The notes beneath the pieces are model-generated. The model saw only the letters and a list, made by a program, of their open reading frames with translations. It had not been told where the DNA came from and made no database searches. Shown piece by piece: positions 1-37,707 of a DNA stretch of 37,707 bases. This stretch comes from a virus. Numbering within the stretch: the stretch's first letter is position 1; every line of letters starts with the position of its first letter. A program made the position numbers and the translations under genes. The stretch lies in the IMG/VR virus record IMGVR_UViG_3300044697_000156, positions 1 to 37,707 of that record. One strand, given 5' to 3'.

Positions 1-156
1 GAAAACCCGGTGAAGATGATCACCAGCAGTCCGGCGATCCTCGGCTACGCGATCGACAACATCCGGGGCAAGCTCGACGACCTGCGCGCGCTCGGCTTCG
101 AAAACCCGGTGAAGATGATCACCAGCAGTCCGGCGATCCTCGGCTACGCGATCGAC
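1..156 (+). repeat. 99-bp tandem repeat (one full unit plus 57 bp of a second)
   Basis: Bases 1-57 and 100-156 are identical, giving a 99-bp period (33 codons). The match breaks immediately after the shared Ala-Ile-Asp codons, where unit 1 continues with Asn and unit 2 with Arg. Perfect identity at synonymous positions implies recent duplication or gene conversion. The window begins exactly at a unit boundary, so the array probably continues leftward. Confidence 0.9.
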
Positions 157-342
157 CGGCTGCGTCTCGTCGTCTCCATCGTCAATGCCTGCGCGGACGC
201 GCCGCCCTCTGCTTTCTCTTCGCTCGTCTACAAACGGCGAAGCCTGATCGAAGAGATCGCCGCCTCGAAACCTGCGTCGTGGGCCGACGTGCGCGCGGCG
301 CTCAGGGCCGCAAAAATAAAAAAAGAGGCTAGCGCCCCATGA
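1..342 (+). CDS. mTERF-like helical repeat protein, 3' end only (5'-partial)
   Basis: The frame is open from base 1, so the true start lies left of the window. The visible part has one complete 33-residue unit (bases 1-99) and 19 residues of a second (100-156), identical base for base over 57 bp, followed by a unique C-terminal cap of about 61 residues rich in Arg, Lys and Ala. The unit has the pattern of an mTERF motif (Pfam mTERF): a short helix ending in Ser-Ser-Pro, then Ile-Leu-Gly-Tyr, a second amphipathic helix, and a closing Leu-Gly-Phe. mTERF proteins are curved helical solenoids that bind nucleic acids in organelles; assigning that role here is inference. The stop overlaps the start of the cytosine methyltransferase by 4 bp (ATGA), suggesting translational coupling. 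Other helical-repeat solenoids remain possible. Confidence 0.75.
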   Translation, partial: ENPVKMITSSPAILGYAIDNIRGKLDDLRALGFENPVKMITSSPAILGYAIDRLRLVVSIVNACADAPPSAFSSLVYKRRSLIEEIAASKPASWADVRAALRAAKIKKEASAP

Positions 343-2381
343 CGTTCGACTCCCTGATCATCGACAATTTCGCGGGCGGAGGAGGGGCGTCGACCGGGAT
401 CGAGGCCGCGCTCGGGCGGCCGATCGACGTCGCGATCAATCACGATGCCGAGGCGGTCGCGATGCATCGCCTCAATCATCCGCGCACGTTCCATTATTGC
501 CAGGACGTCTGGGCCGTCGACCCGGTGGAGGTGGTGCGCGCGGCGTCGGCGCGGCGCGGCCATCCGGGAATCATGCTGCCGGTGCTGCTCGCCTGGTTCT
601 CGCCCGACTGCAAGCATTTTTCCAAGGCCAAGGGCGGCAAGCCGGTCGAGAAGGGAATCCGCGACCTCGCCTGGGTGGTCGTGAAATGGGCCAAGGCGGT
701 GCGCCCGCTCACGATCATGCTCGAGAATGTCGAGGAGTTCCAAAGCTGGGGCCCGCTGTTCGACGATCACCGGCCCGACCCGAAGCGCCGCGGCGAGACC
801 TTCGCGCTCTGGATCACCGAGTTACGCAAGCTCGGCTACCGGGTCGAGTTCCGCGAGCTGCGCGCGTGCGACTACGGCGCACCCACGATCCGCAAGCGCC
901 TGTTCCTGGTCGCGCGCTGCGACGGCGTACCGATCGCGTGGCCCGAGGCGACCCACGGCAAGCCCGACAGCCCGGGCGTGCTGAGCGGTACGCTCGCGCC
1001 CTGGCGCACTGCGGCCCAATGCATCGATTGGTCGATCCCATGTCCCTCGATCTTCGAGCGCGAGCGGCCGCTCGCCGAGGCGACCCATCGGCGCATCGCG
1101 CGCGGCATCCGGCGCTACGTGATCGAAAGGGTGCACCCGTTCATCGTGCCGATCACCCACACGGGCGATGAGCGGTGCCACGCGATCGACGAGCCCCTGC
1201 GCACCGTCACCGGGGCGCACCGCGGGGAGCACGCGTTGATCGTGCCCTCGGTCATGACCAACACCACCGGCCATCCCGGCGCCCCCACGGACGCGCCGTT
1301 GCCGACGATCGCGACGGGCGGTCACCACGCGCTGGTGGCACCGCACCTGGTCGGCGTCGGCGGGCGCGCAGGCCAATCACGCCCGCGCGGCGTCGACGAG
1401 CCGACCGCGACTCAAACCGCGAAGTACGACACGGCGCTCGTCGCACCGATCATTACGCGCGTCGACCAAGCGAGCGCGGCGGCGCGGAACGGCATTCAAC
1501 CGATCGACGATCCCTTGCGCACGGTGGACACGGCAGGCGGTCTCGCGATCGCGACGCCTTTCATCACCAAGTTCCGCGCCGGAGCGACGGGCTCGGGCGC
1601 CGACGAGCCGGTGCCGACGGTCACCGCCAACAGCTTCGTCAAACGCGCGGGCGGTGCTCCACCCCTCGGCCTGGTCGCGCCGGTGTTGGTGCCGCGCTAT
1701 GGCGAGCGCCCGACGCAGGATCCTCGCGCGCTGCCCGCCGACGGTCCGATGCCGACCGTGGTCCCGACCGGCAACGGCGCGTCCCTGGTCGCGGCGTTCC
1801 TCGCCAAGCACTACGGCGGCCACGAGACGCCCGGCGCGCCGCTCGAGAAGCCGGCCGACACGATCACCGCCAAGGATCACCATGCGCTGGTCGCGGCGAA
1901 TCTGATCAACCTCAAGGGCTCGGAGCGCGGCGGATGGGACGCGGCGAGCCCGAGCCCGACCCAATGCTCCGGCGGTTTCCACATCGCCGAGGTGCGCGCG
2001 TTCCTGATCAAATATTACGGCGCCGACGACCAGGCCCAAGACCTGCTCGACCCGATGCACACCCTGACCGCCAAGGCGCGCCTGGGGCTCGTGACCGTGC
2101 CGATGGTCGACGGCTCGACCCAGGAATACCAGATCGTCGATATCGGCATGCGCATGCTGAGCCCGCGCGAGCTGTTCCGCGCCCAAGGCTTCCCCGACAG
2201 CTACATCATCGATTTTCACTGGCACGGGCGCGACCCGTCGACCGGCCGCTTCGCGCGCCGGCGCATGACCAAGACCGCGCAAGTCAAAATGTGCGGCAAC
2301 TCGGTCTGCCCGCCCATGGCCGAGGCCCTGGTGCGCGCCAATCTCGTGCGCCGCGCCGAACAGGAAAGCGAGGTCGCGTGA
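339..2381 (+). CDS. DNA cytosine-C5 methyltransferase with repeat-rich target-recognition region
   Basis: Transfers a methyl group from AdoMet to C5 of cytosine in DNA. Visible motifs: motif I NFAGGGGAST near residues 10-19, the catalytic loop SPDCKHFSK with Cys91 (SPDC instead of the usual PPCQ), motif VI LENV near 128-131, the RKRLFLVA strand near 185-192, motif IX LSPRELFRAQGFP near 607-619 and motif X GNSVCPPMA near 653-661. Residues 265-585 hold about nine degenerate units of 32-40 residues with the pattern AP-hydrophobic, Gly-rich loop, DEPLxTVTA, HALV. The protein is 680 residues, long for a C5 methyltransferase, mostly because of these units. The start ATG overlaps the preceding stop and the end overlaps the next gene by GTGA. 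Likely role: protecting phage DNA from host restriction. Confidence 0.92.
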   Translation: MTFDSLIIDNFAGGGGASTGIEAALGRPIDVAINHDAEAVAMHRLNHPRTFHYCQDVWAVDPVEVVRAASARRGHPGIMLPVLLAWFSPDCKHFSKAKGGKPVEKGIRDLAWVVVKWAKAVRPLTIMLENVEEFQSWGPLFDDHRPDPKRRGETFALWITELRKLGYRVEFRELRACDYGAPTIRKRLFLVARCDGVPIAWPEATHGKPDSPGVLSGTLAPWRTAAQCIDWSIPCPSIFERERPLAEATHRRIARGIRRYVIERVHPFIVPITHTGDERCHAIDEPLRTVTGAHRGEHALIVPSVMTNTTGHPGAPTDAPLPTIATGGHHALVAPHLVGVGGRAGQSRPRGVDEPTATQTAKYDTALVAPIITRVDQASAAARNGIQPIDDPLRTVDTAGGLAIATPFITKFRAGATGSGADEPVPTVTANSFVKRAGGAPPLGLVAPVLVPRYGERPTQDPRALPADGPMPTVVPTGNGASLVAAFLAKHYGGHETPGAPLEKPADTITAKDHHALVAANLINLKGSERGGWDAASPSPTQCSGGFHIAEVRAFLIKYYGADDQAQDLLDPMHTLTAKARLGLVTVPMVDGSTQEYQIVDIGMRMLSPRELFRAQGFPDSYIIDFHWHGRDPSTGRFARRRMTKTAQVKMCGNSVCPPMAEALVRANLVRRAEQESEVA

Positions 2382-2599
2382 CCCAAGTCCAGCAAACCCA
2401 TCCGGGCATGGCCGGGATCGCGTTGCGCGGATCCGACGCGCACCTGCACGCGTTCCTAATCGCGAGCGCCGCGCGGGCGCGGCGCATGGGGCGTGCGCTC
2501 CAAAAACGCGGCTGCACCCTCGGCACGATCGCCCGGCTCGAGCGCATGGCCGAATTCTGCGAAACCGAGGCAGCCCTACTCGCGCGGGAGAGATCATGA
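2378..2599 (+). CDS. Small hypothetical protein (73 aa)
   Basis: The GTG start overlaps the methyltransferase stop (GTGA) and the stop overlaps the next ATG (ATGA), so it sits as a coupled link in the operon. The product is Ala/Arg-rich and basic in the middle (ASAARARRMGRALQKRG), with a predicted C-terminal helix holding Cys and several Glu. I do not recognise a family. Precise overlaps at both ends are the best evidence that it is translated. Confidence 0.6.
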   Translation: MTQVQQTHPGMAGIALRGSDAHLHAFLIASAARARRMGRALQKRGCTLGTIARLERMAEFCETEAALLARERS

Positions 2600-3696
2600 G
2601 CGATCGCTCGAAGATCGAATGGACCGACGCGAGCTGGAATCCGGTGAGGGCGTTCAAGCTCGCGAATCCCCTCGTGAGCGGCTGGCACTGTGAGCACGTC
2701 AGCGAGGGATGCCGCAACTGCTATGCCGAGGCGTTCAATCGGCGCCTTGGAACCGGGCTCGATTACGGGCGGCCGGAGCGCGCGCGCGTCGAGATTGAGC
2801 TGAGCTCGAGCACTCTAGGCGCGCCACTTCACTGGAAACGCCCGCGCAAGATTTTCGTCGGCTCGATGACCGACCTGTTCGGCGATTGGGTCGCCGACGA
2901 GATGCTCGACCGCATCTTCGCCGTGATGGCGCTGTGCCCGCAGCACAGCTTCCAGGTGCTCACCAAGCGCCCGGAGCGGATGAAGCGCTATATCGACGAC
3001 CTCTACGGCGGCAAGCGCAACGAGCTCCATGCTGGCGCCGAAATCCTGTCGGGGACGAAGGACCGGATGCTGCGGGCGCATGGCGCCGCGCTCGAGCGGA
3101 TGATCCAAACGGTCTCGGTTCGATCGGCGCCCCACAAGAACGTCTTGCTCGGCGTCTCGACCGAGGATCAGGCGACGGCCGATCGGCGCATCCCGATTCT
3201 GCTCAACACGCCGGCCGCAGTGCGCTTCCTCTCGGCCGAGCCGCTGCTCGGGCCGATCGACCTTCGCAGGAGTGCGTTCGTGCCGTGGATTCCGCACGCG
3301 GCGCGGCCCGCGCACAAGCCATCTCCGAACACATATCTCGATTGGGTGATCGTCGGCGGCGAAAGTGGGCGCGAGGCGCGCCCGATGCATCCCGATTGGG
3401 CGCGCGGGCTCCGGGACCAGTGCACCGCTGCCGGCGTCGCGTTCTTCTTCAAGCAGTGGGGCGAGTGGAGTCCTCACCGGCCGGTTGCCGGCGGTGATCT
3501 CGGCGGCGATGTTCGCGCTGGTCGCGTGAAGATCGTGCACCCGACCGGGCAATCGGACGTTGAAGTCAGCGACGCGACCGGCGGTCGAAACACGATTCCC
3601 GGTTCGCGCTACATGGCCCTCATCGGCAAGAAGGCAGCGGGCCGCGATCTCGACGGTGTCGAGCACAACGGATTCCCGGAGGTGCGCCATGCGTGA
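2596..3696 (+). CDS. Phage Gp37/Gp68 family protein (DUF5131)
   Basis: The N-terminus KIEWTDASWNPV followed by HCEHVSEGCRNCYAEAFNRR is the hallmark of the Gp37/Gp68 (DUF5131) family. Three cysteines in a C-x6-C-x2-C arrangement look like a metal or iron-sulphur ligand set, but are not the canonical CxxxCxxC of radical-SAM enzymes. Further family blocks are FVGSMTDLFGDWV, FQVLTKRPERM, LLGVSTEDQ, FLSAEPLLGPI and WVIVGGESG. Length (366 aa) is a little over the usual 240-330, because of an insert near residues 135-175. The biochemical function is unknown. The family is common in phages and often lies near DNA-modification genes, as here. ATG overlaps the previous stop. Confidence 0.88.
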   Translation: MSDRSKIEWTDASWNPVRAFKLANPLVSGWHCEHVSEGCRNCYAEAFNRRLGTGLDYGRPERARVEIELSSSTLGAPLHWKRPRKIFVGSMTDLFGDWVADEMLDRIFAVMALCPQHSFQVLTKRPERMKRYIDDLYGGKRNELHAGAEILSGTKDRMLRAHGAALERMIQTVSVRSAPHKNVLLGVSTEDQATADRRIPILLNTPAAVRFLSAEPLLGPIDLRRSAFVPWIPHAARPAHKPSPNTYLDWVIVGGESGREARPMHPDWARGLRDQCTAAGVAFFFKQWGEWSPHRPVAGGDLGGDVRAGRVKIVHPTGQSDVEVSDATGGRNTIPGSRYMALIGKKAAGRDLDGVEHNGFPEVRHA

Positions 3697-4003
3697 CGGC
3701 GACGTGAAGATCATGGTCAAGCGCGCGCGCGAGCCCAACGGGAGCTTGCGCATCTGGGTTCAGATGATCGGGCGCAACCGCTCGCGCGGCATGGACCTGG
3801 GCATCGCGCGCGTGACGCTTGCGAGCTGGCGCGAGCTGCTCGCCGGCACCGCGCTCGACGCCGAGGCGCGCGGGGTGCTCGCGGTGCTCGCCGACAAGCT
3901 CGAGGCGGCGATCGCTGAGGGCGAGGCGATGAAGCGCGAGGAGGAACGGGCACTCGGCGGGGGCGCCACCGCCGCTTCCATAGGAGCGATCGCCCATGCC
4001 TGA
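3689..4003 (+). CDS. Hypothetical protein (104 aa)
   Basis: The start ATG lies 8 bp inside the end of the Gp37/Gp68 gene with a clear CGGAGG ribosome-binding site upstream. The product has a basic N-terminal half (VKIMVKRAREPNGSLRIW) predicted as beta strands and a C-terminal Glu/Ala-rich helix. It ends overlapping the next ORF by 8 bp. No family recognised. Confidence 0.6.
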   Translation: MRDGDVKIMVKRAREPNGSLRIWVQMIGRNRSRGMDLGIARVTLASWRELLAGTALDAEARGVLAVLADKLEAAIAEGEAMKREEERALGGGATAASIGAIAHA

Positions 4004-4220
4004 CACGCGCCGAGACGGCGTGCCCTATAACCCGCTGCTCAACGACGACGCGGTGAGGGTCACCCATCTCAAGCTCGCCTATGAATTTCTCGATCAACCC
4101 GGCTGGGACGGCGTGCTCGGCCGCGCGGCGCACGCGCTGGTGAGGGACAATCTCAGAGCCGAGATCGATCACCTCGTCGAGCGCCTCAAGGAAAACGGGG
4201 GGCTCGCCGGCCATGGCTGA
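3996..4220 (+). CDS. Hypothetical protein (74 aa)
   Basis: Begins inside the end of the preceding gene and overlaps the next start by 8 bp. The product looks like a mostly helical, acidic small protein (AYEFLDQPGW, then an amphipathic helix around DNLRAEIDHLVERLKENGG). No recognised domain. Tight packing in the operon is the main support. Confidence 0.55.
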   Translation: MPDTRRDGVPYNPLLNDDAVRVTHLKLAYEFLDQPGWDGVLGRAAHALVRDNLRAEIDHLVERLKENGGLAGHG

Positions 4221-4758
4221 AACGCTCCCCGCGCTTTCGCTGCACCAGCCCTGGGCGTCGCTGATCGCGTGCGGCGCGAAGCCCTTCGAAACGCGCCATT
4301 GGCCCGCGCGCGAGGATCTGATCGGCCAACGCTGGGCGATCCATGCGGCGAAACGACCGGTGCCGCGCCACCTGCGCGATCCGAATTCGGAGCGCGGTGC
4401 CAGGATGAGCGCCGCGCTGCGTCGCCCGCTGAACACGGTGCCGACGGGTGCCGTGGTCGCGATCGCGCTGCTCCGCGGCTGCTATCGCCTCAGCGACGTG
4501 TCGCGACGGGATCGCGACGGGCAGGGGCACCCGTTCCAGGTCGTCGAGGTGCGCGGCGCGCCGCTCGAGATCGGGCTGCGCACCCAGCCGCCCGACGGCA
4601 TCGGGCCGCTCGGCTGGATTCTGGCCGATCCGTTTGGAAGTTTCACCGCCGCGGCCGGCGAGCCGCCGCGTTGGTGTTGGCATTTCGTCGACGTCGAGCC
4701 GCTCAAAGTCCCGATGACCGCGCGCGGCTATCAGGGGATTTGGCGGTGGGCGCCATGA
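4213..4758 (+). CDS. ASCH-domain protein
   Basis: The opening LSLHQPWASLIACGAKPFETR followed by HW is the classic ASCH signature, with Gly-x-Lys and a Glu-Thr-Arg after the first helix. A later GAVVAIALLRGCYRL strand matches the ASCH beta-barrel, and a C-terminal WHFVDVEPL strand closes the domain. ASCH proteins share the PUA-like fold and bind RNA or modified nucleosides; the E. coli member YqfB hydrolyses N4-acetylcytidine. In this cluster it could read or process modified bases, which is inference. 181 aa is longer than YqfB but usual for phage ASCH proteins. Confidence 0.85.
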   Translation: MAETLPALSLHQPWASLIACGAKPFETRHWPAREDLIGQRWAIHAAKRPVPRHLRDPNSERGARMSAALRRPLNTVPTGAVVAIALLRGCYRLSDVSRRDRDGQGHPFQVVEVRGAPLEIGLRTQPPDGIGPLGWILADPFGSFTAAAGEPPRWCWHFVDVEPLKVPMTARGYQGIWRWAP

Positions 4759-4955
4759 GTTGGCGCAGCGGCGAGCCGCCGCCCATCTGCCCGACCCACA
4801 AGGTGCCGATGCATGTCGGGCCCCATTGCAGCCCCGACGGGCCGAGCTGGACCTGCGACCAATGCGGCGCCGAGACCGCAACATGGGTCGTAAGGCTGCT
4901 CGCGCCCATCTTCGCCTTTGCCGCCGCGCGGCGCAGCCAAGGCAAGTCGCCATGA
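4755..4955 (+). CDS. Small zinc-ribbon-like protein (66 aa)
   Basis: ATG overlaps the ASCH gene stop (ATGA). The protein carries CPTH near the N-terminus and CDQCG in the middle, a plausible Cys/His zinc-binding pair set, with an additional HxxPHC segment between them. A hydrophobic helix follows (VVRLLAPIFAFAAARR), possibly membrane-associated. Function unknown. The stop overlaps the next ATG. Confidence 0.55.
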   Translation: MSWRSGEPPPICPTHKVPMHVGPHCSPDGPSWTCDQCGAETATWVVRLLAPIFAFAAARRSQGKSP

Positions 4956-5155
4956 CCGCCTCCGAGATTGCTCTTCTTCGGAAGCTCGGCGAGTGCTTCT
5001 ACGATTTCATCGCACTCGACGCCAATCCGGCGCCGCATCCGAACGCCCGCGCGGAGTTTGGGGGAGCGATACATCTTTGCCAGAACCTCGTCAGCGCGCG
5101 CGAGGCCGTGCGCGCGAACCCGGAGGTGTTCGGGCCATGGTCGGGACTGCTATGA
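4952..5155 (+). CDS. Hypothetical protein (67 aa)
   Basis: Short predicted helical protein linked by ATGA overlaps to both neighbours. It has a hydrophobic N-terminal helix (EIALLRKLGECFYDFIAL), a Pro-rich turn and a second helix (AIHLCQNLVSAREAVR). I recognise no family. Confidence 0.55.
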   Translation: MTASEIALLRKLGECFYDFIALDANPAPHPNARAEFGGAIHLCQNLVSAREAVRANPEVFGPWSGLL

Positions 5156-5580
5156 CCGGCCCGATGCGCATCCGGCTCTCGCGCGCCAAGGGATGGCGCA
5201 TGCCGCCGAACACGGTGAAGGTCGATCGCTCGACGCCGCTCGGAAATCCGTTCCGCACCGGGGTCCACGACACCGCGCCTCATTGCGTTCACCTCTTCAA
5301 GCTCGCGCTCGCGGGCCACTTTGCGATCGTCGAGGGCGTGTCGTTCGACGAGCTGCGCCGCTTGCGCCTCTACGTCGACCAAAACTTGAAACGGCTACGC
5401 GGCAAGAACATCGGCTGCTGGTGTCGGCTCTGCACGCGCCACAAGCGCGGCCGTCCGGTGAGGTCGCGCTGCAAGAAATGCGCGCCGTGCCACGGCGACT
5501 GGATACTCCATATCGCCAATACCCCGCCGCCCTGGAAGATCAAGCCCCCTGCGCCGTGCACGGCGGGGGGTGCGCCTTGA
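5152..5580 (+). CDS. DUF4326 family protein
   Basis: The N-terminal block LSRAKGWRMPPNTVKVDRST then LGNPF is diagnostic of DUF4326, a small family frequent in phages and of unknown function. The central helix DELRRLRLYVDQNLKRLRGKNIGCWC ends at a conserved GCWC. Beyond it this copy has a basic, Cys-rich tail (CRLC, then RCKKCAPCHGD) that may bind zinc. Start ATG overlaps the previous stop; a second in-frame ATG at 5164 is possible but would break the overlap pattern. Confidence 0.85.
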   Translation: MTGPMRIRLSRAKGWRMPPNTVKVDRSTPLGNPFRTGVHDTAPHCVHLFKLALAGHFAIVEGVSFDELRRLRLYVDQNLKRLRGKNIGCWCRLCTRHKRGRPVRSRCKKCAPCHGDWILHIANTPPPWKIKPPAPCTAGGAP

Positions 5581-5987
5581 GCATGCCGATCCTCACCCCC
5601 GGCATGACGCGCGAGGAGCAAACGGTGCTCAAGGCGCTGCACCATTACTTGGCGAACCGCGGCTTCACGGGCGGTCAAGGCCGCTCCGACGCGCTCAATG
5701 CCGCCTTTCTCGACTGGACGCGCGGGCCGGATCCCGAATTCGGGCGTCGCTACGCCCGATATGAACAGACCGAGGGTGATGCCCCCGTGCCAGCGACCGA
5801 GGGCAGCGCCTCCGTCGCGCGCGACGCGGAGGGTGTGGCCGAAAGCTCGACGAATGCCGACGCTGCGCTTCCCGACGGGCGCCCGCTTGCGCCGGTCGAC
5901 GCCGAAGCCTCGGGCCGCCATGCGGCCCGCGCTCCGTCGCGCGCGCCCGACGAATGGAAGACCCGCGCGCCTTATCCCGACCCGTGA
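5577..5987 (+). CDS. Hypothetical protein (136 aa), probable TTG start
   Basis: TTG at 5577 overlaps the DUF4326 stop (TTGA) and lies 6 bases after a run of six G that can serve as ribosome-binding site; the alternative ATG at 5583 is 12 bases from that run. The first 55 residues look folded (EEQTVLKALHHYLANRGF, a Gly-rich turn, ALNAAFLDWTRGPD); the rest is low-complexity, Ala/Pro/Arg/Asp-rich and probably disordered. No family recognised. Confidence 0.6.
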   Translation: MSMPILTPGMTREEQTVLKALHHYLANRGFTGGQGRSDALNAAFLDWTRGPDPEFGRRYARYEQTEGDAPVPATEGSASVARDAEGVAESSTNADAALPDGRPLAPVDAEASGRHAARAPSRAPDEWKTRAPYPDP

Positions 5988-6000
5988 CCCGAGAGGCAAC

Positions 6001-6540
6001 ATGTCCCGCGAAAAGCTGAGCAACCGGCGCCCCGGCAGCGAGACGCTCCCCTTCGAGTTCCAGGGGCACGCCTACCTGCTCTCGTATCTGATCGAGCAGG
6101 GGCGCGCGCGCGAATGCTTCTTGCGCCTTCAAAAGGCTGACGGCAGCCAGCTCTACCACCAGGCACACGACCTCGCGAAGATGGTCTCGCGCTTGTTGCA
6201 GCACGGCGATCGCCCGCTCGATCTCGGTCATACCTTCGAGCGCGCGCCCGCCCTCGATGGCCAGCCGGGCCGCCTTTTGCCGCTCACCCTTTTCGGCGCG
6301 GTGGTCGACCAGCTCGCGGCGCTCGAGATGGAGCATCGCATCGGGCGCCAACTGCCGCTCGCGCCGGAAGACGGCCGCTGCGACATCGAGGTCGCCTGGG
6401 TCGGCCATGATTGGCTGCCCCATTGGATCGCCCAGGGCTGGAGCGAGATTCCGCGCGAAGGGCGCCACAACGACGACCGGCCGATTTTCCGGCGCATCGG
6501 TCGCGTCCCGGCGGCGGCAGCGGGGGCGAAAGATGGGTGA
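6001..6540 (+). CDS. TSCPD-like phage protein, function unknown
   Basis: ATG follows a GAGAGG ribosome-binding site by 3 bases. The first ~100 residues resemble a family common in proteobacterial phages: basic NRRPGSET, then FEFQGHAY, a second strand ending GRARECFL, a helix AHDLAKMVSRLLQHG, and a final helix with LPLTLFGAVVDQL. In that family the fold resembles the TSCPD domain found at the C-terminus of some ribonucleotide reductases; the match here is distant. The second half (IEVAWVGHDWLPHWIAQGWSE) is unassigned. The end overlaps the MT-A70 gene by 8 bp. Confidence 0.6.
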   Translation: MSREKLSNRRPGSETLPFEFQGHAYLLSYLIEQGRARECFLRLQKADGSQLYHQAHDLAKMVSRLLQHGDRPLDLGHTFERAPALDGQPGRLLPLTLFGAVVDQLAALEMEHRIGRQLPLAPEDGRCDIEVAWVGHDWLPHWIAQGWSEIPREGRHNDDRPIFRRIGRVPAAAAGAKDG

Positions 6541-7165
6541 GCGTTTCGACGGGACCGCGCGCTCTTTCGGCGAATTCGCGTGCATGCGTCCTCACGGCGG
6601 CTATGGTGCGATCTACGCCGATCCGCCGTGGCGTTTCTTCAACTACTCGCCGAAGGGCGAGAAGAAGAATCCGGTCGCGCATTACGACTGTCTCACGCTC
6701 GACGACCTTCAAACGATACCCGTCGATCGGCTCGCGGCGAGGCATTGCGCGCTCTTCATGTGGGCGACGTTCCCGATGCTGCCTCAGGCACTTTCGGTCA
6801 TGGCCGCATGGGGCTTCGCCTTCAAGTCGGGGGGGGCTTGGGCGAAACGCTCAAGCACCGGCGGGAAATGGCATTTTGGCCCGGGCTATGTATTTCGCTC
6901 GGCGGCCGAGCTTTTCCTCGTCGGGACCCGCGGCGCGCCCCGCGTGCGCAACCACGCGGTGCGCAACCTGATCGTCACCGACTGCCCGCTCGAGGAGTTG
7001 ATCGTTGCGCCAGTGCGCGAGCATTCCCGCAAGCCAGACGCCGCCTACGAAATGATCGAGGCGCTATACGACGGGCCCTATGTCGAGCTTTTCAGCCGCG
7101 CCTCTAGGGCGGGCTGGAGCGCATGGGGCAATGAGGTCGGCAAATTCGACGGCGCAATGTCATGA
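6533..7165 (+). CDS. MT-A70 family adenine-N6 DNA methyltransferase
   Basis: Carries the MT-A70 catalytic motif DPPW in YADPPWRFFNY near residues 28-38, then ALFMWATFPMLPQAL, a GPGYVFRSAAELFLVGTRG strand and the terminal PVREHSRKPDAAYEMIE block. These place it in the MT-A70 group that methylates N6 of adenine; phage members act on DNA. 210 aa is a normal length. Start ATG at 6533 has a GGGG-rich ribosome-binding site and overlaps the preceding gene; the end overlaps the next ATG. Likely role: self-protection against restriction. Confidence 0.9.
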   Translation: MGERFDGTARSFGEFACMRPHGGYGAIYADPPWRFFNYSPKGEKKNPVAHYDCLTLDDLQTIPVDRLAARHCALFMWATFPMLPQALSVMAAWGFAFKSGGAWAKRSSTGGKWHFGPGYVFRSAAELFLVGTRGAPRVRNHAVRNLIVTDCPLEELIVAPVREHSRKPDAAYEMIEALYDGPYVELFSRASRAGWSAWGNEVGKFDGAMS

Positions 7166-7485
7166 CCGCGCGCACCTCCTCGCGGAAAAGGGAGATCGTG
7201 GCCGCGTGGGAATCCGGCCGCACCATGGCCGCCGTCGCATGCCAATTCCACATTTCGCCCCAACGGGTGAAGCAGATTATCGCCGAGGATCGCGCGCGAC
7301 GCGGGTTGCCGCCGGTCGACGGGCGCGGCCGCCCCAAAGGCAATCCGAGATCGCGCGACCCCTGGCTCGCCGCTCTCACGCCCGAGGAAAAAAAGCTGCG
7401 CCGGAAAATGCTCGCGTGCAACCTTGCCGCCGACGAAATCCAGCGCGCGATCGAACGTGATCGCGCGAAGGTCGGTGCGACATGA
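7162..7485 (+). CDS. Small helix-turn-helix DNA-binding protein
   Basis: 107 aa and very basic. The N-terminal half fits a resolvase/sigma-type helix-turn-helix: KREIVAAWESGRTMAAVACQ, then FHISPQRVKQIIAEDRARRG, with HISPQRVKQII as recognition helix. A GRGRPKGNPRSR stretch resembles an AT-hook. The C-terminal helix is charged. Probably a transcriptional regulator or DNA-binding accessory of the modification block; the target is unknown. Linked by 4-bp overlaps to both neighbours. Confidence 0.65.
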   Translation: MTARTSSRKREIVAAWESGRTMAAVACQFHISPQRVKQIIAEDRARRGLPPVDGRGRPKGNPRSRDPWLAALTPEEKKLRRKMLACNLAADEIQRAIERDRAKVGAT

Positions 7486-8054
7486 ACGAGCTTTTTCCCC
7501 CCATGACCAAGGGCGCCGAGATTTCGGCCGACGGCAAATATCGGTATGTGCTCTGGCGCCGCTGGGACAAGACCAGGCCGCGCCTGATCTTCGTCATGCT
7601 CAATCCGTCAACGGCCGACGCCGAGCACGACGACGCGACGATCCGCGTTTGCATGGGGCGCGCTCGGCGCGGGGGGTATGGCGGCATCCGCGTTCTCAAC
7701 CTGTTCGCGTTCCGCGCGACCGATCCGTCCGAGCTTAAGACCTGCGCCGACCCGGTCGGCCCGGAAAACGATCACTTCATCGAACGCTATCTCGCGTTGC
7801 GCCCCTTCGGCGAAAAGACGATTGCGGCGTGGGGAGACGGCGGCTTGATGAGGGGGATTCGTCGGCCTCGCTGGAGCGAAGTCGTCGATCTCATTTGCGG
7901 CGACATGGGCGACGACCTTTATCATCTTGGGCTCACCAAGGCCGCGCAGCCCCGTCACCCGCTTCGCGTCCCGTACACGACGGCGCCCGAGCTGTGGCTC
8001 TACCGCGAGATCTGGTACGGCCTATGTCGCGCCGCGCGCGGGGAACAATCATGA
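7482..8054 (+). CDS. DUF1643 family protein
   Basis: The sequence RPRLIFVMLNPSTADAEHDD followed by a helix ending CMGRARRGGYGGIRVLNLFA, and ATDPSEL, is the conserved core of DUF1643. This family of about 170-190 aa occurs in phages and bacteria and has no established activity; conserved Asn, Thr and Asp residues in the NPSTAD loop suggest a nucleotide-type ligand, which is inference. The C-terminal part (HLGLTKAAQPRHPLRVPY) is also typical. Linked by 4-bp overlaps to both neighbours. Confidence 0.87.
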   Translation: MNELFPPMTKGAEISADGKYRYVLWRRWDKTRPRLIFVMLNPSTADAEHDDATIRVCMGRARRGGYGGIRVLNLFAFRATDPSELKTCADPVGPENDHFIERYLALRPFGEKTIAAWGDGGLMRGIRRPRWSEVVDLICGDMGDDLYHLGLTKAAQPRHPLRVPYTTAPELWLYREIWYGLCRAARGEQS

Positions 8055-8812
8055 GCCGTCCCTCGCTCACCGACGAATGGCTGACGCCGCGGCCGATTCT
8101 GGAGGCGCTGGGGCCGTTCGATCTCGACCCCTGCGCGTCGGTGGTGCGGCCTTGGCCGACCGCGGCGCGGCATTACACGATCGCCGACAACGGCCTCGCG
8201 CTGCCCTGGTTCGGGCGCGTCTGGCTCAACCCGCCTTACCGCAAGTGCATCGGCGCCTGGCTCGGCCGCATGGTGGCGCACGGCCGCGGCACGGCGCTGG
8301 TGTTCGCCAAGACCGACACGCGCTGGTTTTTCGATCATGTCTGGCGCGCGGCCTCGGGCGCACTGTTCCTCGAGGGGCGGCTCCAATTCCATTACATCGA
8401 CGGCACGACCACAGGCGACGCGCGGCGATCGTCGGTGCTGATCGCCTACGGGCACGAGGATTTTGACCGGCTCGCCGAATCCGGGATTTCGGGAGCGCTG
8501 GTGCCGCTCACGGGCGGGGGGCAGATGGTCGCGGTGCTGCGGCCAGCGTCTGATTTACATTTTGCGCCCTCGATTGAGGGATCAAAATGTAAAGCAGCCC
8601 CCGATCAAACCTGGCGCGATCTGCTCGCCGCGATCGCGCGCGACGCCGGCGCGCCGCTCCCCCTTGCGCTGGCTTACGTGCTCGTCGGCGATCATCCGAA
8701 GGCGCGCGGCAACCGGCATTGGCGCGAGAAGGTGCGCCAGACTTTGCAGGGCGCTCCGTTCCGCCGCATCGCATCCGCGACCTACGCCCTCGAGCTCGGG
8801 GGCGCGGGATGA
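8051..8812 (+). CDS. dam: Phage N6-adenine DNA methyltransferase (Dam type) with C-terminal extension
   Basis: The N-terminal TDEWLTPRPILEALGPFDLD followed by PCAS and, further on, VWLNPPYRKCIGAW is the signature of the phage DNA N-6-adenine-methyltransferase family; NPPY (residues 60-63) is the catalytic motif. The family core spans about 160 residues; this protein has 253. Between core and C-terminal helical region lies an unusual segment encoded by an AT-rich perfect palindrome (8554-8593; see that entry). ATG at 8051 keeps the operon's ATGA overlap pattern. Confidence 0.88.
   Translation: MSRPSLTDEWLTPRPILEALGPFDLDPCASVVRPWPTAARHYTIADNGLALPWFGRVWLNPPYRKCIGAWLGRMVAHGRGTALVFAKTDTRWFFDHVWRAASGALFLEGRLQFHYIDGTTTGDARRSSVLIAYGHEDFDRLAESGISGALVPLTGGGQMVAVLRPASDLHFAPSIEGSKCKAAPDQTWRDLLAAIARDAGAPLPLALAYVLVGDHPKARGNRHWREKVRQTLQGAPFRRIASATYALELGGAG
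8554..8593. repeat. 40-bp palindrome inside the dam-like gene
   Basis: TTTACATTTTG at 8554-8564 is exactly complementary to CAAAATGTAAA at 8583-8593. Inside, CCCTC (8567-8571) pairs with GAGGG (8576-8580) around a GATT loop, with one 2-base mismatch between the stems. The arms are AT-rich in otherwise GC-rich coding sequence. It is read in frame and encodes part of a linker. It could be a mobile palindromic element, a regulatory hairpin or a protein-binding site. Confidence 0.85.
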
Positions 8813-8904
8813 AGGGTCGCTCCTTCCTCATCCGGCTCCGGCTTAGCGCGCTGCTCGCTGTCGCCATACTCTTGCCATGCACGGCGGGGGGGGGGGGTGA
8901 CATC
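8809..8904 (+). other. Leader segment with signal-peptide character and a G12 tract
   Basis: ATG 8809 overlaps the preceding stop (ATGA) and opens a 32-codon stretch, in frame with the next methyltransferase. It encodes a basic start, a hydrophobic core (LSALLAVAILL) and a Cys, as in a lipoprotein signal, then Gly residues from a run of twelve G (8886-8897). A cytosolic methyltransferase should not carry this. With eleven G the frame would end at TGA 8906-8908, overlapping TTG 8905 by 4 bp, exactly like its neighbours. I read it as a separate tiny gene fused by a one-base indel, or as a slippery on/off switch. Confidence 0.45.
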
Positions 8905-9777
8905 TTGAGCACCGCTCCAACCCGACCCGCGTTGCGTTGGCACGGCGGCAAGTGGCGTCTCGCGCCCTGGATCGTCGCGCATTTTCCTCCCCATCGAGTC
9001 TATGTCGAGCCCTATGGCGGTGCCGCGTCGGTGCTGCTGCGCAAGCCGCGCTGCTACGCCGAGGTCTACAACGATCTCGACGACGACGTGGTCAATTTCT
9101 TCCGCGTGTTGCGCGAGCCCGCGACGGCCGCGCGCCTGATCGATCAGCTTCGGTTGACGCCGTTCGCGCGCGCCGAATTCGAGCTGTCCTATCAAGACTC
9201 GGACGAGCCGATCGAACGCGCGCGGCGCCTCGCGGTGCGCAGCTATCTCGGCTTCGGCAGCAACGCGCACGCCTCGTCCGAGCGCGGCAAGCGATCGACC
9301 GGATTCCGGGCGAACAGCAACCGCTCGGGCACTACGCCGGCGCACGATTGGGCCAACTATCCCGAGTGCCTGGCGCGGATCGTCGGGCGATTTTCAGGGG
9401 TGGTGATCGAGCATCGCGACGCGCACGAGGTGATGGAGATTCACGACGGGCCCGATACGCTTCATTACGTCGATCCGCCCTACCAGCATCACCTGCGCGC
9501 GACATCGAACAAATACGACCTTCGCTACCGCATGTACCGGCACGAGATGGATGGCCCGGCGCACGCGCGGATGCTCGAAGCGTTGCGCGAGCTCAAGGGA
9601 ATGGTGGTGCTGAGCGGCTATCCGGCGCCGGATTACGACCAGGCGCTCCAGGGCTGGGGGCGCCTCGAGAAGGGCGCCTACGCCGACGGCGCGCGGCCGC
9701 GCATCGAAGCGCTCTGGATCAACCCGCTTGCGATCGAGCGCCTCGGCATGCTGATCTGGCACGGGAGCGCCGCATGA
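8905..9777 (+). CDS. D12-class N6-adenine DNA methyltransferase
   Basis: Starts typical of D12/Dam enzymes follow the proposed TTG: LRWHGGKWRLAPWIVAHFP is the AdoMet-binding motif region, VYVEPYGGAASVLL continues it, and the catalytic motif is DPPY in LHYVDPPYQHH. NDLDDDVVNFFRVLR and MVVLSGY are further family blocks. 290 aa from TTG fits the family; ATG 8809 would add 32 signal-like residues and is less credible as biology, though automated callers may choose it. Methylates adenine N6 in DNA. It ends in a 4-bp overlap with the replication gene. Confidence 0.88.
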   Translation: MSTAPTRPALRWHGGKWRLAPWIVAHFPPHRVYVEPYGGAASVLLRKPRCYAEVYNDLDDDVVNFFRVLREPATAARLIDQLRLTPFARAEFELSYQDSDEPIERARRLAVRSYLGFGSNAHASSERGKRSTGFRANSNRSGTTPAHDWANYPECLARIVGRFSGVVIEHRDAHEVMEIHDGPDTLHYVDPPYQHHLRATSNKYDLRYRMYRHEMDGPAHARMLEALRELKGMVVLSGYPAPDYDQALQGWGRLEKGAYADGARPRIEALWINPLAIERLGMLIWHGSAA

Positions 9778-10604
9778 CCGCGCGCGACCGCTTCGCGATC
9801 GTGCCGCTCGAGGCGGTGACGGGCACGCTCACCGACCGCGAATTCCGGGTCTATGCGCTCTTGCGCAGCTACGCCGATCGCAACGGCCTTTGCTTCCCGC
9901 GCCAGGCCGTGCTCGCGAAAGCGCTCGGCTCGACGCGCACCAAGGTCAACCAATGGCTCAAAGCGCTCGCGGCCCATGGCTGGATCACGGTGATTCGGCA
10001 TCGAGGGACATGCAGCTATCAGGTCAATATGGCGCCCGTCGCGGTCTCGCCCGACGAGGTGGCCGGGCTCGACGCCGCGCTCGCGTCGGCAGATGTTCCT
10101 CGCGGGGGAACATCCGACACCGACGATCCAGCCCCCGAAAGCGGCACGGTGCTGTGGGAGCGCATGCTCGGCGACATGCCGCCGGACGCGCAAGCCGCGT
10201 TTCGCGCCTGGGCGATCGCACATCCCGAAAGCTACAAGCGCATGGTCGCGGGCATCGCGACGGCGGGCATGCCGGCCGCTGTCGATCGCCGCCAGACGCA
10301 TTTTGCATTGCCGATCGACGGCATGTCGCCCGAGGCGGTCGCCTCGCGCCAATGGGAGCAGGTGAAACGCGCCCTCGAAGACGTGATCGGGGCGACGCAA
10401 GTGCGAAGCTGGCTTGCACGGCTCGCGCTCGTCGAGGTCGAGCACGAAAAAGTGACCTTGCGCGCCGAAGGCGAATTCGCGCGTCGGTGGATCGTCAACA
10501 ATTACGATTCACAACTCCTCAATGCATGGCAAGGAATCTTGCCCGGAATTCGAGTCATAGAGATCATCGCAGCAACGCCCACGCGCAAAAAGGCGGTGTC
10601 TTGA
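9774..10604 (+). CDS. Replication-initiator-like protein (HTH plus DnaA-N-like domain)
   Basis: The first ~85 residues form a winged-helix domain of the HTH_36 type: LTDREFRVYALLRSYADRNG, then CFPRQAVLAKALGSTRTKVN as the DNA-reading helices. The C-terminal ~75 residues (WEQVKRALEDVIGATQVRSW, VTLRAEGEFARRWIVNNY) match the N-terminal domain of DnaA, which in DnaA contacts helicase-loading partners. The linker (about residues 100-125) contains a palindromic 25-bp repeat. The likely job is recognising the phage origin and recruiting host replication proteins. No helicase, primase or polymerase is visible nearby. Confidence 0.75.
   Translation: MTARDRFAIVPLEAVTGTLTDREFRVYALLRSYADRNGLCFPRQAVLAKALGSTRTKVNQWLKALAAHGWITVIRHRGTCSYQVNMAPVAVSPDEVAGLDAALASADVPRGGTSDTDDPAPESGTVLWERMLGDMPPDAQAAFRAWAIAHPESYKRMVAGIATAGMPAAVDRRQTHFALPIDGMSPEAVASRQWEQVKRALEDVIGATQVRSWLARLALVEVEHEKVTLRAEGEFARRWIVNNYDSQLLNAWQGILPGIRVIEIIAATPTRKKAVS
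10091..10115. repeat. 25-bp palindromic repeat, copy 1 (within coding sequence)
   Basis: Reads as GATGTTCC-centre-GGGGAACATC and matches the copy at 24841-24865 at 23 of 25 positions. It sits in the linker between the two domains of the replication-initiator-like protein, where extra residues would be tolerated. Confidence 0.8.
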
Positions 10605-10723
10605 GCGCTCCATCTTCAATCATTAATTGCTGCGCGCGCGTCGAGCTGTCTCTTGGCGAGCGATTTGCTAGCCCTAGGTCCGACAGGGGAATTTTTGCGG
10701 TGATCAGGGGAGGGCGGCCATGA
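10601..10723 (+). CDS. Possible small ORF (40 aa) with TTG start
   Basis: TTG 10601 overlaps the previous stop (TTGA), and the TGA stop overlaps the next ATG (ATGA): the same coupling seen throughout this operon. The predicted peptide (SIINCCARVELSLGERF and an Arg-rich end) matches nothing I know. The upstream part is less GC-rich than its surroundings (ATCATTAATTG), so it may instead be untranslated spacer with a promoter or origin element. Confidence 0.35.
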   Translation: MSAPSSIINCCARVELSLGERFASPRSDRGIFAVIRGGRP

Positions 10724-11400
10724 TATCGAAACGTCAAATCGAGGATCGGCTCGTCGAGGCCGGCCAAACGCTCAAACGATTACATCTTGTCGGCGATGAG
10801 GCGCGGCACATCCGGCGCGCGAACCAATCCAGCATGCCGGAATTCGTCCGGCGCTACGTCGAGAGCTACGGCCACGACGAGGCGACGTTGCCCCCGCCGC
10901 GGCCGAGCGCCATCGAGATATCGCGCATGGACGAGGCGCTTGGGTGGCTGAGCTGGTGCTATTCGCAAAAAGGGCTCTATGCCGTGATGCTCGCGCGCGC
11001 GCTCGGCGTGCCATTCAGGCGCATCGCCGCTCTCGACCCGGCCGAGCAGAGCCAGACGACGATCAAGCGCCGATTCCAGGACGGGCTCGATATCATCTTC
11101 CGCTCGCTCAACGGCTTGGCCGACGGCGCTTGGCGCACCGAGACATCGGCGATCGCATCGCTCAAGGCCGCGATGGTGCTGCACCCGCGTATTTGGTCGC
11201 ATGACGAGCGAGATGCGTGGTTATTCGGGATCGTCGTCGGCTGGAGCGCCAACGAGCTTGCAACCTTGGCGAACTTACACGGTTGGACCGATGCCGATCT
11301 CGAGCGGTTGCACCGACATCGCGCGGCGCTCGGCGGATCGTCGCTTGGCAACGTCAAAATCCCTCTCAGCGCAAGAGGTCTCACACATGGGCGGGAATAA
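10720..11400 (+). CDS. DUF6362-like regulatory protein
   Basis: Architecture fits DUF6362 proteins of alphaproteobacterial phages: an N-terminal helix IEDRLVEAGQTLKRL, then VRRYVESYGHDEA, a Pro-rich turn (LPPPRPSAIEISRMDEALGW) and a helix-turn-helix (LARALGVPFRRIAALD, TTIKRRFQDGLDIIF). The C-terminal ~90 residues (SIASLKAAMVL onward) form an additional helical module. Position at the end of the early operon suits a late-gene activator, as in many phages; that role is inference. ATG has a GGGAGGGCGG purine-rich leader. Confidence 0.6.
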   Translation: MISKRQIEDRLVEAGQTLKRLHLVGDEARHIRRANQSSMPEFVRRYVESYGHDEATLPPPRPSAIEISRMDEALGWLSWCYSQKGLYAVMLARALGVPFRRIAALDPAEQSQTTIKRRFQDGLDIIFRSLNGLADGAWRTETSAIASLKAAMVLHPRIWSHDERDAWLFGIVVGWSANELATLANLHGWTDADLERLHRHRAALGGSSLGNVKIPLSARGLTHGRE

Positions 11401-11866
11401 TTCCGGGAATAATTTTCTCGAAGAGCTGCGCGGCCCGGTTGGGCGCGCCACTCAGGACCGAGTTATCCACGATCGCGCCAAATGCGCGCGGCTCCGCAGC
11501 GACGCGGCCGATCTGATTGAACGATTGCAATCGGCGATCGATCTATCTACCAAGCTCGACGGCGAGACGTTCGACGCCCAAGCTGCGATCCATGAATCCG
11601 CTCGCTCGTTGAGCGTGACGATTCTCCAATCGCTCGGCCAGGATCCAGCGCAAGCGCCGATGATCGAAGCCGTAATGATCGCTTTTAGCCGCGCCGTGCA
11701 ACGCTCAAGCATCAATGCCAGCGCGGCGGTGCTCGAGAAACGTGCCGCGGCGCTCGCCGATCACCAAAGGCGCGCACCGCGCAAGCGTATCGAGCACGAG
11801 GCTCATGCACTGCGCGAGGCCGCATTCGATTTACGTGCGGCCGCGGCGCCGGCTAAAACATCTTAA
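11387..11866 (+). CDS. Hypothetical helical protein (159 aa)
   Basis: ATG 11387 has an AAGAGG ribosome-binding site and overlaps the end of the previous gene by 14 bp. The product starts with an Asn/Gly-rich stretch (GGNNSGNNF) and then appears entirely helical, with heptad-like Leu/Ala spacing (ADLIERLQSAIDLSTKL; SAAVLEKRAAALADHQ). Possible coiled-coil or packaging accessory. No family recognised. Last gene before the early/late gap. Confidence 0.6.
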   Translation: MGGNNSGNNFLEELRGPVGRATQDRVIHDRAKCARLRSDAADLIERLQSAIDLSTKLDGETFDAQAAIHESARSLSVTILQSLGQDPAQAPMIEAVMIAFSRAVQRSSINASAAVLEKRAAALADHQRRAPRKRIEHEAHALREAAFDLRAAAAPAKTS

Positions 11867-12193
11867 GTGAGGGGACGCGATCTCTTCGATTTTGGTGGGG
11901 ATTTTGCGCTTTTTTCTGCCGCATCGAGCGTATCAGTTTGCTCACCAACGAGCGCGTGAAACGGCCTTCGAAAAAATCTGTGGACCGAACGGACCGATTT
12001 CGGTATGTTCCTACCCGATGTTGGGGGTCTGCGCACTGCGCGGCCCCCTATTTTGTATCACGCCAGTTTTGGGAGATCGCCATGCGGCCGAGTGGCTACA
12101 CGGTCTGACGCGTCGCGCAACTGCCGATGCGCCGGGAACGGCGCGGTGCGTCTTGCCGAGATGCCCGCGCCGATCCTTTCCTCGGGTAAACCC
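11867..12193 (+). promoter_or_regulatory. Early/late intergenic region (327 bases without a supported gene)
   Basis: Composition shifts to T-rich (GATTTTGGTGGGGATTTTGC; GCTTTTTTCTGCC). It holds a directly repeated GGACCGA (11982-11988 and 11991-11997) overlapping the inverted pair ACCGAA (11984-11989) / TTCGGT (11999-12004), a plausible operator. It also contains a terminator-like hairpin at 12023-12048. A late promoter probably lies here, but no confident -35/-10 pair is visible. The open frame running across it has poor coding character. Confidence 0.45.
12023..12054 (+). terminator. Rho-independent-type terminator
   Basis: GGGGG (12023-12027) pairs with CCCCC (12044-12048), and an inner GCGC pairs with GCGC around an ACT loop; two to three unpaired bases lie between the stems. 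A TATTTT tract follows immediately. Sits between the early operon and the first late gene, so it would stop early transcription. Confidence 0.6.
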
Positions 12194-12814
12194 ATGCTGG
12201 CGCCGCTCACCATCACAGTTCGCACCGAATTCCTCAAGATGCGGGACTCGCTTGACGATCTCGCGAAGCGGCAGCTTCCGTTCGCCGCCGCCAACGCGCT
12301 CACCAAAACCGCGCGCCTCGTGCAGCGCGAAGAGACGTCGGCGATCTCGCAGGTGTTCGATCGGCCGACGCCTTTCACCCAGCGCGCTGTCGGTGTGAAG
12401 CCCGCGCGCAAGACCGATCTCACGTCCGAGGTCTTCATCAAGCCGATCCAGGCGGCCTATCTCAAGCTCGAAGAAACGGGTGGCGTGCGCACGCCGAAGA
12501 AACAAGCGTTGCTATTGCCCGCCAAGATCGCTCTCAATCAGTACGGCAACATCCCCAAAGGTGCGCTTCAACGATTGAAGGGTCGGCGCGACATCTTCAT
12601 CGGCCAGGTGAAGGGCATCGGCGGTGTCTGGCAACGCATGCCGTCGAGCCGCGGCCAGCCTCATCGCCTTAAGCTCTTGATCGCCTTCAAACCGCGTGCG
12701 GCCTATCGGCCGCGCTTTGGCTTCAACCCGCGGGCGAAGGCCGTGATCACCGCCGCCTTCCCGCTCATCTTGCGCGAGGAGTTGGCCCACGCGCGCGCGA
12801 CCGCGAAGCCCTAG
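12194..12814 (+). CDS. Minor tail protein, gpZ-like
   Basis: The core FAAANALTKTARLVQREETS, followed by FDRPTPFTQRAVGVKPARK and a strand ending KLEETGG, matches a prophage minor-tail family distantly related to lambda gpZ, which helps complete the tail at the head-proximal end. The C-terminal part is basic with repeated strands. I start it at ATG 12194 because family similarity begins there; ATG 12161 would add 11 residues, and extension to 12005 runs through the terminator. Unusually it lies upstream of the terminase genes, away from the rest of the tail genes. Confidence 0.65.
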   Translation: MLAPLTITVRTEFLKMRDSLDDLAKRQLPFAAANALTKTARLVQREETSAISQVFDRPTPFTQRAVGVKPARKTDLTSEVFIKPIQAAYLKLEETGGVRTPKKQALLLPAKIALNQYGNIPKGALQRLKGRRDIFIGQVKGIGGVWQRMPSSRGQPHRLKLLIAFKPRAAYRPRFGFNPRAKAVITAAFPLILREELAHARATAKP

Positions 12815-12930
12815 AGGCACGGGTCCTTCCATGGGGTGCCATGCCCCGCGGGGCATTCGCGACCCCGGCGCTTCGCTGACGCTGAGCGAAAAAACTTGTT
12901 TATTATTATTATGTTAGTGCGAGGTGTGCC
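12815..12930. other. Palindrome-rich gap upstream of terminase: candidate cos region
   Basis: Contains a perfect 16-bp palindrome ATGCCCCGCGGGGCAT (12841-12856), a direct repeat CGCTGA-CGCTGA, an inverted pair TTCGCT (12872-12877) / AGCGAA (12885-12890), and an AT-rich TTATTATTATTATG tract (about 12901-12913). In lambda, cos lies directly upstream of Nu1 and combines a symmetric nicking site with IHF-bendable AT-rich DNA and repeats. The layout here is comparable; function is inferred. Confidence 0.4.
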
Positions 12931-13473
12931 GTGGCTGCCCGAACCGTCGGCAAGATGGAGATGGCAGCTCTCCTCGGCTGGTCGGTCCCGACGCTGAACG
13001 CGGCGCTGGTGAAAGACCCGGAGTTTCCAGTCGTCGCCCGCGGCTCCAAGGGCGTTGCCTGGGAATTCGATGTCGCGGCGGTGTTCGCGCATTGGCGAAA
13101 GCTCTACGCGCCGCCGGTGGAAACCCAGGGGGCGCTTCCTCTTGGCGATGCCGGCAACCCCGTCGCACGCGCCAAGGAAGCGCAGGCCCAACTTCTCGAG
13201 GCAAAGGTCGCGGCCCTGACCCGCGACACGATCGAGCGATCCGAAGTGGTCGCGGTCTGGAGCGGCGCATATCGCGTGCTCGGTAAGAAGCTCGAGCAGT
13301 TCCCGCGCCAACTCGCCCGGCGTTTGATGCTGACTCCCGAGCAGGTCGAGACCGTGCGCGAGCTCTGCGACGAGATGCGCAACGACTTCGTCGATCGAAG
13401 CGGCGAATACATCGATACGGTCGACAAGCCCAAAAAGCGGCGCCGGAAGTCCCATGGACACGCTCGCGCTTAG
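12931..13473 (+). CDS. Terminase small subunit (Nu1-like)
   Basis: GTG start with a CGAGGTG ribosome-binding site; there is no upstream ATG in frame. The N-terminal ~60 residues form a winged helix (MEMAALLGWSVPTLNAALVK; GVAWEFDVAAVFAHW) like lambda Nu1, which binds cos DNA. The middle is a charged helix (ARAKEAQAQLLEAKVAAL) and the C-terminus ends in a Lys/Arg-rich tail that would contact the large subunit. 180 aa equals lambda Nu1 in length. Overlaps the large-subunit gene by 20 bp. Confidence 0.85.
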   Translation: MAARTVGKMEMAALLGWSVPTLNAALVKDPEFPVVARGSKGVAWEFDVAAVFAHWRKLYAPPVETQGALPLGDAGNPVARAKEAQAQLLEAKVAALTRDTIERSEVVAVWSGAYRVLGKKLEQFPRQLARRLMLTPEQVETVRELCDEMRNDFVDRSGEYIDTVDKPKKRRRKSHGHARA

Positions 13474-15541
13474 AGGCAAGACCGCGCGCGGCCTCCTCGA
13501 GCTCGCGGTGCAGGATTTTCGGCCACCCGAACGTCTCGACGTCGCTCAATACGCCCATCGCTATCGCATGTTTCGCAACGAGGGCGGTGGCCACGTCGGC
13601 AAGTGGGATCCGAAGGTCGCGCCCTATCTCGACGAGCCGATGGCGTGTTTGACGCGCCATGAATTCCGCACGGTCGCGGTGGCCGGTCCGGGCCAGGTCG
13701 CGAAGAGCACGATCGGCGAGAGCTGGCTGCAACATTCGGTCGAGAGCGATCCCGCCGATTTTCTTTGGTACATGCAGACCGACGCGGCGCTCGAGAGCTT
13801 CGTCAAGCGGCGCATCGATGGCGACAACGGCCTGATCGCACTTCACGATGGTATGCGCGCGCGCCTCGGGCCGCGCCCGATCGACGATTCGCTGCACTTC
13901 AAGCGCTTCATCGGCATGTCGGCCGAGCTGCTCTCGGCGACCTATAACAACCTGATCTCGAAACAGGCGCCGCGCATCATCGCCGACGAGATCGACGCCT
14001 GGCCCGAGAGCCTGGGCGAAGTCAAGGTGCTGCTCGACATCCGCCGCCAGGCCTATGGCGAGGAGTCGAAGCTCTTGATGCTGAGCCACCCCGATCGCGC
14101 GACGGGCTTGAAACCCGAGCGCGATTGGCTCGCCGGCATCATGGCGATCTACGCCGACAGCGATCAGCGCCTTTGGTGGTGGCGCTGCCCGAGCTGCCAC
14201 GGTTATTCGTCTCCTGCGCCGCTCGCGTCACGCGTCATGACGCTTCATTACCCACTCGACGCCCCGCTCGACGTGATCGAGCATGAGGCGCGGCTGGTGT
14301 GTCCGCTCGCCGGGTGCCTGATTGAAGACCGCGAGCGGCGCGGGATGAATCTGACCGGCAAATGGGTCGGCCTCGGGCAGAGGGTCGAGGAAGACGGCAC
14401 GGTCAAGGGCGAGCGCGCCCGACGCCATATCGCCGGATTCTGGATCGTCGGCCTCATGTCGCCCTTCGTGCTGGGCGGCATCGGCGCGCTTGCGCGCGCC
14501 TATGCCAAGGCCGCGCGCGAATACGACGTCACCGGCGACGACAAATCGCTACGCGAGGTCACGGTCAAGGGGCTCGGCGTGCCCTACGCCAAGCCGCTCG
14601 CGGCGGGCTCGATCGAGGCCGAGGCGTTGGCCGCGCGCGCGGACCCCGAGCTCGAGCTCGGCAAGGTTCCTGCGGGCGTGCGCTTCCTGACCGCCTGGGT
14701 CGACGTGCAGCACAACTATTTCGAGGCGCTTGTCCGCGGCTGGGGCGAGGGACGCCAAAGCTGGCTGGTCGACCATATCGTGATCCGCGGCACCGAAAAG
14801 GAGCCGCTCGATCCCACGATCTCGCCCGCGGCCTGGGATCGCCTGGTCGACGAGGTGATCACCAAGCGTTATCCGCTCTCCGATGGGTCGGGCCGCGTCA
14901 TGTCGCTCCGCGCCGTCGGCTTCGACAGCTCGGGCGAAGCGGGGGTCACCCTTCAAGGGCTCGATGCGTGGCGCCGTTGGCTGCGCGATCGGACACGCCG
15001 CCCGCGCCTCGTGCGCAGCTTCGGCAGGGTCGGCGGTCGCGACGTCTGGTCGATCGTGCCCACGAAAGGGCAGGCCGGCATCAAGGCGCCGATGCTCTCG
15101 ATGGTCTATCCCGACACGAGCGGCCGCAAGGATCGCGCCTCGGGCGCGCGCGGCGATGTGCCGATGCTGCTGTTCAACCCGGATCTATTCAAGGATGCCC
15201 TGCGCGCTCAACTCCAGGTCGCGCTGCCCGGCAAGGGCTACGTTCATTTCCCGGCCGCGCTGAAATCGCCCGAGCCGCCCCACGCGTTTTTCGAGCAGCT
15301 CATCGCCGAGGAGCGCGATCGCGCTGGCCGCTGGTCGAAAAAGCGCGAGGGCGATCGCAACGAGGCGCTCGACATGATGGTCGGGACCCAGGCGGTCGCT
15401 GAGCTCTGGGGTCTCTCGCGCATCGATTGGGAGCGACCGCCGCGCTGGGCCGCGCCCTGGGCTTCGAACGTGCTGGTGAGCGTATTCACGGGTGACGCCG
15501 CGCCCCCGCCGCCCGCGCCGATCGCGAGCCGCCTAGCATGA
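13454..15541 (+). CDS. Terminase large subunit (lambda gpA family)
   Basis: ATP-driven DNA packaging motor and cos endonuclease. A Walker A-type loop is visible as AGPGQVAKST near residues 77-86 and Walker B as IIADEID near 175-181. A cysteine pair set (CPSCHGY and VCPLAGC) in the middle may bind metal. The C-terminal nuclease region begins near TAWVDVQHNYFEALVRGWG, with Asp as probable metal ligand, and continues through the FDSSGEAG block. 695 aa agrees with lambda gpA (641) and relatives. It overlaps the small-subunit gene and is followed 7 bases later by gpW. Confidence 0.93.
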   Translation: MDTLALRGKTARGLLELAVQDFRPPERLDVAQYAHRYRMFRNEGGGHVGKWDPKVAPYLDEPMACLTRHEFRTVAVAGPGQVAKSTIGESWLQHSVESDPADFLWYMQTDAALESFVKRRIDGDNGLIALHDGMRARLGPRPIDDSLHFKRFIGMSAELLSATYNNLISKQAPRIIADEIDAWPESLGEVKVLLDIRRQAYGEESKLLMLSHPDRATGLKPERDWLAGIMAIYADSDQRLWWWRCPSCHGYSSPAPLASRVMTLHYPLDAPLDVIEHEARLVCPLAGCLIEDRERRGMNLTGKWVGLGQRVEEDGTVKGERARRHIAGFWIVGLMSPFVLGGIGALARAYAKAAREYDVTGDDKSLREVTVKGLGVPYAKPLAAGSIEAEALAARADPELELGKVPAGVRFLTAWVDVQHNYFEALVRGWGEGRQSWLVDHIVIRGTEKEPLDPTISPAAWDRLVDEVITKRYPLSDGSGRVMSLRAVGFDSSGEAGVTLQGLDAWRRWLRDRTRRPRLVRSFGRVGGRDVWSIVPTKGQAGIKAPMLSMVYPDTSGRKDRASGARGDVPMLLFNPDLFKDALRAQLQVALPGKGYVHFPAALKSPEPPHAFFEQLIAEERDRAGRWSKKREGDRNEALDMMVGTQAVAELWGLSRIDWERPPRWAAPWASNVLVSVFTGDAAPPPPAPIASRLA

Positions 15542-15548
15542 GGAACCC

Positions 15549-15845
15549 ATGGACCGCGCGACCAGCGATCTCGCCGGCATCCCCGTCGAGACGCTCCAGC
15601 GCTGGCTGAGGGAAGCCCAGGAAGCGCTGCACGATCTCGCGACCGGCGGCAAGGCGAAGGCCGTGCTTTACGGCCAGGGCGACGGCACCAAGTCGGTCAC
15701 CTTCACGGCCGCGAACATGGCAGGACTGCGCGGCTACATCTCCGAGCTCAAGGCGCAACTCGGCATCGGCCGCGGGCGCCGGGCGCTCGAGCCTATCTTC
15801 GGTCCCAATACGCCAATGCATCCGAGGGGCCGATGGGTGAGGTAA
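15549..15845 (+). CDS. Head-tail joining protein gpW-like
   Basis: A 98-residue protein in the lambda W position between terminase and portal. The pattern of an N-terminal helix (ETLQRWLREAQEALHDL), a GGKAKAVLYGQGDGTKSVTF strand pair and a C-terminal helix (GLRGYISELKAQLG) matches gpW, which plugs the portal after packaging. Preceded by GAGGAA as ribosome-binding site. The end overlaps the portal start by 13 bp. Confidence 0.8.
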   Translation: MDRATSDLAGIPVETLQRWLREAQEALHDLATGGKAKAVLYGQGDGTKSVTFTAANMAGLRGYISELKAQLGIGRGRRALEPIFGPNTPMHPRGRWVR

Positions 15846-17512
15846 CGATTTACGGCCCGGACAACCGGCCGATCGAACCCTCTCCCACGCGGCGTCGCGC
15901 CATGGCGCTCGCCGGCGGCTGGGGCGCACCGTTCGATGCGGGCGACATCGGCAATCCCGAGATGCGGGATTGGAATCCGTATCTTTGGTCGCCCGACAGC
16001 GAGCGCAGCCTCTACCGCGACCGCATCGTCGCGCGCGTGCGCGATCTCGCGCGCAACGACGGCTGGGCCTCGGGTGCGATCTCGAGCACGTTGGACGCGG
16101 CGATCGGCGCGACCTGGCGCCCGGTGCCGAAGCCCGACTATTCGGCTCTCGCGGCCATGACGGGCAACAAGGCTTTCGACGCGGTCTGGGCACGCGAGTT
16201 TTCCAAGGTCTTCGCGGCTCACTTCCGCACCTGGGCCAATGACGTGAGCCGCTGGTGCGACGCCTCGCGCCATCTGACCTTCACCCAAATGTGCCGGCTT
16301 GCCTTCCGTCATAAGCTGGTCGACGGCGACGCGCTCGCCGTGCTTCTGATGCTGCCGGAAAATCTCAAACCCGGCCGCGCGAAATACGCCACCGCCGTGC
16401 AGATCGTCGACCCCGACCGCTTGTCGAATCCGAACCTCGTGTTCGACACCGACATTCTGCGCGGCGGTGTCGAGATCGACCGCCTGGGCGCCGCGATCGC
16501 CTATTGGATTCGGCGCGCGCACCAGGGCGACTGGTACGACGCCGGCAAGTCCATGATCTGGGACCGCCTGCCGCGCGAGACCGCGACGGGGCGCCCGATC
16601 GTGGTGCACGACTTCGATCACGAGCGCGGCGCGCAGCACCATGGCGGCGCCGGGATCCTCACGCCGGTGGTTGCGCGGCTCAAGATGCTCGCGCAATACG
16701 ACCGGGTCGAGCTCCAGGCGGCGATCGTCAACGCGATCTTCGGCGCCTACGTCGAGAGCCCGTTCGACCAGCAGCTCTTCGGGAATGCGTTCAGCGAGGA
16801 GGGGATCAGCGCGTACCAGGATTCGCGCAAGGCGTTTCACGAAGACCGCAAGATTATGCTCGGCAATGTGCGGCTGCCGATGCTGTTCCCGGGCGAGAAG
16901 GTCAACAGCGTGAAGGCAGAGCGGCCGGCCGCCGCCTTCGCGGCCTTCGAGGGCGCGATGCTGCGCAACGTCTCGGCCGCGACCGGGAACGCCGCCCCCG
17001 TGATCTCGCACAATTGGGCCGACGTGAATTATTCGAGCGCGCGCGCGGCACTCCTCGAAGCCTGGCGCACCATGGTCCGGCGCCGCAATGACTTTGCGGC
17101 CGGATTCTGCCAGCCGATCTTTTGCGCCGTGCTCGAGGAATCGATGGCGCGGCGCGAGCTGCCGCTGCCCTCGGGCGCGCCCGCGTTCCGGCTGTTCAGG
17201 AACGCCTACGGGCGCTCGAAGTGGATTGGGCCCGGCATGGGCTGGATCGATCCGGTCAAGGAAAAGCAGGGCGCGATCCTCGGCATGGATGCCGGAATGT
17301 CCACGCTCGAGAACGAGGTCGCCAACCACAACGGCGACGATTGGGAAGAGGTGCTCGAGCAGCGCGCACTCGAGGTTGAGCGCTTCAAGGAATTGGGCCT
17401 GCCGCCGCCGTCCTGGACCGGCATGGCATTCCCCTATCAGGATCCCGGCGAGGATCAGCAGGGACAGAACGCGCCGGCGCAGAAATCGATCGCCAAGCCT
17501 CAAGCGGCATAG
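15833..17512 (+). CDS. Portal protein (lambda gpB family)
   Basis: Forms the dodecameric ring through which DNA enters the capsid. Family features: RARDLARN-like helix (ARVRDLARNDGWASGAISST), LTFTQMCRLAFRHKLVDGDA, VQIVDPDRLSNP, a long helical stem (ARLKMLAQYDRVELQAAIVN) and the near-C-terminal DWEEVLEQRALEVERFKELG. 559 aa is close to lambda gpB (533). The C-terminal end is Gln/Pro-rich. Followed 12 bases later by the protease. Confidence 0.92.
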   Translation: MGEVTIYGPDNRPIEPSPTRRRAMALAGGWGAPFDAGDIGNPEMRDWNPYLWSPDSERSLYRDRIVARVRDLARNDGWASGAISSTLDAAIGATWRPVPKPDYSALAAMTGNKAFDAVWAREFSKVFAAHFRTWANDVSRWCDASRHLTFTQMCRLAFRHKLVDGDALAVLLMLPENLKPGRAKYATAVQIVDPDRLSNPNLVFDTDILRGGVEIDRLGAAIAYWIRRAHQGDWYDAGKSMIWDRLPRETATGRPIVVHDFDHERGAQHHGGAGILTPVVARLKMLAQYDRVELQAAIVNAIFGAYVESPFDQQLFGNAFSEEGISAYQDSRKAFHEDRKIMLGNVRLPMLFPGEKVNSVKAERPAAAFAAFEGAMLRNVSAATGNAAPVISHNWADVNYSSARAALLEAWRTMVRRRNDFAAGFCQPIFCAVLEESMARRELPLPSGAPAFRLFRNAYGRSKWIGPGMGWIDPVKEKQGAILGMDAGMSTLENEVANHNGDDWEEVLEQRALEVERFKELGLPPPSWTGMAFPYQDPGEDQQGQNAPAQKSIAKPQAA

Positions 17513-17524
17513 GGGCGAAGTCCG

Positions 17525-18406
17525 ATGGAGCGGTTTCCCTTCCTCGCGCAGCGGCTCTTCAACGTGCCGCTGGCGGTGCATCCGCGCAAGGCGGAGATCG
17601 TCGTCGCGGCGCTGGCCGAGCGCCTGGGCATGGCGCGATTCCGCTTCGAGGCGCGCCGCATCGACGGCGCCGAACTTGCCTTCGACGACGACGACCGGGA
17701 TTTCACGCCGCGCGCGCGCCGAGGTTACGACCTGGTTGATGGCCTCGCGGTGATCGAGGTCAGCGGCCTCCTGGTGCACAAGCTCGGCACTTTGCGACCC
17801 TATTCCGGCATGACCGGCTATGACGGCATCCGGCAGAATTTCCTGACCGCGATCTCGGATCCCGAGGTGCGCGCGATCGTGCTCGACATCGACAGCCCCG
17901 GCGGCGAGGTGGCGGGGTGCTTCGACCTTGCCGACACCATCCGCGCCGCGCGCGGCATGAAACCCGTGTGGGCAATTCTGAGCGAGAGCGCCTATTCGGC
18001 GGCCTATGCCATCGCCTCGGCGGCCGATCGCGTCACGGTGCCGCGCACGGGCGGCGTGGGCTCGATCGGCGTCGTCGTCATGCACGTCGATTTGAGCAAA
18101 GCGCTCGACAAGGAAGGGATCGCGATCACGCTGATCCAATACGGCGCCCACAAGACCGAGGGCAACCCTTACGAGCCGCTCGCCCCCGACGTGCGCAAGC
18201 GCATTCAGGGCGAGATCGACATGGTGGGCGAGCTCTTCGTTTCGACCGTGGCCGCCAATCGCGGCCTCTCGATCGACACCGTGCGGGCGACCGAGGCCGC
18301 GATCTTCCGCGGCGCGCGCGGGGTCGAGCTCGGCTTTGCCGACGCCGTCCTCTCGCCCGACGCCGCGCTGCGCGCCCTGCTCGACCAACTCGACCGCATC
18401 GACTGA
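17525..18406 (+). CDS. S49-family capsid maturation protease (gpC-like)
   Basis: SppA/ClpP-fold serine protease that processes the procapsid. DIDSPGGEVAG near residues 121-131 forms the oxyanion region, SESAYSAAYAIAS places the nucleophile at Ser158, GGVGSIGVVVMHVDL is the conserved strand, and YGAHKTEGNP provides the general base Lys210. 293 aa; in lambda the C gene also carries the scaffold Nu3 in its 3' end, whereas here the scaffold is a separate gene directly downstream. Confidence 0.92.
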   Translation: MERFPFLAQRLFNVPLAVHPRKAEIVVAALAERLGMARFRFEARRIDGAELAFDDDDRDFTPRARRGYDLVDGLAVIEVSGLLVHKLGTLRPYSGMTGYDGIRQNFLTAISDPEVRAIVLDIDSPGGEVAGCFDLADTIRAARGMKPVWAILSESAYSAAYAIASAADRVTVPRTGGVGSIGVVVMHVDLSKALDKEGIAITLIQYGAHKTEGNPYEPLAPDVRKRIQGEIDMVGELFVSTVAANRGLSIDTVRATEAAIFRGARGVELGFADAVLSPDAALRALLDQLDRID

Positions 18407-18422
18407 AACCAAGGAGAGCGCC

Positions 18423-19118
18423 ATGAACAAAGCCACGCCCGAGCCCGCGGCGGCAGCCGCCACGGCCCATCTCGCCGGCATCCGCGACCCCGCGACCGCC
18501 GCGGTCGCGGGCAAACCCGCTCCCACCGAACTCGAGATCGCCGCAGCCCTCGGCACGCTTGCCGCCGCCGGCATGCTCACGACCGGCGCGAAGGCCGAAA
18601 GCGACGACGCGGATGCCGACGACGACGGCGACGAGGAGGGCAAGGGCAAGGCGAAGGGCGCCAAGTCCAAGACCAAGGCGAAGTCGAAGGCCAAATCCAA
18701 GTCGAAGGGCGGCGACAACGACAAGGACGACGACGACGATCAGGACGGCGACAGCGACGACGACGAGGGCGACGACGAGGCCAAGGCGGTCTCGGCCGCG
18801 CGCCAGGCCGAGCGCGCCCGCTGCGCCGCGATCCTCAAATCCGAGCACGCCAAGGGTCGCGCCGATGTCGCGCAGACCCTCGCCTTCGAAAGCGATCTTT
18901 CGACCGAGGCCGCGATCTCGGTGATGGCGAAGCTTGGGCCCGCGCCGACCGCCGCGACCGCCGCGCCGACGGACATGGCCGAGCTACTCGCCTCGGTGCC
19001 GCGCGTCGAGATTGGCGCCGGCGGCGGTCCCGCGCCCGCGGCAGACAGCGCCGAAGCGATTGTCGCGGCGGCGCTCGCCGTCGGCCGCAAGGTCGGCACG
19101 GTCCACAAGCCGGCCTAG
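18423..19118 (+). CDS. Capsid scaffold protein (Nu3-like)
   Basis: Strong AAGGAGAGCGCC leader before ATG. The 231-residue protein has an Ala-rich N-terminus, then a strikingly biased stretch (about residues 59-120): acidic DDADADDDGDEE, a Lys/Ser-rich part (KSKTKAKSKAKSKSK), and more Asp runs. The C-terminal part (AERARCAAILKSEHAKGRAD, then SDLSTEAAISVMAKLG) matches the end of S49-type gpC/scaffold proteins that contact the major capsid protein. Position between protease and decoration protein supports the role. Confidence 0.75.
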   Translation: MNKATPEPAAAAATAHLAGIRDPATAAVAGKPAPTELEIAAALGTLAAAGMLTTGAKAESDDADADDDGDEEGKGKAKGAKSKTKAKSKAKSKSKGGDNDKDDDDDQDGDSDDDEGDDEAKAVSAARQAERARCAAILKSEHAKGRADVAQTLAFESDLSTEAAISVMAKLGPAPTAATAAPTDMAELLASVPRVEIGAGGGPAPAADSAEAIVAAALAVGRKVGTVHKPA

Positions 19119-19175
19119 AGCAAACCACCTCGTCCCGTTCCCTCAGCCTGAAATAGAGCCAAGGAGGCTCCCGAC

Positions 19176-19862
19176 ATGGCCGACAATCCCCAGGTTCCGG
19201 GTTTCACGTCCGAGACCTACATCCCCGACGCGCTGGTCGCGGGCGATCTCAAGATCGTCGCGAAAGGCGACGCGACGCTGCTCTCGGGCCAGAACGTGGT
19301 GCGCGGCACCGTGCTCGGCCAGGTCTCGCTCGGTGCGGTGAGCGTGGCGGCGGGCGGGGGCAACACCGGCAACGGCACCTTCGGGCCGCTCACGCTCCAG
19401 AAAGGCGCGATGGCGGGCGTTTACAAGCTCACCGCCCTCAGCGCCACGCTCTTCGAGGTGCTCGCACCCAACGGCGATCGCCTCAACGAACTCGCGGTCG
19501 GCGCCGCTTATGCCGACGGCTTCGGCGGCACGATCACCGCGGGGGGCATGGCCTTCGTCGCGGGCGACACCTTCGCGGTCACGGTCGCGGCCGGCGCGGT
19601 CGACGCCAACGGCAACTTCAAGTGGAAGGAATCGGTCGCCTCTGCGTTCGACGGCAGCCAGAACCCCGCCGGCATCGCCGCCGACGCCTACAACGCCACC
19701 GCCGGCGACATCAACTTCGGGGTCTACGAGACCGGCGAATTCAACTCCGACGCGTTGACCTACGACGGGAGCTGGACCCTGCCGACCCTTTCGGCGGCGC
19801 TGCGCTTGGTCGGCATCTTCGTCAAGGGCTACGTGCCCGCGGCACCCGCCTCCAACGCCTGA
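19176..19862 (+). CDS. Head decoration protein (gpD-like) with inserted beta domain
   Basis: The N-terminus TSETYIPDALVAGDLKIVAK with SGQNVVRGTVLG matches the head decoration protein family (lambda gpD), trimers that cement the capsid. Residues 80-138 form an insert (AGVYKLTALSATLFEVLAPN, then FVAGDTFAVTV) also found in the gene at 21888. The C-terminal part (GIAADAYNAT, GEFNSDALTYDG) returns to the gpD pattern. 228 aa versus 110 in lambda is explained mostly by the insert. AAGGAGG ribosome-binding site. Confidence 0.87.
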   Translation: MADNPQVPGFTSETYIPDALVAGDLKIVAKGDATLLSGQNVVRGTVLGQVSLGAVSVAAGGGNTGNGTFGPLTLQKGAMAGVYKLTALSATLFEVLAPNGDRLNELAVGAAYADGFGGTITAGGMAFVAGDTFAVTVAAGAVDANGNFKWKESVASAFDGSQNPAGIAADAYNATAGDINFGVYETGEFNSDALTYDGSWTLPTLSAALRLVGIFVKGYVPAAPASNA

Positions 19863-19928
19863 TCGCGCGCGCGGCGCACTCCGCGCAACCACTCCGCATC
19901 CTCGACCGGCCCCTAGGGAGCAATGGAC

Positions 19929-20966
19929 ATGGATATTTTCGACACCAATGTGTTGGTCGGCATCGTGCCGAACCTCATGACCAGCCAGAATTGGCTGCTC
20001 GACACCTTCTTCCCCGGCCTGGTCGAGAGCGACAGCGAGTTTCTCTCGGTCGACGTCGATGTCGGCAAGCGGCGCATGTCGCCCTTCGTCTCGCCGCTGG
20101 TCGAGGGCAAGCTGGTCGAGGCGCGCCGCGTCACCAACAACCAGTTCAAGCCCGCCTACATCAAGGACAAACGCGCCCCGGACCTGCTGCGCCCCGTGCG
20201 CCGCCAGATCGGCGAGCGCATCGGCGGCAACCTCACCGGTGCCGAGCGCATGATGGCGAACCTCACCTTCGAGATGGCCGATCAGATCGACATGCTCAAT
20301 CGCCGCCTCGAGTGGTGCGCCGCGCAGAACCTCCAATACGGCAGCGTCACGATCGCGGGCGACGGCTATCCCACGACCGTGGTCAACTTCGGCCGTTCCT
20401 CCTCGCTCACGATCGCGCTTTCGGGCGACCTAACCTGGGACAACACGCCGGCCACCGCGACCCCGGGTCAGAACCTCGTCGATTGGGCGGCCCTGGTGCT
20501 GCGCGAATCCGGCGCGGTCGTGACCGACGTCGTGTTCACCAACACGCCCTACGGCTACTTCAAGAAAGACCCGGCCGTGATCGGCTCGGTCTGGTATCCG
20601 CGCGCCGGCGAGAGCAAGGTCGAATTCGGCGGCGACATGGCGAAGGGCGCCGTCTATATGGGCAATTGGGGCGCGTTCCGCCTCTGGCTCTACAACGACT
20701 GGTACGTCGACGACACCAACACCGAGCAGCCGATGATCCCCGACGGCACGGTGATTCTGTCGGGCAAGGCGCTGCAGGGCACGCGCATGTTTGGGGCGAT
20801 CCTCGACCCCGAGTTTTCCTATCGCGCGATGGCCTACGCGCCGAAGAGCTGGACGGTCAAGGATCCGGCCCAGCGCTTCGTCATGATCCAGTCGGCGCCG
20901 ATCGTGGTGCCCCAGCGCGTCAACGCGAGCCTCTGCGCCACCGTCTGCGACGGCGTGACCGACTAG
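19929..20966 (+). CDS. Major capsid protein (gpE family)
   Basis: MDIFDTNVLVGIVPNL then FFPGLVESDSEFLSVDVDVG is the standard start of the lambda gpE family. Further blocks: FVSPLVEGK, FKPAYIKDKRAPDLLRP, GERIGGNLTGAERM and the C-terminal FVMIQSAPIVVPQRVNA. Adopts the HK97 fold and builds the icosahedral shell. AGGGAG lies 8 bases before ATG 19929 but only 2 before ATG 19923, so I prefer the later start. 345 aa equals lambda gpE (341). Confidence 0.93.
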   Translation: MDIFDTNVLVGIVPNLMTSQNWLLDTFFPGLVESDSEFLSVDVDVGKRRMSPFVSPLVEGKLVEARRVTNNQFKPAYIKDKRAPDLLRPVRRQIGERIGGNLTGAERMMANLTFEMADQIDMLNRRLEWCAAQNLQYGSVTIAGDGYPTTVVNFGRSSSLTIALSGDLTWDNTPATATPGQNLVDWAALVLRESGAVVTDVVFTNTPYGYFKKDPAVIGSVWYPRAGESKVEFGGDMAKGAVYMGNWGAFRLWLYNDWYVDDTNTEQPMIPDGTVILSGKALQGTRMFGAILDPEFSYRAMAYAPKSWTVKDPAQRFVMIQSAPIVVPQRVNASLCATVCDGVTD

Positions 20967-21033
20967 AGCCGCGCCCGATCCGAGGTCGTGCCGTGCCCGC
21001 GTAGGGCCTTAACCTTCATCTTGGGAGTTGAAC

Positions 21034-21273
21034 ATGGCTGCTCCGAACGTCGCCAAGGGCACCGTCAAAGCGGTGGTCGCGGCTGGCTGCACGGTCTGGA
21101 CCGACGACGGCAAGAAGTACGGTCCGGGACAGGCCGTCGAGCTTTTGCAGGCCGACTATGTGCGCATGAAGACGCGCGGCCACGTCAAGGATCCGGGCGA
21201 GGCGTTGCAGCCCGCGCCCCCGGGCCCGGGCCCGTCGGTCGATCGCGACGCGACGGCGACCAAGGGAAAGTGA
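21034..21273 (+). CDS. Small head protein at the FI position, copy 1
   Basis: 79 aa, ATG after GGGAG. It and the next gene share a pattern: MAAPN, a strand ending YGxGQ, a Leu-rich helix, a GH, then a Pro-Ala turn and a Pro/Ala/Ser-rich tail. They occupy the place where lambda has FI, a packaging/head-maturation factor, although they show no clear similarity to it. Functionally unassigned head or connector protein. Confidence 0.6.
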   Translation: MAAPNVAKGTVKAVVAAGCTVWTDDGKKYGPGQAVELLQADYVRMKTRGHVKDPGEALQPAPPGPGPSVDRDATATKGK

Positions 21274-21280
21274 GCGGGCC

Positions 21281-21514
21281 ATGGCCGCCCCCAACTCTGT
21301 CCCCGTGAACGCACGCGTCACGGTCGCCGAAGGCTTCCACACCTATGTTGGCGCGGTGCGCTACGGCGCCGGCCAGCCCATGGTGTTGGCCGCCGATCAC
21401 GCGGCGGCCTTGGTCAAGCATGGTCACGCGATCAATCCCGCCGATGCCAAGGCGTCGCCGTCGAAGGCAGCGCCCGCATCGCCCGCCGCCGCCGATGGAA
21501 ACCCGCGGCGCTGA
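21281..21514 (+). CDS. Small head protein at the FI position, copy 2 (paralogue)
   Basis: 77 aa, 7 bases after copy 1, ATG preceded by GAGCGGG. It shares MAAPN, V-x-A/E-G, YG-x-GQ, GH and the Pro/Ala tail with copy 1, suggesting an old tandem duplication. The C-terminus (ASPSKAAPASPAAADG) is low complexity. Function unknown. Confidence 0.6.
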   Translation: MAAPNSVPVNARVTVAEGFHTYVGAVRYGAGQPMVLAADHAAALVKHGHAINPADAKASPSKAAPASPAAADGNPRR

Positions 21515-21529
21515 CTCTCGAGGCGCGCC

Positions 21530-21880
21530 ATGCCGCGGATCGATCTGGATCGGCTCGTGCTCGGGCCAGCCATGCGCGTCTTCGGTGAAGAGGGGCAGGG
21601 CTACCCGATCGCGATCTATACGCCGGCCGGGCAATCGAGCTTCGAGCTGCGCGAGGTCGTATTCGACATCGCGTCGAACGAGATCAAGTTCGACAACGAC
21701 GGCACACCCTTGACGACCGTGCGTCCCACCTGCGGCGTGCGGCTTGCACTTTTCCCGGGCGGCAGCACGCCTGCCCAGGGCGACCAAATCCAACTCCGAG
21801 GCAAGGTCTATGACGTCGCCGAGGTGCGGCCGGACGGCCACGGCCACGCCCGCTTGATGCTCAACCAGGCCCGGAGCTGA
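21530..21880 (+). CDS. Head-tail attachment protein (gpFII-like)
   Basis: 116 aa beta-rich protein at the FII position after the FI-like pair. RVFGEEGQGYPIAIYTPAG with a second strand region and the closing KVYDVAEVRPDGHGHARLML resemble the lambda FII / phage attachment family, in which the C-terminal pair of strands is conserved. It would form the ring to which the tail docks. Assignment rests on position and pattern. Confidence 0.65.
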   Translation: MPRIDLDRLVLGPAMRVFGEEGQGYPIAIYTPAGQSSFELREVVFDIASNEIKFDNDGTPLTTVRPTCGVRLALFPGGSTPAQGDQIQLRGKVYDVAEVRPDGHGHARLMLNQARS

Positions 21881-21887
21881 GGGCGCC

Positions 21888-22793
21888 ATGCCGGCCAAGC
21901 CGTTCACCCGCAACGACGTGCTCGCCGCGGTCGTGCTTCTCTTGCAGACGCCATGGGCATGGCCGGTGATCGGGAACACCGGCACCGGCGGCATCCCGAG
22001 CGTCGCGCGCCTCGCCGGAATTCAGGCCGGCATCTATCAGATCGTGCTCGACAGCGCGACCGCGTTTCACGTTCTCGACCCCAAGGGCAACAACCTCGGC
22101 AGCGGCACGGTCGGGACCGCTTGGTCGGTCCAGGTAGGCTTCACGCTCTCGGCCGGGGGCACGCCCTTCGTCGCGCGCGACAGTTTCGCCGTCTTCGTGC
22201 TCACCGCCGCGGCATCCGGCGTGATCGATTCGCCCGATTGGCCGACGCCCGAGACGACCCTGCCGGCGGCGCTGGTCTGGATCGAGCGCGATGAAAAGGA
22301 AAGTAAGGCAGGGGCGCATCGCGCCGCGATGTTCCGCACGACTCTCACTCTCGTGATCGCCTATCGCGTGAGTGCACCCAGCGACGGCGTCGCCGGCCCG
22401 GGGGCCAAGAACGCGCTCCGCGCGCTTAGCTGTGCGCTCGAGGGCTTGATCTTCTCCTCGAATGCGGTGACGCAATATATCGAAGATTATGGGGCGAGCC
22501 GGACAGAGATCGCCTACTCAAGCGAGGGCAATCAGCGCGTCGCCGAGGTGCGCTTTGGCTTCGCTCTTATCTATTCCGAGCGCTTCCAGCCCTACGTCTG
22601 GCAACCGCTCGGCGGCATCGACATCTTCACCGACGCCCAAAATATCGCCGTCGACCACGAGGGCACCTATCCCGCCGACGGCATTGTGCCGGATTCGCCC
22701 GTCGCCGATCCGAACGTGCCCGCGGCGCCACGTACCACGGGCCCCGACAACAGAATCGAGATCGGCGCCGAGGTCGATCTCACGCCGCCCTAA
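21888..22793 (+). CDS. Tail terminator-like protein with inserted beta domain
   Basis: It begins with FTRNDVLAAVVLLLQTPWAW and then carries an extra beta domain (residues 47-107, AGIYQIVLDSATAFHVLDPK) shared with the decoration protein. The remainder (LPAALVWIERDEKESKAGAH, FRTTLTLVIAYRV, a helix ALRALSCALEGLIFS, EVRFGFALIYSERF) has the alpha-beta pattern of tail terminator/gpU-like proteins that close the tail tube. Position just before the sheath fits that role. The Pro/Asp-rich C-terminus is unassigned. Confidence 0.55.
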   Translation: MPAKPFTRNDVLAAVVLLLQTPWAWPVIGNTGTGGIPSVARLAGIQAGIYQIVLDSATAFHVLDPKGNNLGSGTVGTAWSVQVGFTLSAGGTPFVARDSFAVFVLTAAASGVIDSPDWPTPETTLPAALVWIERDEKESKAGAHRAAMFRTTLTLVIAYRVSAPSDGVAGPGAKNALRALSCALEGLIFSSNAVTQYIEDYGASRTEIAYSSEGNQRVAEVRFGFALIYSERFQPYVWQPLGGIDIFTDAQNIAVDHEGTYPADGIVPDSPVADPNVPAAPRTTGPDNRIEIGAEVDLTPP

Positions 22794-22823
22794 CGACACC
22801 GCTCCGCCTTAGAGGAGGCAAGC

Positions 22824-24416
22824 ATGCCCGCGCCGACCGCGATTTCCTTTTCCTACATCCCGCAAGGCTTGCGCGTGCCGCTGTTCTATGCGGAATTCAC
22901 CACGGCGGCCAATCAATCGAACCAGCAGGTGCAGAAGACGCTGTTGATCGGCCAGCCCCTCGCGGCCAATCCCCTTCCGTCGACGCTCACCTTCCTCGGC
23001 TCGAAAGCCAATGCGCAGGGTCTTGCCGGGCGCGGCAGCATGCTCGCGCGCATGGCGGCGGCATATTTCGCCGACGACACGTTCGGCGAGCTCTGGGCCC
23101 TTCCATTGGCCGACGCGGGAGAGGCCGTCGCAGCCACCGGCTCGATCAGCTTCACGGGCCCGTCGACGGCGGCCGGCACGTTGTCACTTTACATCGGCGG
23201 CGTCGCCGTCCCGGTCGCCGTCTCGTCCGGCATGACCGCGGCCGCGCTCGCGACCGCCGTCGCGGCCGCGATCAATGGCAATCCCGATCTCGCCCTTTCG
23301 GCCGCGGTCGACGGCGCCGACGATTACAAGGTCGATCTCACCGCCAAAAATGCGGGCACGCTCGGCAACGATATCGACGTGCGCCTGAATTACTATGGTC
23401 TCGCGGGCGGCGAAGCGGTTCCGGCCGGCATCAGCGTGACCCTCACGGGCTCGCCGCCTTCCTCGAGCGTGATGTCGGGAGGCGCAACGGATCCCGACCT
23501 CGCTGGCGTCGCCGCGATCATCGCCGACAATCCGTTCGATTTCATCGTCTGCCCCTATACCGAGACGACCCAGCTCAACGAAATCCAGGCGATGATGAAC
23601 CAGAGCGCGGGTCGCTGGGCCTATTCGCGCCAGTCTTACGGCCATGTCTGGTCGTCGAAGCGCTTTTACGGCGCCAACGAGGCGGCCGCGACCGGCAATA
23701 TCACCACCTTCGCCACCGCGCGCAACGACCCGCACGTCATGATCGATTGCTTCTACGACTCGCCCACGCCTTCCGAGGAGCGCGCGGCCGATTTCTGCGC
23801 GGCCTCGGCCGTGAGCCTGCGAGCGGATCCCGCGCGCCCGCTCCAAACCCTTCCTCTCAGCGCCGTTCTCGCGCCGCCGATCGCGTCGCGTTTCAGCTTC
23901 GCCGACAAGCAGGCGATTCTGAGCCAGGGCGGTGCCCTGGTCGATTACGATCAGTCGAACACGGCCCGCATCTTGCGCGCTGTCACCACCTACCAGACCA
24001 ATGCATGGGGCACGCCCGATCAGAGCTATCTCGACACCGAGACGCTCTTCACCCTCATGGCCTTCATCCGGCGCATGAAGGCGATGGTGACCCAGACCTT
24101 CCCGCGCTCGAAGCTGGCCGCCAACGGCACGAGCTACGCCAGCCAGAATGCCTTCGATCTCAATATCGGCGCCGCGATCGCGACGCCCAACTCGATCAGG
24201 GCGGCGCTCGTGGCCGAGTACCAGAACATGGTCGACGACGGCCTGGTCCAGGATACCGAGGCCTTCGCCGCCGGCTTGATCGTGCAGATCAACGCCGACG
24301 ACGCGAGCCGGGTCGACGTGCTGCTCGACCCCGTCTTGGTCGGTGGCCTGCGTATCTTCGCAGCCCTCACCGCCTTCTTGCTCCAGGACCCGAGCAACAC
24401 GAACCTCGCGGCCTGA
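22824..24416 (+). CDS. Contractile tail sheath protein (Mu gpL-like)
   Basis: AISFSYIPQGLRVPLFYAEF and QKTLLIGQPL are the Mu gpL start. The middle has a domain with GSISFTGPSTAAGTLSLYIG and GTLGNDIDVRLNY, followed by FDFIVCPYTETTQLNEIQ and the C-terminal VDYDQSNTARILRAVTTYQT and YLDTETLFTLMAFIRRMK blocks that contact the tube. 530 aa compares with 495 in Mu. Presence of a sheath defines a contractile (myovirus) tail. AGAGGAGGC is the ribosome-binding site. Confidence 0.92.
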   Translation: MPAPTAISFSYIPQGLRVPLFYAEFTTAANQSNQQVQKTLLIGQPLAANPLPSTLTFLGSKANAQGLAGRGSMLARMAAAYFADDTFGELWALPLADAGEAVAATGSISFTGPSTAAGTLSLYIGGVAVPVAVSSGMTAAALATAVAAAINGNPDLALSAAVDGADDYKVDLTAKNAGTLGNDIDVRLNYYGLAGGEAVPAGISVTLTGSPPSSSVMSGGATDPDLAGVAAIIADNPFDFIVCPYTETTQLNEIQAMMNQSAGRWAYSRQSYGHVWSSKRFYGANEAAATGNITTFATARNDPHVMIDCFYDSPTPSEERAADFCAASAVSLRADPARPLQTLPLSAVLAPPIASRFSFADKQAILSQGGALVDYDQSNTARILRAVTTYQTNAWGTPDQSYLDTETLFTLMAFIRRMKAMVTQTFPRSKLAANGTSYASQNAFDLNIGAAIATPNSIRAALVAEYQNMVDDGLVQDTEAFAAGLIVQINADDASRVDVLLDPVLVGGLRIFAALTAFLLQDPSNTNLAA

Positions 24417-24457
24417 TCCGCGCCGCCTACCCCAAGCCCCATCGATTGGAGTGACCC

Positions 24458-24826
24458 ATGGCCGAAGTTCTTGCCGGCGTCGCATATTTTAAGGTCAACG
24501 GCATGCAATTCGCGCTGCGCGGCGCGTTCAAGGTGCAGCCCAATGCGACCAAGGCCACCTCGATCGTCGGCCAGGATCAGTTTCACGGCCTCAAGGTCGA
24601 GCCGATCGCCGCCTACATCGAGGGTGACGTGACCGACATGGGCGGCTTCGCCGTGACCTCGCTCCCCGATTTGGTGGGCGTCCCGGTGACCGCCGAGCTT
24701 GCCAACGGCAAAATCTACGTCATGCCCGATGGCAACTATGTCGACGTGAGCGAGATCGACACCGAAGAGGGCAAGGTCAAGGTCCGTTTCGAGGGCCCGG
24801 TCTGCCAAGAGCTCCTCGCGGCCTAG
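24458..24826 (+). CDS. Tail tube protein (Mu gpM-like)
   Basis: 122 aa. GVAYFKVNGMQFALRGAFKV, a strand with VGQDQFHGLKVEPIAAYIEG and the closing EEGKVKVRFEGPVCQEL match the Mu-type tail tube family (118 aa in Mu). Hexameric rings of it stack into the inner tail tube. It follows the sheath, as in Mu. Confidence 0.9.
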   Translation: MAEVLAGVAYFKVNGMQFALRGAFKVQPNATKATSIVGQDQFHGLKVEPIAAYIEGDVTDMGGFAVTSLPDLVGVPVTAELANGKIYVMPDGNYVDVSEIDTEEGKVKVRFEGPVCQELLAA

Positions 24827-24840
24827 CAACTCGCCACTCC

Positions 24841-24865
24841 AGATGTTCCCCGCGGGGGAACATCT
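24841..24865. repeat. 25-bp perfect palindrome, copy 2 (intergenic)
   Basis: AGATGTTCCCC (24841-24851), centre GCG, GGGGAACATCT (24855-24865): 11-bp perfect arms. Near copy at 10091-10115 (23 of 25 identical). It lies 14 bases after the tail-tube stop. No T-tract follows, so it is not a simple terminator; it may be a protein-binding site, an RNA processing hairpin or a small repeated element. Confidence 0.85.
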
Positions 24866-24941
24866 CGACCGCGATCCCCGCCCAGGCGCCCGTTCCAGGG
24901 CGCCAATCCCCCCTTTCCCCCCCTGAAACCAGAGGCACGCC

Positions 24942-25280
24942 ATGGCCGAGCCCGTGACCTTCAAGCTCTCGAAGCCGATTTCCGACACTGGCGGCGCGCC
25001 GCTCAACGAAATCACCCTCAAGGTACCCAACGGCGGTAATCTTCGTCGCTGTGGTGCGCCCTACGTCTTCGAATATCGGCCGGGGGCCGGCGAGCCCCTC
25101 ATGCACATCAACACTCAATCGATCGCGAAGCTGATCGAGGAGTTGGCCGGCGTGCCAGCGGGATCGGTTGACGCGCTCTCGGCGCCCGATTTCAACGAGC
25201 TCCAGGGGATCGTGCTGGGTTTTTTTACACCGGAGATCGCGGCGGCGCTCAGCAAAGGTTCCTCGCTCGCGATCAACTGA
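24942..25280 (+). CDS. Tail assembly chaperone (Mu gp41-like), zero-frame product
   Basis: 112 aa. VTFKLSKPISDTGGAPLNEI followed by TLKVP is the gp41 family signature; the C-terminal helix (PDFNELQGIVLGFF) leads into the frameshift site. These proteins coat the tape measure during tail assembly. GGTTTTTTTAC at 25218-25228 offers a slippery site (see the frameshift entry). If no shift occurs, the protein ends with ALSKGSSLAIN. Confidence 0.85.
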   Translation: MAEPVTFKLSKPISDTGGAPLNEITLKVPNGGNLRRCGAPYVFEYRPGAGEPLMHINTQSIAKLIEELAGVPAGSVDALSAPDFNELQGIVLGFFTPEIAAALSKGSSLAIN

Positions 25281-25408
25281 TCGCCCGCTATTGGGAGCTC
25301 GCGCGCTTCTTTCACGACATCGAGGGCGCGTTCGCACTCCCGATCGATGAGATGCCCGATGCCCTGGCCGAGGCGAAGCGTATCGCGAAGCTCGAGCGCG
25401 GAAAGTAG
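25226..25408 (+). CDS. gp42-like C-terminal extension made by -1 ribosomal frameshift
   Basis: A run of seven T (25220-25226) read as GGT TTT TTT ACA allows both tRNAs to slip back one base. In the -1 frame the reading continues for 60 codons to TAG 25406-25408, encoding QLIARYWELARFFHDIEGAF and a charged helix with AEAKRIAKLERGK. Such gp41/gp42 (lambda G/GT) fusions are established for tail chaperones. There is no good independent start or ribosome-binding site for this frame. It ends 3 bases before the tape-measure ATG. Confidence 0.75.
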   Translation, partial: YTGDRGGAQQRFLARDQLIARYWELARFFHDIEGAFALPIDEMPDALAEAKRIAKLERGK

Positions 25409-25411
25409 CCC

Positions 25412-27217
25412 ATGCCCGACCAGACTTTTCGCAACATCATCACAGTGCTTGACCAGGCGTCGGCGCCGCTGCGCGCGATCAACGCCAAGATCACGGCGCT
25501 GGGCGCGCCCGTGCGCCACCTCGGGCTCAGCCTGGCCGGGGTCGGTGCCGCGGCAGGCTTCACCAAGCTCGAGCGAAGCGCCGGCAATCTGATCCAAAGG
25601 TTCGGCACGTTGCGTCGAGAGGCCATGGGGCTGCTCGGTCCCCTCGGTCTGATCGCCGGCGGGGGCACCATCGCCGGACTCGCGGCGCTGACCCATTCCG
25701 CAAGCGAATATGGCGCCCAGCTTCACGACGCCGCGATCATGACCGGTGTTCAGGCCGATGCGCTCGCGCGCATGCACTACCAGGCGCGGCTGACCGGTAC
25801 CGGTACGGAAGCGGTCGACAAGGGCCTCGCGCACCTCAACAAGACCATCGGCGACGCCGCGTCCGGCCGCAATCGAGCGGCCCTCGTCATGTTCCAACGC
25901 CTCGGCATCTCGCTCCGGGATCAGAAGGGAAACCTACGCTCGGCCGCCGACGTTTGGGGTGATCTCGCCGAGGTGACGCAGAAAAACACCAACGCGACCT
26001 TGCGAGAGTCGATCGCCGCCAACGCATTCGGCGCGCGCATGGGCGCCCAACTGATTCCGATGCTTGCGCAGGGGCGGGACGCGTTGAAGCTCACGGGCGC
26101 AGAAGCCGAGCGGCTCGGCCTGGTGCTCGGCCAGGATGGGGTCGACAACGCTAAGAAGTTCGAGGATTCATGGATCAAGCTGCAAGCCGCCGGGCAGGGC
26201 TTGACCTATTCGATCGGCGCTCAGCTCTTCCCGGTGATCCAGCCGATGCTCGAGAGCATGACCGATTGGATCGCCGCCAATCGCGCGGTGATCGCGACCA
26301 AGCTCAAGGACTTCGTGGTCTCGGTCGCCGAGGCACTTCGCAAAGTCGATTGGGTTGCGGTCGCGCGCGACGCCCAGAGCTTTCTGGTCACGGCTAAGAG
26401 TGTCATCGAATATCTCGGCGGCATGCGCGCGGTGATGATCGGCATGGCCGTGGTCGCGGTGGGCCCGTTTCTGGCGGCGCTCGCGAATCTCGCCTGGGCT
26501 CTCACCATGTTCGGGGGCGCGCTCGGCATGATACCGGCACGCCTGGTCGCTGCCTTCGCGGTAGCACCGATCCTTGATTTCGTGACGGCGATGCGCGCCG
26601 GCTACGGCGCGATGGCGGCCTTCAACTTGATCGTGGCCGCCAATCCGATCGGCGTGGTGCTGACCGCGATCGGGCTCCTCGCCGCCGGTGCCTTCATGAT
26701 TTATCGAAATTGGACGCCCATTAAGGCGTTTTTCCTCGAATTCTGGCGCGCCATTGCGGATGCCGCGCGCCGGGCCTGGGTGATCATCGAGCCGATCGTC
26801 AACCCGATCGCGGCCGTCAAAGGGGTCGTAAATTGGGCGATCGGCACCCAGAAGGTCGGGGCGCCGGTTTCCGTGAACGCTGGCGCGCCGCCGCCGTCGA
26901 CGAACACCGGCGTTCCGCTCCCGCAAGCGACCCCAGGTGTCGGGCGCGCCAGATTCCTGGCCCCGGGGGCCGCGCCGACCTTAGCTCCAGTTACGGCGCC
27001 GAGCATGGCGGCCAATAGCCCCTTGGCGGCCTCACTCTATAGTCCGGGCGGCGACGGGGGCGCCTCGGCACCCCAAAAGGGCGAGGTCAAGGTCAAGGTC
27101 GATCTGACCAATCTGCCCCCCGGCAGCAAGGTTTCGACCGAGACGAGGGGTGCCATGGCGCCGCCCGAGACCAATGTCGGCTATGCCTGGGGCGGGGGCA
27201 CCGCACCGGGATTCTAG
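25412..27217 (+). CDS. Tail tape measure protein
   Basis: 601 aa directly after the chaperone genes. NIITVLDQASAPLRAINAKI is a typical tape-measure start, followed by a long helical region and several hydrophobic segments (GLLGPLGLIAGGGTIAGLAA; AVMIGMAVVAVGPFLAALAN; GVVLTAIGLLAAGAFMIYRN). The C-terminal ~150 residues are Ala/Pro/Gly-rich and end in a short beta-like piece (EVKVKVDLTNLPPGSKV). Its length sets tail length; at about 1.5 angstrom per residue this predicts a tail near 90 nm (inference). Confidence 0.88.
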   Translation: MPDQTFRNIITVLDQASAPLRAINAKITALGAPVRHLGLSLAGVGAAAGFTKLERSAGNLIQRFGTLRREAMGLLGPLGLIAGGGTIAGLAALTHSASEYGAQLHDAAIMTGVQADALARMHYQARLTGTGTEAVDKGLAHLNKTIGDAASGRNRAALVMFQRLGISLRDQKGNLRSAADVWGDLAEVTQKNTNATLRESIAANAFGARMGAQLIPMLAQGRDALKLTGAEAERLGLVLGQDGVDNAKKFEDSWIKLQAAGQGLTYSIGAQLFPVIQPMLESMTDWIAANRAVIATKLKDFVVSVAEALRKVDWVAVARDAQSFLVTAKSVIEYLGGMRAVMIGMAVVAVGPFLAALANLAWALTMFGGALGMIPARLVAAFAVAPILDFVTAMRAGYGAMAAFNLIVAANPIGVVLTAIGLLAAGAFMIYRNWTPIKAFFLEFWRAIADAARRAWVIIEPIVNPIAAVKGVVNWAIGTQKVGAPVSVNAGAPPPSTNTGVPLPQATPGVGRARFLAPGAAPTLAPVTAPSMAANSPLAASLYSPGGDGGASAPQKGEVKVKVDLTNLPPGSKVSTETRGAMAPPETNVGYAWGGGTAPGF

Positions 27218-27229
27218 GAGCATCCCGTC

Positions 27230-27715
27230 ATGGCCGTCCCGCTTTGGAAGACGCAGCTTTGGATCCCGTGCTCGTTTCGGGGCGTGCCGTTCAAATGGTG
27301 GTCGACGGGCGAGGAAAGCGGCCGGCGCGCGGCAGTGACCGAATTCCCGTTCCGCGACACCCCCTACGTCGAGGATCTCGGGCGCCGGGCCAAATACTAC
27401 CCGCTGACCGGCCATGTGATCGGCGACAACTATATGGCCGCGCGCGACGCGCTGCGCGCCGCCCTTCAAGCGCAGGGGCCGGGCACCCTGATCCATCCCT
27501 ATCTCGGCCCGCTCACGGTCCAGCTTCTCACCTACGTCGAGAAAGAAGAGCAGCTCGAGGGCGGCCTGGCGCGCTTCGACATGCGCTTCGTCGAGGCCGG
27601 CGGCATCCCAAGCCCGCGCGCGGCAACCGACACCGCGGCGGCTACGACCGCGGCGTCGACCAACGCGAGCACCCAGGTTCAGGCCGATTACGTGGCCCAA
27701 ATGGCGGCGGGCTAG
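27230..27715 (+). CDS. DNA circularization protein N-terminal half (Mu gpN-like), ends at in-frame amber
   Basis: FRGVPFKWWSTGEESGRRAA, then PFRDTPYVEDLGRRAKYYPL and GHVIGDNYMAARDALRAAL, match the DNA_circ_N domain of Mu gpN, a baseplate/tail protein. GPGTLIHPYLGPLTVQLLTY and FDMRFVEAGG complete it. The frame stops at TAG 27713-27715, immediately followed in the same frame by ATG and the C-terminal half. In relatives the two halves are one protein of about 430-490 residues, so this is either a split gene or a nonsense mutation. Readthrough is also possible. Confidence 0.85.
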   Translation: MAVPLWKTQLWIPCSFRGVPFKWWSTGEESGRRAAVTEFPFRDTPYVEDLGRRAKYYPLTGHVIGDNYMAARDALRAALQAQGPGTLIHPYLGPLTVQLLTYVEKEEQLEGGLARFDMRFVEAGGIPSPRAATDTAAATTAASTNASTQVQADYVAQMAAG

Positions 27716-28519
27716 ATGGCGAGCATTCCCTCTTTCGTCCAAGACGCGCTGCAAAGTCTGATCTCGGAGCTGGCCGAGGATGCCGCGGCTCTCTTGCCGG
27801 CGCCCGGGCTCAACACCGCGCCGGTCGCCGCCGACATCGCCTCGCTCGAGATGAACGCCGCGGCGCTCGCGGGCAATCCCACCACGTGCGCGGCCGCGAT
27901 CGCGGGTCTTTTTTCGGATTACGCGACGGCGGCGATCGCCGCCTTGACCGCGCCGCCGCCGACTCCCGCCGATCCGAACCTCGAATACAGTTCGAATGGC
28001 GCGGTCGGGCCGACGGCGCTCCCCGCCGATCCGAGTTTTGGCCTCGCCGCGTTCTGCACCTGGGGCCGCTCGCTCGCGATGCCGCCGAGTCTGACCCCGG
28101 CGAGCGCCGAGATCGCGGCCAATCAAGCGGCCTTCTTGGCGCTGGTGCGCGGGTCGGCGGTCGTGGCGCTCGCGACGCTCTATGCCGCAACGCCGTGGCA
28201 ATCGGCGGCCGACGCCGCCGCCGCGCGCGATCAGATCGTCGGCTTGATCGAGCGCCTGGTCGAGGCCGCGTTCGACGCGAGCCGGGACGGCTCGGCGGAA
28301 GCGCTCGAAAGCCTTCTCGCGGCGGCAGCCACCGACCTCACGGTGCGGGGCAAGAGTCTGCCGAACGTCATGCAATACCAAGTCGGCGCGGCTTTGCCCG
28401 ACAGCGTGCTCGCCTATCGCCTATATCAGGATTCGACGCGCGCCTTCGAGCTCGACGCGCGGAACCATGCGCGCCATCCGCTCTTTCTGCCCGCGACCGG
28501 CGAGGCGCTGAGCTACTGA
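27716..28519 (+). CDS. DNA circularization protein C-terminal half (Mu gpN-like)
   Basis: Continues the preceding reading frame after one TAG. PSFVQDALQSLISELAEDAA corresponds to the middle of gpN proteins, and LPDSVLAYRLYQDSTRAFEL then DARNHARHPLFLPATGEAL is the family's C-terminal signature. The ATG directly follows the stop; the only possible ribosome-binding site is a weak GGCGGG 4 bases away, so translation may depend on termination-reinitiation or readthrough. Confidence 0.8.
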   Translation: MASIPSFVQDALQSLISELAEDAAALLPAPGLNTAPVAADIASLEMNAAALAGNPTTCAAAIAGLFSDYATAAIAALTAPPPTPADPNLEYSSNGAVGPTALPADPSFGLAAFCTWGRSLAMPPSLTPASAEIAANQAAFLALVRGSAVVALATLYAATPWQSAADAAAARDQIVGLIERLVEAAFDASRDGSAEALESLLAAAATDLTVRGKSLPNVMQYQVGAALPDSVLAYRLYQDSTRAFELDARNHARHPLFLPATGEALSY

Positions 28520-28526
28520 GGTCAAG

Positions 28527-29603
28527 ATGGCCGCGCCCGACGAGATCACGCTCACGGTCGGCGGTCAGGAATATTGGGGCTGGCACGAGCTGCGTGCCAC
28601 GACGCATCTGAAACGGGGTGCTGCGGATTTCGATATCGGCGTTTCCGAGGCCTGGGAACTGGCCGCGATCAAACCTTGGCAGATCGCGCCAGGTGCGTCG
28701 GCCGTGCTCGCGCTCGGCGGCAAGCCCATCGTCACGGGCTACGTCGACGAATACGCTCCGAGCTATGGGGGCGATTCCCACAAGGTGAGGATCGCCGGGC
28801 GGTCCAAGACCTGCGACCTGGTCGATTGCATGCCCGAGATCACGGGCGGTCAATTCGTCGGCTATACCCTCGATGCGGTCGCGCGCGCGATCTGCCAGCC
28901 CTTCGGCATCGGCGTCGTCGTGCAAGCGCCCATGGGCGACCCGCTGGTCGACACCACGTTTCAACGCTGCGAGGCGGCCTGGGAATTCCTCGAAACCTTC
29001 GCGCGCCAGCGCGCGGTGCTCCTGACCGACGACGAAAACGGCAATTTGGTGCTGACTCGCACCTCGAACTCGGTCTCGCCTTCGCGTCTCGTCGAGGGAC
29101 AGAACATCGTCGCCGCCGAGGCCCGGCTTTCGATGGCGAAGCGTTGGTCCAAATACCTCGTGCGCGCCCAAATGGGCCTGAATTACGACAATGACGGAGA
29201 GGTTCAGACCGACGTGCTCGGCACCGCGACCGATCCTGGCGTGCCGCGCTATCGCCCTCGGGAGTCCATGGCGGGCGGCCAGATGGACGATGCCGACGCC
29301 GCCGCCTACGCGCAATGGGAAGCGCTACATTACGCGGGCGAGAGCACTTTGGCCGATATCACGGTCGTGGGCTGGACCGATGCGGCCGGCAATCCTTGGC
29401 GCAAGAATGTGCTGATCGGCGTCACCGCGCCGCGCCTGGCTCTCGACCGCCAGCTCTTGATCGCAGGCGTCGAATTCACTCTCGACGAGACGCGCGGAAA
29501 ACGTACCAAGTTGAGCTTGGCGCCCCCCGAGGCTTTCACGCCCGAGCCGATCGTGGTGCCGGGCGCGGGGGTCTGGAACAACGTGAAAGGCGTCGGCCAA
29601 TGA
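28527..29603 (+). CDS. Baseplate hub protein (Mu gpP-like)
   Basis: 358 aa. ITLTVGGQEYWGWHELRATT starts the first barrel, LALGGKPIVTGYVDEYAPSY and KVRIAGRSKTCDLVDCMPE match gpP/late control D proteins, and YTLDAVARAICQPFGIGVVV with EAAWEFLETFARQRAVLLTD continue the hub fold. It caps the tube and holds the spike. The C-terminus ends in a 4-bp overlap with the spike gene. Confidence 0.88.
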   Translation: MAAPDEITLTVGGQEYWGWHELRATTHLKRGAADFDIGVSEAWELAAIKPWQIAPGASAVLALGGKPIVTGYVDEYAPSYGGDSHKVRIAGRSKTCDLVDCMPEITGGQFVGYTLDAVARAICQPFGIGVVVQAPMGDPLVDTTFQRCEAAWEFLETFARQRAVLLTDDENGNLVLTRTSNSVSPSRLVEGQNIVAAEARLSMAKRWSKYLVRAQMGLNYDNDGEVQTDVLGTATDPGVPRYRPRESMAGGQMDDADAAAYAQWEALHYAGESTLADITVVGWTDAAGNPWRKNVLIGVTAPRLALDRQLLIAGVEFTLDETRGKRTKLSLAPPEAFTPEPIVVPGAGVWNNVKGVGQ

Positions 29604-30259
29604 GCGCCGCGCGCATGGGCGCGGCCATCCGCTCGATGCTCACGCGCGGCCGCCTCTCCGCGGCGAGTTATTTTCTCGGCGCCGGCGGCGCGCCGTTGCG
29701 CACGGTCTTGGTCGTCCAGGGCCTCGCAAGTGAGACCTTCAAGGGCGTCGAGTTGATTCTGCCCTACGGCATGTCGGCGCTCCCGAGCGGCCAGACCGCC
29801 GATTTCCTGCTCTTCCAGGTCATGGGGGCGCGCTCGCATAAGGTGGCGATCGGCGCCGACGATCCGGCGTTGCGCATCCCGGATTTGCAGCTCGGCGAGT
29901 TTGGGTTTCGGGACGCGCGCGGCCAGCAGATCGTCTTCCGGCTCGATCGGGTCGAGCTCACGACGCCGCTCAAGGCGGTGGTCACTACAACCGGCGACAT
30001 AGACGCCACCGCAGGAGGCGCGATCAAAGCCACGGCGACGGGCGAGATCACGCTCAACAGCAGCGCGAAAATCCGGCTCGCGGCGCCGATCGTCGAGGTG
30101 CAAACCAAAGATTGGCGGCTCGATGTCGGCGGCTACGCCTACCAGTTCCAATATCCCGGCGCCGGGTCGGAGATCAATTACAACACCTGGTTCGTCGGCG
30201 CGACCATCGTGCCCGGCGTCAATAATTTCAGCCCGCCCGGCGTCTTCAACGGACCCTGA
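29600..30259 (+). CDS. Baseplate assembly/spike protein (Mu gp45, gpV-like)
   Basis: 219 aa. LRTVLVVQGLASETFKGVEL, YGMSALPSGQTADFLLFQVM and a later LDRVELTTPLKAVVTTTGDI mark the OB-fold-type domain and beta-helix of gp45. The repeat-like TAGGAIKATATGEITLNSSA-KIRLAAP resembles the beta-helical shaft that punctures the outer membrane. The C-terminus lacks an obvious His-x-His iron-binding tip. ATG overlaps the gpP stop. Confidence 0.85.
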   Translation: MSAARMGAAIRSMLTRGRLSAASYFLGAGGAPLRTVLVVQGLASETFKGVELILPYGMSALPSGQTADFLLFQVMGARSHKVAIGADDPALRIPDLQLGEFGFRDARGQQIVFRLDRVELTTPLKAVVTTTGDIDATAGGAIKATATGEITLNSSAKIRLAAPIVEVQTKDWRLDVGGYAYQFQYPGAGSEINYNTWFVGATIVPGVNNFSPPGVFNGP

Positions 30260-30261
30260 TC

Positions 30262-30762
30262 ATGGATTTCCTCACGGTCTGGACCGACAACCCGGTCGTG
30301 GCGCTGACGCCCGCGGCCGATTGGGTACTCGACCCGACGGGCGATCTCGCGACCGACGACACGCTTCTGACCTCGGTGCTGATCTCGCTCTTCACCGATC
30401 GGCTCGCCAACGCCGACGACGTGCTCCCAGACAAATCGGGCGACCGGCGCGGCTTTTGGGGCGACGACTATCCCGATCCCGATCTCGCGGCGGGCGAGAC
30501 GCAAGACCTGATCGGCTCGCGCTTCTGGTTGCTCCAGCGCGCGAAGGCGACCCAGGCCACGCTCAATGCGTACGTCGCGGCAGCGCGGGAAGCGCTGCAA
30601 TGGATGATCGACGACGGGGTCGCGGCGACGGTCGACGTCAAGGCGTGGTGGTCGGCACCCGGCGTGCTCAAGATGAAGATCGCGATCGGCGAGCTCGACG
30701 CCAACGGCAATGTCGTGAGCCGCTCCTACGCCATGGAGTGGAAAGCGACCCTAGCGAATTGA
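30262..30762 (+). CDS. Baseplate protein (Mu gp46-like)
   Basis: 166 aa, starting 2 bases after gp45. DLATDDTLLTSVLISLFTDR, DVLPDKSGDRRGFWGDDY and SRFWLLQRAKATQATLNAYV are the conserved blocks of the GP46 family; RRGFWGD is diagnostic. It serves the role of P2 gpW / T4 gp25 at the tail base. Confidence 0.92.
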   Translation: MDFLTVWTDNPVVALTPAADWVLDPTGDLATDDTLLTSVLISLFTDRLANADDVLPDKSGDRRGFWGDDYPDPDLAAGETQDLIGSRFWLLQRAKATQATLNAYVAAAREALQWMIDDGVAATVDVKAWWSAPGVLKMKIAIGELDANGNVVSRSYAMEWKATLAN

Positions 30763-30781
30763 ACCCTGATCCGAGAGCGCC

Positions 30782-31903
30782 ATGCCCTTCGCGCGCCCGA
30801 CCCTCGCGAGTCTGTTTCAGCGCGCGCTGAGCTATTTCCAGACGCGCCTCGCGAGCGACGCCTTCCTGCGCCGCGCCAACGTGCGCGTGGTGGCGAAGGT
30901 GCTGGGGAAGCTGGTCGACGGCTGCTACGGCTATCTCGATTATCTCTCGACCGAGATCATCCCCGACACGGCGGTCGATTACCTGCCGCGCTGGGCGTTC
31001 CTCTACAACAAGCCGCAAAATCCGGCGGTCGCGGCCACGGGCAACGCGATCTTCTCGGGCACCGCCGGGACACCCATTGTCGAGGGCACCGTGCTCGCGC
31101 GCGCCGATGGCGCGCTCTTCACCACCACGGCGATCGCGTCGGTCGGCGATGATGGTACGGTTTCGGTGCCGGTCGCGGCCGAGGCCGCGGGCTCGGCCGG
31201 CAACACGCCGGCGAATACCACGCTCACTCTCGCAGTCGCGGTTACCAATCTCAATGGCCAAGCGACGGTCGACGGCAACGGCCTCTCGGGCGGCGCCGAC
31301 GCCGAGAGCGTCACTGCCTGGCGCGCGCGCCTGCTCTTGCGGATCCGGCAACCGCCGCAGGGCGGTGCCGCGACCGATTACGTGCAATGGGTGCTCGACA
31401 ATTTCCCGGCCGCGACCCGGGCGTGGTCGTTTCCGCAATGGATGGGGCTCGGCACCGTCGGCGTTGCCTTCGTCGAGGATAACAACCCGAGCTCGATCAT
31501 CCCCTCGGGCGGCGACGTGAGCGCGGTGCAGAACATTATCGGCGTCTACGGGGGCTGGCCCCAAGGCGTGCGGCCCGTGACCGCCGAGGCGGTGGTGTTC
31601 GCGCCCACGCCCGAGACGCTCGCCCTCACGATCGGCCTCTATCCGAACAACGCCTCGACCCAGGCGGCGGTGACGGCGGCGCTCCAAGCTCTGATCCAGC
31701 GCGAGGCGACGCCAGGCGGTTGGGTCGATCCGGTCAGCGGCAATGTCGGCGGCACGCTGCTCTTCTCGCATATCGAGCTTGCGGTCGAGACCGCCGAAGG
31801 GGTGATCGATAGCGCGGTCACGGTGCCGAGCGGCAACGTCACCGTCGGCCGTGGTCAGCTCACCGTGCTCGGCGCGATCACGTTCAACACGCTCAGCATC
31901 TAG
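30782..31903 (+). CDS. Baseplate J-like protein (Mu gp47)
   Basis: 373 aa. RPTLASLFQRALSYFQTRL, YGYLDYLSTEIIPDTAVDYL and PRWAFLYNKPQNPAVAATGN are typical of gpJ/gp47. AGNTPANTTLTLA, SGGADAESVTAWRARLLLRI and the C-terminal YPNNASTQAAVTAALQALIQ complete the wedge protein. Located between gp46 and gp48 as in Mu. Confidence 0.92.
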   Translation: MPFARPTLASLFQRALSYFQTRLASDAFLRRANVRVVAKVLGKLVDGCYGYLDYLSTEIIPDTAVDYLPRWAFLYNKPQNPAVAATGNAIFSGTAGTPIVEGTVLARADGALFTTTAIASVGDDGTVSVPVAAEAAGSAGNTPANTTLTLAVAVTNLNGQATVDGNGLSGGADAESVTAWRARLLLRIRQPPQGGAATDYVQWVLDNFPAATRAWSFPQWMGLGTVGVAFVEDNNPSSIIPSGGDVSAVQNIIGVYGGWPQGVRPVTAEAVVFAPTPETLALTIGLYPNNASTQAAVTAALQALIQREATPGGWVDPVSGNVGGTLLFSHIELAVETAEGVIDSAVTVPSGNVTVGRGQLTVLGAITFNTLSI

Positions 31904-31914
31904 GGACGGGTGCG

Positions 31915-32514
31915 ATGGCAAACCCGTTCGCCTATCTCGCCTCGAGCGACTTCCTCGGCGCGGTACAGAATTTGCTGCCGCGCGGGCTGGCGTGGCCGCG
32001 CGATCTCGGCTCGGTGCTGATGCGCTTTTGGGCCGCGGTGTGCGACTTCATCGCTTCCTATCACGCCGACGTCGCCGCCTTCTCGGAATTCGAGAGCTTT
32101 CCTGACACCTCGGGGGTGCTGCTGCCCGATTGGGAGCGCGCCTTCGGCTTGCCGGACGCCTGCACGCCCCAGCCGCAGACGATCGCCCAGCGCCATGCGG
32201 CGCTCGATGCGCGGATCACCGACCCGGGCGGCGAGAGCATCCCGCGCTTCATCGCCCTCGCCCTGGCGCTCGGCTTCGTAATCACCATCACCGAGCCGGT
32301 GATGTTCACCTGCCAGAGCCCGTGCGACGCCTCGCTCTTCACCGGCACTTGGCACTTCGTCTGGTACGTCAAAGCGCCGAGCGTGACCGTCGAATATTTC
32401 ACCTGCCAAAGCGGCTGTGACGAGGCGCTCGCGAGCTGGGGCAATGCCGAGCTCGAGTGCGTGATCAACCATCGGCTGCCCGCGCACACTTTGGCGATCT
32501 TCACCTACGGCTGA
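31915..32514 (+). CDS. Mu gp48-like baseplate/tail-fibre connector (DUF2313)
   Basis: 199 aa. LPRGLAWPRDLGSVLMRFWA, YHADVAAFSEFESFPDTSGV, LPDWERAFGLPDACTP and QRHAALDARITDPGGES match the YmfQ/DUF2313 family. A Cys-rich C-terminal part (FTCQSPCDASLF; FTCQSGCDEAL) with two CQSxCD repeats ends in LECVINHRLPAHTLAIF, the standard family end. Connects the baseplate wedges to the fibre. Confidence 0.9.
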   Translation: MANPFAYLASSDFLGAVQNLLPRGLAWPRDLGSVLMRFWAAVCDFIASYHADVAAFSEFESFPDTSGVLLPDWERAFGLPDACTPQPQTIAQRHAALDARITDPGGESIPRFIALALALGFVITITEPVMFTCQSPCDASLFTGTWHFVWYVKAPSVTVEYFTCQSGCDEALASWGNAELECVINHRLPAHTLAIFTYG

Positions 32515-32528
32515 ACCGGGGATAGAGC

Positions 32529-34391
32529 ATGCATCGGATTGACACGCCGACCGCCGCTTCGACGCTTCCGAGCGCCAATCCGCCCGGCACGGCGGGCTAT
32601 TGGATCAACGGCAATCCGAGCACGGGCACGCCGCCGACCCAGGCCGATCAGGATTTCTTCAACGCGATCCAGGAAGAGCTGATCGCGGTCCTCGCTGCCG
32701 GCGGCGTGACGCCGGTTAAGGGCACGTATAACCAGGTGCTCGCGGCGATCAAAGAGTTGATCCAGCAACAGATCGGCAGCTACGCGATCGACACGGGCGC
32801 TGTCAACGCTTACGCGATCACCCTCAATCCGCCGGTGACGGCGCTCACCAACGGCCTCACCGTCCGCTTCAAGACGCTCTACGCCAACACCGGCGCCGCG
32901 CAATTGAACGTGGGCCCCGGCCTGGTCGCGATCACCGACGCCGAGGGCAACGCGCTCACGAATGGCGAGATTCCAGCCGGCATGATCGTGACCGGGGTCT
33001 ATGATTCGGCCGCGGCCCATTGGTTCGCGACCAACATCGTTCCCCCGGGCATCGTGCAATCGGGCTCGGTCACCGCCGGGCATATCGCGAAGTGGATCGC
33101 CTCGGGCCAGGTCGGCGACGGTGGCGTGCTTGGCGCGCTGGCGAACCTCGGCACCGGTAATACGGTGGTCGCGGTAGGCGGCAATGCCGAGATCGCGGAG
33201 CCGGTGAGTGCGCAGGCAGGGATCAATTATTCCTTCGCGGCCGGCGATCGCGGTTATCGCAAGTTGCGCTCGAATTCCGGGACCGCGATGGCCGACACGC
33301 TGCCGGGCACGTCCCCCGGCGTGCTCGCGGCCGGATGGAAGTGCAAGGTCCAGAATACCGACGCGGCGGCGCTCTTGGTCGTCTCGGCTGGATCCGGTGC
33401 GGCGCTCAACGGCACGGCGGGGGGCTCGGTCACGATCTACCCCGGCGCCACGGCCGAGTTCGGTTGCGACGGCTCGAATTACTTTTGCTCGGCCGCCGCT
33501 GCGCGCGTGACGCCGCAGGGCCGCTTGACCCTGGTCACCGGGACGCCGGTGATGAACGCCAACGAGACCGCGAAGACGACGATCTATTACACGCCTTATT
33601 TCGGCAACATGATCCCGATCGCGGGAGCGCCGACGCCCTTCGCCGAGATCAGCGCCGCGCTCGACGCGACCAATTTCCTTTCCGGCAGTCTCTACGACCT
33701 CTTCGTCTTCAACAATGCCGGGGTGATCACGCTCGGATACGGGCCGGCGTGGACCAACAGCACGACGCGCAGCGCCGCGATCTCGCTGGTGAATGGCGTT
33801 TGGGTCAATAGCGCCGCGATTACGCTTAGGAACAGCAGCTCGAGCACGACGGCGGTGGCCGCTGGTCAGGCCACCTACGTCGGCACGGTCTATGCGACCG
33901 CCAATGGCCAGACCGGGATGAATTTCGCGCCCGCCGCGGCCTCGGGCGGCGCCGCACCCGTGCTCGGCCTCTGGAACGCCTACAATCGCGTGCGCGTCAC
34001 AGCCATCAACCAGGACAACACGTCGAGCTGGAGCTATTCGACCGCGACGTGGCGCCCGGCCGACAACAGCACGTCCAATCGGGTTTCGTGGGTTGACGGG
34101 CTCGGGCATTCGGGCGTCGCCGCCGATTATGCCTGCATGTTGGTGTCGTCGAGCTCGAGCGTCGCGTTCATCGGTGTCGATTTCAACAGCACGTCGGCCG
34201 CCCCGGCCGCACCTTCGCAATATGCCGGCGCCGGTGGTGAAGGGACCGTGCTCGCGCGCGCCGTTTCGCTTCCCGTCATGGGCTTCAATTATGCCCAGGC
34301 CGTCGAATATGGAGCCGCGAGCACCACGACGTTCGACGGCGTCAATTCCAGCCAGCAGGCTATGACGCTCACCGTTTCCTTGGAGATGTGA
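32529..34391 (+). CDS. Tail fibre protein
   Basis: 620 aa. The N-terminus HRIDTPTAASTLPSANPPGT with YWINGNPSTGTPPTQADQ and FFNAIQEELIAVLAAGGVTP is the baseplate-anchoring module of phage fibres. Then follow short repeated beta strands, Ala/Gly/Thr/Ser-rich, as in trimeric fibres; the C-terminal 280 residues (from about VTPQGRLTLVTGTPVMNANE) look like a distinct receptor-binding or beta-sandwich region. Determines host adsorption. Confidence 0.8.
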   Translation: MHRIDTPTAASTLPSANPPGTAGYWINGNPSTGTPPTQADQDFFNAIQEELIAVLAAGGVTPVKGTYNQVLAAIKELIQQQIGSYAIDTGAVNAYAITLNPPVTALTNGLTVRFKTLYANTGAAQLNVGPGLVAITDAEGNALTNGEIPAGMIVTGVYDSAAAHWFATNIVPPGIVQSGSVTAGHIAKWIASGQVGDGGVLGALANLGTGNTVVAVGGNAEIAEPVSAQAGINYSFAAGDRGYRKLRSNSGTAMADTLPGTSPGVLAAGWKCKVQNTDAAALLVVSAGSGAALNGTAGGSVTIYPGATAEFGCDGSNYFCSAAAARVTPQGRLTLVTGTPVMNANETAKTTIYYTPYFGNMIPIAGAPTPFAEISAALDATNFLSGSLYDLFVFNNAGVITLGYGPAWTNSTTRSAAISLVNGVWVNSAAITLRNSSSSTTAVAAGQATYVGTVYATANGQTGMNFAPAAASGGAAPVLGLWNAYNRVRVTAINQDNTSSWSYSTATWRPADNSTSNRVSWVDGLGHSGVAADYACMLVSSSSSVAFIGVDFNSTSAAPAAPSQYAGAGGEGTVLARAVSLPVMGFNYAQAVEYGAASTTTFDGVNSSQQAMTLTVSLEM

Positions 34392-34394
34392 CCC

Positions 34395-34961
34395 ATGGCG
34401 AGTTCGATTTCCGCGGCCGCCCTTGCGGCCCTTCATGCGCAGGTCGCGGCCGCGTGTCCCATCGACGGGATCGCGGTGATCGACCCGACCAATCCGTCGA
34501 GCTGGCGCATCGATTTCCAAGCGTCGGCGACGTCGGCTCAGAAGAGTTCGGCCCAGGCGATCGTGACGGCCTATAACGTGGGCACGGCACCGGCATTGGT
34601 GGCTCTCGCGGCGAAGGTCCAGACGATCCTCGATGCGGGCTACCAGCCGCCGGGCCTCGCGACGATCGCGAAGGCGCTGGCCCTCGACCCCGCGAGCGAG
34701 CAAGGCATCACCGCCCAGGCGGCGGCGGCCGATATCGCGATCCTCAAGGCGGGCGGCGGCGCGGTCGCGACGACTTACGTGCTGCCCTGCGCGGACGGCA
34801 CCACGGTCACCGCGTCGGCGGCCGACACGGCCGCGGCGGGCGAGGCGTGCCGAATCTACGTTCAGTCGATCAACGTCAACGCGGCCTCGCTCGGCGCCGC
34901 GATCAGCGCGTCGAGCAACCCGGCCGGCGTCGACATCACCCAGGGATGGCCCTCGACATGA
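34395..34961 (+). CDS. Tail-fibre-associated protein, unassigned
   Basis: 188 aa, 3 bases after the fibre gene. The region DPTNPSSWRIDFQASATSAQ then SAQAIVTAYN resembles small fibre-linked (XkdW-like) domains, and the Ala-rich helices may form a coiled shaft. The last ~50 residues are beta-like. Location suggests fibre assembly or accessory fibre. I do not assign a specific family. Confidence 0.5.
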   Translation: MASSISAAALAALHAQVAAACPIDGIAVIDPTNPSSWRIDFQASATSAQKSSAQAIVTAYNVGTAPALVALAAKVQTILDAGYQPPGLATIAKALALDPASEQGITAQAAAADIAILKAGGGAVATTYVLPCADGTTVTASAADTAAAGEACRIYVQSINVNAASLGAAISASSNPAGVDITQGWPST

Positions 34962-35338
34962 AGCGCATGCATCACTTCGCCGCCGGGCTGCTCGCGGCCG
35001 CCATGCTCGGCATCGGTGCCGGCGCCGTAACGCGCGCCGCGGTCCCGGCCATGCAACCGCCGCCCGACGCCGCACCCGAGCAGCCGCCTGGCGCGGGAAT
35101 GCTCACGATCGGACTGCCCTGCGGCGCGATCGAGATCGTCACGGCCGAACTCAAGATGGCCGGTTTCGCGGTCGTCGGGTCGGGCACCGGCCCGAAGGGC
35201 AAAGCGGTCGTACAGTTTTGGCGCGCGCGCGATGGATCCTGGGCAATCACGATCGAGCTCGCCACCGACCGCGGCGCCGCGTGCGTCATGCCGGGCACCG
35301 ACTGGATCGACGCGCCGGCAACGGGGAAGGGGCATTGA
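34958..35338 (+). CDS. Secreted small protein with signal peptide
   Basis: ATG overlaps the previous stop. The N-terminus MKRMHHFAAGLLAAAMLGIG then AGAVTRAAVPA is a Sec-type signal peptide with cleavage plausible after TRA-A. The mature domain has two Cys (LPCGAIEIVTAEL; GAACVMPGTDW) and a WAITIEL strand, the pattern of a small secreted family common in alphaproteobacteria and their phages: PCG, two strands, a W, then a G-x-x-C-Gly-rich end. Function unknown; acts in periplasm or envelope. Confidence 0.65.
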   Translation: MKRMHHFAAGLLAAAMLGIGAGAVTRAAVPAMQPPPDAAPEQPPGAGMLTIGLPCGAIEIVTAELKMAGFAVVGSGTGPKGKAVVQFWRARDGSWAITIELATDRGAACVMPGTDWIDAPATGKGH

Positions 35339-35339
35339 C

Positions 35340-35606
35340 ATGGCGGAGCTGGGCACGAACGGAAACGGCCGCAACGGCAACGGGCGCGTCGAGCTGATCG
35401 CCGAGAATTCCTATCTAAAACTCGGCGCGCGCATCGCGATGATCTTGGGACAAGCCTTGATCGGCTGGATATTGGTCACGCAGATCGACCAGGGCAAAGC
35501 GGTCGTCTTGATCTCGGCCGAGGTGGTCGAGCACGAAAAGCGCATCGTCAACATCGAACAGTGGCGCTCCGCGATCGAATCCAAGTCCGAGGGCTTGCCG
35601 CGATGA
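35340..35606 (+). CDS. Small single-pass membrane protein, possible holin or spanin-type
   Basis: 88 aa. An Asn/Gly-rich start (GTNGNGRNGNGR), a transmembrane segment IAMILGQALIGWILVTQI, then a charged helix EVVEHEKRIVNIEQWRSAIE of coiled-coil type. The arrangement resembles XhlA-like or spanin-like lysis accessories. Immediately upstream of the lysozyme-like gene, which supports a lysis role, but the family is not recognised. Confidence 0.55.
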   Translation: MAELGTNGNGRNGNGRVELIAENSYLKLGARIAMILGQALIGWILVTQIDQGKAVVLISAEVVEHEKRIVNIEQWRSAIESKSEGLPR

Positions 35607-36037
35607 CCGACACCGCCCCCAACGATCTCCGCCGCGGCGAGCGGCTGCACAATCCGGGCAACCTGCGCATCTCGTCGGATGCATGGAGCGGCCTGGCGCC
35701 TCAGCAGCTCGACGACGCCTTTTTCACGTTCCAGACCGACTTCTTCGGCCTGCGCGCGATGGCGCGCGTGCTGCTCAATTACCAGCTCAAGGGCGAGATC
35801 AAGCCGGTCACGGTCGCGACCATCGTCGCGCGCTGGGCGCCACCGTCGGAAAACAACACGATCGCCTATATCGCCGACGTTTGCGCGCACATGCCCGCGC
35901 AGGCCGACACGGTGCTCGATCTCACCGACGCCGACACGCTGGTCGAGCTCGTGACCGCGATCGTGCACCACGAGCAGGGCCGTTGCATCTATGCCGACGG
36001 GCTGATCGCGAGCGCGGTGCAGAACGCCCTCGCGTGA
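35603..36037 (+). CDS. Lysozyme-like protein (phage structural P5-type family)
   Basis: 144 aa. LRRGERLHNPGNLRISSDAW, then FFTFQTDFFGLRAMARVLLN, and ATIVARWAPPSENNTIAYIA are the conserved blocks of a phage family often annotated as structural protein P5 and thought to be a peptidoglycan-degrading enzyme. NPGN, RWAPP and EN are the hallmark residues. It starts as an ATGA overlap with the membrane gene. Probably the endolysin or a virion hydrolase; I cannot separate these. Confidence 0.75.
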   Translation: MTDTAPNDLRRGERLHNPGNLRISSDAWSGLAPQQLDDAFFTFQTDFFGLRAMARVLLNYQLKGEIKPVTVATIVARWAPPSENNTIAYIADVCAHMPAQADTVLDLTDADTLVELVTAIVHHEQGRCIYADGLIASAVQNALA

Positions 36038-36038
36038 G

Positions 36039-36125
36039 ATGGGCACCGGCGATGTCGAGCTGCTGATCTGGTTCGCGATCGCGCTGGTGATGATCCGCCT
36101 CGCGATCGATTCCCTATCCGACTGA
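36039..36125 (+). CDS. Tiny transmembrane peptide (28 aa)
   Basis: ATG at 36039, one base after the lysozyme-like stop. Encodes a single hydrophobic helix (LLIWFAIALVMIRLAI) with acidic ends. No good ribosome-binding site is visible. Placement after the lysis gene makes a holin-like accessory possible. Confidence 0.4.
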   Translation: MGTGDVELLIWFAIALVMIRLAIDSLSD

Positions 36126-36177
36126 TTCCCGACCCATCCGGCCGCGCATCGGCGCCGCCGCAACATAGGAGCGTGCC

Positions 36178-37104
36178 ATGAATTGGAGCTGGCTCAAGTC
36201 GCTTGTCGAAAAGATCGAGGATGCCGCGGCGATGCTTTGGCATTCGGTGCTCGCGCCCGGCCTCACGTCCATCATCGCCCAGGGCGGCGAGGTGCTCGCG
36301 ACTGCGTTGGCGAGCGTGGTGAGCCAGGTCGAGGCCGATCCGACCATTCTGCTCGACCCCGCCAAGCGCGCGGCGCTCGAGAGCAGTATGATCGCAAGTC
36401 TCGAGGCTCAGGGCGTGAAGCTGGCCGAGCACGACGTGCACGCGGCCTTCGCGCTCGCGCTCTCGACCGCGGCCGCGAAGATCAAAGCGGCGCAACCGGC
36501 CGCCGCCGAGACGGCCGCGCAAGGCGAGCAGCAGCCCGAGGCTCAGCCCCAGCCCGAGCCGGCAGCGACCGACCAGGGTACGGGCGGCGGCGCACCCGCC
36601 GCGGTCAAGAGCATCGCGGCGCTCATCGTCGCCTTCGGTGTCGCTCTCGCCGCATGGGCGTGCACCACGAGCGGAACGCCCTGGACGCCGCTCGCGGCGG
36701 CCTATGTCGAGGTCAACGGCGCGATCGCAGTCGAGGTGCAGCTCAAGGCTCTCGAGGCGCAGATGCCGGCCCAGGTGCCGCTGATCCAAGCGGCCGGGAA
36801 GGCGTTGGCGAGCGGCGTGATCGGTCAGTCGTCGGCGTGGGCGTCCGGCTCGAGCCCGGCGCAATCGGCCGAGCAAGGTGTGCTCTCGGCCGTGGCGGGG
36901 AATCTCCCCGATCTCTCGGCGTTGATCTCGGCCGCGCAGGCGAACCCGGGCAGCGTGTCGTGGGTGACGAATGTCGAGGGACTGCTCGAGCAGGACGCGA
37001 TCTATGTCGGTCCCGCCGCGCTCAAGGCGGTTGGCGGCACGGTCGCACCCGCCGATCTGACCAGCGCGCAGCAGACGCTCTCGACGGCGGCCGCGGCGCT
37101 GTGA
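36178..37104 (+). CDS. Two-part protein with internal membrane/lipobox-like segment
   Basis: 308 aa. The first ~100 residues are helical (WLKSLVEKIEDAAAMLWHSV; ALESSMIASLEAQGVKLAEH) and resemble a small phage structural or holin-associated helical protein. A Gln/Pro/Glu linker (EQQPEAQPQPEPAATDQ) follows, then a hydrophobic segment SIAALIVAFGVALAAWACTT resembling a lipoprotein signal but placed internally, and a C-terminal Ala-rich helical domain (EVQLKALEAQMPAQVPLIQA). It may be a fusion of two genes. GTGA overlaps the next gene. Function unknown. Confidence 0.6.
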   Translation: MNWSWLKSLVEKIEDAAAMLWHSVLAPGLTSIIAQGGEVLATALASVVSQVEADPTILLDPAKRAALESSMIASLEAQGVKLAEHDVHAAFALALSTAAAKIKAAQPAAAETAAQGEQQPEAQPQPEPAATDQGTGGGAPAAVKSIAALIVAFGVALAAWACTTSGTPWTPLAAAYVEVNGAIAVEVQLKALEAQMPAQVPLIQAAGKALASGVIGQSSAWASGSSPAQSAEQGVLSAVAGNLPDLSALISAAQANPGSVSWVTNVEGLLEQDAIYVGPAALKAVGGTVAPADLTSAQQTLSTAAAAL

Positions 37105-37463
37105 GGAATCCAACTCGGCGGGAGATCCTGGCGGGAGCGGCGATCATCGCCGTTCCCGCCGCGACCGCCGCTTGTGCAATCGGCCTGGGCGCGGGCGCGG
37201 GTGTGGCCGGGTGCGGCGGGGTAGGGCTCTTCGCGACGCTCCAGACCGCCGACGAAAAGGCGACCGAGGCGCTGGCCGTGCTCAAGCCCTTCGCGGTCGC
37301 GGCCTACCAGAAGCTGGCGGCGGACCCGAATCTCTCGGCCGGCCACCGCGCGTTCTTTGCCGCGATGGCCTCGGGCTATCCCATGTCGCCGCTCGGCGTT
37401 GGGCCGCAGCTCGTCGCCGCGTTGCTCGCCGACGACGCGGTCACGAAGCTCACCAAGGGGTAG
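37101..37463 (+). CDS. Protein with Tat-like signal peptide (120 aa)
   Basis: GTG start overlapping the previous stop. NPTRREILAGAAIIAVPAAT-AACA is a twin-arginine-type signal with a lipobox-like Ala-Ala-Cys; the mature part is a short helical domain (EKATEALAVLKPFAVAAYQK; GHRAFFAAMASG). It probably localises to the periplasm or outer envelope. No family recognised. Pairs with the preceding lipobox-bearing gene. Confidence 0.55.
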   Translation: MRNPTRREILAGAAIIAVPAATAACAIGLGAGAGVAGCGGVGLFATLQTADEKATEALAVLKPFAVAAYQKLAADPNLSAGHRAFFAAMASGYPMSPLGVGPQLVAALLADDAVTKLTKG

Positions 37464-37469
37464 GGCGCC

Positions 37470-37604
37470 ATGGGCACGGTGGCTCGGTTCATGCACATCA
37501 AGAGGCGCTTAGCCGCAGCGCTCGTCGAACCCGAGAGCGCCGCCGAGAAGCCGCGCCGCAAGGCTGTCTATGTCGGCGCGCACGGCGTGGTTCCCGCTCT
37601 TTAA
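37470..37604 (+). CDS. Short ORF at the right end (44 aa)
   Basis: ATG with TAGGGCG upstream as a weak ribosome-binding site. Basic peptide (FMHIKRRLAAAL; EKPRRKAVYVG). Overlaps the next ORF in a different frame by 35 bp. No family recognised; may be a real small gene or a chance frame at the edge of phage DNA. Confidence 0.35.
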   Translation: MGTVARFMHIKRRLAAALVEPESAAEKPRRKAVYVGAHGVVPAL

Positions 37605-37707
37605 GAATCACGAGCGCCATCACCAGCGCTGGGACGTCAATTTCGGCGTCTCGACGCCGCTCTGGGACCTGATTTTCGGCACCTACGAGCGCACTCCCCA
37701 ATCCTGA
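37570..37707 (+). pseudogene. C-terminal fragment of a fatty-acid hydroxylase/sterol desaturase
   Basis: 45 codons from ATG 37570 to TGA at the last base. HERHHQRWDVNFGVSTPLWD then LIFGTY is the conserved C-terminal motif of the fatty-acid hydroxylase superfamily, including the third histidine box HxxHH. The other two histidine boxes and all membrane helices are missing, so the fragment cannot be an active di-iron enzyme. It is most simply a remnant of a cellular gene at a phage-host boundary or picked up by the phage. Confidence 0.7.

What the first reader, a model, noticed from the sequence alone, without database searches (positions are those of the whole stretch)
1..342. Phage-borne mTERF-like repeat protein with base-identical 33-residue units
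The two visible units are identical over 57 bp and the array runs off the left edge. Near-perfect modular helical repeats that resemble a nucleic-acid-binding solenoid family (mTERF, best known from mitochondria and chloroplasts) in a phage, coupled by ATGA to a DNA methyltransferase, could be a programmable-type DNA or RNA binder that partners with modification. Identity of the units suggests recent expansion or concerted evolution.
Basis: partly seen in the sequence, partly recalled or inferred. Interest (0 to 1): 0.85.

Follow-up and report, generated by a model that had tools for sequence, protein, structure and literature searches.

The report
Phage tandem mTERF-like DNA-binding repeat protein
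A virus of bacteria carries a gene made of near-identical copies of the helical repeat used by mitochondrial mTERF proteins; relatives in other phages and in ultra-small bacteria suggest a modular, probably sequence-specific DNA-binding protein, a kind first described in bacteria only in 2024.

Summary
Bases 1-57 and 100-156 are identical, and they are the only repeated 30-mers in the contig. They encode the C-terminal end of a tandem 33-residue repeat protein cut by the contig edge. The second unit departs after 57 bp into a C-terminal cap, so only one whole unit lies in the window. The mTERF reading holds. The fragment alone is below Pfam's cut-off (17 bits), but a full-length phage relative scores E=7e-15 and Patescibacterial relatives reach 3e-35. 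The AF2 model of the phage relative matches mTERF structures best (Z 13.0 to 9.6). Units keep the mTERF motif P-x2-L-x6-I/L-x6-L. Phage units differ from one another almost only at position 10 (S/L) and positions 16-17. Relatives occur sporadically on unrelated phages and prophages, and as longer arrays in Gracilibacteria/Peregrinibacteria. Prokaryotic mTERF-like proteins (pTERF) that bind specific DNA were published in 2024 from bacterial MAGs; that paper does not mention phages. The most likely role is a sequence-specific dsDNA binder used for regulation or as a transcription roadblock. Partnership with the adjacent C5 methyltransferase is not supported, because no other relative has that neighbour. 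Verdict: new variant of a known kind.

The parts
1..99 (+). complete 33-residue mTERF-like unit ENPVKMITSSPAILGYAIDNIRGKLDDLRALGF (array continues off the left edge)
   Evidence: mTERF PF02536 17 bits on the fragment; 55 bits for full-length relative P0001
100..156 (+). start of the terminal unit, 57 bp identical to 1-57 (residues 1-19 of the unit)
157..342 (+). C-terminal cap (helices), aligned with the caps of the L002, L003 and L004 proteins, with stop codon
   Evidence: alignment A1; AF2 helices 51-63, 71-76, 80-89, 94-110
339..2381 (+). C5-cytosine DNA methyltransferase, 680 aa, translationally coupled (ATGA); neighbour only, not shown to be a functional part
   Evidence: PF00145 E=2.5e-24; phrog_116 E=3e-100
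2596..3696 (+). DUF5131 gene, context only; a homologue (46%) lies in the L002 phage but about 9 kb from its mTERF gene

Best explanation
The ORF is the C-terminal end of a phage-encoded tandem mTERF-repeat protein (pTERF-like): an N-cap, at least two (probably more) 33-residue units of helix (13 aa), helix (7 aa) and short 3-10-like helix (5 aa), and a C-cap, forming a superhelical solenoid. It most likely binds double-stranded DNA along the groove as MTERF1 and the published bacterial pTERFs do. The loop and 3-10 face of each unit (unit positions about 9-17 and 20) would read bases, and unit-to-unit differences at positions 10 and 16-17 would set specificity. Bound to a phage or host site it would act as a regulator or transcription roadblock (a terminator or repressor in the early or lysogeny region). 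Shown: repeat architecture, family, fold prediction, confinement of variation, presence on several phages and prophages. Inferred: DNA rather than RNA binding, base reading by those residues, regulatory role.
For: Pfam mTERF: 7e-15 for phage relative P0001, 3e-35 for G188, 1.3e-30 and 1.8e-30 for two Gracilibacteria-type (TGA=Gly) proteins and 4e-14 and 1e-10 for two more. Unit-shuffled arrays give no mTERF hit. A profile made only of prokaryotic units finds MTERF3 (5e-5) and MTERF1 (1e-4) among all PDB sequences. The AF2 model of P0001 (pLDDT 82) has its 19 best Foldseek hits all among mTERF-family chains, VIA Z 13.0 for MTERF3 and 11.6 for DNA-bound MTERF1 against 7.8 or less for TALEs. The mTERF signature (P8, hydrophobic at 11, 18, 25; PMC11417379) maps to P11, L14, I/L/V21 and L28 of the unit and is kept in nearly all 48 units. 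MTERF1 residues R202, F243 and R350 align to unit position 12 and R251 and Y288 to position 20; R202, R251 and R350 are direct base contacts. Differences between the full L002 units are only at positions 10, 16 and 17. Position 10 varies in three independent arrays (P about 0.003). Between two orthologous 8-unit arrays, positions 10, 15, 16, 22 and 23 keep their unit-specific residue (0.75-1.0 against 0.05-0.54 for non-orthologous units). Phage proteins are basic, pI 9.5-9.8. Published pTERF1 and pTERF2 bind distinct specific DNA motifs, Kd 1.87 nM for pTERF1 (PMC11417379).
Against: No binding data for this branch. The window fragment itself is below the Pfam cut-off, and its own fold search gives mTERFs on top but at E about 1. 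Some mTERFs bind RNA or ribosomes (MTERF4 and mitoribosomal mTERFs are among the hits). In phage units position 12 is almost always Ala, not a base-reading Arg. Near-identical units would imply a low-complexity target, or recent duplication with little selection for specificity. The G188 protein is not basic (pI 6.6).
Confidence: 0.6

Rival explanations
1. RNA-binding mTERF that recruits or positions an enzyme, in the manner of MTERF4 with the m5C methyltransferase NSUN4; in this phage the coupled C5 methyltransferase would be the partner.
For: MTERF4 (with NSUN4) is the top Foldseek hit; the genes overlap by ATGA in the window.
Against: The neighbour is a DNA, not RNA, cytosine methyltransferase (PF00145, phrog_116), and no other relative has one adjacent. 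ATGA overlaps are commonplace in phage operons (general knowledge).
Confidence: 0.12
2. Protein-protein interaction solenoid or scaffold (for example an anti-defence or host-takeover factor) that happens to share the mTERF fold.
For: Units are close to neutral; repeat solenoids often switch ligand (general knowledge); the family is rare and sporadic like many accessory genes.
Against: Characterised mTERFs and the two tested bacterial pTERFs bind nucleic acid (PMC11417379); phage versions are basic overall; no PADLOC family matches beyond a weak 0.0033 hit.
Confidence: 0.2
3. Assembly or neutral-duplication artefact: a recently duplicated stretch without function.
For: Contig ends exactly at the repeat; units differ by few bases.
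Against: Same architecture in four other phage-type loci and longer diverged arrays in Patescibacteria; open frames kept; unit differences are amino-acid changes at the same position in separate arrays.
Confidence: 0.05

Closest known systems
pTERF family (prokaryotic mTERF-like; Hu et al. 2024, PMC11417379)
   Same: Prokaryotic tandem mTERF-like repeats, 3-11 units, from metagenomic genomes, three helices per unit; pTERF1/2 bind specific dsDNA.
   Different: Published members come from bacterial MAGs, mostly Bacillota; the paper's main text has no mention of phages. pTERF1 is reported to lack the mTERF proline/leucine signature and has 9-18% identity to eukaryotic mTERFs; the units here keep the signature and relatives score up to E=3e-35 on Pfam mTERF.
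MTERF1/MTERF3/MTERF4 (Pfam PF02536, eukaryotic organelle factors)
   Same: Motif, three-helix unit, predicted superhelix; profile matches in both directions.
   Different: Eukaryotic units are diverged and interspersed through the protein; here they are head-to-tail, 33 residues without indels, and near-identical.
TALE / BurrH (BAT) repeats
   Same: Near-identical units of similar length with variation confined to few positions; second-tier fold match (Z up to 7.8).
   Different: No TAL_effector Pfam match; conserved mTERF Pro and 3-10-like helix; unit has three helical segments; structural similarity is clearly weaker than to mTERFs.

Membership tests
mTERF (PF02536) | Profile match above Pfam gathering score (23.1 bits) | tested here: inconclusive
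   Window fragment 17.0 bits, E=0.0029: below cut-off, but only about 1.6 units present. Relatives P0001 55.1, P0002 30.0, P0007 122, P0008 106, P0009 52.6, P0010 107, P0011 41.5 are above; P0003 21.8, P0004 22.9 and P0005 13.5 (short or truncated) are below.
mTERF (PF02536) | Motif: conserved Pro followed by hydrophobic residues at +3, +10, +17 (positions 8, 11, 18, 25) | tested here: met
   Unit P11, L14, I/L/V21, L28; phage 11/11 Pro and 11/11 Leu14, Patescibacteria 34/37 Pro; the window's complete unit has P, L, I, L.
mTERF (PF02536) | Unit of two alpha helices plus a 3-10 helix, stacked in a superhelix like MTERF1/3 | tested here: met
   AF2 of P0001: 13-7-5 residue helices per unit; best structural matches all mTERFs, Z 13.0-9.6. 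Prediction, not experiment. The window fragment's own model has the same order in its second unit but its matches have E about 1.
mTERF (PF02536) | Nucleic-acid binding | not testable with these tools
   needs EMSA/SELEX
pTERF (Hu et al. 2024) | Prokaryote-encoded tandem mTERF-like repeats | tested here: met
   4 units in L002, 6-10 units in complete Patescibacterial proteins
pTERF (Hu et al. 2024) | Sequence homology with pTERF1/2 | not testable with these tools
   sequences are in supplements/figures not held; the reported lack of the Pro/Leu signature in pTERF1 differs from the units here
TALE / BAT | TAL_effector profile match | tested here: not met
   no TAL_effector hit at E<=1; fold match Z 7.8 or lower against 13.0 for mTERF

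The most novel reading that the evidence does not exclude
Phages carry and exchange a modular, TALE-like but mTERF-based DNA reader whose specificity is set by one or two residues per 33-residue unit (positions 10 and 16-17), with units duplicated and shuffled by recombination so that targets can change quickly; the module was shared between Gracilibacteria/Peregrinibacteria and alphaproteobacterial phages.
Probability: 0.25. Interest if true: 0.85.

Novelty: new variant of a known kind. Interest (0 to 1): 0.62.

Why it matters
mTERF repeats were described as having no prokaryotic homologue until 2024 (PMC11417379). Finding canonical-signature mTERF arrays on several unrelated phages and in Gracilibacteria/Peregrinibacteria widens where the family could have come from. 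It also gives small (about 250 aa), near-identical-unit proteins in which a residue-to-base code could be read directly, because units differ at only one to three positions.

Tried and rejected
Phage records (50,697) with the window fragment and with P0001: no true relative; the one weak hit MT836174 (E=0.8) lies over a peroxiredoxin-like frame. Plasmids: none. Viral structure library BFVD: no phage mTERF, only a weak Megaviridae match. A degenerate-pattern scan of viral contigs gave 11 stretches, of which only the three contigs already known (L002, L003, L004) were real. Pfam mTERF hits in G286, G250 and G197 were ABC transporters and RuvA by their sequence, rejected. Most PHROG/NCBIfam hits of the repeat proteins had no stretch passing on its own and are repeat inflation. 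8vd6 'CAP REPEAT', a protein of 33-residue period, scores in these searches but was set aside as a periodicity match because the mTERF Pro is not aligned. Methyltransferase partnership as a family trait was considered and rejected. No defence-system family was found for the repeat protein.

Full report
What is in the window. Frame 1 is open from base 1 to the stop at 340-342 and reads ENPVKMITSSPAILGYAIDNIRGKLDDLRALGF-ENPVKMITSSPAILGYAIDRLRLVVSIVNACADAPPSAFSSLVYKRRSLIEEIAASKPASWADVRAALRAAKIKKEASAP. Bases 1-57 and 100-156 are identical, and these are the only repeated 30-mers in the 37.7-kb contig. The second unit leaves the repeat after 19 residues and runs into a C-terminal cap, so the identity is 57 bp and not a whole unit. 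The contig is a linear IMG/VR record with terminase, portal, contractile-sheath and tape-measure genes. It starts at the first base of the repeated stretch. Two of the four other phage-type contigs also stop inside their arrays (L003, L006), as does a Patescibacterial one (L074), so copy number cannot be taken from these assemblies.

Relatives. One scan of viral contigs and one of genome contigs gave three loci each. L002 is a full-length 246-aa protein with four units on a 50.7-kb phage contig. L003 is truncated on a 19.6-kb phage contig. L004 and L007 are the same alphaproteobacterial contig, 207 aa. L006 is the N-terminal part in a Pseudorhodoplanes MAG. L005 is a Peregrinibacteria MAG. HMM searches of about 1,900 genomes show how sporadic the family is. 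In alphaproteobacterial groups only the seed genomes hit: 1/398, 1/337, 1/297 and 1/249. In the class of the Peregrinibacteria genome 5 of 242 hit, the seed included, and one more hit is G188 in another class of the same phylum (1/86). The Patescibacterial proteins are longer (G188 10 units; G1114 6; G1194 and G1258 8 each; G1134 a truncated frame). They have more diverged units and a shared C-terminal end (RYxRGY or similar). Two are readable only with TGA=Gly (table 25), 17-18 TGA codons each, many at conserved unit glycines, which fits Gracilibacteria. No true relative was found in 50,697 phage records or 72,556 plasmids. The viral scans use exact conserved peptides and find close relatives only, so rarity is not proven there.

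Family. The window fragment alone scores 17 bits on Pfam mTERF, below the cut-off of 23.1. Longer relatives score clearly: P0001 55 bits (E=7e-15), G188 122 bits (3e-35), G1194 and G1258 106-107 bits. Arrays of shuffled units give no mTERF hit. In the other direction, a profile of prokaryotic units alone retrieves MTERF3 and MTERF1 from all PDB sequences at 5e-5 and 1e-4. The AF2 model of P0001 (pLDDT 82, pTM 0.68) shows helices of 13, 7 and 5 residues per unit. Its 19 best Foldseek matches are all mTERF-family chains, and VIA Z is 13.0 for MTERF3 and 11.6 for DNA-bound MTERF1, with TALE/BurrH next at 7.8 or less. The window fragment's own model ranks mTERFs first, but at E about 1. The described mTERF signature (Pro, then hydrophobic at +3, +10, +17) is P11, L14, I21, L28 in the unit.

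Where units differ. In L002 three full units differ at 1 to 5 of 99 bases with no synonymous change; the changes are S/L at position 10 and YA/LS at 16-17. L003 and L006 carry the same L-type (TCTCTC) and S-type (TCGAGC) unit pair, and L005 also has S then L at position 10. Three independent arrays sharing a variable position by chance has P about 0.003. In Patescibacterial arrays positions 9, 10, 12 and 16 and the helix positions 22, 23, 26, 29 and 30 are among the most variable. Between the orthologous arrays of G1194 and G1258 the unit-specific residues at 10, 15, 16, 22 and 23 are kept. In an alignment with MTERF1, R202, F243 and R350 fall on unit position 12 and R251 and Y288 on position 20; R202, R251 and R350 are direct base contacts (PMC4705650). 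The residue numbers were assigned from the F243A, Y288A and F322A mutant chains. That alignment is weak, so it is a lead only. Position 12 in phage units is nearly always Ala.

Context. The gene is followed by a C5 methyltransferase in the window (ATGA), but not in relatives: L002 has an uncharacterised 113-aa ORF and MT-A70 upstream and DUF7146 downstream, L003 an integrase, L004 HIRAN and an ERF-family gene. The phages differ in structural genes: the window is sheath-bearing, and only a weak tape-measure match, DUF5131, MT-A70 and small ORFs are shared with the L002 phage. So the repeat gene appears to travel between phages. L003 and L006 share a tRNA 3'-end fragment with homologous flanks next to the integrase or the gene, and in L005 the gene ends about 10 bp from the 3' end of a tRNA-Met gene. 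Both fit integration sites; this is inference.

What it does. Hu et al. 2024 (PMC11417379) described pTERF1/2, bacterial tandem mTERF-like proteins that bind specific dsDNA. That, together with MTERF1, makes a sequence-specific DNA-binding regulator or roadblock the most likely function; this step is inference. RNA or ribosome binding and a protein-binding scaffold remain possible. The finding is therefore a new, phage-borne, signature-keeping branch of a kind first reported in 2024.

Noticed in passing
window 339-2381: The C5 methyltransferase is 680 aa with conserved ends and a long middle (about aa 265-560) made of degenerate units of the form 'DEPxxTxT...HxLVxP', i.e. a second internally repetitive protein next to the mTERF gene.
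   Followed up: no
L075:2337-3692 and L076:2666-4015: Two Patescibacterial mTERF-repeat genes read through 17-18 in-frame TGA codons, many at conserved unit glycines, an independent sign of the TGA=Gly code of Gracilibacteria/Absconditabacteria.
   Followed up: yes
L044:6075-8213 (-): Near the G188 mTERF gene, beside a ribosomal-protein region, lies a 712-aa protein made of about 23-residue units like 'LKLPEIVGGSLYLNGLTSAEG'.
   Followed up: no
L006:7680-7740, L003:2150-2220: Shared tRNA 3'-end fragment (GGGGCAGCAGGATTyGAACCTGC) with homologous flanking bases beside the mTERF gene or integrase, a probable attachment site; no complete tRNA is called there.
   Followed up: partly
L005:55-887: Peregrinibacteria mTERF gene ends about 10 bp from the 3' end of a tRNA-Met gene and lies at the contig edge, as expected of an integrated element's end.
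   Followed up: partly
window 2596-3696, 6257-7165, 8117-8812: The window's early region holds DUF5131 plus at least two more DNA-methyltransferase-like genes (phrog_359 MT-A70 type, phrog_111) besides the C5 enzyme.
   Followed up: partly
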